64,000 nt of DNA from Candidatus Kurthia intestinigallinarum (GTDB taxonomy: Bacteria; Bacillota; Bacilli; Bacillales_A; Planococcaceae), in the NCBI RefSeq assembly GCF_003991225.1, contig NZ_JTFC01000032.1:62001-126000 (forward strand), written 5' to 3'. The stretch's first letter is position 1. Each line of letters begins with the position of its first letter. This document shows positions 1 to 64,000 of the stretch, one piece after another. The notes beneath the pieces were generated by a model. The model saw only the letters and a program-made list of their open reading frames with translations. It ran no database searches and had not been told where the DNA came from. Made by a program: the position numbers and the translations under genes.

Positions 1-752
1 TCGTTGGTCGTTACGGTGCTAAAGGTCTTGCATGGATTAAAGTTACTGAAACAGGCGTTGAAGGTTTAACAGGTCCTATCGGTAAATTCTTCCAAGATGA
101 CTACGGCGTGAAATTAATGGAACGTATGGGTGCAGAACCTGGCGATACATTAGTATTCGTAGCTGATAAAGCAGCAGTAGTAGCAGACGCTCTAGGCGCT
201 TTACGTAAAAAATTAGGTAAAGATTTAGGTTTAATTGACGAATCTCGCTTTGCATTCCTATGGATTACGGATTGGCCATTACTTGAATATGATGAAGAAG
301 CGGGTCGTTACTCTGCAGCTCACCACCCATTCACTCGTCCATTCGATGAAGATTTAGAATTAATGGATACAGATCCTGGTAAAGTTCGCGCTCAAGCGTA
401 CGATATCGTGCTTAACGGTTACGAATTAGGTGGCGGTTCATTACGTATTTATGAAAAAGATCTACAAGAAAAAATGTTCAAAGCACTTGGTTTCACACAA
501 GAACAAGCGCAAGAACAATTTGGTTTCTTAATGGATGCTTTTGAATACGGCGTTCCTCCACATGGTGGTTTAGCATTCGGTCTTGACCGTTTCATCATGT
601 TATTATCTGGTCGCGATAACTTACGTGACACAATTGCGTTCCCTAAAACAGCTTCAGCTAGCTGCTTATTAACAGACGCACCATCAGCTGTAGCCACGGC
701 TCAACTTGATGATTTACACATTCGTGTTAAAACAATGGCTGACGAAGACTAA
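1..752 (+). CDS. aspS: Aspartyl-tRNA synthetase, C-terminal part (5' end outside window)
   Basis: Charges tRNA-Asp with aspartate in the cytoplasm. The reading frame is open from base 3; the first Met codon at 108 is internal. About 249 residues remain of a protein usually near 590. The visible part starts in the bacterial-type GAD insertion domain ([14 protein letters not shown]), continues into the class II catalytic core, and ends with class II motif 3 ([13 protein letters not shown]) and the AspRS signature [10 protein letters not shown]. The stop is TAA at 750-752. In B. subtilis aspS sits directly upstream of the 6S-1 RNA gene and tcdA, as here. The identification is secure; only the truncation by the window limits it. 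Confidence 0.97.
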
Positions 753-765
753 TTGTTGAATGATG

Positions 766-808
766 AAGGCTCGTACGATTTGCGAAAGCGATGACTACGA
801 GCTTTTTT
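766..808 (+). terminator. Rho-independent terminator of aspS
   Basis: The arms GGCTCGTA and TACGAGC enclose a loop and are followed by a run of seven T. It lies 14 bases after the aspS stop. Confidence 0.75.
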
Positions 809-852
809 TATTTCGTAAAATAATAATGTAAGCGTTTTATTAAATAAAAAAG

Positions 853-881
853 TTGCACAAAATAGAATAAAGTGATAGTAT
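853..881 (+). promoter_or_regulatory. Sigma-A promoter of the 6S RNA
   Basis: TTGCAC (853-858) and TAGTAT (876-881) are separated by 17 bp and predict a start near 888, a few bases before the closing stem of the RNA. Confidence 0.6.
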
Positions 882-887
882 AACTGT

Positions 888-1085
888 AACGACAAATCCT
901 GCGGTGTACGACAGCTGCAATCAGTTTTGACCGAACATATTTATTTTTGAGATTTTGTTCATATACAACTTTTTAGATCATGCCTGTTAGGTGGGACTTT
1001 CGAGCAAGTTGTGCGAACAAATAACTGCTTTAAGCGGGCTCAAAACGATGTGAAAACTGACGGCACAATGGGATTTGTTTTTTTG
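888..1085 (+). ncRNA. ssrS: 6S RNA (SsrS/BsrA type)
   Basis: About 195 nt of non-coding sequence between aspS and tcdA, the place where B. subtilis carries 6S-1 RNA (bsrA). The ends form a perfect closing stem: ACAAATCC (892-899) pairs with GGATTTGT (1071-1078), and GCGGTGT near the 5' end faces GGCACAATG near the 3' end. The centre is a long, imperfectly paired rod, as expected of an RNA that mimics an open promoter and binds sigma-A RNA polymerase in stationary phase. A T-run follows the stem. The call rests on position, size, ends and promoter; it should be confirmed with the Rfam 6S model. Confidence 0.8.
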
Positions 1086-1113
1086 TGTGTAAAAAGGGTA
1101 TATGAATCGATAC

Positions 1114-1153
1114 AAAGAGATTGTCCATACTTTATGAGGACAATCTCTTTTTT
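1114..1153 (+). terminator. Rho-independent terminator downstream of 6S RNA
   Basis: AAAGAGATTGTCC (1114-1126) pairs perfectly with GGACAATCTCTTT (1138-1150), followed by T's. It separates the 6S gene from the next CDS and shows that the upstream TTG at 1121 cannot be the real start of that CDS. Confidence 0.85.
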
Positions 1154-1183
1154 CGGATTGATTTCAAAAGGGAGGTGGAAGGT

Positions 1184-2890
1184 TTGAAGAAACAACCTAT
1201 AACACAAAAAAACATTGCCCCGGTAGAATATCACTTCATGACCATCAAACAAAAATTTGTACAACAATTTTTAACGAAATATGAAAATGATTTTGATCAA
1301 GTAAAACGCTGGCTATCTCCTATGTTTTTTCAAGAAATGGAGAAAAAACTAGATGAACATACGGCTAGAAGACTTGCGGAAGATAGCTATTTCTTTTTGA
1401 GTGGCGTCGTACCATACTGGCCACATTTTATTATGGAACGTATGAAGAAAGAACCACAATCAAAATTAAAAAAACTCATCCATACATGGCACCAACCCAT
1501 ATTTTTCTTTGGTGAAATTATTGATGTAACAGATCGTTATGTAGCCATTGAGCATGCATGGACAAAAGAAATTGTCTACGTGCTTGATTTTTCTGCTATG
1601 CCACACCATATTGGAGAAAATACGTTATTATTACTTGTAAAAGGATTAGAAGAAAATATTTATTATTCGCTTAGTATGGGAATTATTTTAACCAAGGCAA
1701 GTGATTCTTTATTTGAAGCATGGAACAAACTTTATAAGGTTACAGCGTTACCTTATAAAGATTTCTTTCAGCAGCATATCGATGATTGTTGGCGATTACT
1801 CATTTCAGAAACATCGCTAAGTAGTAATACGATGCGTACAGACAAAAAGCAATTGCTAGTCATGCTAGATGCAGCGTTAATTGAATTGGATATTAAAAGT
1901 GAGCCTTTATTTTTATTTACACATCGGTATGTGACAACTAAGCACATAAAGGCGCGTAAGAAAGGTGGTTTCATTGCAGGCGTATTACAATTTGGCATGA
2001 AGTTTAATTTTATTCCACCTATTTTAACCGTTACACAATTAGCAACGATTTGTGATGTTTCGAAAACGACCGTATATAGTTATGCAGCTCAATTAGAAAA
2101 CTATTATAAAGAGGAGTTTTCTGAATGGCATTTGTTAGAAGATGAGCAGACTTTATATTGTTCAGGAACAGATGCGACGATTATAGATCGAGAAAAATGG
2201 CAATTAGCGCGACTATGTGATGAGCGTAGCATTGAAGACGAGGTCACACGTAAACGATTGCAAAAAGCGAAGAATATTGAATTTATACCGAAGAATGCGC
2301 ATGATTTAGCACAACATTTTGCTTATTTAGCATATGAGCAAACACATGACCAACAACGATTCGACTTTGCACAAACATCCTTTTCGTACGATAAAAATTG
2401 TGTAGATGCTTTGTTATTATTAAGCGATTATAAAGGAAATGAAACATACTTACAGCGTGCACTAGAACTAAGTGAAAAATCTTCTGATATGGAACGTAAT
2501 AGGGCATACTTTAAAGCTGCGGCAGTTTCTTTTGATATGCGAAATTTTGAAAAATCATTTGATTATTTGAATCAAATGACTACTTGGACAGTTGAACAGC
2601 AATATTTACGCCTAGCCGTCCTTAGTGCATTAGGTGAAGATAGAGCTTCTAAACGTTTGCTTGCTACCTTACCAGATAATGCACTAACACGTTGGTTTAC
2701 TTGGGCATATCATCCAATTGCGGAGAATTATAATATTGCGGTTATGATGAATGCATTCGTAGACAAATATCGTCAACGAGATATTGACCCGTTAGCATAT
2801 CCAAGGCATTGCTTTTATACAGAGGGGTGCCCAGTACAAGGCAGATTGATTTATTTGTTACTGTATCCGATGCTACAACGAAATTATTAA
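1184..2890 (+). CDS. Uncharacterised protein with a helix-turn-helix and a TPR-like C-terminus
   Basis: 568 residues from TTG at 1184, chosen because a strong site (GGGAGGTGG, 1170-1178) lies just upstream and the earlier in-frame TTG at 1121 is inside a terminator hairpin. Visible parts: an N-terminal region of about 270 residues rich in aromatic and charged residues; a probable helix-turn-helix around residues 280-303 (LTVTQLATICDVSKTTVYSY); and a helical C-terminal region around 380-510 with repeat-like Ala/Leu/Tyr spacing resembling TPRs. No signal peptide or membrane segment. The N-terminal pattern (aromatic-rich block, then an IIDVTDRYVAIEHAW-like strand pair) recalls some Bacillus SEC-C-type proteins, but no SEC-C motif is present. 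It is not part of the conserved B. subtilis order here. Function unknown; possibly regulatory. Confidence 0.8.
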   Translation: MKKQPITQKNIAPVEYHFMTIKQKFVQQFLTKYENDFDQVKRWLSPMFFQEMEKKLDEHTARRLAEDSYFFLSGVVPYWPHFIMERMKKEPQSKLKKLIHTWHQPIFFFGEIIDVTDRYVAIEHAWTKEIVYVLDFSAMPHHIGENTLLLLVKGLEENIYYSLSMGIILTKASDSLFEAWNKLYKVTALPYKDFFQQHIDDCWRLLISETSLSSNTMRTDKKQLLVMLDAALIELDIKSEPLFLFTHRYVTTKHIKARKKGGFIAGVLQFGMKFNFIPPILTVTQLATICDVSKTTVYSYAAQLENYYKEEFSEWHLLEDEQTLYCSGTDATIIDREKWQLARLCDERSIEDEVTRKRLQKAKNIEFIPKNAHDLAQHFAYLAYEQTHDQQRFDFAQTSFSYDKNCVDALLLLSDYKGNETYLQRALELSEKSSDMERNRAYFKAAAVSFDMRNFEKSFDYLNQMTTWTVEQQYLRLAVLSALGEDRASKRLLATLPDNALTRWFTWAYHPIAENYNIAVMMNAFVDKYRQRDIDPLAYPRHCFYTEGCPVQGRLIYLLLYPMLQRNY

Positions 2891-2902
2891 ATGCTTTAAT
2901 TA

Positions 2903-2945
2903 AAAAAGTCAGGAATCTTATTCAAAATAAGATTCCTGACTTTTT
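2903..2945. terminator. Bidirectional terminator between convergent genes
   Basis: AAAAAGTCAGGAATCTTATT (2903-2922) pairs with its complement at 2926-2945, with A-run and T-run flanks suiting both directions. The stop codon of the minus-strand gene (2922-2924) lies inside the hairpin. Confidence 0.9.
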
Positions 2946-3569
2946 CGTTTTAATTGTTATTGCGTCAGTTGTTTTTGATTCGATTTTATAACCAAGTTCT
3001 TTTCGTAAGTAAAATGTAGTATCTTTTGTTTTAATTAAAAAATAATTGGCTGTAATTGAATTTGTGAAAACATTGTTGAATATCGTATTATTTGCATCAA
3101 ATGAAATAGATGTACCATTACTATCATGTGTTACAAAAACATGTTTATCAGTCTGTGCATTATTTGCACGTAAATAAGGTGCTAAATTTTCAGCATGATA
3201 CACTTGTTGTAGAGCAGTTTGCTGAAATTGTTCATTCAGTTTTTCAGCATTTGCTAATTGATAGCGTAATGTTTGCTGCTGTTTACTTGTTAAAACCGGT
3301 TTTTTACGCAAAACAAATGAATTTAACCAGGATTGTTGTTCTAAAACATAGCTTGCTGGAAAGATAAAATTCTCATGTTGATCGACTTTTTGTATATTGT
3401 TTTTTGACGGTTCTGTCATAAAGCGTGCTTGCGCGTTAACGTAGTCGTCATAATTTTTTTGTAGCTGTGCGTAGCTTGTGTCGAGTGAGGGATAAAAAGA
3501 TGACGCAATGACAGCACCGATTAGCGCGAAAATAAGAGCATTTAGCGTAAAATTAAAAATAGCACGCAT
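2922..3569 (-). CDS. Uncharacterised membrane-anchored extracytoplasmic protein
   Basis: 215 residues. The ATG (3567-3569) follows a clear GGAGG site 7-8 bases away. A single hydrophobic segment at residues 5-27 (after MRAIFN) is an uncleaved anchor or signal sequence. The rest is polar, Gln/Asn/Lys-rich and low in Cys, suggesting a domain outside the membrane; residues about 95-145 are helical with coiled-coil-like Gln/Leu spacing, and the end is a Thr/Ile/Lys-rich, probably beta region. Transcribed alone, convergent with the HTH/TPR gene and divergent from tcdA. I recognise no family, and no catalytic motif is visible. Confidence 0.75.
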   Translation of the reverse strand: MRAIFNFTLNALIFALIGAVIASSFYPSLDTSYAQLQKNYDDYVNAQARFMTEPSKNNIQKVDQHENFIFPASYVLEQQSWLNSFVLRKKPVLTSKQQQTLRYQLANAEKLNEQFQQTALQQVYHAENLAPYLRANNAQTDKHVFVTHDSNGTSISFDANNTIFNNVFTNSITANYFLIKTKDTTFYLRKELGYKIESKTTDAITIKTKKSGILF

Positions 3570-3682
3570 AGTGGAATTCCTCCAATTCTTAGTTGGTTAC
3601 TTGCAATTTTGAAGCGAATTGTTTATATTTTGAGAGACGCCTACTTTTAAGTAGGAATTTTAAACACAACGGAGTGAATGAT

Positions 3683-4444
3683 ATGTTACACCAATTTTCA
3701 CGTAATGAACTAGCGATTGGTCAAGAAGGCCTTGAACTATTAAAAAATACAACAGTTGCCATCTTAGGTGTTGGTGGCGTTGGCTCATTTGCAGCAGAAG
3801 CTGTGGCACGTAGTGGCGTTGGCCGTATTATCTTAGTTGATAAGGATGATGTTGATATCACAAATATTAACCGTCAACTAGTAGCGTATATGTCAACAAT
3901 CGGTAAATCAAAATCTGCTGTAATGAAAGAACGTATTGCAGATATTAACCCAGATTGTGAAGTCATTGATTTGCACATGTTTTATACAGAAGAAACATAT
4001 GAAAAATTCTTCAGCTATAACCCTGATTATGTAATTGATGCAAGTGATACAGTTATTTATAAAATTCATATTATGAAAGAATGTCTAAAGCGTAATGTGA
4101 AAATCATTTCAAGTATGGGTGCTGCAAATAAAATGGATCCAACACGCTTCCGTATTGCCGATATTTCACAAACATTTATGGATCCACTTGCAAAAGTTAT
4201 CCGTGTGAAACTTCGTAAAGAAGGTATCAAAAAAGGCATTCCAGTTATTTTTTCTGATGAAAGTCCTATTGTAATTCGTCCAGATGTGGCGGAAACAGTT
4301 GGTAAACCAGAAGCTGAAATTCGTAAAGCGAAAATGCCTCCATCATCAAATGCATTTGTTCCATCATCAGTTGGATTGATTGCAGCGAGTTGGGTGATTC
4401 GTGATATTTTGAGCGATATCACAATTACTCGTGTGCAAGGTTAA
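3683..4444 (+). CDS. tcdA: tRNA threonylcarbamoyladenosine dehydratase
   Basis: 253 residues, E1-like ThiF/HesA superfamily. The enzyme uses ATP to cyclise t6A at position 37 of ANN-decoding tRNAs to ct6A. The nucleotide-binding glycine motif GVGGVGS is near residue 30, followed by the acidic strand end LVDKDDVDITNINRQ typical of the family and DASD near 118. The ATG at 3683 is preceded by ACGGAGTGAA; the ORF extends 30 codons upstream without a usable site. The length fits YrvM/CsdL (about 254-268). In B. subtilis it also lies between aspS and rarA. High certainty. Confidence 0.93.
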   Translation: MLHQFSRNELAIGQEGLELLKNTTVAILGVGGVGSFAAEAVARSGVGRIILVDKDDVDITNINRQLVAYMSTIGKSKSAVMKERIADINPDCEVIDLHMFYTEETYEKFFSYNPDYVIDASDTVIYKIHIMKECLKRNVKIISSMGAANKMDPTRFRIADISQTFMDPLAKVIRVKLRKEGIKKGIPVIFSDESPIVIRPDVAETVGKPEAEIRKAKMPPSSNAFVPSSVGLIAASWVIRDILSDITITRVQG

Positions 4445-4463
4445 TCATAGCATAATTTTATTG

Positions 4464-4493
4464 ACTGTCCGAGTTGTATCGGGCAGTTTTTTT
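4464..4493 (+). terminator. Rho-independent terminator of tcdA
   Basis: ACTGTCCGA (4464-4472) pairs with TCGGGCAGT (4479-4487, one G-U), followed by seven T. Confidence 0.8.
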
Positions 4494-4514
4494 GTTATAT
4501 GATGAATATTAGCG

Positions 4515-4522
4515 GTATAGAC
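4515..4522 (+). promoter_or_regulatory. Probable GntR/HutC operator (GTATAGAC)
   Basis: GTATAGAC inside CGGTATAGACAACTAG matches the HutC-subfamily operator signature GTnTAnAC and resembles DasR/NagR dre sites. It ends 29 bases before the start of the adjacent GntR gene and just downstream of a weak -10 (TATGAT, 4498-4503), so it probably serves autoregulation. Confidence 0.55.
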
Positions 4523-4551
4523 AACTAGGACTAATCAGGGGGAGCGGGGAA

Positions 4552-5274
4552 ATGATTAATAAACGTTCACACATTCCGGTGTATATGCAAATTGAAGAAC
4601 AATTAAAAAAGAAAATAGCAGAAGGAATTTATAAGGTAGGACAGGTAATTCCTTCAGAGCGCGAATTGGCTTTGCAGTATGATGTAAGTCGAATGACGGT
4701 AAGACAAGCGATTACAAATTTAGTGAATGATGGCTTATTATACCGTGAAAAAGGGCGTGGTACCTTTGTTTCAAGTCCTAAGCTTGAACAACCTTTAAAC
4801 GGCTTAACAAGCTTTACTGAGGATATGTTAGCGCGAGGTATGGTTCCAAGTAGCCAACTTGTAAAGTTTGAACGAAAACCTGCACCATTTGAATTGGCAC
4901 AAGATTTATTAATAGAGTCAGGAGAAGATGTTTATTCAATCATGCGTATTCGTAATGCGGACGGGGAACCAATGGCGATAGAGCGAACGTATTTGCCAGC
5001 AAAATTATTCCCAGGCTTAACAGCTGAAAAATTACAAACATCTCTTTACTCATTAATTGAATCCCACTATCAATTGACAATTGGTAATGCAATTCAGCAA
5101 ATGGAAGCCGCTTTGACAACAAAAGAAGATGCGCAATTTTTACATATTCCACCTAGTGGGGTCGTATTATTAATTAAGCGAACAAGTTTTTTAGATAGTG
5201 GGCAACCTTTTGAAATTGTTCGTAGTGTGTATCGTGCAGACCGGTATAAATTTATTAGTGAAATTCAGCGTTAA
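4552..5274 (+). CDS. GntR family (HutC/NagR-like) transcriptional regulator
   Basis: 240 residues. The N-terminal winged helix-turn-helix (about 1-75) has the GntR signature: PVYMQIEEQL, PSERELALQYDVSRMTVRQA and YREKGRGTFV. A UTRA ligand-binding domain (about 90-236) follows. Length and arrangement match NagR (YvoA) of B. subtilis, which senses glucosamine-6-phosphate or N-acetylglucosamine-6-phosphate. The ATG at 4552 follows GGGGGAGCGGGG. No nagA/nagB or phosphotransferase genes are nearby, so the effector is unproven. The GTnTAnAC site directly upstream supports autoregulation. It is inserted between tcdA and rarA, which are neighbours in B. subtilis. Confidence 0.88.
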   Translation: MINKRSHIPVYMQIEEQLKKKIAEGIYKVGQVIPSERELALQYDVSRMTVRQAITNLVNDGLLYREKGRGTFVSSPKLEQPLNGLTSFTEDMLARGMVPSSQLVKFERKPAPFELAQDLLIESGEDVYSIMRIRNADGEPMAIERTYLPAKLFPGLTAEKLQTSLYSLIESHYQLTIGNAIQQMEAALTTKEDAQFLHIPPSGVVLLIKRTSFLDSGQPFEIVRSVYRADRYKFISEIQR

Positions 5275-5277
5275 AAT

Positions 5278-5314
5278 AAAAAGTCGAAATCTAATATAAA
5301 GATTTCGACTTTTT
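5278..5314. terminator. Bidirectional terminator between gntR and rarA
   Basis: AAAAAGTCGAAATCT (5278-5292) pairs with AGATTTCGACTTTTT (5300-5314). The A-run and T-run flanks serve both converging genes. Confidence 0.9.
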
Positions 5315-5318
5315 ACGT

Positions 5319-6608
5319 TTATTTATGGTCTTTCTTCGAGCTATTCAAATGGTCATAAATACCGGCCATTCGCTTTTCTTGTCCGGCTATAACTGGTTTG
5401 TAGAATTCGGTACCAACAAGATTGTCTGGTAAGTATTGTTGATCAACCCACCCACCAAATGTACCTACAGGTGTATTGTGAGGATATTGATAGCCTTCAA
5501 CGCCTAATGTTTTGGCACCACTGTAATGTGCATCTCTCAAATGCATGGGGATATCGCCAGTTTTGCCACTATGAATCGCTTCGATTGCTTTATCAATTGC
5601 AAGGATGGCTGAATTGGATTTTTCAGCTAAGCACATTTCAATCACTGCATGTGCTAGAGGAATTCGTGCTTCTGGCATGCCTAAACGTTCAGCAGATTGA
5701 CAAGCTGCAAGGACATGACTTCCAATTTCAGGTGCGGCTAATCCGATATCTTCATAGCCCATCACAAGAAGTCTTCGTGAAACAGCTACAAGATCGCCAT
5801 TTTCAAGGCACATTGCTAAATAGTATAGTGCCGCATTGACATCACTACCGCGTACAGATTTTTGGAGTGCAGATAATAAATTATAAAACTGACTGCCCTT
5901 TTTATCACCATAAACACCAATGCGCTCAGCCAGTTGATCAAGTGTGCGGTCTTTAATAATGGCCACATCTTCTACTTCATCAGAAGCGTAATAAGCAGAT
6001 TCAAGTAATGTCAATGCCTTGCGACCGTCACCATTACTTGCTATTGCTATTTTTTCGAGCTGTTCATTTGCTATTTTTATTTTGTAGTGACCTAAACCAC
6101 GCTTTTCATCTTTCAGTGCACGGTTTAAGAGATCAATTAAATCATGGTTTGTTAATCTCTTTAATTGTTTGATTTCTCCACAACGAGAGCGAATGGCAGG
6201 ATTGACATCATGGAATGGATTTTCTGTTGTCGCCCCAATTAAAATGACCTTGCCACTTTCTACATGAGGAAGTAATGTATCTTGCTGTAGTTTATTAAAA
6301 CGATGAATTTCGTCTAAAAAAAGTAGCACAGTTCCTTGTAGATTTGCTTCTATTACAATATCTTCTACATCTTTTTTGCCAGCGCGTGTTGCATTCAATG
6401 CATAAAATGGCAATTTACTCGTTCCTGCAATTGCAAAAGCGAGTGATGTTTTGCCGATACCAGGCTCACCGTATAAAAGCATTGATGGCACATGCCCCTT
6501 TTGAATCATTTTATATAACGTCGTTTCTGGGCCAATAAAGTCGCGGTGTCCGATAACATCATCGAGCATTTTTGGACGCATACGATAGGCAAGAGGTTCA
6601 TTGGACAT
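5319..6608 (-). CDS. rarA: Replication-associated recombination protein A (AAA+ ATPase)
   Basis: 429 residues from the ATG at 6606-6608 (MSNEPLAYRMRP). The longer reading begins with a GTG overlapping the ribosome-binding site AAGGAGTG and is rejected. RarA/MgsA acts at stalled replication forks with SSB and the replisome. Visible: Walker A GEPGIGKTS near residue 47, Walker B LFLDEIHRFN near 95, sensor 1 GATTENP, and the C-terminal MgsA/RarA domain with RDAHYSGAK. The length fits B. subtilis YrvN (about 420). As in B. subtilis it neighbours cymR, here divergent from it. Confidence 0.94.
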   Translation of the reverse strand: MSNEPLAYRMRPKMLDDVIGHRDFIGPETTLYKMIQKGHVPSMLLYGEPGIGKTSLAFAIAGTSKLPFYALNATRAGKKDVEDIVIEANLQGTVLLFLDEIHRFNKLQQDTLLPHVESGKVILIGATTENPFHDVNPAIRSRCGEIKQLKRLTNHDLIDLLNRALKDEKRGLGHYKIKIANEQLEKIAIASNGDGRKALTLLESAYYASDEVEDVAIIKDRTLDQLAERIGVYGDKKGSQFYNLLSALQKSVRGSDVNAALYYLAMCLENGDLVAVSRRLLVMGYEDIGLAAPEIGSHVLAACQSAERLGMPEARIPLAHAVIEMCLAEKSNSAILAIDKAIEAIHSGKTGDIPMHLRDAHYSGAKTLGVEGYQYPHNTPVGTFGGWVDQQYLPDNLVGTEFYKPVIAGQEKRMAGIYDHLNSSKKDHK

Positions 6609-6716
6609 AAAAATCACTCCTTTTTCGTACTATTTATGATAGTTGAAAACCGAGTGAATTGGAAGGGAATATGCTATACTTAGGTGATAACAGTATTATG
6701 AAGCAGAGGTGTCTAT

Positions 6717-7136
6717 ATGAAAATTTCAACTAAAGGACGATACGGTCTTACAATTATGATCGAACTATCAAAACAATATGGTCAGGGGCCGATTCCATTG
6801 CGCCAAATTGCCTCAGAAAATCATCTTTCTGAAGCCTACTTAGAACAATTAGTATCACCACTACGTAACTCAGGACTTGTGAAAAGTGTACGAGGTGCTT
6901 ACGGCGGTTATATGTTAGCGAAGCCACCACATTTGATTTCTGCAGCGGATGTCATTAAAGTGCTAGAAGGACCAATTCAACCGGTTGAGGGAATCGAAAA
7001 TGAAGCACCACCACAACGTGAGCTATGGATTCGTGTGCGTGATGCTGTTAAAGAAGTGTTAGATAAAACAAATTTAGAAGACTTAGCAAAATATACAGAG
7101 TCAACAGACGACAGTAATTACATGTTCTATATTTAA
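6717..7136 (+). CDS. cymR: Rrf2-family regulator of cysteine metabolism
   Basis: 139 residues with the Rrf2 winged helix at the N-terminus (MKISTKGRYGLTIMIELS; LSEAYLEQLVSPLRNSGLV; SVRGAYGGYML). CymR with CysK represses cysteine and sulfur uptake genes. The iron-sulfur cysteines of the IscR branch are absent, which favours CymR over IscR. ATG at 6717 with GCAGAGGTG upstream; a TATACT -10 lies around 6674. It precedes iscS and mnmA as in B. subtilis, a link between cysteine supply and sulfur transfer. Confidence 0.9.
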   Translation: MKISTKGRYGLTIMIELSKQYGQGPIPLRQIASENHLSEAYLEQLVSPLRNSGLVKSVRGAYGGYMLAKPPHLISAADVIKVLEGPIQPVEGIENEAPPQRELWIRVRDAVKEVLDKTNLEDLAKYTESTDDSNYMFYI

Positions 7137-7181
7137 GAAACAACTGCAGCACAAGCTGTACGATTAAAGGAGATTTTTTTA

Positions 7182-8324
7182 ATGACTGAAATTTATCTAG
7201 ACCACGCAGCGACGTCTCCGATGCATCCAGAAGTAATCGATGCAATGGTAGCGGTTATGAATGATGTATATGGAAATCCTTCATCTATTCATGGCATTGG
7301 TCGACACGCGCGCAAATATTTAGACAATGCGCGTGGCTTTATTGCGCGCTCAATTGGGGCGAAAGACCATGAAATTGTCCTGACAAGTGGAGGTTCTGAA
7401 GCGGATAATTTGGCAATTTTCGGCACAGCTTATGCGCATCAAAATGAAGGCCGACATATTATTACAACACAGGTGGAACATCATGCGGTCCTTCGTGCAT
7501 GTGAACGGCTTGAAAAAGAAGGATTTGACGTGACATATCTTCCTGTTGACAAACATGGTATGATTGCTATCGACGACTTCAAACGTGCATTACGTGACGA
7601 TACCATTCTCGTTACGATTATGTACGGGAACAATGAAGTAGGTACGAAGCAACCAATTGCTGAAATTGGGGCGCTATTAAAAGACCATACCGCTACATTC
7701 CATACAGATGCGGTACAAGCGTTTGGTTTAGAAAAAATCGATGTTGATGCACTCGGGGTTGATTTATTATCAACTTCTGCACATAAATTGAACGGTCCAA
7801 AAGGAATAGGTTTTCTCTATGAACGTCCAAAAGCGCATTTACAATCCCTTATTGTTGGTGGGGATCAAGAGCGAAAACGTCGTGCAAGTACAGAAAATGT
7901 TCCAGCAGTCGTCGGCTTTGCAAAGGCAGTAGAGCTAGCGCAAAGTTCTATGGAAGAAAAAGCAACAGAATATGCGCGTTATCGTCAAATGCTTCTTTCA
8001 GCATTTGACGAAGCGGGTATAGCCTACCATGTTAATGGAGATGCCCTTCACGCATTACCCCATGTGCTCAATGTGAGTTTCAATGGTATGGATGTTGAAT
8101 CATTCTTAATCAATCTAGATATCGAAGGAATTGCTGTTTCAAGTGGTTCTGCTTGTACAGCAGGCTCATTAGAACCTTCTCATGTATTACTTGCTATGTA
8201 TGGCAAAGGAGCAGAGGAATTACGTAATTCGATTCGTTTTAGCTTTGGTTATGGTTTGGATTCAGCGCAAATCAAACGTGCAGCACAAACCGTTATTGGT
8301 ATTGTGAAACGTTTAACGAAATAA
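7182..8324 (+). CDS. iscS: Cysteine desulfurase (IscS/NifS type)
   Basis: 380 residues, PLP-dependent class V aminotransferase fold. It removes sulfur from cysteine as an enzyme persulfide for thiolation. Visible: YLDHAATSPMHPEV at the start, the PLP Lys in STSAHKLNGPKG (about residue 202), and the active-site Cys in SSGSACTAGS (about 325). The position between cymR and mnmA indicates it is the dedicated donor for tRNA 2-thiouridine, like B. subtilis YrvO. ATG at 7182 after AAGGAGA. Confidence 0.95.
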   Translation: MTEIYLDHAATSPMHPEVIDAMVAVMNDVYGNPSSIHGIGRHARKYLDNARGFIARSIGAKDHEIVLTSGGSEADNLAIFGTAYAHQNEGRHIITTQVEHHAVLRACERLEKEGFDVTYLPVDKHGMIAIDDFKRALRDDTILVTIMYGNNEVGTKQPIAEIGALLKDHTATFHTDAVQAFGLEKIDVDALGVDLLSTSAHKLNGPKGIGFLYERPKAHLQSLIVGGDQERKRRASTENVPAVVGFAKAVELAQSSMEEKATEYARYRQMLLSAFDEAGIAYHVNGDALHALPHVLNVSFNGMDVESFLINLDIEGIAVSSGSACTAGSLEPSHVLLAMYGKGAEELRNSIRFSFGYGLDSAQIKRAAQTVIGIVKRLTK

Positions 8325-8337
8325 CAAGAAAAGGTGA

Positions 8338-9474
<1,137 letters not shown>

Positions 9475-9488
9475 TAGAGGTGTCACAA

Positions 9489-10148
9489 TTGAATTATAAT
9501 GAAGAAGGCATCAAAGCGATGCAAGAAGAACGCTTTGAAGATGCTGTAAAAGCATTTACGCAAGCAATCGAAGAAAAACCTGAAGAAACAGTTGGTTATA
9601 TTAATTTTGGTAACTTACTTGCAGGTATGAATGATATGGAACGTGCAGAACGATTTTTCCAAAAAGCGATTTCATTAGATGAAGAAGCAGCAACAGCTTA
9701 TTACGGCTTAGCAAATCTTTATTATAATAATGAGCGTTATGAAGAAGCAGCTAAAATTTACGAACGTTCAATTCGCGCAGGTATTGAAGGTCCAGATGCA
9801 TACTATATGTTAGCGAAATCATTTGAACATGCTGGGAATTTAAAACTTGCACTACCATATATGCAGCGTGCAGCAGAATTAGCACCTGAAGATATTCAAG
9901 TGCGCTTAGCGAATGCGATTTTAATGGCATCACTTGAAATGTTTGATTTTGCAAAACCAGAGCTTGAAGCTGTGCTTGTATTGGATGAAAATAACGCAGA
10001 TGCTTATTACAATTTAGGTGTTTTATATGCAGTTTCAACAGATGATGTAGAAGCGGCAAAAACACATTTGTTAAAGGCGCTTGAAATTGCGCCACAGTTT
10101 GATCAAGCAAAATATATTTACGATATGCTTATGCAACGTAAAGACTAA
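9489..10148 (+). CDS. TPR-repeat protein (YrrB-like)
   Basis: 219 residues made almost entirely of tetratricopeptide repeats: about six 34-residue units with the W/Y-G-A-Y-A-P spacing, for example EDAVKAFTQAIEEKP, AATAYYGLANLYYNNERYEEA and NADAYYNLGVLYA. Cytoplasmic, acidic, no membrane segment. B. subtilis yrrB occupies the same slot between mnmA and recD2; a scaffold role in tRNA thiolation or recombination has been suggested but is not established. The TTG at 9489 is preferred, six bases after AGAGGTG; the GTG at 9480 overlaps that site. Confidence 0.85.
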   Translation: MNYNEEGIKAMQEERFEDAVKAFTQAIEEKPEETVGYINFGNLLAGMNDMERAERFFQKAISLDEEAATAYYGLANLYYNNERYEEAAKIYERSIRAGIEGPDAYYMLAKSFEHAGNLKLALPYMQRAAELAPEDIQVRLANAILMASLEMFDFAKPELEAVLVLDENNADAYYNLGVLYAVSTDDVEAAKTHLLKALEIAPQFDQAKYIYDMLMQRKD

Positions 10149-10163
10149 TAGGAGGTGACAGTG

Positions 10164-12569
10164 TTGACTGAAAATTTATCACTTTTTGCGGAAGAACCGC
10201 TCTTTGTGGTGGGTCGACCTGTCGTCTCCATTTTTCATAATAAGGAAAATTTATTTTCGATTATTAAGTTGAAAATTCAGGAGACGAATCTAGATTATAA
10301 AGAAAAAGAAATTATCGTCGCAGGTTATTTTCCACAAGTCGATACGGAAGCAATGTATCGTTTTCAAGGAAATTTAAAGCAACATCCAAAATATGGTCTG
10401 CAATTTCAAGCAACTTCATTTGAAAAAGAAATCCCAGCAACTGAAGTAGGTGTTATTCAATATTTATCGAGTGATTTATTTCCTGGTATTGGTAAGCGGA
10501 CAGCAGAACTTATTGTTGAAAAACTAGGACCTAATGCCATAAAAAAAATCATTGAAGAGCCCGATGCTCTTGATAATGTCCCTCGTTTAAAAGATGATAA
10601 AAAAGAGACCCTTCGAGAAGTGTTAAAAGCCAATCTTGGTATGGACCGTATTTTAATCAAGCTTGGCGAATGGGGATTTGGCCCACAGATTGCAGTACGT
10701 ATTTATCAAAAATATGAAGGTAAAACACTTCAAATACTACAAGAAAACCCATATCGCTTAATCGAAGATGTAAGTGGCATCGGTTTTAATCGCGCAGATG
10801 ATTTAGGGGAGCAACTTGAAATTACAGGAGACAATCCTGGACGAATTAAAGCAGCTATACTGCATTTGTTAAATCAAATGGCTTTATCAGAAGGTCATGT
10901 CTATATGGAAGCCCAGGATTTAATTGTTGAGGCAAAAGATTTATTAGAGAAAAGTCAGCCTGTCACGATTTCAATCGAAGCGATTTCAAACTCAATTATT
11001 GATCTTGGAAAAAACGGCAAAATTTGTGGTGAAGCGCAGCGTTTATATATGCCATCTCTTTATTATTCTGAAGTTGGTATTGCTGAGAAATTAGTAGAGT
11101 TAATCGGACGCAATGAGGAGCAATCTGCTTTTCCTAGCTCAGAGATTCGTAAATGGATTGGGGATGCAGAAGAACGCTTTAATGTTGTTTATGCTGAGCC
11201 ACAAGTAAATGCAATTGTGACAGCAATTAATAGTGCTGCGATGATTTTGACAGGGGGACCAGGTACAGGGAAAACAACGGTTGTACGTGGGATTGTAGAT
11301 GTGTATGCTGAACTTCATGGACTTTCACTTGATATGAAAGAATATGATAAGGATACGCCGTTTCCAATTGTTCTTGCCGCACCAACAGGTCGCGCTGCGA
11401 AACGTTTAAGTGAGTCAACAGGGCTTCCTGCGCAAACAATTCACCGCTTATTAGGGTTTACAGGACAAGAAGACCCAGAAGAAGATACAGAACGTGATAT
11501 TGTCGGGAAATTAATTATTATTGATGAAATGTCAATGGTGGATACCTGGCTTGCCTATCAGCTTCTTAGAGCGTTACCTGAAGACTGCCAAATTATTTTT
11601 GTGGGGGATCAGGACCAATTACCACCTGTTGGCCCAGGGCAAGTATTGAAGGATATGCTTGATTCACATGTTGTACCAACTGTGGAATTAGGACAGGTAT
11701 ATCGTCAAGCAAGTGGTTCGTCTATTGTAGAGATGGCCCACCAATTGAAGCATAATATCATTCCACCAGATTTGACAGCTAAGACAGCTGACCGTTCTTT
11801 TATCAAGTCCAACGCAGCTCAAATTCCAACTGTTGTATCACAAATTATTCAAAGTGCGCTGAAAAAAGGATTTACGATTTATGATGTGCAAGTATTAGCC
11901 CCTATGTATCGCGGGGATGCGGGAATTGATAATTTAAATCGTATGATTCAAGAGCTAGTGAATCCGAAAAAGAGTATAAAAACAAAGGAAATGGCTTTTG
12001 GTGATACAACGTACCGTATCGGCGATAAAGTATTGCAACTGGTTAATCAACCACAAAGTAATGTTTTTAACGGAGATATGGGTGAAGTTATTGCAATTTT
12101 CCGTGCGAAAGAAACGACCGATAATGTCGATCAGTTAATTGTGTCATTTGACGGTAATGAAGTGACATATTCACGTGGAGATTTAAGTCAATTAACACTT
12201 GCTTATTGTTGTTCGATTCATAAGTCACAAGGCAGTGAATTTCCAATGGTCATTATGCCTGTTGTAAGAAGCTACTATAAAATGTTGCGAAAAAATTTAC
12301 TATATACTGGATTGACACGTGCCAAAGACTTTTTAATTTTATGTGGAGAACCGGATACCTTTGTTCGAGGTATTCAAAATATTGCAGATGTATCACGTCG
12401 TACAACACTTGTAGGACGATTAACAGGCGAAGTTGAATCTGAAGAAGTACCAGCTGAGGAAACCGATTATTCAACGGATAATTCGGAGAAACGTCTCACA
12501 ACGGAAAATATTACAACTATTGATCCGATGATTGGGATGGACAGCGTGACACCACAGCAGTTTCTTTAA
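10164..12569 (+). CDS. recD2: ATP-dependent RecD-like DNA helicase RecD2
   Basis: About 801 residues. Superfamily 1B 5'-3' helicase of the AddAB-containing, RecBC-free bacteria, involved in replication fork maintenance and repair. It has the RecD2 N-terminal extension with helix-hairpin-helix segments (FPGIGKRTAELI; SGIGFNRADDLG), Walker A GGPGTGKTT near residue 365, Walker B LIIIDEMSMVD, motif III GDQDQLPPVGPG, and the C-terminal SIHKSQGSEF and YTGLTRA motifs. The start is TTG at 10164 (or GTG at 10161) after AGGAGGTGA; the GTG at 10155 overlaps the site. The 35-residue acidic tail after the helicase core looks disordered. Confidence 0.94.
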   Translation: MTENLSLFAEEPLFVVGRPVVSIFHNKENLFSIIKLKIQETNLDYKEKEIIVAGYFPQVDTEAMYRFQGNLKQHPKYGLQFQATSFEKEIPATEVGVIQYLSSDLFPGIGKRTAELIVEKLGPNAIKKIIEEPDALDNVPRLKDDKKETLREVLKANLGMDRILIKLGEWGFGPQIAVRIYQKYEGKTLQILQENPYRLIEDVSGIGFNRADDLGEQLEITGDNPGRIKAAILHLLNQMALSEGHVYMEAQDLIVEAKDLLEKSQPVTISIEAISNSIIDLGKNGKICGEAQRLYMPSLYYSEVGIAEKLVELIGRNEEQSAFPSSEIRKWIGDAEERFNVVYAEPQVNAIVTAINSAAMILTGGPGTGKTTVVRGIVDVYAELHGLSLDMKEYDKDTPFPIVLAAPTGRAAKRLSESTGLPAQTIHRLLGFTGQEDPEEDTERDIVGKLIIIDEMSMVDTWLAYQLLRALPEDCQIIFVGDQDQLPPVGPGQVLKDMLDSHVVPTVELGQVYRQASGSSIVEMAHQLKHNIIPPDLTAKTADRSFIKSNAAQIPTVVSQIIQSALKKGFTIYDVQVLAPMYRGDAGIDNLNRMIQELVNPKKSIKTKEMAFGDTTYRIGDKVLQLVNQPQSNVFNGDMGEVIAIFRAKETTDNVDQLIVSFDGNEVTYSRGDLSQLTLAYCCSIHKSQGSEFPMVIMPVVRSYYKMLRKNLLYTGLTRAKDFLILCGEPDTFVRGIQNIADVSRRTTLVGRLTGEVESEEVPAEETDYSTDNSEKRLTTENITTIDPMIGMDSVTPQQFL

Positions 12570-12578
12570 TACTAGCAA

Positions 12579-12607
12579 TTGACACTGTCAGACCTTTTTC
12601 TTATAAT
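12579..12607 (+). promoter_or_regulatory. Sigma-A promoter of the alaS T-box transcript
   Basis: Perfect TTGACA (12579-12584) and TATAAT (12602-12607) with a 17 bp spacer. Transcription should begin near 12614, about 290 bases before the alaS start. Confidence 0.9.
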
Positions 12608-12613
12608 CATCTA

Positions 12614-12860
12614 TAGAATAGATGAAAACGATGACGGAAAAAGTACGATAGTGATGTAATGCAAAGAAAGAGATTCCTTGGCTGTGAGAATTTCCTTACA
12701 TTTTATCCGAAAGCTAATCCGGAGTGCAGCCAATCACTGCCGTTCACTACGTTATAGTGCTAAGAGATACATAGCTTTTGCTGTGTATGAATTAGGGTGG
12801 TACCACGAAAACGTTCCAATAGTTCTCGTCCCTTTCTAGGGATGGGGACTTTTTATTTTG
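12614..12860 (+). promoter_or_regulatory. T-box riboswitch controlling alaS
   Basis: The leader contains the hallmark T-box AGGGTGGTACCACG (12794-12807), whose GGTACC core lies in the antiterminator bulge. Next is a terminator made of AGTTCTCGTCCC (12821-12832) and GGGATGGGGACT (12839-12850) plus a T-run. The 5' part has the stem I-type GATGAAAACGATGACGG and the internal AGAG...GTGAGAA elements. A GCT triplet at 12713-12715 is a candidate Ala specifier, but I did not fold stem I. Uncharged tRNA-Ala would stabilise the antiterminator and allow alaS transcription. Confidence 0.93.
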
Positions 12861-12904
12861 TGCTTGCCCATCGCAATCATCATTATCTAGGAGGAATATA
12901 TACA

Positions 12905-15565
12905 ATGAAAGCATCAGAAATTCGCCGTAAATATATCGAATTTTTCGTAGAGAAAAATCACAAACAAGAGCCAAGTATGCCGCTTGTTCCAATCAATGAT
13001 AACTCGTTACTATGGATTAACTCAGGTGTTGCTACATTAAAAAAATATTTTGATGGCTCGGTTATCCCAGATAATCCACGTATTACAAATGCACAAAAAG
13101 CCATCCGTACAAATGATATTGAAAACGTTGGTAAAACAGCACGTCACCATACATTCTTTGAAATGCTAGGCAACTTTTCAATTGGCGATTATTTCAAAAA
13201 AGAAGCGATTCACTATGCATGGGAATTCTTAACAGATCCAAAATGGATGGGCTTTGATGGTGAAAAATTATCAATTACAATCCACCCTGAAGATGTAGAA
13301 GCTTATAACATTTGGAAAGATGAAATTGGTATTCCTGAAGAACGATTAATTCGTCTTGAAGGAAACTTCTGGGATATTGGCGAAGGTCCTTCAGGTCCAA
13401 ACTCTGAAATCTTCTATGACCGTGGTGAAGAATATGGTAATGACCCAACAGATCCAGAATTATATACAGGTGGCGAAAACGAACGTTACCTTGAAATTTG
13501 GAACTTAGTATTCTCTCAATTCAACCATAATCCAGATGGCACATACACACCACTTCCAAAACAAAATATTGATACTGGTATGGGACTAGAACGTATGGCA
13601 TCTGTTGTACAAGATGTTCCAACAAACTACGATACAGATTTATTCATGCCTATTATTGAAAAAATCGAACAGTTTGCAAATCGTAAATACAAACGTCCTG
13701 GTGAAGTAGATTTATCAGAAATCTTCGGTTCTGAAGAAGATATCAATACACCATTTAAAGTTATTGCAGACCATATTCGTACTGTTGCATTTGCAATTGG
13801 TGATGGCGCGCTTCCATCAAATGAAGGTCGCGGATATGTATTACGTCGTTTATTACGTCGTGCAGTACGTTATGCAAAACAAATCGGTATTGAAAAACCA
13901 TTTATGTTTGAATTAGTACCAACAGTTGGGGAAGTAATGAAAGATTTCTACCCAGAAGTAGATGAAAAAGAAGCATTTATCATGAAAGTCGTGAAAAATG
14001 AAGAAATCCGTTTCCACGAAACTTTAGATGGTGGTCTTTCTATTTTCAATGAAGTAGTAGAAGCACAAAAAGCTAAAGGTGAAACATTTATCCCTGGTGC
14101 TGACGCATTCCGTTTATATGACACATATGGCTTCCCTGTAGAATTAACAGAAGAGTATGCAGCTGAAGTGGATATGACAGTTGATGCAGCAGGCTTTGAA
14201 AAAGAAATGGAAGCACAACGTGAACGCGCACGCGCAGCACGTCAAGATGTTGATTCAATGCATGTACAATCAGAAGTGTTAGCAAACTTAACGCAAGCAT
14301 CTGAATTTGTTGGATATGACACATTAGATGTAGATACACAAGTTGTTGCAATGATTGCTGGGGGCCAAGAAGTATCAGTAGCATCTGAAGGTGACGAAGT
14401 GTTAGTTATTCTATCTCAAACACCATTCTATGCTGAAATGGGTGGTCAAGTAGCCGATAGTGGTACGATTTCAAACGAAGCATTCACAGCCACTGTAAAA
14501 GACGTACAAAAAGCACCAAATGGTCAACCATTACACACAATCATCGTAGAAAGTGGCGAATTAGCATTAAATGCAGATGTTCATGCAACTGTAAATCGTG
14601 AAGCACGTAATTTAATCGTGAAAAACCATACAGCAACACACTTAATGCAATCTGCACTTAAACATGTATTAGGCGACCACGTTAACCAAGCAGGTTCTTA
14701 TGTAGGTCCAGATCGTCTACGCTTTGACTTCTCTCACTTCGGTGCTGTAACAAAAGAAGAGTTAGAACAAATTGAATTAGAAGTGAATGAAAAGATTTGG
14801 GACGATATCGAAGTAATCATTCAAGAAATGCCAATCGACGCTGCAAAAGCAATGGGCGCAATGGCGTTATTCGGTGAAAAATACGGTGACGTTGTACGCG
14901 TTGTTCAAGTATCAGATTACTCAATCGAACTTTGTGGTGGTATTCATGTAAAACGTTCATCTGAAATTGGTTTATTCAAAATCGTTTCTGAAGGCGGAAT
15001 TGGCGCTGGCACTCGTCGTATCGAGGCAGTAACAGGTAAAGAAGCTTATAAAGCAGTAAAAGAAGAACAACATATACTTGAAGCAACAGCAGCATTAGTA
15101 AAAGCAAATCCAAAAGATTTAATAATGCGCATTGAAAACTTACAACATGAATTAAAAGAACAACAACGTGAAAATGAATCATTATCTGCAAAAATTGCTG
15201 CAGCACAAGCTGGTGACATTTTAAATAATGCGCAAGAAATTAATGGTGTAACGGTTCTTGCAACACGCGTTGAAGCAAAAGACAATGGTCAACTTCGTCA
15301 ATTAATGGATGACTTAAAAGCGAAAATGAACAATGCAGTTATCGTTCTTGGTGCAGTAGCAGATGCCAAAGTTATGCTTTGTGCAGGTGTAACAAAGGAT
15401 ATCGCGGGTAAAGATTACCATGCAGGTAATATCGTGAAATCTGTAGCAGAGCAATGTGGCGGTAAAGGTGGCGGTCGCCCAGATATGGCGATGGCTGGTG
15501 CAAAAGACGCTTCGAAACTTGATACTGCATTACAATCTGTATACGAAACAGTTAAATCAGTTTAA
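12905..15565 (+). CDS. alaS: Alanyl-tRNA synthetase
   Basis: 886 residues from ATG 12905 ([14 protein letters not shown]), with TAGGAGGAATATA upstream. The reading can be extended to 12797, but that runs through the T-box and terminator, so it is rejected. Class II catalytic domain with R(H)[17 protein letters not shown], a tRNA-recognition region, an editing domain with the zinc motif HTATHLMQ...CGGIH (HxxxH...CxxxH), and a C-terminal DHHA1/C-Ala domain with [11 protein letters not shown]. The length is close to B. subtilis AlaRS (878). First gene of a probable unit continuing to ireB and ruvX. Confidence 0.97.
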
Positions 15566-15631
15566 AACCATCATTAATTCCGTTATACTCTAGGTATATG
15601 GTTTCTAATGAATCTGAGAGGGGTGCATTGC

Positions 15632-15901
15632 ATGAGTAAGTTCGATCAAACGATGAAATTTAATTTCCCGGAAGAATCTATGGAACAGGAAGTAAAGGAA
15701 ACAGTGCTTTCTGTACATGCGGCACTAGAAGAAAAAGGCTACAATCCGGTCAATCAAATTGTTGGATATTTATTATCTGGCGATCCGGCCTATATCCCAC
15801 GTCATCAAGATGCACGTGCAAAAATGCGTAAACTTGAGCGTGATGAGATTGTTGAAGAATTAGTAAAGTTTTATATCAAAAAGAATAACGAGGCAAAATA
15901 A
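15632..15901 (+). CDS. ireB: IreB family regulatory phosphoprotein (UPF0297)
   Basis: 89 residues, start ATG 15632 behind GAGAGGGGTG; the longer reading from 15608 crosses that site. IreB is a small protein phosphorylated by PASTA Ser/Thr kinases in Enterococcus and other Firmicutes. Conserved stretches are [13 protein letters not shown], an N-terminal segment with Thr residues, and [23 protein letters not shown]. It overlaps ruvX by one base (TAATG), so the two are probably translationally coupled. Equivalent to B. subtilis yrzL in the same position. Confidence 0.93.
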
Positions 15902-16320
15902 TGCGAGCAATGGGTTTAGACGTCGGTACAAAAACAGTTGGTGTTGCAGTAAGTGACGCACTAGGCTGGACAGCACAAGGTATCGAAACAATTAAAATTA
16001 ATGAAGAAAATGGCGAATTTGGATTGGCACGTGTTGGCGAATTAGTCAAAGAATACCGGGTAACAGAATTTGTTGTTGGCTTCCCAAAAAACATGAATAA
16101 TACAGTAGGTCCACGCGGTGAAGCATCAATCGCATATAAAGAAAAATTAGAAGAAAAATTTTCGCTTCCAGTAACTTTATGGGATGAACGCTTAACAACA
16201 ATGGCTGCAGAACGCGTGTTAATTGAAGCAGATGTACGTCGGAAAAATCGTAAAAAAGTAATCGATAAAATGGCAGCTGTAATGATTTTACAAGGCTATT
16301 TAGATCGCAAATCATTTTAG
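15901..16320 (+). CDS. ruvX: Putative pre-16S rRNA nuclease / Holliday junction resolvase-like RuvX
   Basis: 139 residues, RNase H-like fold. YqgF/RuvX trims the 5' end of 16S rRNA in some species and is related to RuvC. Visible: [19 protein letters not shown] with the first catalytic Asp, [16 protein letters not shown], and LWDERLTT with the catalytic acidic residues. ATG at 15901 shares a base with the ireB stop. Length and position match B. subtilis yrrK. Confidence 0.95.
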
Positions 16321-16331
16321 AGGTGACAAAC

Positions 16332-16613
16332 ATGGAAGAAAATCAAACATTTATTATTGTTGACGAAGAAGGCGCAGAACATCAAGCCGTAATTGTCTAC
16401 AAAATCGAACCATCAGATGAAGGCAATAAATTCGGCAAATCATATATCTTTTATTATGTAGAAGATGAATCAGATGAAGAAGATGTACGCGTATACGTAG
16501 CGTCAATCGACGAAAATGCTGAAGATGGCGAACTAGGCGATATCGAAACACCAGAAGAACAAGAATATATTGAAGATATCTTCAACAACCTAGAAGAAAA
16601 TACAGAAGCATAG
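16332..16613 (+). CDS. yrzB: DUF1292 (YrzB-like) protein, copy 1
   Basis: 93 residues, the same length as B. subtilis YrzB, which sits here after ruvX. ATG 16332 follows AGAGGTGACAAAC; the GTG at 16323 overlaps that site. One DUF1292 domain: E-NQTFIIVDEEGAEHQAVIVYKIE, then a YIFYYVED strand, V(A)SIDE and the closing EDGELGDIETPEEQEYIEDI segment. Very acidic and soluble, with no membrane part. The biochemical role of the family is unknown. It is the first of five DUF1292 genes in a row and probably the ancestral copy, because it alone occupies the conserved position and length. Confidence 0.9.
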   Translation: MEENQTFIIVDEEGAEHQAVIVYKIEPSDEGNKFGKSYIFYYVEDESDEEDVRVYVASIDENAEDGELGDIETPEEQEYIEDIFNNLEENTEA

Positions 16614-16625
16614 GAGACTACGAAC

Positions 16626-16952
16626 GTGAGCGAAGAATTAAACAATGAAAACGTTGTAGCACAAGACATCGAAGCGCAAGAAGATCCATTTAAAGTCATT
16701 ACATTAGTAGATGAAGATGGCAATGAAAATCTATACGAACAACTTTCTGTTATTACAAAAGAAGCAAAAGGTAATCGCTTTGGTAAACGCTTCGCATTAT
16801 ATGCGGCTGTCGGTTACGAAGAAGATGAAACAGGCAAAACAGATATTATTCCAGTAATTTTAACGGACGATGGGGAACTTGATTTAATTGAAAATACTTC
16901 TGAATGGAAGTTTATTGAATCAATTATTGAAGAGCAATCGAAACAATCATAA
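16626..16952 (+). CDS. DUF1292 protein, copy 2
   Basis: 108 residues, starting at GTG 16626 with TAGGAGACTACGAAC upstream. An acidic N-terminal extension of about 20 residues precedes one DUF1292 domain: FKVITLVDEDGNENLYEQLSV, RFGKRFALYAAVGYEEDE, PVILTDDGELDLI, ending in SEWKFIESIIEEQ. It keeps the 'D-E-D-G-N-E' turn and the closing (E)EW..I..I helix shared by all copies. Thirteen bases separate it from copy 1, so it is co-transcribed. Function unknown. Confidence 0.88.
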   Translation: MSEELNNENVVAQDIEAQEDPFKVITLVDEDGNENLYEQLSVITKEAKGNRFGKRFALYAAVGYEEDETGKTDIIPVILTDDGELDLIENTSEWKFIESIIEEQSKQS

Positions 16953-16966
16953 AAGGCGGCAAAAAC

Positions 16967-17518
16967 ATGAGCGAATTAGAACGTTTATATATCCACAATG
17001 ATGAGGATAAAGAAATTGAATTAGTCGTTGTGAAGCGCTTTGAAGCAAATGATAAAAAATACATTATCTTTTATGCGACAAATGATGAAGCAGTTGGCAA
17101 TGAAATCCAAGCTGCAACACTAGTACCGACAGAAATGGGCGGCGAAGCGTTCGGTGAAATTGAAACGCAAGAAGAAATGGATTTAATCAATGATATGTTA
17201 AATGATTTGGTTGAATCAGGTGACTTTAAACCTGAAGAAGGCCAGGGTCACGACCATGACCACAATCATGAAGAACATGACCATGAACATTTAGTAGCAG
17301 AAGATGACGAGGGAAATGAAATCGTTTTTGCAATCGAACGTCGTCTTGAAATCGATGGTAAAAACTACATCGTTTATTATGACGAAAATGAAACGCAACC
17401 TGTTATGCAGGCTGCTGAACTTGTAGATACTGAAAACGGTCAAGAATTATTCCCGATTGACAGTGAAGAAGAATGGACGTTAATTGACGAAGCATTACAC
17501 AATACAGATAACGAATAG
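16967..17518 (+). CDS. DUF1292 protein, copy 3: two domains joined by a His-rich linker
   Basis: 183 residues with two DUF1292 domains, about residues 5-85 and 107-182. Between them is a linker holding seven His in alternation with Asp/Glu/Asn (residues 95-108: H95, H97, H99, H101, H104, H106, H108), resembling metal-binding linkers. Domain 2 starts HEHLVAEDDEGNEIVFA and ends DSEEEWTLIDEAL. The first domain lacks the usual DEDGNE loop spelling (NDEDKEIEL). ATG 16967 follows AAAAGGCGGC. Tandem duplication within the gene seems likely. Metal binding is an inference from the His pattern only. Confidence 0.87.
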   Translation: MSELERLYIHNDEDKEIELVVVKRFEANDKKYIIFYATNDEAVGNEIQAATLVPTEMGGEAFGEIETQEEMDLINDMLNDLVESGDFKPEEGQGHDHDHNHEEHDHEHLVAEDDEGNEIVFAIERRLEIDGKNYIVYYDENETQPVMQAAELVDTENGQELFPIDSEEEWTLIDEALHNTDNE

Positions 17519-17530
17519 GGGATGTCACAG

Positions 17531-18049
17531 ATGGCAGAGCACAACCATGAACATTTAGTAGCAGTAGATGAAAACGGAAACGAAATCGTTTTCGCAGTTA
17601 TCGAACGCTTTGAAGCAAACGATAAAAACTTTATCTTATTTGCAGAAGAAAAAGAAGGCGGCTCTGAAGTTCAAGCAGCGGTTATCGTTGTGGATGCGGA
17701 AGGTAACGAAGATTTACAACCAATCGAATCGCCAGAAGATCAAGCGGCAGTAGCAGAAGTGCTAGAACGTTTATCAAATGGTGTCGATGAAGAAGCATCA
17801 GCTGAACATATCGTAGCAGTAGATGATAATGGTAACGAAATTAAATTTGTTGTTATCGCACGTTTCACTGTTGGCGAAAAAACATATGTTGCATTCGTTG
17901 AAGAAGAAGTAGAAGAACCTGAACTTCAAGTAGCAATCATCACAGAAAATGAAGCTGGCGAACAAGGATTAGCACCTATCGAATCTGATGAAGAGTTTGA
18001 AAAAGTGCAAGAAATCTTAAGTGAAATCTTATCTGGTCACGAAGACTAA
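17531..18049 (+). CDS. DUF1292 protein, copy 4: two domains, His at N-terminus
   Basis: 172 residues from ATG 17531, about ten bases after AGGGGATG; the ATG at 17522 is inside that site. Two DUF1292 domains (about 5-85 and 92-170), each starting (H/E)-H-(L/I)-V-A-V-D-(E/D)-N-G-N-E-I. The N-terminus has H4, H6 and H8 and closely resembles the linker and second-domain start of copy 3, also at DNA level, so copy 4 probably arose from copy 3 (or the reverse). The spacing to copy 3 is 12 bases. Function unknown. Confidence 0.87.
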   Translation: MAEHNHEHLVAVDENGNEIVFAVIERFEANDKNFILFAEEKEGGSEVQAAVIVVDAEGNEDLQPIESPEDQAAVAEVLERLSNGVDEEASAEHIVAVDDNGNEIKFVVIARFTVGEKTYVAFVEEEVEEPELQVAIITENEAGEQGLAPIESDEEFEKVQEILSEILSGHED

Positions 18050-18063
18050 GAGGAGCGTTATAA

Positions 18064-18351
18064 ATGGCACAAGACTTTCATGGCCTAACATTCGTTGAAT
18101 ACGATGAAGACGGCGGCGAAACAGTTTACAAAATTTTATCTCGTGTTGAACCAACAAATAGTGAAAAAACGTATTTAATTTTCTGTGAAGATACAGATGA
18201 TGAAACGGCAGAAATATTTATTGAAGCAGCAGAAGTATTACCAGCAGATGATGGTGGCGAAGCACTTTTTGAGATTGAATCAGAAGAAGAATGGGAAATG
18301 CTTGAAGAAGTTATTAATACCATTATGAGTTTAGACGATTCAGCAAACTAA
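18064..18351 (+). CDS. DUF1292 protein, copy 5
   Basis: 95 residues with one DUF1292 domain (FHGLTFVEYDEDGGETVYKI; TYLIFCEDTDDE; LPADDGGEALFEIESEEEWEMLEEV). ATG 18064 after AGAGGAGCG. It is the last of the five-gene run and is followed by a terminator, so the group ends as one transcript. Strongly acidic and cytoplasmic. Function unknown. Confidence 0.88.
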   Translation: MAQDFHGLTFVEYDEDGGETVYKILSRVEPTNSEKTYLIFCEDTDDETAEIFIEAAEVLPADDGGEALFEIESEEEWEMLEEVINTIMSLDDSAN

Positions 18352-18359
18352 TTATAAAG

Positions 18360-18390
18360 ATGAGGCATCGTTTTGTTGCCTCATTTTTTT
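18360..18390 (+). terminator. Terminator at the end of the DUF1292 run
   Basis: ATGAGGCA (18360-18367) pairs with TGCCTCAT (18377-18384), followed by T's. Confidence 0.85.
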
Positions 18391-18443
18391 GTGCAATCGA
18401 ACAGAACCATGTATAATGAAATGTGGAAAAAGGAGGGTATGTT

Positions 18444-19559
18444 GTGGATTCTCAATCGTCTGAAAAACAACTGAAAAAATTAAAGCAACGTCAAAGCGAG
18501 CAAAAAATTGTGAAAAAAATCGTATTAATTACAACAGCAATTATTATCGCGCTCGTATTAATTGTCGGTGTAGGTGGATATTTCTACGTACAAGGTGCAT
18601 TAAAACCTGTCGATACAGACTCTGATAAAAATGTTAAAATTGAAGTGCCAATTGGGTCATCAATTGATACAATCGCCGCAACATTAGAAGATAAGGGAAT
18701 TATTAAGAATGCTAAAATCTTCAAATATTATACGAAATTTAATAATGGTGCAGGATTCCAAGCTGGTACTTATAAATTGTCTCCAGCAATGACAATCGAA
18801 GAAATTATTAAGAGTTTAAAAACTGGTAAGGTTTACCGAACACCAGAGTTTACATTAACCGTACCAGAAGGGCTTACAATCGATCAAATTGCTGAACGTG
18901 TTGCAAAAAATACGAATTATTCAAAAGAACAATTTATGGATTTAGTAACAAGCAAAGCATTTATTAAGAATATGAAAAAGCAATTCCCTGATACAGTAAC
19001 AAAAGCAGTCAATGATAAAGATATTCGTTATGCATTAGAAGGATATTTATATCCTGCTACTTATTCATTCTATGAAAAAGAACCATCACTTGAAACAATC
19101 GCTACAGATATGGTTAAGCAAACCGATGCAATCGTCCAACAATACTTACCAACATTAAAAGAAAAGAAAATGTCGGTACATGAATTCTTAACATTTGCAT
19201 CGTTACTTGAGCGTGAAGCAACAGCAAGTACAGATCGTGAAACCATTGCAAGTGTATTTTATAATCGTATTGAAGAAGGGATGCCACTTCAAACGGACCC
19301 AACTGTATTATATGCATTAGGAAAACATAAAAATCGAGTATTATACAAAGATTTAAAAGTGAAAAATCCGTATAACACATATACAAATAAAGGGTTACCA
19401 CCAGGTCCAATTGCAAATGCAGGTATTGAATCATTAAAAGCAACAATTGACCCAGCTTCAACAGAGTATGTTTATTTTGTAGCAGATTCAGATGGTAAAA
19501 ATCACTTTGCTAAAACATATGCAGAACATCAAAAAAATGTAGCAAAATACATTAAATAG
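18444..19559 (+). CDS. mltG: Endolytic murein transglycosylase MltG
   Basis: 371 residues, start GTG 18444 after AAAAGGAGGG; the upstream GTG 18423 precedes that site. MltG cleaves nascent peptidoglycan glycan strands at the outer membrane face and sets chain length. Cytoplasmic Lys-rich N-terminus (about 1-30), one membrane helix (about 31-54), a LysM-like subdomain (IEVPIGSSIDTIAATLEDKG), then the YceG catalytic domain with the Glu in LTFASLLEREA and the RIEEGMPLQTDPTVLYA and YNTYTNKGLPPGPIANAG motifs. Matches B. subtilis yrrL (about 360) in place and length. Confidence 0.95.
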   Translation: MDSQSSEKQLKKLKQRQSEQKIVKKIVLITTAIIIALVLIVGVGGYFYVQGALKPVDTDSDKNVKIEVPIGSSIDTIAATLEDKGIIKNAKIFKYYTKFNNGAGFQAGTYKLSPAMTIEEIIKSLKTGKVYRTPEFTLTVPEGLTIDQIAERVAKNTNYSKEQFMDLVTSKAFIKNMKKQFPDTVTKAVNDKDIRYALEGYLYPATYSFYEKEPSLETIATDMVKQTDAIVQQYLPTLKEKKMSVHEFLTFASLLEREATASTDRETIASVFYNRIEEGMPLQTDPTVLYALGKHKNRVLYKDLKVKNPYNTYTNKGLPPGPIANAGIESLKATIDPASTEYVYFVADSDGKNHFAKTYAEHQKNVAKYIK

Positions 19560-19568
19560 TATTTAGAG

Positions 19569-19601
19569 AAAGAGTATTGCACAATGCAATGCTCTTTTTT
19601 T
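19569..19601 (+). terminator. Terminator of mltG
   Basis: AAAGAGTATTGCA (19569-19581) pairs with TGCAATGCTCTTT, followed by further T's. Confidence 0.85.
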
Positions 19602-19696
19602 ACGAAGTCGTGACACAATTGTTGTACTCTCGCTTTTTAGAGGCATTTATGATAGGATAAAGTGTATTTTGTATAGATGTAAGGAGAGCGTTAGAC

Positions 19697-20329
19697 GTGA
19701 ACATTTCAGATGCATACACGAACTCCTTCATTTCTGAGCGAAGTGATTTATTGCTAGAAATGGAACAGTTCGCAGAAGATAATTATGTGCCAATTATGCA
19801 ATTACCGGCCATTGAAACATTGCTACAAATGTTACGCATTCAACAGCCTAAACGAATTTTAGAAGTAGGTAGTGCAATTGGCTATTCTGCTATTCGTATG
19901 GCAAGAGCAGTAAAACAGTGTAAAATTGTTACAATTGAACGTGACGAGACACGTATTGCGAATGCGAAAGGTTTTATAGCACGTTCAGAGGAAGCGGAGC
20001 GCATTGAGCTCATTGAAGGAGACGCATTAGAAGTAGATATCGCATCAAATCATGAAGCCTTTGACGCCGTCTTTATCGATGCGGCAAAAGGGCAATATCA
20101 AAAATTCTTTGATAAATATAGCCCACTTGTAAAACAAGGTGGTATTTTATATATCGACAACATGTATATGCATGGTTTGTCGGATTTAGACATGAAAGAT
20201 GTACCTAGAAGAAAAAGAACAATGATTCGTAACCTACACCACTTTGCTGATTGGGTCATTCAAAACGACGATTACCAATCAACATTTTTCCCAATAGGTG
20301 ATGGGTTATTAGTTTGTATTAAAAAGTAA
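19697..20329 (+). CDS. trmR: tRNA 5-hydroxyuridine methyltransferase
   Basis: 210 residues, class I SAM-dependent O-methyltransferase of the COMT-like family. In B. subtilis TrmR (YrrM) methylates 5-hydroxyuridine-34 to 5-methoxyuridine in several tRNAs. Visible: SAM motif I RILEVGSAIGYSAIRMA, VTIERDETR, and metal-binding FDAVFIDAAKGQY followed by LYIDNMYMHG. Start GTG 19697 after AAGGAGAGCG. It is followed 14 bases later by the two U32 genes that make its substrate, so the three form one tRNA-modification unit. Confidence 0.93.
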   Translation: MNISDAYTNSFISERSDLLLEMEQFAEDNYVPIMQLPAIETLLQMLRIQQPKRILEVGSAIGYSAIRMARAVKQCKIVTIERDETRIANAKGFIARSEEAERIELIEGDALEVDIASNHEAFDAVFIDAAKGQYQKFFDKYSPLVKQGGILYIDNMYMHGLSDLDMKDVPRRKRTMIRNLHHFADWVIQNDDYQSTFFPIGDGLLVCIKK

Positions 20330-20343
20330 GAGGTGACCTATCG

Positions 20344-21273
20344 ATGAACAAACCTGAATTACTCGTAACACCAAAATCCGTTTCACATGTAGAAGCATTA
20401 CTTGAAGCAGGAGCAGATGCCTTTTTAATTGGTGAAGAAAAATTTGGTTTACGTTTAGCAGGCGAATTTACATTGGAAGATGTAAAAACAATTACTACAT
20501 TAGTCCATGCGGCAGGCAAGAAAGTATATGTCGCAATGAATGCGATTTTTCATAACGATCGTGTGCCACTGCTTGCACCTTATATGAAAGCTATTGATGA
20601 AATTGGTGTAGATGCCATTTATTTTGGTGATCCCGCAGTTGTTATGACAAAGCGCGAGTTAGACTCTAAAACGCCTTTACACTGGGATGCTGAGACGATT
20701 GCAACCAACTGGTTTCAAGCTAATTATTGGGGCAAACGAGGCGCTACACGTGCGTATCTTGCACGCGAGCTAGGTGTAGAAGAAATTATTGAAATTAAAG
20801 AAAATGCAGATGTGGAAATTGAAGTACAAGTACATGGAATGACTTGTATGTTCCAGTCTAAACGTCCTTTATTAGGTAATTATTTTTTATACCAAGGTAA
20901 AGCTATGGAAGTAGAAAATCGTAAAGAAGCACGTAATATGTTTTTATACGATAAAGAACGTGGCAATAAATATCCGATTTATGAAGATTATAATGGTACA
21001 CATATCTACTCACCAGCAGATATGTGTATCATTGATGAGTTAGAAGAATTATTTGAAGCAAATATTGATGTGTTCCGTATTGAAGGGGTCCTTCATGAAG
21101 AAGCTTATATTGTAACGGTTGTAGAACAATACCGTAAAGCAATTGATGCATATTTCGAAAACGAAGATACTTATATCGATATGAAAGAAGAATTAGTCGA
21201 AGCGATTGAAGCGATTCAACCAGCATTACGTCCAATGGATACAGGCTTCTTCTTCAAAGAGACAGTTTACTAG
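20344..21273 (+). CDS. trhP1: U32 family protein TrhP1, tRNA hydroxylation component
   Basis: 309 residues, peptidase U32 family, equivalent to B. subtilis YrrN. With TrhP2 it is needed for prephenate-dependent 5-hydroxylation of wobble uridine in tRNA; despite its name no protease activity is implied. Visible: PELLVTPKSVSHVEALLEAGADAF at the start and the U32 core EVQVHGMTCMFQSKR. This core lacks the multi-Cys pattern (SGRC...GGCCQSCR) of its neighbour TrhP2, so it probably does not bind an iron-sulfur cluster by itself. ATG 20344 after AAGAGGTGACC. Confidence 0.9.
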   Translation: MNKPELLVTPKSVSHVEALLEAGADAFLIGEEKFGLRLAGEFTLEDVKTITTLVHAAGKKVYVAMNAIFHNDRVPLLAPYMKAIDEIGVDAIYFGDPAVVMTKRELDSKTPLHWDAETIATNWFQANYWGKRGATRAYLARELGVEEIIEIKENADVEIEVQVHGMTCMFQSKRPLLGNYFLYQGKAMEVENRKEARNMFLYDKERGNKYPIYEDYNGTHIYSPADMCIIDELEELFEANIDVFRIEGVLHEEAYIVTVVEQYRKAIDAYFENEDTYIDMKEELVEAIEAIQPALRPMDTGFFFKETVY

Positions 21274-21289
21274 GAGGGAGCAAAATACG

Positions 21290-22567
21290 ATGGCAACAAT
21301 TGAAATAAATAATCGTATTAGCGAGATTATCGACGGTAAACGCGTTATTACGAAAAAGCCCGAGTTACTAGCACCTGCGGGTAACTTAGAAAAATTAAAA
21401 ATTGCTGTACACTATGGCGCAGATGCTGTATTTATCGGAGGCCAAGAATTTGGCTTACGCTCAAATGCAGGTAACTTTTCAATTGATGAAATGCGCGAAG
21501 GTGTTGAATTTGCAAATAAGTATGGGGCAAAAATTTACGTAACAACGAATATTTTTGCACATAATGATAATATGGATGGCCTAGAAGACTATTTAATGGC
21601 TATTGAGGGAACAGGTGTAACAGGCATTATTGTAGCGGATCCACTTATCATTGAAACATGCCGTGAAGTGGCGCCAAAACTTGAAATCCACTTGTCAACT
21701 CAGCAATCATTGTCAAACTGGAAAGCCGTACAATATTGGAAAGATGAAGGTCTAAACCGTGTTGTATTAGCACGTGAAACAGGAGCAGAAGAAATCAAAT
21801 TAATGAAAGAAAATGTGGATATTGAAATCGAATCATTTGTTCATGGTGCAATGTGTATCGCTTATTCAGGACGCTGCGTGCTTTCAAACCACATGACAGC
21901 TCGAGATTCAAATCGTGGTGGCTGTTGTCAATCATGCCGCTGGGATTATGATTTATATGCTGTTGAAGACGGTGAAGAAAAACCATTATTTGAACAAGGC
22001 GATGAAGCATTTGCAATGAGTCCAAAAGACTTAAACTTAATTGAATCCATTCCTAAAATCATTGAATTAGGGATTGATTCGATGAAAGTAGAAGGTCGTA
22101 TGAAATCAATTCACTATATTGCAACAGTTGTTACGGTTTACCGTAAAGTAATGGATGCGTACTGTGCAGACCCTGAAAACTTTGTTGTCAAAAAAGAATG
22201 GATAGAAGAACTTGCAAAATGTGCAAATCGTGAAACGGATTCTTCATTCTTTGAAGGCGAGCCAGGATTTGAACAACAAATGTTTGGTACTCATAGCAAA
22301 CAAACTACATACGACTTCTGTGGTATGGTATTAGACTATGATGAAGAAACACAAATGATTACACTGCAACAACGTAACTACTTCAAACCAGGTGATGAAG
22401 TAGAGTTTTTCGGACCAAATATTGAAAACTTCCGCGTTGTTGTAGAAGAAATTTTTGACGAAAAAGGCAACTCATTAGATGCTGCTCGTCACCCACTAGA
22501 AATTGTGCGCTTTAAATGCCCACACAAAGTAAACTCATATGATATGATGCGTAAGGAGATGCGATAG
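21290..22567 (+). CDS. trhP2: U32 family protein TrhP2, tRNA hydroxylation enzyme
   Basis: 425 residues from ATG 21290 after TAGGAGGGAGC; the reading from 21206 overlaps trhP1 and is rejected. U32 family with the full Cys set (MCIAYSGRCVLS and GGCCQSCRWD, about residues 185-215) that binds an iron-sulfur cluster in the E. coli TrhP/RlhA families. Other signs: PELLAPAGNLEKLKIAVHYGADAVFIGG, SLSNWKAVQYWKDEG and DSMKVEGRMKS. With TrhP1 and TrmR it should convert U34 to ho5U and then mo5U. It matches B. subtilis YrrO (422). Confidence 0.93.
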   Translation: MATIEINNRISEIIDGKRVITKKPELLAPAGNLEKLKIAVHYGADAVFIGGQEFGLRSNAGNFSIDEMREGVEFANKYGAKIYVTTNIFAHNDNMDGLEDYLMAIEGTGVTGIIVADPLIIETCREVAPKLEIHLSTQQSLSNWKAVQYWKDEGLNRVVLARETGAEEIKLMKENVDIEIESFVHGAMCIAYSGRCVLSNHMTARDSNRGGCCQSCRWDYDLYAVEDGEEKPLFEQGDEAFAMSPKDLNLIESIPKIIELGIDSMKVEGRMKSIHYIATVVTVYRKVMDAYCADPENFVVKKEWIEELAKCANRETDSSFFEGEPGFEQQMFGTHSKQTTYDFCGMVLDYDEETQMITLQQRNYFKPGDEVEFFGPNIENFRVVVEEIFDEKGNSLDAARHPLEIVRFKCPHKVNSYDMMRKEMR

Positions 22568-23206
22568 ATGACAAAAAGTCGCCCAGTTGTAATTGGTATT
22601 GCGGGAGGTTCAGGCTCAGGTAAGACGAGTGTTACACATGCTATTTTAGATGTGTTTAAAGACCGTTCTGTCGTTGTAATTGAACAAGATTATTACTATA
22701 AAGATCAAAGTCATTTAGAATTTGAACAACGTTTAGAAACAAACTATGATCACCCAGATGCATTTGATAATGCATTATTAGCTCAAGACATTAAAAAACT
22801 ATTAAATCGTGAATCAATTGAAAAACCTGTGTATGATTATGCTTTACACACACGTTCAAAAGAAACCGTACACATTGAACCACAAGACGTTATTATTATC
22901 GAAGGGATTCTAGTGTTAGCAGATGAAAATTTACGTGATTTAATGGATATGAAATTATTCGTCGATACAGATGCAGATTTACGTATTATTCGTCGTATTT
23001 TACGAGACATTAATGAACGTGGACGCTCAATGGATTCAGTTATTGATCAATATTTAAGCGTTGTCCGTCCAATGCATAATCAATTTATCGAACCAACGAA
23101 GCGCTCAGCAGATATTATCATTCCTGAAGGCGGCGAAAATAAGGTCGCAATTGATTTAATGGTTACAAAAATTAAAACAATTCTTGAATCTAACAACATA
23201 GTGTAA
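22568..23206 (+). CDS. udk: Uridine kinase
   Basis: 212 residues. Phosphorylates uridine and cytidine in pyrimidine salvage. P-loop GGSGSGKTS near residue 12, [12 protein letters not shown], the substrate-binding [17 protein letters not shown], and the [13 protein letters not shown] lid segment. ATG 22568 follows the trhP2 stop directly, with AAGGAGATG inside the trhP2 end as its site, indicating coupling. Same neighbours as B. subtilis udk (yrrO, greA). Confidence 0.96.
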
Positions 23207-23275
23207 TATTATGGATAGTGAGAATTTGTCTTTTAGCTGGTAGCTTTTGCTATTTGCGACTTCAAACTAACTAAT

Positions 23276-23318
23276 AACTATGTCGCTTACTACATTTTAG
23301 TAAGCGACATAGTATTTT
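23276..23318 (+). terminator. Strong terminator after udk
   Basis: A perfect 15-bp stem, ACTATGTCGCTTACT (23276-23290) with its complement at 23298-23312, then ATTTTTATT. It ends the trmR-udk unit. The 140 bases between it and greA hold no gene that I can see. Confidence 0.9.
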
Positions 23319-23456
23319 TATTACTTGCCGATATGGGAGGAATAGAAATCTCGTTTAACCTTACGAACTACTGGGGATAGCTTAGTCAATAAGAGCAATC
23401 ATGTTCTGTTCCTAAGAAATGGTTCAATACTGTACAGTAATTAAGGAGTGACTACC

Positions 23457-23930
23457 ATGTCAGCAGAAAAACAATACCCAATGACTGCAGAGGGTAAAGC
23501 AAAATTAGAAAAAGAATTAGAAGATTTAATTACCGTAAAACGTCCAGAAGTTGTAGAACGTATTAAAATCGCTCGCGGCTATGGTGACCTTTCAGAGAAC
23601 TCTGAGTATGATGCAGCGAAAGACGAACAAGGTTTTGTTGAAGGCCGTATTAAATTAGTTGAAACAATGATCCGTAATGCGGTTATTATTGAAGAAACTG
23701 CAGACGGTTCAGACGTATGTACGATTGGTCGTACGGTTACATTTCAAGAGGAAGATGATGAACCAGAGACATATCAAATCGTTGGCTCTGCAGAAGCTGA
23801 TCCATTTGAAGGTCGTATTTCAAATGATTCGCCAATCGCAAAAGGCTTAATCGGTCATAAAGTTGGCGAAACAGTAAAAATCGTTACTCCTGGTGGCGAA
23901 TTTAACGTTAAAATTATTGAAGTAAAATAA
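23457..23930 (+). CDS. greA: Transcription elongation factor GreA
   Basis: 157 residues, exactly the B. subtilis length. Binds the RNA polymerase secondary channel and triggers cleavage of backtracked transcripts. Start ATG 23457 after AAGGAGTGACTACC; the GTG at 23448 overlaps that site. N-terminal coiled coil with the catalytic tip acidic pair region ([18 protein letters not shown]) and the C-terminal FKBP-like domain ending [19 protein letters not shown]. Transcribed alone between two terminators. Confidence 0.97.
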
Positions 23931-23944
23931 TTAACTTCTAAAAT

Positions 23945-23976
23945 AAAAAGCGGCAGGAAAATTCCTGTCGCTTTTT
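23945..23976 (+). terminator. Terminator of greA
   Basis: AAAAAGCGGCAGGAA pairs with TTCCTGTCGCTTTTT across a one- to two-base loop (one G-U/mismatch). Confidence 0.88.
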
Positions 23977-24067
23977 GTTTTGTTAGCAAAATGTAGCGTT
24001 ATTGTAATATATGTAGAGCGCACGATTTATATAAAATATGCTATGATGTGTTTATGAGGTGATGATA

Positions 24068-24727
24068 TTGAATCAACAACCACCACAACAAAGACGTCGA
24101 CGATATAACCCAACGCCGGAACCAAATAAAAAATCCGATAAATTATTAAATATCGCGATTGCTGTTGTTAGTATTTTAATTGTAATCGTTGGCTATTTTG
24201 TTCTTACATATGATGGTTCTAATCAAAAAGCAGTTGATGAACCAAAAAATGAACAAAAAGCGACAGATTCAAGTGCTACAAATGCACAAAAAGCCAAAGA
24301 GCAAGCGAAAGAAGAAAAAGCCAAGCAACGTGAAGAAGATTTGAAAAAAGATATTACAGAACGTTCTACTGTAACTCAAAGCGAATCAAGCGACAGTAAT
24401 GTAGAAATGACGATTGTAGATTCAGCTTGGAAAGTAACGAAAACTGAGCAAACAGAAAATATTGGTGAAGGCCACATTTCTGCTTATGATGGGACATCGC
24501 TTGACTGGCAAGAAAAAGTGAAAACATTTGCAACTGTAACAAATATTCCAGAAGAAACGATGAAAATTATTCGTGTGAAAAATGGTGGCGCAAATAATCG
24601 TACAATCGGAATTGTCACTTCTGAAGACGGTTTGAAAAAATATCGTGTGACGGTACAGTGGATTGCAGATAAAGGATGGAAAGCTGAACAAATCGATGTC
24701 TTAAAAACATTGGATGGCACATATTAA
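24068..24727 (+). CDS. yrrS: YrrS-like membrane protein (DUF1510)
   Basis: 219 residues from TTG 24068, after GAGGTGATG; GTG 24059 and ATG 24062 fall inside that site. A basic cytoplasmic head (PPQQRRRRYNP), one membrane helix at about 30-50, a Lys/Glu/Ala-rich extended linker (about 55-105), then a C-terminal DUF1510 domain outside the membrane (MTIVDSAWKVTK..., GTSLDWQEKVKTFA). In B. subtilis yrrS precedes the penicillin-binding protein gene pbpI (yrrR); that gene is absent here. A cell-wall role is an inference from that pairing. Confidence 0.85.
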   Translation: MNQQPPQQRRRRYNPTPEPNKKSDKLLNIAIAVVSILIVIVGYFVLTYDGSNQKAVDEPKNEQKATDSSATNAQKAKEQAKEEKAKQREEDLKKDITERSTVTQSESSDSNVEMTIVDSAWKVTKTEQTENIGEGHISAYDGTSLDWQEKVKTFATVTNIPEETMKIIRVKNGGANNRTIGIVTSEDGLKKYRVTVQWIADKGWKAEQIDVLKTLDGTY

Positions 24728-24732
24728 AACAT

Positions 24733-24770
24733 AAAAAATCCTGTAGTTCTTGACGACTACAGGATTTTTT
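24733..24770 (+). terminator. Terminator of yrrS
   Basis: AAAAAATCCTGTAGT pairs with ACTACAGGATTTTTT over an eight-base loop. Confidence 0.9.
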
Positions 24771-24815
24771 GTATATCGTATAGAAGATAGAATTTGAAAG
24801 GTGGAACCACTTATT

Positions 24816-25508
24816 ATGAAAATCGCAGTAATCGGCGCAATGGAAGAGGAAGTAGAACTTTTACGCGCAACGTTAGAAAACACAACAACAGAAACAATCG
24901 CAAATAGCGAATATACACAAGGCACCTATAAAGATAAAGATGTTATTTTATTAAAATCAGGTATTGGCAAAGTGAATGCGGCAATGTCGACAACGATTTT
25001 ACTTGAAAAATATCAACCAGATGTGGTCATCAATACAGGATCAGCAGGCGGCTATGATGCAAATCTTGATGTGGGTGCTATCGTCATTTCGGATGAAGTA
25101 CGTCATCATGATGTAGATGCAACTATTTTTGGCTATGAAATGGGTCAAGTACCACAAATGCCTGTAGGCTTTAAAGCAGATGCTCGTTTAATGGAAGTTG
25201 CAGAGCAGGCCGTAGCAGAAGTTGGAGAACATCAATCAGCCACAGGATTAATTACAACAGGGGATTCATTTATGAATGACCCTGTACGCGTTGAAACAGT
25301 ACGTAACTACTTCCCAACAATGAAAGCTGTTGAAATGGAAGCGGCAGCAGTTGCGCAAGTATGCTATCAATTCGCAACACCATTTGTTGTTATTCGTGCA
25401 TTGTCAGATATTGCAGGGAAACAATCAGATATTAGCTTTGATGAATTTTTAACGATTGCTGCAAAACATTCAACACAAGTTGTATTAAAAGCAATAGAAA
25501 AAATGTAA
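24816..25508 (+). CDS. mtnN: 5'-methylthioadenosine/S-adenosylhomocysteine nucleosidase
   Basis: 230 residues (B. subtilis MtnN 231). Cleaves the glycosidic bond of MTA and SAH to recycle methionine, adenine and the AI-2 precursor. ATG 24816 ([16 protein letters not shown]) after AAAGGTGG; the GTG at 24801 lies within that site. Phosphorylase-family motifs: NTGSAGGYD, the loop TGDSFMND, and [11 protein letters not shown] with the nucleoside-binding Met-Glu, plus ALSDIAG carrying the catalytic Asp. Single gene between two terminators. Confidence 0.96.
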
Positions 25509-25518
25509 TTTAAAAAGG

Positions 25519-25549
25519 AAAGAATCGCGATTGTGCGATTCTTTTTTTT
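25519..25549 (+). terminator. Terminator of mtnN
   Basis: AAAGAATCGC (25519-25528) pairs with GCGATTCTTT (25535-25544), then T's. Confidence 0.85.
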
Positions 25550-25553
25550 ATGT

Positions 25554-25585
25554 AAAAAAGCACGATGGATTTATCCATCGTGCTT
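25554..25585 (-). terminator. Terminator of pssA (minus strand)
   Basis: AAGCACGATGGAT (25558-25570) pairs with ATCCATCGTGCTT (25573-25585). Read on the minus strand it is followed by a T-run, suiting pssA. Confidence 0.88.
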
Positions 25586-25597
25586 ACATTTTGTCCA

Positions 25598-26137
25598 CTA
25601 TATTTTTTTTAGCTGAAAATTTGCAACCATTGTATAAGATAGTACAAGGAAAATAACCAAGTAAACTCCTGGATTGATAAATGGTGCAATCAAGAATGAA
25701 GCGGTTAAAATAACACCTGCTGCAGTAATAGGTAATCCCGTGAAACAACCATTTGCTTCAGTGACATTGAAGCGCGCAAGACGAAATGCGCCGCATACAA
25801 TATATAATACGGCTGCAATCATACCTACAGGACCTAGTTGGAATAATACATATGAATATAATAATAAGGCCGGAGCGACACCGAATGAGATAATATCACT
25901 CATTGAGTCAAGTTGTTTACCAAGTTCAGATTCTTGGTTGAATTTTCGAGCGATTTTCCCATCGTAGCGGTCCAACAGCGCTGCAATGAAAATATAAAGG
26001 ACGGCATGACTATAGGCTTCGTTAAACGTTGCCATAATCGAGGCACCACCGAATGAAATATTACATAAAGTAACAATATTCGCTAGTTGTGACTTTACTT
26101 TTTTTATAGTCTCATCGACTCTTTGGAGTAAAAACAT
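25598..26137 (-). CDS. pssA: CDP-diacylglycerol-serine O-phosphatidyltransferase
   Basis: 179 residues (B. subtilis PssA 177), integral membrane. Makes phosphatidylserine from CDP-diacylglycerol and serine. The CDP-alcohol phosphatidyltransferase motif is complete: DRYDGKIARK followed by G-xxx-D-xxx-D in GKQLDSMSD. About five to six membrane helices. It is divergent from psd across an 82-bp gap that must hold both promoters; together they give phosphatidylethanolamine. The pair interrupts the B. subtilis order between mtnN and yqeG. Confidence 0.94.
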   Translation of the reverse strand: MFLLQRVDETIKKVKSQLANIVTLCNISFGGASIMATFNEAYSHAVLYIFIAALLDRYDGKIARKFNQESELGKQLDSMSDIISFGVAPALLLYSYVLFQLGPVGMIAAVLYIVCGAFRLARFNVTEANGCFTGLPITAAGVILTASFLIAPFINPGVYLVIFLVLSYTMVANFQLKKI

Positions 26138-26219
26138 AAATTATGCTCCTTTATTTTCTTATAGCTTTATTATACTGTTAGTTAAGAAACCAAACAGATA
26201 ACAAGGGAGTTTAAACTAG

Positions 26220-26996
26220 ATGCTTAAAGAAAAAGTATACCGCACTATGATCGAACTAACAAATAACAAAATAACATCAAAAATGCTTCAACATATAATG
26301 ACGAGCCGTATTAGCAAAAGTTTCATTCCATCATATAAACAATTCTACAGAATTGATACAACAGAAGTTTCAAAAGAATTAGATGAATTTCCAACTTTAC
26401 AAACATTTTTCACAAGAAAATTAATGACAGAAGCACGCCCAATTGCCTCAAATGAAATTGTTAGCCCAGTAGATGCAAAAATCGAATCTTTTGGAAATAT
26501 TACAGTACAGCAAAAATTTAGGGTGAAAGGAAAAAATTATTCTCTTCAAGATTTATTAGGGAAAGAAGAACATGCGAAACGCTATGAAGAGGGGCAATTT
26601 ATTGTCTTTTATTTAAGTCCAGCAGATTATCATCGTATACATAGTCCGTTAGATGCGACCGTACTTCGTCAGTATGTGCTTGGTAATCATTCTTATCCAG
26701 TGAATCAATTAGGTTTAACATATGGAAAGCAACCGCTATCGTATAATTATCGACTTGTTACGGAATTAAGCGCGACATGTGGAAACGCTGCATTTATTAA
26801 AGTGGGTGCAATGTTTGTTAATTCAATTAAACTGACAAATACGACAGAGCAATGGACAAAGGGCGAAGAAGTTGGTTATTTTGAATTTGGTTCGACAGTG
26901 ATTATGCTATTTGAAAAAGATTGTGTAACATTCTTAAATAATGTTCAAAAGAACGCATCAATCCGAGTGGGTGAAGCGTTTGCGGATGTGTTATAA
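26220..26996 (+). CDS. psd: Phosphatidylserine decarboxylase proenzyme
   Basis: 258 residues. Converts phosphatidylserine to phosphatidylethanolamine at the membrane. It self-cleaves at the conserved Gly-Ser of an LGST-type motif, here FGSTVIML near residue 224, to form the pyruvoyl group on the small C-terminal chain. Other signs: FFTRKLMTEARPI, SPVDAKIESFG, and FYLSPADYHRIHSPLDA with the conserved His. Length and motifs fit B. subtilis Psd (263). ATG 26220 after AAGGGAGTTT. Confidence 0.95.
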   Translation: MLKEKVYRTMIELTNNKITSKMLQHIMTSRISKSFIPSYKQFYRIDTTEVSKELDEFPTLQTFFTRKLMTEARPIASNEIVSPVDAKIESFGNITVQQKFRVKGKNYSLQDLLGKEEHAKRYEEGQFIVFYLSPADYHRIHSPLDATVLRQYVLGNHSYPVNQLGLTYGKQPLSYNYRLVTELSATCGNAAFIKVGAMFVNSIKLTNTTEQWTKGEEVGYFEFGSTVIMLFEKDCVTFLNNVQKNASIRVGEAFADVL

Positions 26997-27049
26997 TCGT
27001 TTAAGTAACTTGTTGCACAATGAATAATCGAAAAATGAGGGAAATAGTT

Positions 27050-27568
27050 TTGTATAAACGTTTTATGCCAAGAGAGTTTGTTGATTCTGTCTATGACGTG
27101 ACACCTGAGAAATTACATGCTTTAGGAATTAGAGGGATTATTACAGACCTTGATAATACATTAGTAGAATGGGACCGCGCAGATGCCACGCCAGAATTAA
27201 TGGCTTGGCTAAAGCTTATTCGTGATTCAGGCATTCAAGTGGTCATTGTGTCAAACAATAAAGAGGCACGTGTGAAGCATTTTGCAGCACCACTTGATTT
27301 ACCGTACATTTTCCAAGCTAGAAAACCATTAACAAATGCTTTTCAGCGTGGTTTACAATTGATGAATCTACCATCACACCAAGTGTTGATGCTAGGAGAC
27401 CAGATGATGACGGATATGCTTGGTGCGAATGCACTTCATCTGCATACAATTTTAGTGAAACCTGTCGCTCAATCAGACGGCCTTGTTACAAAATTAAACC
27501 GTCGCCTTGAACGTCGCGTATTTAATTATTTACGCAAAAAAGGTATTGAAACTTGGAGGGAAAAATAA
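27050..27568 (+). CDS. yqeG: HAD-superfamily phosphatase YqeG
   Basis: 172 residues from TTG 27050 after GAGGGAAATAG, the exact length of B. subtilis YqeG; the upstream ATG 27020 lacks a site. HAD subfamily IIIA: motif I TDLDNTLVEWD, motif II VIVSNNKE, motif III/IV LMLGDQMMTDMLGAN. The physiological substrate is not established; related to mitochondrial Gep4 phosphatidylglycerophosphatase. It starts the operon running through yqeH, aroE, yhbY, nadD, yqeK and rsfS, and overlaps nothing but leaves three bases to yqeH. Confidence 0.92.
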   Translation: MYKRFMPREFVDSVYDVTPEKLHALGIRGIITDLDNTLVEWDRADATPELMAWLKLIRDSGIQVVIVSNNKEARVKHFAAPLDLPYIFQARKPLTNAFQRGLQLMNLPSHQVLMLGDQMMTDMLGANALHLHTILVKPVAQSDGLVTKLNRRLERRVFNYLRKKGIETWREK

Positions 27569-27571
27569 ATT

Positions 27572-28675
27572 ATGAACGAAATGCCACACTGCATTGGTTG
27601 CGGCACGCAAATCCAAACGGAAGATTCAAAAGCACCTGGTTTTGCACCAGCATCTGCTTTAGAAAAAGAAGAAATTATTTGCAAACGATGCTTCCGTTTA
27701 AAAAATTATAATGAATTACAACCAGTCGCATTAACAGATGATGACTTCTTACGTATTTTAAATGGCCTTGGTACACAAAAAGGATTGATTGTGAAAATTG
27801 TAGATATCTTCGACTTTAACGGAAGTTGGTTGCCAGGCTTACACCGTTTTGTAGGGAATAATCCGGTACTCTTAATCGCGAATAAAGTCGATTTATTACC
27901 AAAATCAATTAATCCTAAAAAAGTTGTTAACTGGCTTCGTCAAGAAGCAAAACAACTTGGTTTAAAACCAATTGATGTCTTACTCGTATCTGCTCACAAA
28001 GGGACAGGCATTGAAGAAGCAATGACAAAAATTGAAGAATATCGTCGCGGTGAAGATGTCTATGTAGTTGGCTGTACGAATGTAGGAAAATCAACATTCA
28101 TTAACCGTATTATCAAACAAGCAACTGGACAAGGAGATATTATTACAACATCATACTTCCCAGGTACAACACTTGATATGATTGAAATCCCATTAGATGA
28201 TAAAAAAGCAATCTTTGATACACCTGGGATTATTAATCATCACCAAATGGCACACTATATTGATCCGTCAGAGTTAAAATATATTATGCCGAAGAAAGAA
28301 ATTAAACCGAAAACATTCCAATTAAATGCAGAACAAACGTTATTTATTGGCGCGTTAGCACGTTTTGATTTTATTCAAGGAATGCGTTCAAACTTTACTG
28401 TGCACATTGCGAATGACTTAAACATTCACCGTACGAAGTTAGAAAATGCAGATGAACTTTATGCAACACATAAAGGGGAGCTTCTTGCGCCACCAACGAA
28501 AGAGTTTATCGAGCAATTACCAGAACTAGTGCGTCATGAATTTTCAATCAAAGAAGGAAAAACAGATATCGTATTTTCTGGTCTTGGTTGGATTACAATT
28601 CAAAATCCAGATGTTGTCATTGCAGCACATGCACCAGCTGGCGTAGAAGTAATGGTTCGTCCGTCACTTATTTAG
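27572..28675 (+). CDS. yqeH: Ribosome biogenesis GTPase YqeH
   Basis: 367 residues (B. subtilis 366). Circularly permuted GTPase needed for 30S assembly. N-terminal zinc finger CIGCGTQIQ ... CKRC; then the permuted G-motif order G4 (NKVDLL), G5 (VSAHKG), G1 (GCTNVGKST) and G3 (DTPGI). The C-terminal domain probably binds nucleic acid. ATG 27572 after TTGGAGGGAAA, whose site lies in the end of yqeG. Confidence 0.96.
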   Translation: MNEMPHCIGCGTQIQTEDSKAPGFAPASALEKEEIICKRCFRLKNYNELQPVALTDDDFLRILNGLGTQKGLIVKIVDIFDFNGSWLPGLHRFVGNNPVLLIANKVDLLPKSINPKKVVNWLRQEAKQLGLKPIDVLLVSAHKGTGIEEAMTKIEEYRRGEDVYVVGCTNVGKSTFINRIIKQATGQGDIITTSYFPGTTLDMIEIPLDDKKAIFDTPGIINHHQMAHYIDPSELKYIMPKKEIKPKTFQLNAEQTLFIGALARFDFIQGMRSNFTVHIANDLNIHRTKLENADELYATHKGELLAPPTKEFIEQLPELVRHEFSIKEGKTDIVFSGLGWITIQNPDVVIAAHAPAGVEVMVRPSLI

Positions 28676-28686
28676 GGGGAATTAAT

Positions 28687-29523
28687 GTGAAAAAATGGTA
28701 TGCAGTCATTGGGAATCCGATAGAACATTCACTGTCACCACTTATGCATAATACGTGGATGACAGTGGAAGAACGTGATGCGGCGTATTTACCGCTACAT
28801 GTACTACCGGAAAATTTAGAGCAGGCATTTACAGGGATGAAAGTTTTAGGCATTAGTGGTTTTAATATTACGATTCCACATAAGGAAACGATTCTTCCAC
28901 TCTTAGATGAACTAGATCCATTAGCTAAGAAGATGGGGGCTGTTAATACAGTCGTTCGTCTCGAAAATGGTCAGTATAAAGGATATAATACCGATGGACT
29001 TGGCTTTGTGAAATCGTTAGAAGATGCGGTAGGTACACAGCATAAGAACAAACGTCTATTAATCATTGGTGCAGGTGGGGCTTCACGAGGAATTTGTTTT
29101 GCACTCGTACAGGAGGGTTATACAAATATTGCAATTGCTAATCGTACTGTATCGAAGGCACAAGCAATTTGTAATGAACTTGACACAAATGCAGAAGCAT
29201 TGTCATTAGATGAAGCGGCAACACAACTTGGTGAATTCGATATTATCGTACAAACGACTTCTGCAGGACTTAATCATAGCGAATTTGCGCTGCCATTATC
29301 ACTCGAAAATTTATCTAAGACTGCAATTGTCGCGGATATTGTGTATAATCCATTAATGACCCCATTTTTAGCACAATCAAAAGAAAAGGGAGCCACGGTC
29401 GTGACAGGATTAGGCATGTTTATCCATCAAGGAGCACTTGCCTATAGTTACTGGACTGACGTGTATCCCAAAGCAGCCGTCGTAGAGGACGTTCTGCTCG
29501 CAAATTTAGGAGGAAACAAATAG
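28687..29523 (+). CDS. aroE: Shikimate dehydrogenase (NADP+)
   Basis: 278 residues from GTG 28687 after TAGGGGGAAT; the longer ORF back to 28588 overlaps yqeH. Reduces 3-dehydroshikimate in aromatic amino-acid synthesis. Substrate site IGNPIEHSLSPLMHN, catalytic Lys in FNITIPHKE, Asp in YNTDGLGF, and the NADP fold IIGAGGASRGI with ANRTVSKA. Its place between yqeH and yhbY is the Bacillus order. Confidence 0.95.
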   Translation: MKKWYAVIGNPIEHSLSPLMHNTWMTVEERDAAYLPLHVLPENLEQAFTGMKVLGISGFNITIPHKETILPLLDELDPLAKKMGAVNTVVRLENGQYKGYNTDGLGFVKSLEDAVGTQHKNKRLLIIGAGGASRGICFALVQEGYTNIAIANRTVSKAQAICNELDTNAEALSLDEAATQLGEFDIIVQTTSAGLNHSEFALPLSLENLSKTAIVADIVYNPLMTPFLAQSKEKGATVVTGLGMFIHQGALAYSYWTDVYPKAAVVEDVLLANLGGNK

Positions 29524-29826
29524 ATGTTAACAGGTAAACAAAAACGATTTTTACGTGCGGAAGCGCACCATTTAGACCCGATTTTCCAAGTAGGTAAAGG
29601 CGGCGTCAATGAAGCACAATGCGAACAAATTCGCCAAGCATTAAATGCACGCGAATTATTAAAAGTGCGTATTTTAGATAACTGCGAAGATGACAAAAAA
29701 GTTGTTGCAGCAGAATTAGTAGAAGGCACAGATGCAGAATTAGTACAATTAATCGGCTTAACAGTCGTATTATATAAACAAGCGTCAAAACGTGAAAACC
29801 GTAAAATCGAATTACCACACGCGTAA
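29524..29826 (+). CDS. yhbY: YhbY family ribosome assembly RNA-binding protein
   Basis: 100 residues with one CRM domain: LTGKQKRFLRAEAHHLDP, FQVGKGGVNEAQ (the GxxG-type loop) and VKIL-like KVRILDNCEDDKK. Binds pre-50S ribosomal particles; corresponds to B. subtilis YqeI (96). ATG 29524 directly follows the aroE stop, using AGGAGG at the end of aroE, so translation is coupled. Confidence 0.94.
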   Translation: MLTGKQKRFLRAEAHHLDPIFQVGKGGVNEAQCEQIRQALNARELLKVRILDNCEDDKKVVAAELVEGTDAELVQLIGLTVVLYKQASKRENRKIELPHA

Positions 29827-29837
29827 GGATGATGGTT

Positions 29838-30410
29838 ATGAAGAAAATTGGTCTATTAGGTGGTACATTTAATCCGCCCCATATTGCTCATTTAATAATG
29901 GCAAATGAAGTCGCCGACCAGCTTGGACTTGATGAAGTGCGCTTTATGCCAAATGCTGTACCTCCACATAAAATAAAGCAAGGTGATGCGACTGCAGAAG
30001 AACGCCTCGAAATGACGAGGCTTGCGATTGTGGACAATCCCCGTTTTAAGCTTGAGCCTTTTGAAATCGAGCGCGGTGGAGTCTCGTATACATTTGAAAC
30101 GATGACATTGTTAATGCAACGTGAAGCGGATGTAATGTTTTACTTTATCATTGGTGGAGATAGTATTGATGCACTTGGCACATGGTATCATATAGATGAG
30201 CTTATGAAAATTGTGCATTTTGTCGGGGTACAACGTCCTGGTTTTTTTGGCGAGACGACATATGATGTGGAGCTCGTTGAAGCACCTCTAATAGACCTTT
30301 CTTCAACGATTATTCGCGAGCGCCTACAAACGGGAAAAACCGTGCGCTATTTACTGCCAGAAGCAGTGGAACAATATATTCGAGAGGAAGGATTATATGG
30401 AACGCGTTAA
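29838..30410 (+). CDS. nadD: Nicotinate-nucleotide adenylyltransferase
   Basis: 190 residues (B. subtilis 189). Forms deamido-NAD from nicotinate mononucleotide and ATP. ATG 29838 (MKKIGLLGGTFNPPH) after AAGGATGATGG; the ATG at 29829 is inside that site. The GGTFNPPHIAHL motif, FMPNAVPPHK, IGGDSIDALGTWY and the nucleotidylyl ISSTIIR-like end DLSSTIIRERL are all present. Overlaps yqeK by 14 bases. Confidence 0.96.
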   Translation: MKKIGLLGGTFNPPHIAHLIMANEVADQLGLDEVRFMPNAVPPHKIKQGDATAEERLEMTRLAIVDNPRFKLEPFEIERGGVSYTFETMTLLMQREADVMFYFIIGGDSIDALGTWYHIDELMKIVHFVGVQRPGFFGETTYDVELVEAPLIDLSSTIIRERLQTGKTVRYLLPEAVEQYIREEGLYGTR

Positions 30411-30969
30411 TTTACTTGCCGCGATGAAAGACCGTATGCCTGAGAAACGTTATATTCACACAATTGGCGTAACAGACACAGCAATGGCTCTAGCGGAGCA
30501 ATTCGGACAAAATCCGAAAAAAGCGGAAATTGCAGCAATTTTACATGATTCATGTAAATATGCAGACCGCGAATGGATGAAGCAAACAATTATTGAGCAG
30601 AAAATGGATCCAACTTTATTGGTATATCATCATGAATTATGGCATGGACCAGTAGGTGCTTATGTGGCGAAACAAGAGTTTGGTGTAGAAGATGAAGATA
30701 TGCTCAATGCGATTCGTTTTCATACAACAGGTCGAATAGGAATGAGCGATTTAGAAAAGATTATCTATATTGCAGACATGATTGAACCAAATCGTAAATT
30801 TCCAGACGTCGATATGTTGCGTGAAGCATCAAAATCAATGGAGTTAAATGACTTAATGATTACATGTCTTAGTCATTCCATTCAATTTTTGATGTCTAAA
30901 CACCAACCTGTTTTTCCAGATTCATTTAATTGTTACAATGATTTATTGCTAACTAAGAAGGGAATTTAA
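30397..30969 (+). CDS. yqeK: HD-domain bis(5'-nucleosyl)-tetraphosphatase YqeK
   Basis: 190 residues. Metal-dependent HD hydrolase shown in Bacillus and Staphylococcus to cleave Ap4A to ADP. Metal ligands: H in KRYIHTIGVTD, HD in AAILHDSCKY, the later H in VYHHELWHGPVGAYVA, and the closing D in IIYIADMIEPNRKF. It overlaps nadD and is followed by rsfS two bases later, so all three are coupled. Confidence 0.94.
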   Translation: MERVNLLAAMKDRMPEKRYIHTIGVTDTAMALAEQFGQNPKKAEIAAILHDSCKYADREWMKQTIIEQKMDPTLLVYHHELWHGPVGAYVAKQEFGVEDEDMLNAIRFHTTGRIGMSDLEKIIYIADMIEPNRKFPDVDMLREASKSMELNDLMITCLSHSIQFLMSKHQPVFPDSFNCYNDLLLTKKGI

Positions 30970-30971
30970 CA

Positions 30972-31325
30972 ATGACACACAAACTTTTAGATACAGTTTT
31001 TAAAGCAGTAGATGACAAACGCGCCGAGGATATCGTCGTATTAAATATGCAAGGTATTTCTTTGCTATCAGATTATTTCTTAATCTGTACAGGTAGTTCT
31101 GAACGTCAAGTTCAAGCAATCGCTCGTGAAGTAAAAGAGCAAGCAGAAAAATCAGGGCATGAAGTTAAACGTATGGAAGGTTTTGACGCAGGTCGCTGGG
31201 TATTAGTTGATGCAGGCGATGTTGTTGCGCATATTTTCCACAAAGATGAACGTAGCTACTACAACTTAGAACGTTTATGGGGCGATGCACCAGAAACATT
31301 CGTCGCAACTGATTCAAATGAGTAA
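30972..31325 (+). CDS. rsfS: Ribosomal silencing factor RsfS
   Basis: 117 residues (B. subtilis YqeL 118). Binds L14 and prevents subunit joining in stationary phase. Motifs: KRAEDIVVLNMQGIS, LSDYFLICTGSSERQVQAIA, GRWVLVDAGDVVAHIFH and YYNLERLWGDAP. ATG 30972 after AAGAAGGGAA. Its end overlaps the next methyltransferase gene by eight bases. Confidence 0.96.
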   Translation: MTHKLLDTVFKAVDDKRAEDIVVLNMQGISLLSDYFLICTGSSERQVQAIAREVKEQAEKSGHEVKRMEGFDAGRWVLVDAGDVVAHIFHKDERSYYNLERLWGDAPETFVATDSNE

Positions 31326-32058
31326 TAGCTATGGTCGTTTTGCAGAAGTGTATGATGCGTTAATGACAGATATTCCGTATGCAACATATGTGGAATGGGT
31401 TAAAGAGCATGCACCGGCTGCAAACAATCAAAATTTACTAGATATTGGTTGTGGTACAGGCGTAATGGCTGTTGAATTTGCCAAAGCAGGATACAATGTA
31501 AGTGGCTTGGATTTATCAGAGGAAATGTTGATGATTGCAAGTGAACGCTGCTATGAGGAAAATGTGAATGTTTTCTTCGTATGCCAATCGATGGATGAAT
31601 TAGATGGATTTAATGACTTGGATGTCGTGACAATTCCAATTGATTCATTAAACTATGTGCCAGAACAACGAGCGGTAGAACAAACATTTACACATGTATA
31701 TGAAGCATTAAAAACAGGTGGTCACTTGTTCTTTGATGTCCATTCACTTTATAAAATGGATGAAATTTTCATGGATAGCCCATTCACATACGATGATGGA
31801 GACATTACGTATTTATGGGATACTGAGCCAGGTGAAGCGGCTCATTCTGTTAAGCATGATATGTTATTTTATGTTGTGACAGCTGATGGAACGTATGAAC
31901 GTTTCGAGGAACAACATTATCAACGTACGTATGCGATTGAAACGTACATGACAATGTTACAACAAGCTGGTTTTACGAATATAACGGTGACAGCAGATTT
32001 TACTGATGAAGCACCGGCTATTGATTCAGAAAGAATTTTCTTTCATTGTGTAAAATAA
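31318..32058 (+). CDS. yqeM: Class I SAM-dependent methyltransferase (YqeM-like)
   Basis: 246 residues from ATG 31318, overlapping the rsfS end by eight bases; the earlier ATG 31285 lies deep in rsfS. The SAM motif LLDIGCGTGVMAVEFA, an acidic strand end (SGLDLSEEML), and motif II/III segments (LDVVTIPIDSLNYV; GGHLFFDVHS) are present. B. subtilis yqeM has the same place. The substrate is unknown; the operon suggests ribosome or nucleotide metabolism, but this is only context. Confidence 0.9.
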   Translation: MSNSYGRFAEVYDALMTDIPYATYVEWVKEHAPAANNQNLLDIGCGTGVMAVEFAKAGYNVSGLDLSEEMLMIASERCYEENVNVFFVCQSMDELDGFNDLDVVTIPIDSLNYVPEQRAVEQTFTHVYEALKTGGHLFFDVHSLYKMDEIFMDSPFTYDDGDITYLWDTEPGEAAHSVKHDMLFYVVTADGTYERFEEQHYQRTYAIETYMTMLQQAGFTNITVTADFTDEAPAIDSERIFFHCVK

Positions 32059-32060
32059 AC

Positions 32061-32088
32061 TTGTAAAAATTAGAAAATATTGTATATT
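32061..32088 (+). promoter_or_regulatory. Possible comEA promoter
   Basis: TTGTAA (32061-32066) and TATATT (32083-32088) are 16 bp apart, immediately before the comEA leader hairpin. A weak match; I saw no ComK box. Confidence 0.35.
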
Positions 32089-32142
32089 GGAATTAGCTTC
32101 TATGAATGCCGAAAGAAAGGTGTGAAGCTAATTCCTTTTTTT
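32089..32142 (+). terminator. Terminator-like hairpin overlapping the comEA start
   Basis: GGAATTAGCTT (32089-32099) pairs perfectly with AAGCTAATTCC (32125-32135), followed by seven T (32136-32142). The 3' arm and T-run belong to the first codons of comEA. It would stop read-through from the yqeG-yqeM operon, or act as an attenuator or translation block. Confidence 0.7.
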
Positions 32143-32769
32143 ATTCAAAATAAAAAATATTTTTTAATTGGCAGCGTTGTTTTAGTTGCCATCCTCTTCT
32201 ATTTCTTCAAACAATCATCTACGGAACACACAACCCCTTTAGAACCTATCGAACAACTCTCAACTACTTCTAACGAACAAGTTTTATCTAAAACATCAGA
32301 ATCTACTACTCAGACATCTATTCAAACAACAATAGCCGTCGATGTTAAGGGCGCTGTCAAAAATCCAGGCGTTTATACTGTAAATGCAGAAGACCGCGTA
32401 TACGACGCGATAATAGCTGCAGGTGGCTATAAAAACAATGCGGATTCTAAAACGATTAATCATGCGGCACATGTACAAGATGAAATGGTCATTTATGTGC
32501 CAAAACGGGGAGAAGAGATAGAAACACCTACTGTAGCGATTACATCACAGTCTACAGAACCACAATCTTCAACAACCGCCGTTAACATTAATACGGCAGA
32601 CGAAGCAGGCTTGCAAACGATTAATGGAATTGGGCCTGCAAAAGCAAAAACAATTATTCAATATCGTACAGAAAATGGTCCTTTTCAAAGCATTGATGAT
32701 TTGAAAAAAGTTTCAGGTTTTGGTGATAAAACTGTTGAACGTTTGAGACCCCTTGTTACTGTACAATAG
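32122..32769 (+). CDS. comEA: Competence protein ComEA
   Basis: About 215 residues from GTG 32122 (the start is not certain: the site AAAGAAAGG is very close; B. subtilis ComEA has 205). The membrane-anchored receptor binds double-stranded DNA during transformation. One N-terminal membrane helix (about 12-30), a Ser/Thr-rich linker, an SLBB oligomerisation domain (DVKGAVKNPGVYTV ... VYVPKRG-type end), a second linker, and two helix-hairpin-helix DNA-binding motifs (VNINTADEAGLQTINGIGPAKA and SIDDLKKVSGFGDKTV). First of the comE set. The divergent comER gene of B. subtilis is absent. Confidence 0.92.
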   Translation: MKLIPFFIQNKKYFLIGSVVLVAILFYFFKQSSTEHTTPLEPIEQLSTTSNEQVLSKTSESTTQTSIQTTIAVDVKGAVKNPGVYTVNAEDRVYDAIIAAGGYKNNADSKTINHAAHVQDEMVIYVPKRGEEIETPTVAITSQSTEPQSSTTAVNINTADEAGLQTINGIGPAKAKTIIQYRTENGPFQSIDDLKKVSGFGDKTVERLRPLVTVQ

Positions 32770-32850
32770 TCTGACCTCTTGTAAAACCATTGACGTCAAA
32801 AAGAGTCAAAGGATAAACTAGACAGTAGGACATCATTAGGAGGCATTCAT

Positions 32851-33432
32851 ATGGAGCGTATTACATGGGATCAATTTTTTATGGCACAAAGTCATTTATT
32901 AGCGCTACGTAGCACATGTACACGTCTAGCAGTAGGTGCGACAATTGTGCGTGATAAACGAATTATTGCAGGGGGCTATAACGGTTCGATATCAGGAGAT
33001 GACCATTGCATCGATAAAGGATGCTATGTGGTTGATAATCATTGTGTAAGAACAGTTCATGCAGAGACCAATGCATTATTGCAATGTGCAAAATATGGTA
33101 CACCAACAAATGGCGCCGATTTATATGTAACGCATTTCCCTTGTTTACCTTGTACGAAATCAATTATTCAATCAGGTATTAAAAATTTATATTATGCAAA
33201 AGACTATAAAAATAATACGTATGCGATTGAACTGTTTAAACAAGCAGGCGTTAATGTTGTACATGTACCATTTGATGAACGTAAGATTGACTTCTTAAGC
33301 GATGAAAAAGTCACGTTATACCTTTCATTACTCAACGAGCTGCGCGATAAAGGAGCAACGTCAGAAGAATTGGCACCTTATGAACAGAAGGTGGAGCAAT
33401 TATTTGGCAAACACATTTTAGAAACGAAGTAA
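32851..33432 (+). CDS. comEB: ComEB, dCMP deaminase family protein
   Basis: 193 residues (B. subtilis 189). Zinc-dependent deaminase of dCMP to dUMP; needed little if at all for DNA uptake itself, although it sits in the com operon. Zinc and catalytic residues: HAETNALL (His and Glu) and the PCLPC pair; substrate loop NGSISGDDHC. A Cys/His-rich insert (DKGCYVVDNHCVRT) fits the dCMP deaminase type. ATG 32851 after TAGGAGGCATTC. Confidence 0.94.
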   Translation: MERITWDQFFMAQSHLLALRSTCTRLAVGATIVRDKRIIAGGYNGSISGDDHCIDKGCYVVDNHCVRTVHAETNALLQCAKYGTPTNGADLYVTHFPCLPCTKSIIQSGIKNLYYAKDYKNNTYAIELFKQAGVNVVHVPFDERKIDFLSDEKVTLYLSLLNELRDKGATSEELAPYEQKVEQLFGKHILETK

Positions 33433-33437
33433 TTTAT

Positions 33438-35675
33438 TTGGCTTTGGCAACATTATTAGCGACAGTAGCCGCTTCGGTGTCGCCAAAGCTTTTTTTGATT
33501 TTTATTCCCTACGTCATTTTCCTTATTTGGCGTCGTCACAATACGTTATTTTTAATAACGCTACTTCTTTTAATACTTTTAACAGCTTGGCGTACACATA
33601 CGACCTCACAGCTACCTACAACCCTCCCATCAACCATTCAACTAACATTTCAAGATAATACAAAAATCAACGGTCGCACGCTTCGTGGCTTTGCAATGTC
33701 CGAATACGGTCGAGTTTATGTGGCATATGCGATAGAGAGTGCAAAACAAAAAGAACAACTTGAAAATACAGCACTAACAGGTCTAACAATTCACGCAAAA
33801 GGGAAACTAACAGAACCGAATAAGCCATTGCATCGCTACCAATTTTCAATGATAGATTATTTAAAAAGTCAGCATGCTATTGGTATATATGACATTGAGG
33901 ATTTTAATGTTATTCGCTATAAAACAGGAATTATGACAAAGCTTGGAAGGTATCGTTATACACTTTTAAAACATATTGATGAAACTTTTCCAGAATCGCT
34001 ACAAGCGGAGGCAAAGGCTTTATTATTTGGTGATCAGCGGGATATCGATTCGGATTTATCTCGTGCTTATCAAGTATTAGGCATTACGCATTTATTTGCA
34101 ATTTCTGGTCTTCATATTGCGTTATTAGGAGGAGCATTTTATCAGCTTTTACTTTTTTGTGGTTTGCGTCTTCATCATGCAAAAATAATTTTGCTCATAG
34201 CTTTGCCAATTTATGCAGTTCTTGCAGGGAGTTCAGCATCTGTCTGGCGTTCGGCAGCTATGACGATGGTTGTCGTATTATTACAGCTTAGACAAACTAA
34301 ATTAACTGCTGCAGATGCATTATCATTAACTTTTATTGGATTTGTTCTCTATAATCCAAGTGTAATTTATCAAGTAGGATTTCAGCTGTCTTATTTGGCT
34401 ACAGTCGCGCTTATTTATTCAACAAAAATTTTAATGACAAGTCATTGGCTAAAAAATGCTTTCTTTTTAACCTTTGTATGTCAGATGCTTGTTTATCCGC
34501 TTCTGTTACATCATTTTTATGAACTTAGTTTATCCTCGTTTTTTGTTAATATTCTGATGGTGCCTTTATTTTCATTTATTGTGTTGCCACTTAATATCTT
34601 TTTTTTGATGCTGTCGTATCTATCGCCACAGTTAAACGCGCTGTTTTTAAGTATTTATGAGCCTCTACGCGAACATTTAACGACGTTTTTACTTTGGATG
34701 TCAAAACAGCCTTATCAACTTTGGCAACCGGGTAAACCAGATATGCTGTGGTTGGGCATTGCGATGGTTGGAGTATTTATTCTTTTTTTGGCATTCGAAA
34801 AAAAACGCTATATTATAGCTAGTTGTACCATATTAATTCCTGTCATGATGCTTGAAATAAATCCATTATTAAATGATGAGCTTCGTATTACGTATTTAAG
34901 TGTTGGACAGGGAGATTGTACGATTATTGAATTGCCGCATCGCCAAGGTGTTTATGTCATTGATGTAGGTGGTGTATTACGTTTTCAAGATGAAGCATGG
35001 AAAACGAGTGATTCGCCGTATGAAGTTGGGCGACAAGTCGTCGTTCCTTATTTAAAAGGAAGAGGACTTACCACAATTGATACGCTTATTTTGACACACG
35101 CAGATGCTGATCATGTAGAAGGAGCAGAGGAAGTCATGCAATCGCTTCGAGTGAAGGAAGTGCATATTACACCGAATTCTTCACAAAAAGCAGTTATGAA
35201 AGATGTTATGGATGAAGCATTGCGTCAACATATTCCTGTACGAGAAAGAATGGCGGGTTATACTTTTAACAAAGGAGAGGTGGGTTTTTCGTATATTTGG
35301 CCACGTGATACGACGTATGAAGGAAATAATGATTCACTGGTGCTAAAAGTGTCGAAAGGCGCATTTTCAACGCTTTTAACAGGCGATATTGAAGCAGAAG
35401 GGGAATCACAGCTTCTTGATGATAAAACGCTTCATACAACCATTCTATCGCCAGGTCATCATGGCTCGAAAACGTCAAGCTCAGAAGCATTTTTACAAAC
35501 AACGCAGCCGCAGCTTGCTATTTTTTCAACAGGTATTAATAATCGCTATGGTCACCCTGCGCAAGAAATTCGAGCGCGTTTTGACGCAAATTCAATTCCA
35601 ACGTTAAATACAGCAGAGGATGGAACGATAGAGGTGATTGTGAAAGACTCTTGGTATGTGTTAACGAATCGTTAA
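33438..35675 (+). CDS. comEC: Competence protein ComEC, DNA uptake channel
   Basis: 745 residues (B. subtilis 776). Forms the membrane channel for single-stranded DNA in transformation. Two early hydrophobic helices, an extracellular OB-like DUF4131 region (about 60-150), the multi-helix Competence domain with ISGLHIALLG, and a C-terminal metallo-beta-lactamase-like domain with THADADHVEGA and SPGHHGSKTS. These nuclease-like ligands are intact. Start TTG 33438 lies six bases after comEB; no strong ribosome site is visible, so it is perhaps translated by coupling or starts at the next TTG (33444). Confidence 0.93.
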   Translation: MALATLLATVAASVSPKLFLIFIPYVIFLIWRRHNTLFLITLLLLILLTAWRTHTTSQLPTTLPSTIQLTFQDNTKINGRTLRGFAMSEYGRVYVAYAIESAKQKEQLENTALTGLTIHAKGKLTEPNKPLHRYQFSMIDYLKSQHAIGIYDIEDFNVIRYKTGIMTKLGRYRYTLLKHIDETFPESLQAEAKALLFGDQRDIDSDLSRAYQVLGITHLFAISGLHIALLGGAFYQLLLFCGLRLHHAKIILLIALPIYAVLAGSSASVWRSAAMTMVVVLLQLRQTKLTAADALSLTFIGFVLYNPSVIYQVGFQLSYLATVALIYSTKILMTSHWLKNAFFLTFVCQMLVYPLLLHHFYELSLSSFFVNILMVPLFSFIVLPLNIFFLMLSYLSPQLNALFLSIYEPLREHLTTFLLWMSKQPYQLWQPGKPDMLWLGIAMVGVFILFLAFEKKRYIIASCTILIPVMMLEINPLLNDELRITYLSVGQGDCTIIELPHRQGVYVIDVGGVLRFQDEAWKTSDSPYEVGRQVVVPYLKGRGLTTIDTLILTHADADHVEGAEEVMQSLRVKEVHITPNSSQKAVMKDVMDEALRQHIPVRERMAGYTFNKGEVGFSYIWPRDTTYEGNNDSLVLKVSKGAFSTLLTGDIEAEGESQLLDDKTLHTTILSPGHHGSKTSSSEAFLQTTQPQLAIFSTGINNRYGHPAQEIRARFDANSIPTLNTAEDGTIEVIVKDSWYVLTNR

Positions 35676-35763
35676 TTTGTATGATTTTCGATATAAGCAA
35701 TAGAGGAAGGTGACTGTGGGCATTTTTTTTGTGTATACTTAACGTATTATAGGAGTTGGTTAT

Positions 35764-36792
35764 ATGTTTCAAAAAGTATGGAAAGAAATCACAAACGGGC
35801 ATATCGCACCTGTCTACATTATTGTTGGCGAAGAGACGTATTTTATCGACGAAACGCTGCGTCGATTGAAAGATAAATTAGCAGAACAAGGCGAACTTGA
35901 TATTATGAATTATGATTTAGAAGAGCATCTTGTGGATGAAGTAATCGATGAAGCAGATACAATCCCATTTTTCTCCGATAAAAAGTTAGTGATTGCAAAA
36001 AATGCTTCTTTTTTAAAGGCAACGGAAAAAGGGAAAGAGAAACTGAATCATGATTTAAAGAAATTAGAGCGTTTTTTGCAGTTTCCATCAGATACCTCTG
36101 TAACAGTGTTTATTGCACCATATCCCAAGTTGGATGAACGTAAAAAAATAACGAAACAGATGAAAGAACATGCACTTTATTTATTTGCTGAAACACCAAA
36201 AGAACGCGATCTGGCTATCTGGGTGAAAAATGAAGTAACTAATCGTAATGCGATGATATCAGATGCGGCAATTGCGCAACTGATTGAAATGGTTGGGATG
36301 GATATGCTACAACTACGTTCAGAAATTGATAAACTAGCATTGTATACAGCAAATTCAAATGAATTGATTGAACCACCATTAGTAGAAGAAATGGTCGCCA
36401 AAACACTTGAACAAGATGTTTTTAAACTGCTGAATGCGTATATTCGAGGAGACAAAACGACTTCTTTAGCAACTTATCATGATTTATTGCGACAAAAAGA
36501 AGAACCGATTGCGCTTGTAGCATTAATATCATCTCAAGTGCGCTTAATGTCTAACGTGTATTATTTACTGACAAAGGGGTATCACCCACAACAAATTTCA
36601 AAACAATTGAAAGTAAACCCGTATCGTGTGAAGCGAATTGTTGAAGACCGAGGGCATATTGGCGACCAACAATTGCTTGATGCCCTTTATGGTTTAGGTG
36701 AAGTAGATTTACAATTAAAAACAATGAGTGGCAATCGTGCGCGATTTTTAGAGTTTTTCTTGATGAAACCGATTGGATATAATATAAAATAA
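35764..36792 (+). CDS. holA: DNA polymerase III subunit delta
   Basis: 342 residues (B. subtilis YqeN 347). Clamp-loader subunit that opens the beta ring. AAA-like fold without a functional P-loop: N-terminal IAPVYIIVGEETYFIDE, IPFFSDKKLVIAKN, the middle domain with MLQLRSEIDKLALY, and the C-terminal collar helices. ATG 35764 after TAGGAGTTGG. It has its own upstream gap after comEC and ends in a terminator shared with rpsT. Confidence 0.95.
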   Translation: MFQKVWKEITNGHIAPVYIIVGEETYFIDETLRRLKDKLAEQGELDIMNYDLEEHLVDEVIDEADTIPFFSDKKLVIAKNASFLKATEKGKEKLNHDLKKLERFLQFPSDTSVTVFIAPYPKLDERKKITKQMKEHALYLFAETPKERDLAIWVKNEVTNRNAMISDAAIAQLIEMVGMDMLQLRSEIDKLALYTANSNELIEPPLVEEMVAKTLEQDVFKLLNAYIRGDKTTSLATYHDLLRQKEEPIALVALISSQVRLMSNVYYLLTKGYHPQQISKQLKVNPYRVKRIVEDRGHIGDQQLLDALYGLGEVDLQLKTMSGNRARFLEFFLMKPIGYNIK

Positions 36793-36795
36793 AAG

Positions 36796-36827
36796 AAAAA
36801 AGACGTTCCAATCGGAACGTCTTTTTT
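36796..36827. terminator. Bidirectional terminator between holA and rpsT
   Basis: AAAAAAGACGTTCC pairs with GGAACGTCTTTTTT (36814-36827). The flanks suit both converging genes. Confidence 0.9.
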
Positions 36828-36846
36828 CTTTCTATATTATATAGAA

Positions 36847-37095
36847 TTAAGCTTTTTTCATTAAACGAGCTTTTGTACGTGAAGCAGCGTTTTTGTGGAT
36901 TAAGCCTTTTGAAGCAGCTTTATCTACAGATTTAACTGCAGCTGTTAATAATTCAGCAGCGTTTTCGTCTTTAGCAACTAAAGCAGTTTCAGCTTTTTTG
37001 ATTGCAGTACGCATAGCAGATTTAACTTGTACGTTAGCAGCATTCGCTTTTTCTGCAACTTTAACGCGTTTGATAGCAGATTTGATGTTTGGCAT
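36847..37095 (-). CDS. rpsT: Small ribosomal subunit protein S20
   Basis: 82 residues, start ATG 37093-37095 ([12 protein letters not shown]) after TAGGAGGTGAATTTC; the GTG three codons earlier lies in that site. Binds 16S rRNA early in 30S assembly. Very basic, Ala/Lys-rich, helical; ends [19 protein letters not shown] as in other S20 proteins. In spore formers of the group, gpr and spoIIP lie between this gene and lepA; here only promoters do. Confidence 0.96.
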
Positions 37096-37169
37096 GAAAT
37101 TCACCTCCTAGGATAAATCGAGATGAGCAAAATTCTCAACTTGTGTCTGTATCTAATACAACAAGCATT

Positions 37170-37199
37170 ATTATAGCAAAGCAAGTTATGTAAATGCAA
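37170..37199 (-). promoter_or_regulatory. Sigma-A promoter of rpsT (minus strand)
   Basis: On the minus strand TTGCAT (37199-37194) and TATAAT (37175-37170) are 18 bp apart, giving a leader of about 70 bases before the S20 start. Confidence 0.65.
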
Positions 37200-37278
37200 G
37201 AGAGAAATGCAAAGAATATTTACTTGACAGAAAAAAAGTGCATTTTTTTTAAGAATTTCGTAGGAAATGCACGGAATA

Positions 37279-37308
37279 TTGCCAATGTACTACTGCGACT
37301 GCTATAAT
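37279..37308 (+). promoter_or_regulatory. Sigma-A promoter of lepA
   Basis: TTGCCA (37279-37284) and TATAAT (37303-37308) with an 18-bp spacer, about 30 bases before the lepA ATG. Confidence 0.65.
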
Positions 37309-37337
37309 TCTAGTAGTTTAAATAGGAGTGAAAATAA

Positions 37338-39173
37338 ATGAATCGACAAGAACTATTAGATAGACAATCACATATTCGTAACTTTTCTATCATCGCGCAT
37401 ATCGACCATGGTAAATCGACGCTTGCCGATCGTATTTTAGAAAAAACTGAAGCACTAACATCTCGTGAAATGAAAAATCAATTATTAGACTCAATGGATT
37501 TGGAACGAGAACGAGGAATTACAATTAAGTTAAATGCCGTGCAATTGAACTACAAGGCAAAAGATGGTCAAGAATATACAATGCATTTAATCGACACACC
37601 AGGACACGTCGATTTTACGTATGAAGTATCACGTAGTTTAGCTGCTTGTGAAGGCGCTATTTTAGTTGTAGATGCTGCACAAGGTATTGAAGCTCAAACA
37701 TTAGCCAATGTTTATTTAGCACTTGATAACGATCTTGAAATTTTGCCCGTTATCAATAAAATCGACTTACCTTCTGCAGATCCAGAACGTGTACGTCAAG
37801 AAGTAGAAGATGTTATCGGTCTTGATGCATCAGAAGCAGTATTAGCTTCTGCAAAAGCAGGGATTGGTATTGAAGATATTTTAGAGCAAATCGTAGAAAA
37901 AGTTCCAGCACCAGAAGGAGACCCGGAAGCACCATTACAAGCATTAATCTTTGACTCTGTTTATGATGCCTACCGCGGTGTAATTATTTCTATTCGTATC
38001 GCAGAAGGAACTGTAAAACCAGGCGATACAATTCGTATGATGGCGACAGGTGCCGAGTTCGAAGTTATAGAAGTAGGTGTGCATACCCCAAAAATGACGC
38101 CACGTGACTTCCTTACAGTAGGGGATGTAGGCTATTTAACAGCCTCTATTAAAAATGTAGGTGATACGCGTGTCGGTGATACAGTCACTTCTGTTATCAA
38201 TGCAGCAGCAGAGCCATTACCAGGATACCGTCGACTAAATCCAATGGTTTACTGTGGATTATACCCAATTGATACTGCAAAATATAATGATTTACGTGAG
38301 GCATTAGAAAAATTAGAGTTAAATGACTCGGCCCTTCAATATGAACCAGAAACATCACAAGCATTAGGTTTCGGTTTCCGCTGTGGTTTCTTAGGTTTAC
38401 TACACATGGAAATTATTCAAGAGCGTATTGAACGTGAATTTAATATTGATTTAATTACAACGGCACCATCTGTAATTTATCATGTACAAATGACAGATGG
38501 CGAAGAAGTTCAAGTAGCGAATCCATCTGAAATGCCAGATCCACAAAAGATTCAGCAAATCGAAGAGCCTTATGTAAAAGCAAATATCATGGTTCCAAAT
38601 GATTATGTTGGTGCTGTTATGGAAATTTGCCAGCGTAAACGTGGGAATTTCTTAACAATGGATTATATTGATACGACACGTGTTAATATTTTCTATGAAA
38701 TGCCATTATCTGAAATTGTATATGATTTCTTCGACCAATTAAAATCGTCAACAAAAGGCTATGCATCATTCGACTATGAAATGATTGGCTATCAACCTTC
38801 GAAACTTGTGAAGATGGATATTTTATTAAATGCTGAACAGGTTGATGCATTAAGCTTTATTGTACACCGTGACTTTGCATATGAACGAGGTAAAGTAATT
38901 GTTGATAAGCTACGTGAGTTAATCCCACGTCAGCAATTTGAAGTGCCAATTCAAGCAGCGATCGGAAATAAAATTGTTGCGCGTTCAACAATTAAAGCGA
39001 TGCGTAAAAACGTATTAGCAAAATGCTACGGCGGCGATATTTCACGTAAACGTAAACTTCTTGAGAAACAGAAAGAAGGTAAAAAACGTATGAAACAAGT
39101 TGGCTCAGTAGAAGTTCCACAGGAAGCGTTCATGGCTGTTCTTAAAATGGACGATGATCAACCGAAAAAATAA
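37338..39173 (+). CDS. lepA: Elongation factor 4 (LepA)
   Basis: 611 residues (B. subtilis 612). Ribosome-bound GTPase that helps initiation and 30S maturation. GTPase motifs: AHIDHGKST (G1), RGITIK (G2), DTPGHVDF (G3), NKIDLP (G4) and ASAKAG-like (G5); then the EF-G-like domains II, III and V and the LepA-specific C-terminal domain ([25 protein letters not shown]). ATG 37338 after ATAGGAGTG. It stands alone, because hemW is displaced 4.8 kb downstream by the polysaccharide insert. Confidence 0.98.
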
Positions 39174-39186
39174 TTAAAAATATGAA

Positions 39187-39218
39187 GAAGACCTTTCGTA
39201 AGGGGGTCTTCTTTTTTT
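39187..39218 (+). terminator. Terminator of lepA
   Basis: GAAGACCTTT (39187-39196) pairs with AGGGGGTCTTC (39201-39211, with G-U pairs), followed by seven T. Confidence 0.88.
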
Positions 39219-39499
39219 ACTTTAAAATTTACCAATAAAGAAATAATTGTTAACCTAAAATACCTATATTTTTTTAAAGTTTTAATAAGTGATTTTATAA
39301 TTAAGCAATAAGTAGTTAGTTTTATATTGTTAGTTTTAATTTTTAAAAATATAATAGTTCTAAAAAATATTTTTATGTAAAAAAAAGTAAAAATACATTC
39401 ATTTTATAGCAATTTACAAAGGAATATAACAAATTGGGTTTTGATTTCCTTATTTTAGTTTAACTAAAGAATATAGAAAGAAGATAAAGAGGTGGATTT
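39219..39499. other. Very AT-rich non-coding stretch at the left edge of the polysaccharide insert
   Basis: About 280 bases with almost no G or C runs and no open frame. It contains the perfect odd palindrome TTTAGTTTAACTAAA (39454-39468), just upstream of the first cluster gene, a possible operator. I cannot choose a single promoter among the many AT-rich hexamers. I see no transposase remnants or terminal repeats. Confidence 0.55.
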
Positions 39500-40126
39500 A
39501 TGCAGCAATATAAATTATTTGGGAAAAGAACATTCGACCTAACATTTTCACTTCTTGCGCTCCCATTTTTAGTACCTATTTTCTTGCTGGCGATTATTGT
39601 GATTTTAGTAAACGATGGACGTCCTATTTTTTTTAAACAACAGCGAGTTGGTAAAAAGGGAAAAATATTTACAATGTGGAAATTTAGAACAATGTATACA
39701 AATCAATTGGGCTTACCGGTTAATTCAAAAAATCGGAGTTCTTGGTCAAATGGTATCCCAGATACATTCGTGTTCAAAGATAGTTTAGAGGATCCGCGCA
39801 TTACAAAAGTAGGGAAGTAGTTGCGTAAAACGAGTATTGATGAGCTTCCACAAGTGTTAAATGTTTTAAAAGGAGAAATGAGTATTGTAGGTCCACGTCC
39901 TGAGACACCTAGCTGTGCATTCTATTATTCACCTTATCAAACAAAACGCTTAGATGTAAAACCTAGTATAACTGGTTGGGCACAAGTTAATGGGCGTTCT
40001 ACTATTAATCATGGACAAAAAATTGAATTTGATCGTTATTATGTAGAACATTTTAATTTTAAGATGGATGTGGAGATTGTACAAAAAACGATTATGCAAG
40101 TTATTAAACGGAAGGGGGCGTATTAA
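39500..40126 (+). pseudogene. Undecaprenyl-phosphate sugar phosphotransferase, interrupted by an in-frame TAG
   Basis: Read through, this gene would encode 208 residues of the short bacterial sugar transferase family (EpsL/PglC type), which starts polysaccharide repeat units on undecaprenyl phosphate. Part 1 (106 codons): FGKRTFDLTFSLLALP membrane-entering helix, PIFFKQQRVGKKGKIF and FRTMY. Then TAG at 39818-39820 splits [15 protein letters not shown]. Part 2 (101 codons, same frame): the catalytic Asp-Glu in [16 protein letters not shown] and ITGWAQVNGR. Relatives usually have an aromatic residue (F/W/Y) at the stop, so one base change from TGG is the simplest origin. TTG 39821 could allow restart (AGGGAAG lies just upstream). 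Probably inactive unless suppressed or a sequencing error. Confidence 0.85.
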
Positions 40127-40129
40127 CGG

Positions 40130-41251
40130 ATGAAAACGCTAGAACCTCCCTATTCATTACAAGAATTGTTACTAGTACTATGGCGTAAAAAATGGCTTAT
40201 TCTTTTAACTACAATTTTAGGAATTGTCTTAGGGTATGTTATTTCTACTCAAATGAAACCTAAGTATGAGGCGACGACAGAAATTTTAATTGAGACAGAT
40301 AAAAGCGACAATCTATTGTATACGCAAAATATGATGGAGACATATCGCGAAGTTTTAACAAGTAGTGCGTTAATTAAGAAAGTGAATGAGCAAGGAAATT
40401 TTGATTTAACAACAAATGAGTACAATGAACAAGTGAAAATTACGATGATTAACACGTCACAACTAATTACGATTACAGCGAAAGCAGATAATGAGCTGGA
40501 GCCTGTAAAACTAGTTAATAAAATTGCGACAGTGTTCAAAAAAGAATTGACGAATTATTCAAAAATTAATACAGCACTTGTGCTAAATCCAGCGACACAA
40601 AGTACATCGAATCAAGATAGTACATTTAACGAATTAGTAAGCATTTTAATTGGTGGCGTAATTGGTCTCCTGTTAGCAATTTGTTATTGTCTACTGCGAG
40701 AGATTTATAGCACAAAGGTAGATACGGAAACAAATGTGCAGCGTCTGAATGTGCCTTTACTTGCTAAAGTTACAAAGAAAGACTCAGCTCAACAGTGGCT
40801 TTATCATATAGCGGCGCTAATTCAAGGAGAAGTAAAATTGGGTAAAAAAACCGTTTTATTATTAAATTCGGCAAAGGAAAAGAGCGGTTATTTACAACAA
40901 CTTAGCCAATTATTAGCGCAGCATAAGCAGGTAGTTGTATTAAAGCAAATAGAAGGGAATGCCCACTTTGTTAAAACAAATGAAGGCGAGCCCGATGCAT
41001 TCATCTATAGTACGGCAACACCATTCTCTGCATTACAACAAAAATACAATGAGTTAGAACAACAGTACGATATTGTACTAGTTGAAACATCACAGTTAGA
41101 TAGCGCAGAAACGATGCTAGTGGCCTCTAATCAAACACAGTTTATTTATTGCGTTGATGCGAAAAAAACCACTTTAAAGCAAGCGAAATCCATTTTAAAA
41201 AAAGTCGTTCAACTGAAGATGCATCGTTTAGGCATCGTCATTGCGAAGTAG
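40130..41251 (+). CDS. Wzz-like chain-length protein fused to a kinase-like domain without P-loop
   Basis: 373 residues. N-terminal Wzz/CapA-type chain-length determinant: short cytoplasmic start, membrane helix about 21-40, an extracellular helical part with PKYEATTEILI, and second helix about 168-188. The C-terminal 170 residues follow the layout of CapB/YwqD tyrosine kinases (KTVLLLNSAKEKSGYLQQL, VVVLKQ, YDIVLVETSQLDSAET, QFIYCVDAKKTTLKQA, LGIVIA). But the Walker A GEGKS, the A' acidic pair and the B DxPP (here ETSQ) are all lost, and there is no Tyr cluster at the end. So it is probably a pseudokinase fused to the modulator. ATG 40130 just after the sugar transferase. Confidence 0.82.
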   Translation: MKTLEPPYSLQELLLVLWRKKWLILLTTILGIVLGYVISTQMKPKYEATTEILIETDKSDNLLYTQNMMETYREVLTSSALIKKVNEQGNFDLTTNEYNEQVKITMINTSQLITITAKADNELEPVKLVNKIATVFKKELTNYSKINTALVLNPATQSTSNQDSTFNELVSILIGGVIGLLLAICYCLLREIYSTKVDTETNVQRLNVPLLAKVTKKDSAQQWLYHIAALIQGEVKLGKKTVLLLNSAKEKSGYLQQLSQLLAQHKQVVVLKQIEGNAHFVKTNEGEPDAFIYSTATPFSALQQKYNELEQQYDIVLVETSQLDSAETMLVASNQTQFIYCVDAKKTTLKQAKSILKKVVQLKMHRLGIVIAK

Positions 41252-41263
41252 GGGGAGCTGACT

Positions 41264-42574
41264 ATGAAGAAGTGGTTGCAGAAGCAAATGAAGCATCGTT
41301 TTATTCGTGCGTTATCTGTATTAGTTGCTGGTTCAGCAGTTTCAAGCATCATTCTGCTCTGCATCACACCCGTTTTAACGAGACTGTATACACCGGAAGA
41401 CTTTGGGGTATTGTCCATTTTTACGTCGATTTTATATGTGTTGATGATTATTGTCTCGTTGCGTTATGAAGCGGCTCTTGTGTTGCCAAAAGAAAAAAAG
41501 GCGGCGCTGGCTTTATTATTCATTGCAAATGCTAGTACATTTATCGTAGCAGGAATCGTTATTTTACTTCTTGTGACGACCCCTTTTACGACTTGGATTG
41601 GCATTGGTGAAACGCATTCATTCTTTTGGATTTTAGGGCTGAGCTTATTATTTGTAGGCATTTTCCAATCGATGAATAATTGGGCATTGCGTTATGAGCA
41701 GTACGACGTTATTAATCGAGCAAAAATTTCGATGAATACCGGACAAGGTTTTGGACAATTAGTATTTGGGTTTTTAAATATTGGTGTCATCGGCTTATTG
41801 CTCGGAGAAATGCTGGGGCGGTTAACAGGCATGATACAGTATGTACGCTATTATAAAAAAGATTTACAACAAGCGAATCATACAACGTTTCATCAGGCGA
41901 AAGAAATACTTGTACGCTATAAAAAATTTCCACTTATATCAAGCATTTCAAATGTTATTTATAGCGTTGCTGTTAATTTACCGGCATTATTTCTAGCGGC
42001 TTATTTTGATGTTGCTACAGCAGGTTTTTATTATCTGGCACAAAAAATTTTAACAGTGCCAGAAAATCTTGTTGGGTTTTCCGCAACACAAGTTTATCTA
42101 TCACAAGCTGCCAAAATGATGCAAGAAGGACAAGATTTAAAGAAACATTGCTTAGAGACAGTGAAGCATCTATTTATCATCGCATTTGTTATTATCGCTA
42201 GCATCGATATTTTAGCACCAATTGGTTTTACATTTTTTTTTGGTCATGGTTGGGATACGACGGTAACATTTATTCAAATACTATCATTAATGTATTTCAC
42301 AAAAATGGTTTTACAACCAATTAATGGCGTTTTCCAAGTATGTGAGGCTTTTTATATGCAAATTACTGCAGAGTCCATTCGCCTTGTGTTTATTATTTTG
42401 GCATTGTTTTTTGCATCCACCCATAAAATGACGCATTTTGAAGCGCTTTGGATGATTAGTATTATGACAACATTAGGCTATATTGTATGTGCCATCTTTG
42501 CGTGGCAAGTGATGAATAAGGCAGGTGATAAGCGTGACAACGTTATCAACAACTCAGAACAGCGTGAAATCTGA
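41264..42574 (+). CDS. Polysaccharide biosynthesis flippase (Wzx/MurJ-type MATE fold)
   Basis: 436 residues, about 12-14 membrane helices, oligosaccharidyl-lipid flippase family. It should move lipid-linked repeat units across the membrane. Starts with a basic head (KKWLQKQMKHRFIRAL) and then SVLVAGSAVSSIILLCITPVLTRLYTPEDFGV in pieces typical of Wzx: the LTRLYTPEDFGVLSIF motif marks the end of helix 1-2. The frame is full length and shows no damage, unlike its neighbours. ATG 41264 after GGGGGAGCTGAC. The last 14 codons overlap the next gene's start. Confidence 0.85.
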   Translation: MKKWLQKQMKHRFIRALSVLVAGSAVSSIILLCITPVLTRLYTPEDFGVLSIFTSILYVLMIIVSLRYEAALVLPKEKKAALALLFIANASTFIVAGIVILLLVTTPFTTWIGIGETHSFFWILGLSLLFVGIFQSMNNWALRYEQYDVINRAKISMNTGQGFGQLVFGFLNIGVIGLLLGEMLGRLTGMIQYVRYYKKDLQQANHTTFHQAKEILVRYKKFPLISSISNVIYSVAVNLPALFLAAYFDVATAGFYYLAQKILTVPENLVGFSATQVYLSQAAKMMQEGQDLKKHCLETVKHLFIIAFVIIASIDILAPIGFTFFFGHGWDTTVTFIQILSLMYFTKMVLQPINGVFQVCEAFYMQITAESIRLVFIILALFFASTHKMTHFEALWMISIMTTLGYIVCAIFAWQVMNKAGDKRDNVINNSEQREI

Positions 42575-43373
42575 TCGGATGATTATGCTATGTTTAATCA
42601 TTAGCATGCTAACAAGCTCCTATGTTGTCATGGAACCTACACCAATAGATTTATTGTTAATTTTGGCAACCATCCTCGCTATTCTTTTAAAGCGCTTGTA
42701 TGTTTCAAAAGAAACGTTACTTGGTACGTTATTTTTAGTTGGTTTTATTGTCGCAAATTTTATTTCAACATGGATGGCATATGAAGCAATAGACGGCATG
42801 AGTTATTTTGTAATCACACTATATTTAATTATTACATGGTCTGGTGTAGTCGGGTTTGGTGAAATTTATCGAACACGTTTAGCAGAACAATTAATGACTT
42901 TTTATACAATAGGAGCTCTTATCACAGCACTTGTGGCGCTTAGTGTTTACTTTGGTATTATGCCAGGTAAACCTGATTGGTTTTTATTTGAGCGTATTAA
43001 AATGTTCTTTAAGGACCCAAATGTTTTTGGCCCTTATTTTGTTCTTCCAGCGGTGTATATGCTAGGGCTTTTAGAACAAAGACATCGAGCACTATATTTC
43101 GTGCTATTAATAATTTTTGTTGGAGCCGTGTTGATTAGTTTTTCTCGCGCTGCTTGGTTAAATCTTGCTATTGCTGTTTTTATATTTTATATTTTACCGC
43201 GGGCTAAAGAGGCTAATTGGCGCAGAGGTATTAGCGTTTATTTAACATTAGTCGTACTTGCTGGTGTACTAGTGATTTTGAAAAATCAAACATTGTTGAC
43301 AACGCGTCGAAGCACAAATCGTCTATCCAACGAAAAAGACTGTTTGAATGGAATTGATAGAAAAATACAATAA
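42534..43373 (+). pseudogene. O-antigen ligase/polymerase family protein, 3' end missing
   Basis: 279 codons from GTG 42534 (AGGTGATAAGC upstream), overlapping the flippase end. Relatives of this family usually have 400 or more residues. The retained part has seven to eight membrane helices and the family landmarks FFKDPNVFGPYFVLPA and ISFSRAAWLNLAIAVFIFY. After LVILKNQTLL the sequence abruptly turns polar (TTRRSTNRLSNEKDCLNGID) and stops; the large periplasmic loop with its conserved YDxxRF and the last helices are absent, in any frame. A deletion or frameshift followed by decay is likely, so polymerase activity is improbable. Confidence 0.75.
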
Positions 43374-43666
43374 GTGTTAGGAAATTGTTTTAAAATATGG
43401 ACTGAGGGTAAAAAGACTAGTATAGGAAGAATTGTTTTGTAATTATTTGGTGTTTTTTTCAAGTATAAAATAACTATATCTAGTTTTATGAATATTATAG
43501 TGAGACTTTAGGTAAAAAAATAATTTCAATATTTATGGCTTTTAGTCTTTTTAAGTAACGTCGAAAAAGCGCAAAATCATGAGTAAAAAGTTATATACAA
43601 ACATTCTGCTATCTGCTATCATTGGTTTATCCTATTAGCATAGTAGAAATTGAAGGGGTGAGAAAC
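43374..43666. other. Non-coding debris at the right end of the polysaccharide cluster
   Basis: About 290 AT-rich bases with no long open frame. Near its end (43579-43638) a 19-codon frame MSKKLYTNILLSAIIGLSY then TAG looks like the start of a signal peptide, but it has no ribosome site; it may be a gene relic. I see no terminal repeats or transposase pieces. Confidence 0.5.
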
Positions 43667-43840
43667 ATGTTAGACAAAGATGAAGCACGTCTAGACAGTT
43701 TAATTTTGACAATTGAGAAACGTCTAAATCATTTTGAAAAAAACATTTCTCACATGCAAAAGAAAATTGCGGAGTTAAAAACAATCCAAAATCAACGAAT
43801 TGAACCATCGAATAAATTATGGCGTACAACGGCCGTATAA
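43667..43840 (+). CDS. Small coiled-coil protein, unknown function
   Basis: 57 residues from ATG 43667, with a good site (GAAGGGGTGAG) five to ten bases upstream. Predicted as one long amphipathic helix: DEARLDSLILTIEKRLNHF, then ISHMQKKIAELKTIQ, with heptad-like Leu/Ile spacing; the tail NKLWRTTAV is short and polar. No signal peptide. A strong terminator follows 15 bases after the stop, which supports a real transcript. It lies between the polysaccharide debris and hemW; the ribosome site and terminator are the main support. Confidence 0.65.
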   Translation: MLDKDEARLDSLILTIEKRLNHFEKNISHMQKKIAELKTIQNQRIEPSNKLWRTTAV

Positions 43841-43854
43841 AAATAGAAAGATAT

Positions 43855-43902
43855 AAAAGAGCGCATCATACTTGTAAAAGCAAGTGTGATGCGTTCTTTT
43901 AT
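43855..43902 (+). terminator. Terminator after the small coiled-coil gene
   Basis: AAAAGAGCGCATCATACTTG (43855-43874) pairs with CAAGTGTGATGCGTTCTTTT (43881-43900) with few G-U pairs. Confidence 0.88.
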
Positions 43903-43990
43903 TTATGAGAAAAGCTGTCGGTATAGTTTTAGCTGAAAATACGGTACACTTAAGCAGAACTTTAACGAGAAAGAAAGTAGGGATCTACAA

Positions 43991-45136
43991 ATGGCTAGAG
44001 GTGTTTATATACACATTCCTTTTTGTCATCAAATTTGTAACTATTGTGATTTTAATAAAGTGTTCTTTAAAAATCAGCCAGTAGGTGAATATATTGAAGC
44101 AATTGGACAAGAAATGCGTATGACTGTTGAAAAAAATCCGACAGCATTCGTAAATATTGAAACGATTTTTCTAGGAGGCGGGACACCGACATCCTTATCA
44201 GTTGAACAACTAACAAGATTAATGGAGTTAATTCATTTATATTTACCGGTAAACAACGTGACAGAATTTTCTTCAGAGGCGAATCCAGATGAATTAACAC
44301 ATGATAAATTACTTGTATTAAAAAAATATGGCATCAATCGATTGAGTTTAGGTGTACAATCATTTGACCAAGAGATTTTAAAAAAATTAGGCCGTACGCA
44401 TTCAAATGACCATGTCTTTTCGACACTTCGCGATGCAAAAGAGGTAGGTTTTGATAATATTAGCATCGATTTAATGTATGGATTACCGGGACAAACCATT
44501 GAACAGTGGCAAGAAACATTAGATATTGCTTTTTCATTAGAGCTTCCGCATTTTTCAGCGTATTCACTTATTGTAGAACCTAAAACGATTTTCTATAACC
44601 TCATGAATAAAGGGAAATTGAGTTTACCGGGAGAAGATTCAGAAGCAAAAATGTATGATATGCTGATGCATCAAATGGAAGCGCATGGATTAAAACAATA
44701 TGAAATTAGTAATTTTGCTAAACCAGGCTTTGAATCGACACATAACTGTATTTATTGGGAAAATGATGAATACGCAGGTTTTGGTGCTGGTGCAAGCGGT
44801 TACTTAGATGGAGTTCGCTATCAAAATATTGGACCGTTAAAAAAATATATTGAAGCAATAGAAAATGGAGACTTTCCTCTATTAAATACACATGTTGTAA
44901 CGAAGCAGGAGTCTATTGAAGAAGAAATGTTTTTAGGGCTGCGTAAAATCGATGGTGTATCGAAACAACATTTTATTGAAAAATTTGATTTACCAATGGA
45001 GCAATTGTTTTCAAATCATATTGAGGAACTTGTGAAAGAAGCATTAGTGGAAAATACGGAAGATGCATTGAAATTAAGTTATAAGGGGCGTTTTGTTGGA
45101 AATGAAGTTTTTCAACAATTTTTGTTAGATTCATAA
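43991..45136 (+). CDS. hemW: Radical SAM heme chaperone HemW
   Basis: 381 residues (B. subtilis YqeR/HemN-like about 379). Holds a 4Fe-4S cluster and heme and delivers heme to respiratory proteins; not a coproporphyrinogen oxidase. Radical SAM motif CHQICNYC (CxxxCxxC) lacks the fourth Cys of true HemN (CNYCDF), as in HemW. GGGTPTSL and the heme-binding HNCIYW motif are present. ATG 43991; the site AAGTAGGGATC is modest. It is separated from lepA by the insert; normally the two are adjacent. Confidence 0.94.
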   Translation: MARGVYIHIPFCHQICNYCDFNKVFFKNQPVGEYIEAIGQEMRMTVEKNPTAFVNIETIFLGGGTPTSLSVEQLTRLMELIHLYLPVNNVTEFSSEANPDELTHDKLLVLKKYGINRLSLGVQSFDQEILKKLGRTHSNDHVFSTLRDAKEVGFDNISIDLMYGLPGQTIEQWQETLDIAFSLELPHFSAYSLIVEPKTIFYNLMNKGKLSLPGEDSEAKMYDMLMHQMEAHGLKQYEISNFAKPGFESTHNCIYWENDEYAGFGAGASGYLDGVRYQNIGPLKKYIEAIENGDFPLLNTHVVTKQESIEEEMFLGLRKIDGVSKQHFIEKFDLPMEQLFSNHIEELVKEALVENTEDALKLSYKGRFVGNEVFQQFLLDS

Positions 45137-45145
45137 GCTTATACG

Positions 45146-45174
45146 TTGACATAAAAAGTAACATTCGTTATATT
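45146..45174 (+). promoter_or_regulatory. Sigma-A promoter of the hrcA-grpE-dnaK operon
   Basis: TTGACA (45146-45151) and TATATT (45169-45174), spacer 17 bp. The predicted start is near 45181, just ahead of the CIRCE element. Confidence 0.88.
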
Positions 45175-45184
45175 GAATATAGTG

Positions 45185-45211
45185 TTAGCACTCACTAACA
45201 ACGAGTGCTAA
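45185..45211 (+). promoter_or_regulatory. CIRCE operator (HrcA binding site)
   Basis: TTAGCACTC, nine bases, GAGTGCTAA: a perfect consensus inverted repeat located in the 5' leader of hrcA. HrcA bound here represses the class I heat-shock operon until GroEL becomes limiting. Confidence 0.98.
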
Positions 45212-45227
45212 AAAAGAGGTGATGATC

Positions 45228-46253
45228 ATGTTAACAAATCGACAACTTCAAGTGTTACAAGTAATCGTTGACGATTTTATCTCTTCTGGACAGCCGGTCG
45301 GTTCACGTCAAATTGCGAAAAAAGACAATGTGTCATTTAGTTCTGCTACAATTCGCAATGAAATGGCGGATTTAGAAGACTTAGGTTTTTTAGAAAAGAC
45401 ACATACTTCTTCGGGGCGTGTGCCATCGGAAAAAGGATATAGATTTTACGTGGATCATTTGCTAAAACCTCAAGTAATTACGAACCAAGAAATTGCATCC
45501 ATTCGCTCGATCTATGCAGATCAGTTAATGGAAACTGAGCAAATGATTCGTGAATCCGCTAATATTTTGTCCGATTTAACAACGTATACGTCTGTTATTT
45601 TAGGTCCTGATGTCCATATGCATAAGGTCAAACGATTCCAAATCGTCCCACTATCTTCTACGCAAGCGGTTGCGATTATCGTGACAGATAGTGGGCATGT
45701 TGAAAATCGTGTGTTTACATTACCAGAGGATTTTTCAATGCGTCGTATTGAGAAAGTCGTGAATATTTTAAATGAACGATTAGTAGGCAAGCCACTTGTT
45801 GAAATCCCTTTACGTATGGATGGTGAAATTGCAAAGCTTATTAAAGAACATGTTGGTGCGTACAGTGATTTTGTGTCGAGTCTATTTAATAGAATCTCTG
45901 CACAAGAAGAAGGACGCGTTTATTACGGTGGTAAAACAAATATGTTAAACCAACCTGAGTTTCATGATATTAATAAGGTGCGCATGTTATTAGACTTGAT
46001 GGATAAAACGCCACAAGTACAAACGCTTTTCCAGGCAGGAAATCAACAAGGCGTACAAATTCGAATTGGCTCGGAAAATAATTTATTGGCAATGGAGGAT
46101 TGTAGTATTATTACGGCGTCATTTGATGCAGGCGATAATCAACATGGCTCAATTGCAATTATTGGTCCTAAACGTATGGACTACAAGCGTGTCGTAACAT
46201 TGCTCGATTTTATGAGCGGTGATTTAAGCCGACTGCTGACGAACAATCGCTAA
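45228..46253 (+). CDS. hrcA: Heat-inducible transcription repressor HrcA
   Basis: 341 residues (B. subtilis 343) from ATG 45228 after AAGAGGTGATG; the GTG 45219 is in that site. Repressor of class I heat-shock genes through CIRCE. N-terminal winged helix (TNRQLQVLQVIVDDFISSGQ; SSATIRNEMADLEDLGFLEK; THTSSGRVPSEKGYRFYVD), then a GAF-like core and the dimerisation region ending GPKRMDYKRVVTLLDFMS. First gene of hrcA-grpE-dnaK. Confidence 0.97.
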   Translation: MLTNRQLQVLQVIVDDFISSGQPVGSRQIAKKDNVSFSSATIRNEMADLEDLGFLEKTHTSSGRVPSEKGYRFYVDHLLKPQVITNQEIASIRSIYADQLMETEQMIRESANILSDLTTYTSVILGPDVHMHKVKRFQIVPLSSTQAVAIIVTDSGHVENRVFTLPEDFSMRRIEKVVNILNERLVGKPLVEIPLRMDGEIAKLIKEHVGAYSDFVSSLFNRISAQEEGRVYYGGKTNMLNQPEFHDINKVRMLLDLMDKTPQVQTLFQAGNQQGVQIRIGSENNLLAMEDCSIITASFDAGDNQHGSIAIIGPKRMDYKRVVTLLDFMSGDLSRLLTNNR

Positions 46254-46279
46254 GCCGACATCTTGAAGGAGGATGACCA

Positions 46280-46855
46280 GTGACTGAGAAAAATGAAAAT
46301 CAAGAGCAAGTAATGGAAGAAAATGAAGCTGTTGAAGAAACAATTGAAACAACAGAATCATCTGAGGCTGTTGAAGAAATTGTCGAAGAGGAAGTTGCAG
46401 AAGAAGTGGATCCTGTAGCTGAGCTAGAGGCGAAACTTGTAGCTGAAGAAGAACGCTATTTACGTCTTCGTGCGGATTTCGATAACTTAAAACGTCGTAG
46501 TCAACTAGACCGCGAGGCGCAAGCTAAATATCGTGCCCAAACATTATTAACAGATCTACTGCCAGTGCTTGATAACTTTGAACGTGCTTTGTCAGTAGAG
46601 GCGACTTCTGAAGAAGCGCAAAATATGAAAAAAGGTATTGATATGGTTTATCGTTCGCTTGTTGAAGCCACAACTAAAGAAGGTTTAAAAATTATTGCAA
46701 CAGAAGGTGAAGTGTTTGATCCAAATATTCATCAAGCTGTTATGCAAGAATCAAATCCAGAGCAAGAATCTGGCATCGTACTTCAAGAGCTTCAACGTGG
46801 CTATCAATTAAAAGATCGCGTTTTACGACCAGCTATGGTAAAGGTTAATGAATAA
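46280..46855 (+). CDS. grpE: Nucleotide exchange factor GrpE
   Basis: 191 residues (B. subtilis 187) from GTG 46280 after GAAGGAGGATGACCA. Releases ADP from DnaK. A very acidic, disordered head of about 55 residues precedes the long coiled coil (LEAKLVAEEERYLRLRADFDNLKRR) and the beta domain ending in GYQLKDRVLRPAMVKV, the family signature. The heat-shock operon order hrcA-grpE-dnaK is normal. Confidence 0.97.
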   Translation: MTEKNENQEQVMEENEAVEETIETTESSEAVEEIVEEEVAEEVDPVAELEAKLVAEEERYLRLRADFDNLKRRSQLDREAQAKYRAQTLLTDLLPVLDNFERALSVEATSEEAQNMKKGIDMVYRSLVEATTKEGLKIIATEGEVFDPNIHQAVMQESNPEQESGIVLQELQRGYQLKDRVLRPAMVKVNE

Positions 46856-46918
46856 CTGAAACCATTCGCAGTCAAGAACGTATAATAAATATATAAATAT
46901 AATGGAACAAACGTCTAA

Positions 46919-48793
<1,875 letters not shown>

Positions 48794-48864
48794 TGATGAT
48801 GCCTAATTGGCGTATCGAAAGATAGACAACTAAATAGCTTTTAGTAAAAGTCCATCGTATATAA

Positions 48865-48901
48865 AGAGCCAAAGACCGTATCCGGGCTTTGGCTCTTTTC
48901 A
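48865..48901 (+). terminator. Terminator between dnaK and dnaJ
   Basis: AAAGAGCCAAAG (48865-48876) pairs with CTTTGGCTCTTT (48889-48900). Read-through or a separate promoter is needed for dnaJ. Confidence 0.85.
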
Positions 48902-48970
48902 ATATATCGAAACAGAAAAAAACATGATACAATAATAGCTATGTGAATAGAGCGGAGTTGAAGAACACAA

Positions 48971-50119
48971 ATGGAAAAACGTGATTATTATGAAGTGCTT
49001 GGCGTCGAAAAAACAGCGACACAAGCAGAGATAAAAAAGGCATACCGAAAATTATCAAAACAGTATCACCCAGATATTAATAAAGAACCTAGTGCGGCTG
49101 AAAAATTTAAGGAAATCGCAGAAGCATATGAAGTGTTAAGTGATGACCAGAAACGTGCTCAATATGATCAATTTGGTCATGCTGGAGCACAGCAGGGCTT
49201 TGGAGGCGGCGGATTTGGCGGCTTCGGAGGTGGCGGTGACTTCGGAGGATTTGAAGACATCTTTAGTTCATTCTTCGGAGGCGGAGGCGGAAGCAGCCGA
49301 CGTCGTGATCCAAATGCACCGCGTAAAGGTGCAGATATCGAGCATTCAATCGTCTTAACGTTTGAAGAAGCTATTTTTGGGGTTGAAAAAGAAATCGAAC
49401 TTGTGCGTGACGAAACATGTGATACATGTCATGGTTCAGGTGCAAAACCAGGTACAACAAAAGAGACATGTTCTCACTGTCATGGTGTAGGACAAGTGAA
49501 TGAAACCGTTAATACACCATTCGGTCAAATGACAAATCGTCGTGCCTGTCAAGTATGTGGTGGTACAGGATCGATTATTAAAGAAAAATGTGATACTTGC
49601 CACGGTGCAGGTAAAATGAAAAAACGTACAAAAATTAAAGTTTCGATTCCTGAAGGGATTGACCACGGTCAAACAATTCGTGTAAGTGGTAAAGGTGAAG
49701 CTGGATTAAATGGTGGACCATACGGTGACTTATACGTAACAGTACGTGTACGACAAAGCGATAAATTCGAACGTGATGGCGATGATATTTACTACGAATT
49801 ACCAATTACATTCGCGCAAGCTGCATTAGGAGATGAAATCGAAGTACCAACTGTACACGGTAAAGTGAAAATGAAAATTCCTGCTGGTACACAAGGCGGC
49901 GATCGATTCCGTTTACGTAGCAAAGGTGTTAAAAATGTTCAAGGTTACGGGCAAGGGGATCAACATGTCATTGTAAAAGTTATTACACCTAAAAAATTAA
50001 ATGCAAAACAAAAAGAACTATTACGTGAGTTTGCGGAAATTTCTGGTGACATTCCGGAAGAACAAGGTAGCTCATTATTTGATAAGATTAAACGTAAAAT
50101 TAATGATTTAAAAGACTAA
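48971..50119 (+). CDS. dnaJ: Chaperone protein DnaJ (Hsp40)
   Basis: 382 residues (B. subtilis 375). Type I co-chaperone that stimulates DnaK ATPase. J domain with HPD at residues 33-35, a Gly/Phe linker at about 75-105, four CxxCxGxG zinc repeats ([33 protein letters not shown]), and the C-terminal substrate domains. ATG 48971; the site GAGCGGAG is good. It is separated from dnaK by a terminator and is followed closely by prmA. Confidence 0.98.
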
Positions 50120-50138
50120 AATTAGGAGTTGATTGCAA

Positions 50139-51080
50139 GTGAAATGGTCAGAACTATCCATTCACACATCGGAAGAAGCGGTAGACGCAATTTCGAATAT
50201 TTTACATGAGGCCGGCGCTAGTGGCGTCGTGATTGAGGACTCACAAGATTTTGAACGACAACGCGACCAACAATACGGAGAAATTTATGCGTTAGATCGT
50301 GAAGATTTTCCTGCAGATGGAGTTATCGTCAAAGCATATTTACCCGTATCAAGTTTTTTAGCTGAAACAGTCGAAGAAATCAAACTTGCAATCAATAATC
50401 TTAAGAACTTCAATATTAATGTTGGTGAAAATCTTGTATCACTTTCAGAAGTAGATGAAGAAGATTGGTCTACTACTTGGAAACAATATTATCATCCCGT
50501 GAAAATTTCAAATCGCTTTACAATTGTTCCATCTTGGGAGAATTACGAGCCTGTTGAAAGCGATGAATTGATGATTGAATTAGATCCAGGAATGGCATTT
50601 GGTACGGGGACACATCCAACGACTGTCATGAGTTTACAAGCATTAGAAAAATATGTACAAAAAGATATGTACGTAACAGATGTTGGTACTGGTTCTGGCG
50701 TTTTAGCAATCGGCGCATCAATGTTAGGTGCAAGTCATGTACACGCACTTGATTTAGACCCTATTGCAGTAACGGCTGCAAAGGAAAATATTGCACTAAA
50801 TCATATTACAAGCACAATCGACGTTGTCGAGGGGGACTTACTTGATACCGTAAGAGAACCTGCAGATATCGTAGTCGCAAATATTTTAGCTGAAATCATT
50901 ATGACCTTTACAAATGATGCATATACAGTTGTTAAACCAGGTGGTCTTTTCATCACATCAGGTATTATTGAAACGAAAAAAGAAGACGTGAAACAATCTC
51001 TTACGGAAGCAGGATTTGTCATCGATGAAGTGATGATGATGGAAGACTGGGTAACGATTGTGTCACGTAAACCGGAGTAA
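50139..51080 (+). CDS. prmA: Ribosomal protein L11 methyltransferase
   Basis: 313 residues (B. subtilis 311) from GTG 50139 (MKWSELSIHTSEEAVDAI) after TTAGGAGTTGATT; TTG 50133 is possible but the family starts at MKWSEL. Trimethylates L11. N-terminal recognition domain, then DPGMAFGTGTHPTT, SAM motif VTDVGTGSGVLAIGA, and VVANILAEII, the N-A-N-I-L signature. It and rsmE lie downstream of dnaJ as in B. subtilis. Confidence 0.96.
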   Translation: MKWSELSIHTSEEAVDAISNILHEAGASGVVIEDSQDFERQRDQQYGEIYALDREDFPADGVIVKAYLPVSSFLAETVEEIKLAINNLKNFNINVGENLVSLSEVDEEDWSTTWKQYYHPVKISNRFTIVPSWENYEPVESDELMIELDPGMAFGTGTHPTTVMSLQALEKYVQKDMYVTDVGTGSGVLAIGASMLGASHVHALDLDPIAVTAAKENIALNHITSTIDVVEGDLLDTVREPADIVVANILAEIIMTFTNDAYTVVKPGGLFITSGIIETKKEDVKQSLTEAGFVIDEVMMMEDWVTIVSRKPE

Positions 51081-51084
51081 GACG

Positions 51085-51825
51085 ATGCAACGATATTTTA
51101 TAGAAGAACGATTTCATGAAGGTACAGTGACGTTAACTGGAGACGATGCACGTCATATTACAAAAGTAATGCGCATGCGTGAAGGAGAAGAAATCATTGT
51201 TGTTGAATGTGAGGAAACAGCACATATTTGTGCAATAACTGCCTTTAACGAGCACGATGTTTTGGTTCAACAAACGGGACGTACAATTCCATCACCTGAA
51301 TTACCAATCGATGTAACAATTGCTTGTGGATTACCTAAAGGTGATAAGTTAGATTTGATTGTTCAAAAGGGTACAGAATTGGGTATGTACGGCATACTAC
51401 CATTTGAAGCGGCGCGTTCTATTGTGAAGTGGGATGCTAAGAAAAGCGCGAAAAAAATAGAACGTTTACAAAAGATTGCAAAAGAAGCAGCAGAGCAATC
51501 TCACCGCACACATATTCCGGTCGTAGAACAGCCAGTTTCTTTTGCGCAACTTGTTAAAAAGTGTGCAAAGTATGATGTTGTCTTTGTAGCAGATGAAGAA
51601 GATGCAAAAGTAAAAGAGCGCACACGACTCGTTGATAAACTAAAAAAAATTTACGATTGCAAATCGATATTGGTTATTTTTGGACCAGAAGGTGGTATTG
51701 CGCGTGATGAAGCAGAAAAACTCCGTGCAGCAGGTGTCATTACAACCTCTTTAGGGCCAAGAATTTTACGTGCAGAAACAGCACCACTTTATATGCTGTC
51801 TGCAATTTCATATGAATTTGAGTAA
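51085..51825 (+). CDS. rsmE: 16S rRNA m3U1498 methyltransferase
   Basis: 246 residues from ATG 51085, four bases after prmA, using CCGGAG at the prmA end. SPOUT-fold enzyme that methylates U1498 of 16S rRNA. Signs: N-terminal PUA-like part (YFIEERFHEGTVTLTGDDARHI), CGLPKGDKLDLIVQKGTELG, and the knotted SAM site LVIFGPEGGIARDEAE and LGPRILRAETAPLYMLSAI. The B. subtilis equivalent is yqeU. Confidence 0.96.
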   Translation: MQRYFIEERFHEGTVTLTGDDARHITKVMRMREGEEIIVVECEETAHICAITAFNEHDVLVQQTGRTIPSPELPIDVTIACGLPKGDKLDLIVQKGTELGMYGILPFEAARSIVKWDAKKSAKKIERLQKIAKEAAEQSHRTHIPVVEQPVSFAQLVKKCAKYDVVFVADEEDAKVKERTRLVDKLKKIYDCKSILVIFGPEGGIARDEAEKLRAAGVITTSLGPRILRAETAPLYMLSAISYEFE

Positions 51826-51846
51826 TTAGAAAGAGGTGTCGCAACC

Positions 51847-53190
51847 TTGTCTAAGGTGGCTTTTCACACATTAGGTTGTAAAGTAAATCATTACGAAACA
51901 GAAGCAATTTGGCAATTATTTAAAGAAGATGGTTACGAGCGTACCGATTTTGACCACCAATCAGATGTATATGTGATTAATACATGTACAGTGACGAATA
52001 GTGGAGACAAAAAAAGCCGTCAAGTGATTCGCCGAGCTGTTCGTAAAAATCCAGATGCTGTTATTTGTGTAACTGGTTGTTATGCACAAACATCACCAGC
52101 AGAAATTATGGCAATTCCAGGTGTTGATATTGTTGTTGGAACACAAGACCGTCAAAAATTATTAGGTTTAATTGAAGAGTATAAAAAAGAACGTCAACCC
52201 ATTAATGCAGTACGTAATATTATGAAAAATCGTGTTTATGAAGAGCTTGATGTACCCTATTTTACAGACCGTACGCGAGCATCTTTAAAAATACAAGAAG
52301 GCTGTAATAACTTCTGTACATTTTGTATTATTCCTTGGGCTCGAGGCTTAATGCGTTCGCGAGACCCTGAACAGGTTGTAAAACAAGCCCAACAACTTGT
52401 TGATGCAGGATATAAAGAAATTGTATTGACAGGAATTCATACAGGTGGCTACGGTCAAGATTTAAAAGATTATAATTTAGCAATGCTTTTACGTGATCTT
52501 GAAACGAAAGTAAAGGGTCTTAAGCGTTTGCGTATTTCATCAATTGAAGCTTCGCAAATTACTGATGAAGTAATGGATGTTTTAAGAGATTCAAAAATTA
52601 TTGTCAATCATTTGCATATTCCAATTCAAGCCGGATCTGATACGGTGTTAAAACGTATGCGTCGTAAATATACGATGGAATTTTTTGGAGAACGTTTAAC
52701 TAAATTGAAAGAAGTATTACCAGATTTAGCGATTACTTCAGATGTTATTGTAGGGTTCCCGGGTGAAACAGAAGAAGAGTTTATGGAAACCTATAATTTC
52801 ATTCGTGAATATGAATTTGCAGAGCTTCATGTCTTCCCATTCTCAAAACGTACAGGCACACCTGCAGCGCGTATGGAGGATCAGGTTGATGAAACAGTGA
52901 AAAATGAGCGTGTACATCGCTTATTATCACTTAATGATCAATTAGCAAAACAATATGCAAGTCGTTTTGAACAAGAAGTCTTAGAAGTTATTCCTGAAGA
53001 AATCGTCAAGGCTGGCGAACCGCATGAAGGTATGTTACTAGGGCATACAGCGAATTATATGAAGGTAGCCTTTGAAGGTACGCCTGATATGATTGGTCAA
53101 ATTGTCAAAGTGAAGGTAACCAAGGCAGGATACCCAATCTCAAGCGGACAATTTGTTCGTGTAATGGATGATGAACCTGTAGAGTTATAG
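51847..53190 (+). CDS. mtaB: tRNA N6-threonylcarbamoyladenosine 37 methylthiotransferase
   Basis: 447 residues (B. subtilis MtaB 451). Radical SAM enzyme that makes ms2t6A at position 37 with two 4Fe-4S clusters. The N-terminal UPF0004 domain has three cysteines (TLGCKVN, NTCTVTN, VTGCYAQ), then radical SAM CNNFCTFC, and a C-terminal TRAM domain. Start TTG 51847 after AGAGGTGTCGC. Together with tcdA this window holds two modifiers of the same t6A base. Confidence 0.96.
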   Translation: MSKVAFHTLGCKVNHYETEAIWQLFKEDGYERTDFDHQSDVYVINTCTVTNSGDKKSRQVIRRAVRKNPDAVICVTGCYAQTSPAEIMAIPGVDIVVGTQDRQKLLGLIEEYKKERQPINAVRNIMKNRVYEELDVPYFTDRTRASLKIQEGCNNFCTFCIIPWARGLMRSRDPEQVVKQAQQLVDAGYKEIVLTGIHTGGYGQDLKDYNLAMLLRDLETKVKGLKRLRISSIEASQITDEVMDVLRDSKIIVNHLHIPIQAGSDTVLKRMRRKYTMEFFGERLTKLKEVLPDLAITSDVIVGFPGETEEEFMETYNFIREYEFAELHVFPFSKRTGTPAARMEDQVDETVKNERVHRLLSLNDQLAKQYASRFEQEVLEVIPEEIVKAGEPHEGMLLGHTANYMKVAFEGTPDMIGQIVKVKVTKAGYPISSGQFVRVMDDEPVEL

Positions 53191-53202
53191 CAATGTTAGA
53201 AG

Positions 53203-53232
53203 GGAGGAGTAGGTAACTACTGCTCCTTTTTT
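53203..53232 (+). terminator. Terminator of mtaB (imperfect)
   Basis: GGAGTAG and CTACTGCTCC pair with a small bulge, followed by six T. Confidence 0.55.
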
Positions 53233-53321
53233 GTGGTATTTTATAAAAGAGAGGATTTTTGACATCTCTTTAAGTATGTCTGGGTAGGGTATAATTTAAC
53301 TTACAGAAGGGTGTGATAGCC

Positions 53322-54161
53322 ATGCAAAAACTTCATTTAGCACTTTTAACAGTAGCAGTGCTTATTCCTTTAGCCTTTTTTACGCTACTACAGCCTGTAT
53401 GGAAAGATTCATTGGCTACACTAGATAAAGAACATGTACTAGTAGCAAAACCTGAAAAGAACGTAATTATAAAGCAGGTGGAATCTAAAAAGGATAAACA
53501 AGGTGCAAAAAAATCTGTAGTTAGTAAAGAAAAGAAAAAAATAAGCAAACCAGTCATTGTCATTGATGCAAGTCATCAAAGAACGAAGGACTTAACAACA
53601 GAACCAATTGCACCAAAATCGACAGAACGGCGCGCAAAACAATTAGCGAGTGCTATAGGGGTTGTGACGAAGCAAAAGGAATATCACGTAACAATGAACT
53701 ATGCGAAAGCGTTGCGTACACAGCTTGAAGAAAAGGGCTATAAGGTCGTTTTAACGCGTTCTGCGCATGATGTGAAGCTTTCCAATAAAGAACGCGCTAA
53801 AGTGGCAAATAAAGCGCGAGCAACGTTAGTTATTTCATTGCATGCAGATGGTGGGAAAAGCTATCAGAACGGCTTTTATATAATGAGCCCTTCAAAGAAA
53901 TCAACGACGTCTAAACGATACAAGAAAAGTAATCAGCAGGCCAATGCCATTTTAAAAAAGGTTTCCACAAAAGGTAAGGTTTTCTCAACAGGACATTTTT
54001 ATCGAGAGGATTTAGCGCTATTTAATTATACGAAAGCACCTGCAATTTCGATTCAGCTAGGGTTTTTAACGAATGTAAAAGATGATAAAAAATTAGCTGA
54101 TAACGTTTATATGGAGAAGCTAGTAAAAAGAATTGCGAACGGTATACAAGCCGCGAAATAA
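53322..54161 (+). CDS. Amidase_3-fold protein (N-acetylmuramoyl-L-alanine amidase family), catalytic Glu replaced by Gln
   Basis: 279 residues from ATG 53322 after GAAGGGTGTG. Membrane-anchored or secreted: hydrophobic segment at residues 5-24, then a basic Lys-rich linker (about 45-75). The Amidase_3 domain spans about 77-276. Zinc ligands look intact: H85 in IDASHQ, E120 in TKQKEYHVTMNYA, and H174 in ISLHADG. The catalytic Glu of the usual V-E-(L/T)-G-F motif is Gln here (Q245, AISIQLGFLT, codon CAG), and the first motif DASHQR also departs from DAGHGG. So hydrolysis of peptidoglycan is doubtful; a binding or regulatory role is possible. It lies alone between mtaB and deoC. Confidence 0.85.
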   Translation: MQKLHLALLTVAVLIPLAFFTLLQPVWKDSLATLDKEHVLVAKPEKNVIIKQVESKKDKQGAKKSVVSKEKKKISKPVIVIDASHQRTKDLTTEPIAPKSTERRAKQLASAIGVVTKQKEYHVTMNYAKALRTQLEEKGYKVVLTRSAHDVKLSNKERAKVANKARATLVISLHADGGKSYQNGFYIMSPSKKSTTSKRYKKSNQQANAILKKVSTKGKVFSTGHFYREDLALFNYTKAPAISIQLGFLTNVKDDKKLADNVYMEKLVKRIANGIQAAK

Positions 54162-54185
54162 TGGTAATTCCTTTTTTTGTCGAAG

Positions 54186-54197
54186 CAAAACGTTTTG
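54186..54197 (+). promoter_or_regulatory. Perfect 12-bp palindrome upstream of deoC
   Basis: CAAAACGTTTTG, centred about 112 bases before deoC, upstream of the -10-like TATAAT (54214-54219). A candidate operator of unknown regulator. Confidence 0.35.
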
Positions 54198-54222
54198 TCT
54201 AAATTGGAGTGGGTATAATTTT

Positions 54223-54236
54223 AGTAAACGCTTTCT
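54223..54236 (+). promoter_or_regulatory. cre-like site (CcpA) in front of deoC
   Basis: AGTAAACGCTTTCT matches 12 of 14 positions of the cre consensus TGWAANCGNTNWCA, and lies just after a TATAAT box (54214-54219), at or near the start of transcription. This position would give glucose repression of deoC. Confidence 0.55.
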
Positions 54237-54303
54237 ATTTAGAACGCAACATGCTATTCTAATGAGAGGTACGGACAACTTTATTTAAAGGAGAGTTTTT
54301 TTC

Positions 54304-54972
54304 ATGACTGAAAATTATGCATCATACATTGATCACACATTATTAAAACCAGAGGCAACAAAAGAACAAATTATCGCATTATGCGCAGAAGCAAAGCAAT
54401 ATGATTTCGCCTCTGTTTGTGTTAATCCTACATGGATTGAAACAGCTGCAAAAGAATTAGAAGGCGCTGTATCAAAAGTATGTACAGTAATTGGATTCCC
54501 GCTTGGAGCAAATACATCAGATGTAAAAGCATTTGAAACGAAAGATGCGATTGCTAAAGGTGCTGATGAAGTAGATATGGTATTAAACATTGGCGCATTA
54601 AAAGGTAGCGACTATGAACTAGTATTAAATGACATGAAAGCGGTTGTCGAAGCGGCAAACGGCACACTTGTAAAAGTTATTATCGAAACATGTTTATTAA
54701 CAGATGAAGAAAAAGTAAAAGCATGTGAATTAGCTGTTGAAGCAGGGGTTGATTATGTGAAAACATCAACTGGTTTTTCAACAGGTGGTGCAACACCTAC
54801 AGATGTAGCGCTTATGCGTAAAACAGTAGGTCCAGACCTTGGTGTTAAGGCTTCAGGTGGCGTGCGCTCTTTAGCAGATTTAAAAGCAATGATCGAAGCA
54901 GGAGCAACGCGTATTGGTGCAAGTTCTGGCGTGAAAATTATGCAAGGTTTAGCTGCAGAATCAGATTATTAA
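54304..54972 (+). CDS. deoC: Deoxyribose-phosphate aldolase
   Basis: 222 residues (B. subtilis DeoC 223). Splits 2-deoxyribose-5-phosphate into acetaldehyde and glyceraldehyde-3-phosphate for nucleoside use. [16 protein letters not shown] at the start, catalytic Asp region [13 protein letters not shown], the Schiff-base Lys in [14 protein letters not shown], and second Lys in [13 protein letters not shown] 54304 after AAAGGAGAG. It stands alone here; in B. subtilis it is in dra-nupC-pdp, so the location between mtaB and rpsU is unusual. A cre-like site lies upstream. Confidence 0.96.
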
Positions 54973-55011
54973 GCAACAAAACATTATTCGACTAAAATTT
55001 TTTGATACCTA

Positions 55012-55040
55012 TTGACCACAGAAATATAATCTGGTATACT
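55012..55040 (+). promoter_or_regulatory. Sigma-A promoter of rpsU
   Basis: TTGACC (55012-55017) and TATACT (55035-55040), spacer 17 bp, about 75 bases before the S21 start. Confidence 0.85.
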
Positions 55041-55115
55041 TTTTAAGTACACAACGATATGAACATATAATAGTATCATGTTGTGTTGATGTGTGTTCGG
55101 AGGGAGGGAAAAGAG

Positions 55116-55289
55116 ATGACAAAAACTGTCGTTAGAAAAAACGAATCGCTTGAAGATGCTCTTCGTCGCTTCAAACGTACTGTTTCTAAAAGCGGTACTA
55201 TTCAAGAGGTAAGAAAACGCGAATTTTATGAAAAACCAAGCGTAAAACGCAAAAAGAAATCAGAAGCTGCTCGTAAACGTAAGTGGTAA
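55116..55289 (+). CDS. rpsU: Small ribosomal subunit protein S21
   Basis: 57 residues, the B. subtilis length, from ATG 55116 after GGAGGGAGGG; the longer reading from 55083 crosses this site. Basic protein of the 30S platform near the anti-Shine-Dalgarno region: [20 protein letters not shown], then [18 protein letters not shown]. In B. subtilis yqeY follows directly; here a terminator and a permease follow instead. Confidence 0.97.
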
Positions 55290-55359
55290 TTTCCATTCCT
55301 AGACAATCCCTACGTTCATAAACACGCACTATCATGATTTAACAAATTGCAAATGAATC

Positions 55360-55394
55360 AGACCTAAAGGATTTATCCTTTAGGTCTTTTTTTA
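55360..55394 (+). terminator. Terminator of rpsU
   Basis: AGACCTAAAGGA (55360-55371) pairs with TCCTTTAGGTCT (55376-55387), then T's. Confidence 0.9.
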
Positions 55395-55455
55395 TGTGTT
55401 GAAATGATATGAATTATTCTTTTTTTGTATAAAATTGAATTTTTATATTGAAATA

Positions 55456-55469
55456 TGAATAAATATTCG
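55456..55469 (+). promoter_or_regulatory. ARG-box-like site upstream of the permease
   Basis: TGAATAAATATTCG is one base short of a symmetrical ArgR/AhrC half-site pair (GAATA..TATTC). A weaker TTGAATTTTTAT lies 25-30 bases upstream. Such boxes control arginine uptake and catabolism in Bacillus. Sequence this AT-rich can match by chance. Confidence 0.35.
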
Positions 55470-55558
55470 ATATGGTTGTATTGCTGAAAAAATTTGAAAA
55501 TTAGAAAAGAATGATGGGAAACATCTGTTTTTCTAATCAGCATAACAGGGGGATACAT

Positions 55559-56935
55559 ATGGAGCAACAATATCAGTTAAAACGCTCAATTAAAAGTAGA
55601 CATATGTTTATGATTTCATTAGGGGGAGTTATCGGCACGGGATTTTTCTTGAGTACCGGTAATATTATGCATGAAGCGGGCCCATTTGGGACATTGCTTG
55701 CTTATTTAGTTGGGGGTCTCACAATGTTTCTTGTGATGATGTGCCTCGGAGAACTTGCTGTACATAGCCCAACTACTGGCTCATTTCATGAATATGCAAC
55801 ACGTTTTATCAGTCCAGGGGCAGGTTTTGCTGTCGGTATTATATACTGGCTCAACTGGGTCGTTACAGTAGGATCGGAGTTTACGGCTGTCGGATTGCTT
55901 ATGCAACGATGGTTTCCAGATATTTCGGTATGGATTTGGAGTGTCATTTTTGGTGTCATTATTTTTGCTTTTAATGCCTTCTCTGTTAAATTTTTTGCCG
56001 AAAGTGAGTTTTGGTTTGCTAGCTTAAAAATTATTCTAGTATTAGTATTTATTGTTTTAGGTGCAGCGGCTATTTTTGGCATTGTACCAATTACAGGTCA
56101 TGAACAAGCACCTCTTTTCTCGAACTTTATGAGTGAAGACGGACTATTACCACATGGTGTAGCACCTATTTTAATTGCGATGGTATCAATCAGTTTTGCG
56201 TTTGCTGGAACAGAACTCATTGGGATCACCGCTGGGGAAAGTGAAAATCCAGGGAAAGATATTCCACGCTCTATTAAAAATATTATTTGGCGCACACTAT
56301 TTTTCTTTGTGGGGGCTGTCATCGTTTTAGGGGCTTTACTACCATGGCAAGATGCAAGTGTATCAGAGAGTCCATTTGTAACTGTATTTGATATGATTGG
56401 GATTCCGTATGCAGCGGACATTATGAATATTGTTATTATTACAGCACTTATTTCTGTAGCGAATTCAGGTCTTTATGCATCAACACGTATGCTATGGTCG
56501 TTAGCAAATGAAGGTATGGCGCCCAAAATGTTCTTAAAGGTGAATAAACGTGGAATTCCAATGCCAGCGTTAATTATTTGTATGCTTATTTCTTGTCTAT
56601 GCTTACTTTCAAGTATTTACGCACCAACAACGGTTTATGTAATGCTAGTAGCAATTGCTGGATTTGGCTGTGTCGTTGGATGGATGGGCATTGTAGGAGC
56701 ACAGTATATGTTCCGCCGTAAATATATACGTGATGGTGGAGATGTAAAGAAACTGGCATTTCGAGTGCCACTATATCCATTGATGCCAATCGTAGCGTTT
56801 GTGTTATTAACTATCTTTACACTAGGACTATTATTAGACCCAAGTCAGCGTAGTGTTTTTTACTTTGGTGTACCGGCACTTATTATTTCCTGGGTAGGTT
56901 TTGATATGTATTATCGTAAAAAATCACATGCATAA
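55559..56935 (+). CDS. Amino acid permease (APC superfamily, AAT family)
   Basis: 458 residues from ATG 55559 after AGGGGGATAC; earlier ATG codons lack a site. Twelve membrane helices. The N-terminal signature LKRSIKSRHMFMISLGGVIG and then TGFFLSTG marks helix 1 of the AAT family (LysP, RocE, AroP type). FAFAGTELIGITAGESENPGKDIPR is the conserved helix 6 loop, here seen as FAGTELIGITAGE and NPGKDIPRSI. The substrate cannot be read from sequence; basic amino acids are possible given the ARG-box-like site upstream. It replaces yqeY at this position. Confidence 0.9.
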   Translation: MEQQYQLKRSIKSRHMFMISLGGVIGTGFFLSTGNIMHEAGPFGTLLAYLVGGLTMFLVMMCLGELAVHSPTTGSFHEYATRFISPGAGFAVGIIYWLNWVVTVGSEFTAVGLLMQRWFPDISVWIWSVIFGVIIFAFNAFSVKFFAESEFWFASLKIILVLVFIVLGAAAIFGIVPITGHEQAPLFSNFMSEDGLLPHGVAPILIAMVSISFAFAGTELIGITAGESENPGKDIPRSIKNIIWRTLFFFVGAVIVLGALLPWQDASVSESPFVTVFDMIGIPYAADIMNIVIITALISVANSGLYASTRMLWSLANEGMAPKMFLKVNKRGIPMPALIICMLISCLCLLSSIYAPTTVYVMLVAIAGFGCVVGWMGIVGAQYMFRRKYIRDGGDVKKLAFRVPLYPLMPIVAFVLLTIFTLGLLLDPSQRSVFYFGVPALIISWVGFDMYYRKKSHA

Positions 56936-56993
56936 TAAAAAACAAAGTGATGCTTAAACTTACTGAATTAAAAAACTAAGAAAATATAACGAG

Positions 56994-57031
56994 AAACACT
57001 TTTAAAGGAAAAACCTTTGGAAGTGTTTTTT
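56994..57031 (+). terminator. Terminator of the permease gene
   Basis: AAACACTTTTAAAGG and CCTTTGGAAGTGTTT pair with an internal mismatch and are followed by T's. Confidence 0.75.
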
Positions 57032-57143
57032 ACTGTCTCGGTATCTAGGCAGTGCTTTCTTTTCTTTTCTTTTTTTCAGCTAGATATGCGACTTTTTTTG
57101 GAAAGGATTGTATGCTTAAAGAGTAGAAAGGGTGGTGCTAGAA

Positions 57144-59126
57144 TTGAGTATCGTCGTGACAATCATACAACTGCTCGTAATGGGCTTTTTCATTTACTTT
57201 TTAAGTGGGCGTTTGATGGGGACAAAATTAAATATGATTAAACGGATTTTGTCAGCTGTGCTTAGTGTCGGGCTTACAACATTTATTTTCTGGTATTCTT
57301 ATTTCCGTCATACGAATTTTTTTAATCAAGACGTAGTTGAGCAAGTATCAAATATTACAACACTTGTTTGGTTTGGTAGTATGTTGCTTATCTCAATGCT
57401 ATTTTATTTAATCTTTGAATTGTTTGATCCAAAGCAGGAAAGTGACTTTCAAGCAAATCAAGAAAATACATTTTTAAAAATTCGTAGTAATTATTATCGT
57501 AAACGCCGTCTTGCACAAGTTTTTCGAATTGCATTTAAGCAAGGGATTGGGAAGGCATTACAATATAAGCGTTCGTATGAGAATGATCGTTATATTGCTG
57601 TTGTACTGCGAAATATTTTAGAAGAAACAGGTGGTATCTTTATTAAGTTTGGACAAGTGCTGTCGACGCGTAAAGATATTTTACCACCCGTATTTATTGA
57701 GGAATTTTCTAAATTACAACAAAATGTTCGGGCTATGCCAAGTGATGAAGTGCAGCAAATTATCCGTCGTGAATTTGGAGAGGATCCAAGTGTTTATTTC
57801 AAATACTTTTCAGAGTCGCCTCTTGCAGCAGGCTCTATTGGACAAGTACATCGCGCACAACTTCGAGATACAAATGAAGAGGTAATTGTAAAAGTACTAC
57901 GTTCTGATGTGACTCGTATTATGAATAAGGATTTGGATATTTTACTTCATTTTGCGATGTGGTTAGAAGAAGAATCTATTTGGGCTGAAAATTTAGGGTT
58001 CTATCAATTAGCGACAGGGTTTGCTTCGGGTTTGCGGGAAGAAATTAATTTTGATATTGAACGCCGCAATATGGAGCAAATTACTAATGCATTAAAAGGT
58101 TCAGATCATAATGTACGTATTCCAAAAGTGTACCCTGAGCTTTCAAATCGAAAAATTTTAGTGATGGAGTATATTAAAGGCGTATCGATTACGAAAGCAA
58201 CACCATTATTGAAGCAACGAGGGATTCCGCAGCAAAAAGTTTTAGGTGAAATATATGGTGCTTTTTTAGAACAATTGCTTGTGGCCGGTGTTTTTCATGC
58301 AGACCCACATCCAGGAAATGTTTATGTCATGGAAGAAACGGGGGAACCGGTATTTTTAGATTTTGGTGCAGCAGGTCGGATTGGTCCACTTCAAAACAGA
58401 GGGCTTCGAACCTTGCTGATAGGCATTGCACGTAACGACGTAAAAATTATGGCACAAGGACTTGAAAACTTAGTAACAGACGGTAATTTGAAAAATCGTG
58501 CACGACTAGAGCAGGATTTGAGTCAACTGTTAATTAGCATTCAATATATGGATAAAATCTCAACAGAAACGCTTATCCAACGTTTATTTGATATTATGAA
58601 AAGTCATGAGTTAAAGCTTTATCCAATGGTTAGTATGGCGCTTAGAGCATTAATTACGATGGATGGGACATTAAGCTCTGTCGATCCACATTATGATATT
58701 TTTAATGAAGCGAAGCGCTTTTCAATTGATAATAAACAGGAGCTTGCACAAACACTAACAGTCGATGAGTTGAAAACAACGGCGGTTCAGGAAATGATTT
58801 TGTTGATGCCACAACTACGTGATATGCCAAGACGTGTAGATCAAATTTTTCAAAATTTCGAGCGTGGTGAAATGACAGTAAAAGCAGATATTTTTGCAGA
58901 TACGAAAAATGCCACTTTTATTTCACACTGGCTATCACTGCTTATTTTATTAACAGTGGCCATTACATTTAGCTTTATTTCAGTGGCACTATTAGCCATA
59001 GCTCAGTTTATTGATGGCATGTACGCTGTATATTTAAATACAGCAGCCTTTGTTGGTTTGTTTTTGAGTGCAGTCATTCTTGTTAGATTGTCTGTCCAGG
59101 CATTGCGTTATTCGAAAAGAATTTGA
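57144..59126 (+). CDS. UbiB/AarF/ABC1 kinase-like membrane protein
   Basis: 660 residues from TTG 57144, eight bases after AAAGGGTGG; the GTG codons at 57132 and 57135 are in that site. Three hydrophobic segments in the first 100 residues, the ABC1 kinase-like domain at about 155-400, and two membrane helices at the C-terminus (about 595-655). Kinase-like motifs: KxGQ (FIKFGQVLSTR), the Ala/Gly-rich loop PLAAGSIGQVH, a VIVKV Lys, FHADPHPGNV and FLDFGAAGRI. The family binds ATP and affects isoprenoid lipid (quinone) handling; the exact role in menaquinone-using Bacillales is not known. Followed closely by nfeD and floA. Confidence 0.88.
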   Translation: MSIVVTIIQLLVMGFFIYFLSGRLMGTKLNMIKRILSAVLSVGLTTFIFWYSYFRHTNFFNQDVVEQVSNITTLVWFGSMLLISMLFYLIFELFDPKQESDFQANQENTFLKIRSNYYRKRRLAQVFRIAFKQGIGKALQYKRSYENDRYIAVVLRNILEETGGIFIKFGQVLSTRKDILPPVFIEEFSKLQQNVRAMPSDEVQQIIRREFGEDPSVYFKYFSESPLAAGSIGQVHRAQLRDTNEEVIVKVLRSDVTRIMNKDLDILLHFAMWLEEESIWAENLGFYQLATGFASGLREEINFDIERRNMEQITNALKGSDHNVRIPKVYPELSNRKILVMEYIKGVSITKATPLLKQRGIPQQKVLGEIYGAFLEQLLVAGVFHADPHPGNVYVMEETGEPVFLDFGAAGRIGPLQNRGLRTLLIGIARNDVKIMAQGLENLVTDGNLKNRARLEQDLSQLLISIQYMDKISTETLIQRLFDIMKSHELKLYPMVSMALRALITMDGTLSSVDPHYDIFNEAKRFSIDNKQELAQTLTVDELKTTAVQEMILLMPQLRDMPRRVDQIFQNFERGEMTVKADIFADTKNATFISHWLSLLILLTVAITFSFISVALLAIAQFIDGMYAVYLNTAAFVGLFLSAVILVRLSVQALRYSKRI

Positions 59127-59194
59127 AAAATTATGAAACTTTTTCTAGGTAAATCCGTAAATAAAGTAAGCACAGCAACGAAAGGGTGAAAACA

Positions 59195-59902
59195 ATGAAA
59201 CGAATGGCCTTCATCGGAAGTGTGCTATTGCTTAGTGGATGTACGCATGAGTCGGCTCAGTCGTTGTCATTGACGCACCCGCTCATCATTACTGTTCTTT
59301 TGTGCATTGCTAGTCTTAGCTTAGTTTTTTCATTATTTTCGGCAAGTGGCGTTGCACCAATTATCGTACACCTATTGGCGATTAGCTTTGTTTACGGTAT
59401 CTTTTTCGTAGAAGGAAGTTTGACAGCGCTTGCAGTATTAATGCTTATCTCTGGAATGATTTTATTATTTTTAGAATTATTTGTTCCAGGGGGCATCATT
59501 GGGACCATTGGCTTTGCATTTATTGTCATGAGTTTGATGTCGATAGCACCGCATGCGCCGTATATGCTGTATTCAATTTTGACTGCGCTTATCGTCGCAG
59601 TAGTAGGAATGGTGATTATGATGAAATTTTTCGGTAAAAAACTGAATGTCTTTAATAAGATGGTTTTATCCGATGCAACAGATACGAAGAGTGGTTATGT
59701 ATCGAACGTCAACCGTACGGAACTTTTAGGGCAAGTAGCGATTACAGCTACGCCATTACGCCCATCAGGTACAGCAATGTATGGAGATGAGCGCCTTGAT
59801 GTCGTAACAGAAGGAGGCTTTATCGCAGCCGGTACAGAAGTTGTGATTATTGAGGTTGAAGGAGCCCGTATCGTTGTGCGTGCAAAAATAAAAGAAGCAT
59901 AG
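59195..59902 (+). CDS. NfeD family membrane protein with lipobox, no protease domain
   Basis: 235 residues from ATG 59195 after AAAGGGTGAAAAC. The N-terminus [16 protein letters not shown] ends in a lipobox (LLSG|C), so it is predicted to be a lipoprotein. Four to five membrane helices follow (about 30-165), then a C-terminal OB-fold (about 175-233; [28 protein letters not shown]). B. subtilis YqeZ, its positional equivalent, has about 437 residues with an N-terminal ClpP-like serine protease domain that this protein lacks completely. It pairs with FloA: NfeD and flotillin work together in lipid domains. Confidence 0.87.
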
Positions 59903-59921
59903 AGAAAGAGGGGAAAAACTG

Positions 59922-60899
59922 ATGGCAATCGGAACAATTATTGCAATCGTCGTCGTATTTGTCGTACTGGTTTTATTATTTACTTTTGTACCAGTTGCAT
60001 TATGGATTTCAGCTCTAGCAGCAGGCGTCAAAGTAAGTATCTTTACATTAATCGGTATGCGCTTACGTCGTGTTATTCCGTCACGTGTCGTAAATCCGTT
60101 AATCAAGGCACATAAGGCGGGCATTGAAGTAACAATTAATCAACTTGAGAGTCACTACTTAGCAGGTGGTAATGTAGACCGCGTTGTGAATGCATTAATT
60201 GCGGCACATCGTGCTAATATTGATTTAACATTTGAACGTTGTGCAGCAATCGATTTAGCAGGTCGTGATGTATTAGAAGCGGTTCAAATGTCGGTAAATC
60301 CAAAAGTTATTGAAACACCATTTATTTCAGGGGTTGCGATGAACGGAATTGAAGTAAAAGCAAAAGCACGTATTACAGTACGTGCCAACATTGACCGTTT
60401 AGTCGGTGGTGCTGGTGAAGAAACAATCATCGCTCGTGTAGGTGAAGGGATTGTTTCGACAATTGGTAGTGCAAAACATCATACCGAAGTACTTGAAAAC
60501 CCAGATATGATTTCACAAACCGTATTATCAAAAGGTTTAGATTCAGGGACAGCCTTCGAAATTCTATCGATTGATATCGCAGACGTGGATATTGGCAAAA
60601 ATATCGGTGCAGAATTACAAATTGAACAAGCGCAAGCGGATAAAAACATTGCACAAGCTAAAGCAGAAGAACGTCGTGCAATGGCCGTAGCAAATGAACA
60701 AGAAATGATTGCGCGTGTACAAGAAATGAAGGCGAAAGTGGTAGAAGCAGAAGCAGAAGTACCGCTAGCTTTAGCAGAAGCATTCAAAAAAGGAAATATT
60801 GGTGTCATGGATTATATGAATTATCAAAATGTCCAAGCAGATACATCAATGCGTACATCATTAAGTAAGATGGATGATTCACATCAAGAAGAAAAATAA
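59922..60899 (+). CDS. floA: Flotillin-like protein FloA
   Basis: 325 residues (B. subtilis 331). Membrane scaffold of functional microdomains. Hydrophobic hairpin at about residues 5-40, the PHB/SPFH domain ([20 protein letters not shown] in pieces), and a C-terminal Glu/Ala-rich coiled coil with the repeats that build oligomers ([21 protein letters not shown]), ending in DSHQEEK. ATG 59922 after GAAAGAGGGG, 19 bases after nfeD, so they are co-transcribed. Confidence 0.96.
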
Positions 60900-60912
60900 G
60901 GGGGTCTGATTA

Positions 60913-61407
60913 ATGGAAGGACTCATTATTTTTATTATTGTTTCATTGATTGGTTATTTCTTTTCTGATAAAAAAGGAGAAAAAAAGCCAACGAAAAATT
61001 CCAGTCGACGCTCAGCAAATAGCCCGAATAAAGGTCGCTTAGATGATCTTGTGCAACAAATGAAAGACAAAATGAATGAAATTGAAGACGATGCAAAGCC
61101 GTTGTCTAAAAGACAAGAGCAAGCACGTAAAGTGGCGCAACAAGCGAAAAAACGTGCGGAGCAATTGGCGCAAGACCCACGTTATAAAGAACGTTTTGAT
61201 GCACTTGAACAAAAAATAGGTGCTCATGATTTAACGGATTCAAAAGGTGTCGAAAAAGTTCGTATTAAATCAATGGACCGAATGCTAAATGAGCAAGGTC
61301 CTACTGCTAAAAAACAAAAAAATCTGTTATTTCATACAAAAAATGACGTGAAGCGTGCGGTATTAATGGCTGAAATTTTAGGGCCACCAAAAGCCAAGCG
61401 TAAATAA
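60913..61407 (+). CDS. Small membrane-anchored coiled-coil protein downstream of floA
   Basis: 164 residues. ATG 60913 after AAGGGGGTC, 13 bases after floA. One membrane helix at 2-18 (EGLIIFIIVSLIGYFF) followed by a Lys-rich head, a long charged helical part (about 40-100, LDDLVQQMKDKMNEIEDDAKPLSKRQEQ in pieces), and a conserved-looking end KRAVLMAEILGPPKAKRK. B. subtilis has the 67-residue yqfB in this place, which does not match it. The position suggests a FloA/NfeD-associated membrane protein. Function unknown. Confidence 0.82.
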   Translation: MEGLIIFIIVSLIGYFFSDKKGEKKPTKNSSRRSANSPNKGRLDDLVQQMKDKMNEIEDDAKPLSKRQEQARKVAQQAKKRAEQLAQDPRYKERFDALEQKIGAHDLTDSKGVEKVRIKSMDRMLNEQGPTAKKQKNLLFHTKNDVKRAVLMAEILGPPKAKRK

Positions 61408-61412
61408 TAAGA

Positions 61413-61452
61413 AAAGAGGGTACTAGGAAGTTAGCAGTGCCCTCTTTTTTAT
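61413..61452 (+). terminator. Terminator of the nfeD-floA unit
   Basis: AGAGGGTACT and AGTGCCCTCT pair over an 11-base loop, with six T following. The two genes yqfC and yqfD that follow here in spore formers are missing. Confidence 0.8.
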
Positions 61453-61529
61453 GGGTATACTTTGCACCAATGAAGTGATAATGCTACAGTAAAACTAAGC
61501 TAGGCAATTCTTGATTGAGGAGAATGAAC

Positions 61530-62486
61530 ATGACTGAACAACAACCGATTCAATTAACATTAAAAGACCCAAATGAAGCCGTAATGCTACTAGGTACATC
61601 GGACGCTAATTTGAAATTAATCGAAGAAGCGTTTAGTGTACGAATTATTACACGTGGCGATACGGTTCATATTGTTGGTGATGAAGCTGAAAAAGAGCTA
61701 ACAGCTGCACTGATCGATCAACTCTTACGTGTAATTCGAAAAAATATAAATATTAATCAGCGAGATGTTGTATCTGCGATTGAGTTAGCGAAAACGGGGA
61801 AAATCGAATATTTTGCTGAGTTATATAATGAAGCGATTGCTCATACAACGAAAGGGCGCGCAATTCGTGCGAAAACAATTGGTCAACGCCAATATATTCG
61901 TGCGATGCAAAAGCATGACCTTGTATTTGGTATTGGACCAGCAGGCACCGGTAAAACGTATTTAGCGGTTGTGATGGCTGTGCAAGCGCTAAAAAATGGG
62001 CATGTGAAGCGCATTATTTTAACGCGACCAGCTGTAGAAGCAGGAGAATCATTAGGTTTTTTACCTGGCGATTTAAAAGAAAAAGTAGACCCTTATTTAC
62101 GTCCGCTGTATGATTCACTTCACGATGTGTTAGGCCTTGATCAAACGACACGTTTAATTGAACGTGGAACGATTGAAATTGCGCCACTTGCGTATATGCG
62201 TGGTCGCACATTAGATGATGCTTTTGTTATTTTAGATGAGGCACAAAATACGACGAAGGCTCAAATGAAAATGTTTTTAACACGACTAGGTTTTGGCTCG
62301 AAAATGGTTATTACGGGTGATAAAACACAAATTGATTTGCCAAATGGTGTGGCTTCAGGATTGATGCATGCAGAACATATGTTAAAAGGTATCAAGGAAA
62401 TTTCATTCCAAGTACTTGAAGCAGGCGATATCGTTCGTCATCCAATTGTTGCAAAAATTATTAATGCGTATGATACCAATCAGTAG
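61530..62486 (+). CDS. phoH: PhoH family ATPase
   Basis: 318 residues (B. subtilis 319) from ATG 61530 after TTGAGGAGAATG; the ATG 61524 is nearer that site. P-loop ATPase/possible RNA helicase of unknown cellular task, often near ybeY and linked to rRNA processing. N-terminal KH-like part (about 10-90), Walker A GPAGTGKT, LTRPAVEAGESLGFLPGDL, Walker B FVILDEAQNTT and TGDKTQIDLP. pgpH follows after about 30 bases, as in B. subtilis. Confidence 0.95.
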   Translation: MTEQQPIQLTLKDPNEAVMLLGTSDANLKLIEEAFSVRIITRGDTVHIVGDEAEKELTAALIDQLLRVIRKNININQRDVVSAIELAKTGKIEYFAELYNEAIAHTTKGRAIRAKTIGQRQYIRAMQKHDLVFGIGPAGTGKTYLAVVMAVQALKNGHVKRIILTRPAVEAGESLGFLPGDLKEKVDPYLRPLYDSLHDVLGLDQTTRLIERGTIEIAPLAYMRGRTLDDAFVILDEAQNTTKAQMKMFLTRLGFGSKMVITGDKTQIDLPNGVASGLMHAEHMLKGIKEISFQVLEAGDIVRHPIVAKIINAYDTNQ

Positions 62487-62516
62487 TCGACAGCTCGTGA
62501 GAAGGGAATGAGTCGA

Positions 62517-64000
62517 TTGACCACAATCATCCAAAAGTTACAGCGATTATTACCATTTCGTCTACTACTAATCGTTGCACTTAGTGTTGTAGGACTCCTA
62601 CAATTTCTTTTAATGATGGGGAATATTCAGGGGCAAAATTATAATGTGAAGTTATTCCAAGTGTCTCCTGAAACGATTCGCGCTGTTAAAACAATCGAAG
62701 ATACAGAACAGACGAAGCTAGACAAACAAGCCGCTGCAGATAGCGTAGAGCCGGTATATACATATTCAGAAGAGGTTGGAAAAAATCAGGCATCCGTCGT
62801 TCGCTCTATTTATAATTATGCGCTAGATGCAAAGGAAATTGAGGCGACGAGCGATTCCGCGAAAGCAGCGAAGGCACAACAAAAAAAACAGCTAGAAGCG
62901 CTAAAAAAATCATTAGATAGTAAGGAATTAAATGTTGAGTTATCTGATGAAGATTTAGCTGTATTATTAGCTGCAACGAAAAGTGAACTCGAAGATGGCA
63001 GAGATTCGGTTGTTGAAAAAGTAACATCCGTATTGCAACAACCAGTTCGTGAAGCAGATGTGGCAGAAAAGCGGGAATCAATTGGAAATGCCATTCGTCT
63101 GACCTATTCATTTCCAACGGATTTGATGAACGTGAGTATTCGTATTGCGCGAAGTGCGATGGTAGCGAATGAATTATTAGATGAAGATGCAACGGAGCAA
63201 AAACGTCAACAGGCTATTGAATCAATAGATCCGACGCGTATTTTACAAGGCCAAATCATCGTACAAGAGGGAGAAGTGATTGACCGCGATGTATATCATC
63301 AATTAGAAGTAACCGGTATGCTTGCTACACATCAATCTCTTAAACCTTATGTTGGTCTCGCATTATTAATTATTATCCAAATGTTGTTCTTTTATATGAT
63401 ATTTAATAATGCGAAAAATATGAAAATCGAGCATAAAATTCGTAATCTTTTAATTGTATCGATTATTTATGTATTAAGCATTGGCTTTATGGAACTACTA
63501 GGCATTGTCGACCGAGAATTTGACCTTTTACTAGGTTTTCTATTTCCAGCTGCACTTGCACCAATGATGATCCGCATGCTTGTAGGCGAGCGAATTGCGG
63601 TATTGGTGACAATGATGCTAGGAATCTCTGCAGGCGTTATTTTCCAAGAAGGTTATTCTACGGTTATGCAGATGGAGATTGCGCTGTATATGATTTTAAG
63701 TGGTATAAGCTCCTTGTATTTTGTACGCAATATGCAAAAACGTTCGAAGGTGCTGCAAACAAGCTTTGGTGTTGCAATCGTCAATAGTTTGTTTATCGCA
63801 TTTTACTTATTAATGACACAATCAAGCTATACAGCAAAAGAATTGCTATTTTATTTAGTAGCAGCGATTGTTTCCGCATTATTGTCAGGTGCATTAACAA
63901 TCGGCACATTACCATTTATTGAAACGGTATTTGGCATTTTATCTAGCCTGCGCCTCATCGAATTATCAAGTCCAAATCATCCATTACTAAAAAAGATTTT
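62517..64000 (+). CDS. pgpH: Cyclic-di-AMP phosphodiesterase PgpH, N-terminal part (3' end outside window)
   Basis: About 494 codons are visible; the window ends just before the HD domain. Seven-TM HD family (7TMR-HDED/7TM-7TMR_HD) enzymes degrade c-di-AMP. Structure: one membrane helix at about 15-38 (FRLLLIVALSVVGLLQ), an extracellular 7TMR-HDED domain to about 265 with a signature GQIIVQEGEVIDRDVYHQL, then seven membrane helices ending LIELSSPNHPLLKK, where the catalytic HD part normally starts. The start is TTG 62517 (ten bases after GAAGGGA) or the ATG 62508 nine bases earlier. Confidence 0.93.
   Translation, partial: MTTIIQKLQRLLPFRLLLIVALSVVGLLQFLLMMGNIQGQNYNVKLFQVSPETIRAVKTIEDTEQTKLDKQAAADSVEPVYTYSEEVGKNQASVVRSIYNYALDAKEIEATSDSAKAAKAQQKKQLEALKKSLDSKELNVELSDEDLAVLLAATKSELEDGRDSVVEKVTSVLQQPVREADVAEKRESIGNAIRLTYSFPTDLMNVSIRIARSAMVANELLDEDATEQKRQQAIESIDPTRILQGQIIVQEGEVIDRDVYHQLEVTGMLATHQSLKPYVGLALLIIIQMLFFYMIFNNAKNMKIEHKIRNLLIVSIIYVLSIGFMELLGIVDREFDLLLGFLFPAALAPMMIRMLVGERIAVLVTMMLGISAGVIFQEGYSTVMQMEIALYMILSGISSLYFVRNMQKRSKVLQTSFGVAIVNSLFIAFYLLMTQSSYTAKELLFYLVAAIVSALLSGALTIGTLPFIETVFGILSSLRLIELSSPNHPLLKKI

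Follow-up and report, generated by a model that had tools for sequence, protein, structure and literature searches.

The locus analysed here raises the question of why a Kurthia genome should carry, directly behind ruvX, a run of five genes for the uncharacterised DUF1292/UPF0473 (YrzB) family, and whether these copies supply more of one protein or have come to do different things. In the window, that is, the whole stretch of 64,000 nucleotides that was analysed, five plus-strand genes at 16332-18351 encode seven such domains in the pattern 1-1-2-2-1, 3' of ruvX and 5' of a terminator-like stem-loop. The gaps from ruvX to copy 1 and onward through copies 2, 3, 4 and 5 are 11, 12, 14, 12 and 14 nt. 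The features of the region are as follows.

12579..12607, + strand: perfect sigma-70-type promoter ahead of alaS (consensus match 12/12), a possible start of the upstream operon
15632..15901, + strand: ireB/reoM homologue (yrzL), Pfam IreB E 1.4e-35
15901..16320, + strand: ruvX (yrrK), Pfam RuvX E 4.8e-46
16332..16613, + strand: copy 1, single DUF1292 domain, 93 aa; PF06949 E 4.6e-5, Kurthia-free profile E 1.2e-13
16626..16952, + strand: copy 2, single DUF1292 domain, 108 aa, GTG start; NCBIfam E 2.6e-10, below cut-off, Kurthia-free profile E 7e-15, no Pfam match
16967..17518, + strand: copy 3, double DUF1292 gene, 183 aa; PF06949 E 2.4e-15 in two stretches, Kurthia-free profile E 9.4e-13 with two domains
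17246..17293, + strand: His-rich linker GHDHDHNHEEHDHEHL with 7 His, joining the two domains of copy 3 (from the sequence)
17531..18049, + strand: copy 4, double DUF1292 gene, 172 aa; PF06949 E 3.5e-24 in two stretches
17531..17557, + strand: HxHxH N-terminus of copy 4, MAEHNHEHL (from the sequence)
18064..18351, + strand: copy 5, single DUF1292 domain, 95 aa; PF06949 E 3.9e-8
18352..18395, + strand: terminator-like stem-loop with T run, 3' of copy 5; fold -15.2 kcal/mol, z -4.9

The layout agrees with the original prediction, which had described five adjacent genes with seven DUF1292 copies and gaps of 11-14 nt, adjoining ireB and ruvX and ending in a shared terminator. The stem-loop at 18352-18395 is absent from the list of a consensus terminator scan, which probably missed it owing to its loop. 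Promoter-like sites in 12500-20400 were not above shuffles (21 versus 26.5), and Rfam gave no match at gathering scores over 12000-21000. Transcription from the promoter at 12579..12607 may read on into the array.

The family membership of the seven domains was examined with several models. PF06949 matched copies 1, 3, 4 and 5 above its cut-off, with two stretches each in copies 3 and 4, while the Pfam search of copy 2 was without a match. All five proteins matched the NCBIfam PRK13678 (UPF0473) models, copy 2 matching PRK13678.1-2 at E 2.6e-10. The curated cut-offs of these equivalog models were reached by none of the five (e.g. best 54.6 bits versus 88); we take them as subgroup models, so that the shortfall lowers only the reading of the copies as members of the same subgroup. 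A profile trained on 53 single-domain genes from genera other than Kurthia (database size set to 10000) recovered all five proteins at E 7.6e-16 to 9.4e-13 and all seven domains, two each in copies 3 and 4, and a profile search placed the domains of copy 3 at aa 5-83 and 104-182. The predicted division into single (1, 2 and 5) and double (3 and 4) copies is thus borne out by the profile domains. When rows from the window were included in training, E was 4e-17 or less per protein, and the profile of alignment A3, which also had window rows in training, found exactly seven DUF1292 places in the whole genome, all inside the array. Copy 2 fails Pfam, but by its NCBIfam and Kurthia-free profile matches it clearly belongs to the DUF1292/UPF0473 family. 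A PDB sequence search with copy 4 gave no match, and the PHROGs search returned matches for copy 4 only, two weak ones (E 1.9e-4 and 0.099), both to families of unknown function.

The array is rare, and its smaller relatives are common. It is present in 4 of the 8 Kurthia species examined, the remaining 4 having three copies arranged 1-1-1, and among 261 genomes of the bacterial family seven copies occur in only those 4 Kurthia, the next highest count being 5. A closer set of 61 family genomes, made of the window and 60 relatives of the same family from which ruvX plus downstream DNA was taken, contained the types 1 (28 genomes), 1-2 (19), 1-1 (6, from Viridibacillus and genus g17), 1-1-1 (4) and 1-1-2-2-1 (4). 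Two- to three-domain arrays are ordinary in the family; only the seven-domain size and the His-rich tracts are special. The domain itself was found in 299/299 sampled genomes of the class and 114/119 genomes of the phylum sample, and in another family (f36), six genomes showed four to five DUF1292 matches apiece, mostly dispersed. The earlier proposal of an undescribed system is too strong for a domain present in every sampled class genome and for an array type of which 1-1 or 1-2 forms occur in 25/61 family genomes. Equally, the array in its full form is not common, being present in 4/261 genomes, and no description of it was found in the literature passages that our searches returned; by title, none of the best 10 of 46 matches on Kurthia comparative genomics concerned the locus.

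A species tree from ireB, ruvX and mltG, obtained by a short search with no bootstrap, shows stepwise growth through 1, 1-1, 1-1-1 and 1-1-2-2-1. The 1-1-2-2-1 species group together (SH-aLRT 100), are joined to the 1-1-1 species (92) and are nested within the 1-1 genera (97, 100). In the domain tree, which was built on few columns, a split with support 96/100 sets apart one group, made up of domains 3a, 3b, 4a, 4b and 5, genes two and three of the 1-1-1 Kurthia, and gene two of the 1-1 genera. Copies 1 and 2 lie on the canonical YrzB side; their stems are long, at 1.69 and 1.2 changes per column, yet they vary little within the clade, the mark of a burst of change that gave way to conservation. 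The first gene of the 1-1-1 Kurthia has no long stem, unlike copies 1 and 2, and its grouping with copy 1 or copy 2 was not rejected by AU tests (p 0.485 and 0.369). The copies form two paralogue lineages, copies 1-2 being canonical and copies 3-5 a second lineage. The doubled genes of Lysinibacillus-type genera do not share the half of the domain tree that holds copies 3 and 4, and single-domain species stand between them on the species tree; the fusions therefore look independent, a claim that rests on the species tree, as a single origin of all double genes was not rejected by the AU test (p 0.117).

The copies have diverged and are under constraint. The six remaining domains are 23-30% identical to copy 5. 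Domains 3b and 4a of the window share 85% identity over 61 nt, but over the whole domain 3b and 4a have nucleotide identities of 0.70-0.88 to their own orthologues versus 0.53-0.62 to each other. They are thus not homogenised over the whole domain, their orthologues grouping by position. Over the first 51 nt (HEHL...VFA), 3b of the window has an identity of 0.88 to its own 4a versus 0.76-0.84 to 3b orthologues, which makes a short local 4a-to-3b conversion possible in the window's species. The dN/dS ratios of copies 1-5 were 0.029-0.212 (NG86, four species, six species pairs) and those of the controls 0.009-0.031 for ireB, 0.033-0.082 for ruvX and 0.055-0.117 for mltG; the values are rough, as dS was often near or above 1 and two control genes began off the start codon. 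Such ratios show purifying selection on all copies. That the duplicates are neutral or decaying, or that the array is an assembly artefact, would explain the high copy number and nothing else; both readings are extremely improbable, since each gene has a dN/dS far below 1 in each of the six pairs. The identical layout, with intact frames, is also present in three further assemblies (four in total) and is therefore not an assembly artefact. With decay and artefact excluded, the locus is a retained, diversified paralogue array. We are highly confident that it arose by a lineage-specific tandem expansion of YrzB that was kept and diversified in one Kurthia clade. The domain tree and dN/dS checks that had been proposed have thus been run, and the predicted expansion with functional diversification is upheld by the two separate lineages, the purifying selection and the position-wise grouping of orthologues.

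A need for more YrzB, which had also been proposed, could in principle have kept several equivalent copies. The codon adaptation of copies 1-5 lies at the 87th-96th percentile of the 53 ORFs of 150 aa or more in the window, relative to the ribosomal cluster of the same genome (two of the five copies are themselves among the 53 ORFs), compared with percentiles of 96 for alaS, 57 for ireB, 81 for ruvX and 72 for mltG. This codon use suggests, indirectly, good expression of the array copies. High adaptation in all five genes, their close packing with a stem-loop nowhere but at the array end, the possible copying of a short 3b stretch from 4a, and a DUF1292 gene in a table of the most abundant Paenibacillus riograndensis transcripts (PMC5670726) are all in keeping with dosage. 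In its pure form, however, dosage predicts near-identical copies, whereas the domains are as divergent as given above, have position-specific lineages and, in the case of 3b and 4a, escape whole-domain homogenisation; furthermore, copies 1 and 2 are on long stems that the first gene of the 1-1-1 Kurthia does not share. Dosage alone is therefore an unlikely explanation. The part of the original prediction that invoked it stands as a possibility only, and in the diversified array dosage may be a secondary gain.

What the diversified copies might do was approached through their charge and predicted fold. As had been predicted, all five array proteins are highly acidic, with a calculated pI of 4.05-4.06 and a net charge of -18 to -44; a pI of 4.05 is presumably the floor value of the program used. 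AlphaFold models show five strands and a C-terminal helix (beta5-alpha) for copy 5 (mean pLDDT 76.3) and two beta5-alpha units for copy 4 (mean pLDDT 76.7, pTM 0.42). Foldseek searches with copies 4 and 5 against the PDB and with copy 5 against viral models had no match reaching E <= 0.001. In the PDB, Pur-alpha ranked first (E 0.49 for copy 5 and 0.016 for copy 4, TM about 0.2-0.4), the best VIA-align Z scores, 5.3 and 5.4, were to a histone acetyltransferase and Spindlin1, and no significant fold match pointing to a function was obtained in the PDB or the viral models. Proteins of this charge could act as nucleic-acid mimics or nuclease inhibitors, the acidic domains filling the active site of RuvX, or occupying some other protein that binds nucleic acids, with targets or tightness differing among the copies. 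Such a role would suit both the acidity and the nuclease gene that adjoins the family across the class and phylum; acidic pI alone is, however, a poor indicator, and a structural match at E <= 0.001 is lacking in the PDB and viral models, although this is weak evidence at a mean pLDDT of about 76. We regard mimicry as improbable.

Nearly everywhere the family was examined, it lies behind ruvX. A DUF1292 gene starts 3' of ruvX on the same strand in 61/61 family genomes (within 435 nt, median 13) and in 38/40 other class genomes (within 67 nt, median 12), the distance being at most 25 nt in 46 family and 35 other class genomes. In the two exceptions, G065 and G088, which are of one bacterial family, DUF1292 is on another contig than ruvX. 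In the phylum, ruvX is upstream of DUF1292 in 29 of the best-scoring 30 loci. Conversely, RuvX was present in 10 and DUF1292 in 3 of 14 control genomes, and of the 5 phylum genomes that lack DUF1292, 3 carry RuvX; many bacteria have a RuvX and no DUF1292. YqgF/RuvX also matures 16S rRNA in E. coli. A candidate RuvX-DUF1292 fusion, seen as an open frame through both genes in two f59 genomes, was rejected: its 35 aligned linker codons are unconstrained (dN/dS 1.46), the differences numbering 4, 5 and 3 by codon position in sequences that look GC-rich. A Fur neighbour in clostridial loci was also discarded, since the ORFs in the roughly 3.2 kb stretches of the 30 phylum loci showed no Fur-type motif.

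The linkage to ruvX is a hint of a shared pathway; ireB and mltG are also near, so adjacency is no proof of interaction. ireB was recognised in 61/61 and mltG in 60/61 family stretches, and mltG in 14/30 phylum loci (about 3.2 kb each). These neighbours would fit a role in cell-wall control, in which the copies work with IreB/ReoM and MltG in PASTA-kinase signalling, and ReoM is described as controlling MurA stability (PMC7286690). Against this, DUF1292 stays beside ruvX where the next ORF is not recognised as mltG (e.g. L252, L257 and L261), and a study tying DUF1292 to the PASTA-kinase pathway was not found in a literature search that returned papers partly as passages; cell-wall control is quite improbable. 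In the parts of the papers that the searches returned, yrzB is tabled as a 'putative anti-sigma factor' (PMC3814617), DUF1292 is a transposon-screen hit under bile salts (PMC10294668), and yrzB and DUF1292 are mentioned in PMC3871023 and PMC13014144, respectively. Searches for DUF1292, yrzB and UPF0473, which returned mostly table entries, gave no function, and COG3906 was named in none of the papers searched, for a domain that is in nearly every sampled genome of the phylum. Instead of a cell-wall role, the copies may act as accessory factors of the RuvX nuclease, or of the same pathway, which we hold to be doubtful but the better of these two readings.

The His-rich tracts of copies 3 and 4 provide a second lead. 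The linker of copy 3 keeps 6-7 His in 4/4 species while its length and order differ, as when composition is selected and not sequence. The HxHxH motif at the N-terminus of copy 4 recurs in the 1-1-1 Kurthia and the 1-1 genera, there in the second gene. Tails were therefore surveyed in 171 genomes (61 of the family, 40 other class and 70 phylum genomes), of which 168 yielded 226 frames. The phylum set was taken in score order and not chosen by tail, with G430 and G388 (genus already taken) and G103 and G062 (own class) skipped. Outside the family, His makes up 7.1% of N-terminal tails versus 1.3% of bodies, and Cys 1.8% versus 0.4%, one protein (G061) contributing 22 of the 86 tail His in the survey. 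Tails with at least 3 His/Cys were found in 13/116 proteins outside the family and in 10/72 other bacterial families; 2000 within-protein shuffles gave a mean of 2.67 and a maximum of 9 such tails versus the 13 observed, although starts were picked by ribosome-site score and relatives are not independent. Under the strict tail definition copy 4 has two His before strand 1 and falls outside the 21 rich tails. Two chemistries occur at the same place, as in HDHDHEHEHEH and CECGCDCDC, and together point to metal binding, which the recurrence of His/Cys-rich tails likewise suggests. In 62/72 other bacterial families no such tail was found, so that the domain's core function cannot be metal binding. 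That the HxH tracts of copies 3 and 4 bind a divalent metal is a tentative proposal, somewhat less probable than its contrary. The recurring tails are nevertheless a concrete biochemical hint for DUF1292 and the most useful new lead of this work.

In summary, the explanation we prefer joins the expansion with an accessory role at RuvX and metal-binding tracts. Each domain would be a small beta5-alpha protein of strong acidity that is produced along with RuvX, and the original job would be split between the plain acidic copies 1, 2 and 5 and the metal-binding double-domain copies 3 and 4. As a whole, this explanation has about an even chance of being right. A bolder generalisation, which we consider a long shot, is that DUF1292 proteins are phylum-wide metal-binding acidic partners of RuvX, in which the beta5-alpha body docks and an interchangeable His/Cys tail, present in some lineages, supplies or withholds the metal, the Kurthia array being a graded set of seven modules. 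The family's jobs seem to be split over separate genes in Kurthia, and single deletions in the 1-1-1 and 1-1-2-2-1 series could separate roles that may be hidden by one gene in Bacillus subtilis.

Compared with known systems, the array is closest to the single-copy YrzB/UPF0473/DUF1292 of 28/61 family genomes, with which it shares the domain, the single-copy length, the acidity and the position after ruvX with ireB before and mltG after; it differs in having seven domains in five genes, two of them doubled, long stems for copies 1 and 2, and the His-rich linker of copy 3. The 1-2 arrays (19/61; e.g. Lysinibacillus, Ureibacillus, Solibacillus and Caryophanon) likewise have a single and then a doubled DUF1292 gene, but their domains fall on the opposite side of the domain tree, and on the species tree single-domain species come between them and the window's clade. 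The 1-1 arrays of Viridibacillus and g17 contain just two single-domain genes, the second of which has the HxH N-terminus and seems to represent the type from which copies 3-5 descend. The UPF0473 proteins of L195 (Enterococcus raffinosus) and G086, which we take to be streptococcal, carry HxHxH before strand 1 as copy 4 does, but are single copies after ruvX whose tail is N-terminal only, with no inter-domain linker. Finally, copy 3 can be likened by sequence to metal-binding His-rich proteins through the conserved His composition of its linker. Against this background, the array is no new system but a new form of a family that is uncharacterised and near-ubiquitous.

The start of the second DUF1292 domain of copy 3 (domain 3b) was compared with that of the first domain of copy 4 (domain 4a) over the following stretches of the window:

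17282-17332, start of domain 3b
17546-17596, start of domain 4a

The likeness of the 3b start to the window's own 4a is 0.88 over 51 nt, compared with 0.76-0.84 to 3b of three other Kurthia species, and perhaps reflects a short gene conversion. Upstream of the array, alaS is preceded in the window by these elements:

12579-12607, perfect promoter accompanying the leader
12622-12836, + strand, T-box leader (Rfam match 91.2 bits, E 8.6e-21, slightly short of the T-box gathering score of 93)
12821-12850, terminator-like stem at the leader

In two genomes of the bacterial family f59, a single open frame spans ruvX and DUF1292:

locus L286, 274-1269, - strand
locus L279, 434-2308, - strand

No constraint was seen on the linker between ruvX and DUF1292 in these two frames, and a true fusion in f59 is therefore unproven. 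Eight of the 40 genomes from the same class but outside the window's family carry a divergent second DUF1292-like ORF immediately 3' of the first (loci L201, L205, L215, L218, L222, L224, L228 and L235), with weak E-values of 1e-3 to 6e-10. In family f36, six genomes (G159, G169, G189, G199, G209 and G228) each have 4-5 DUF1292 matches, mostly scattered across the genome.

Some DUF1292 proteins elsewhere bear His- or Cys-rich N-terminal tails. The tail of the protein encoded after ruvX at locus L200 (genome G061) contains 22 His, and those at phylum-sample loci L244, L247, L255, L263 and L270 are Cys-rich (CDCGC, CECGCDCDC and similar), some also with His. Among viral structures, the best match to the single-domain copy 5 is model A0A127AWQ7 (E 0.038, probability 0.99), an uncharacterised protein of Bacillus phage SP-15, which may be a phage-borne DUF1292.
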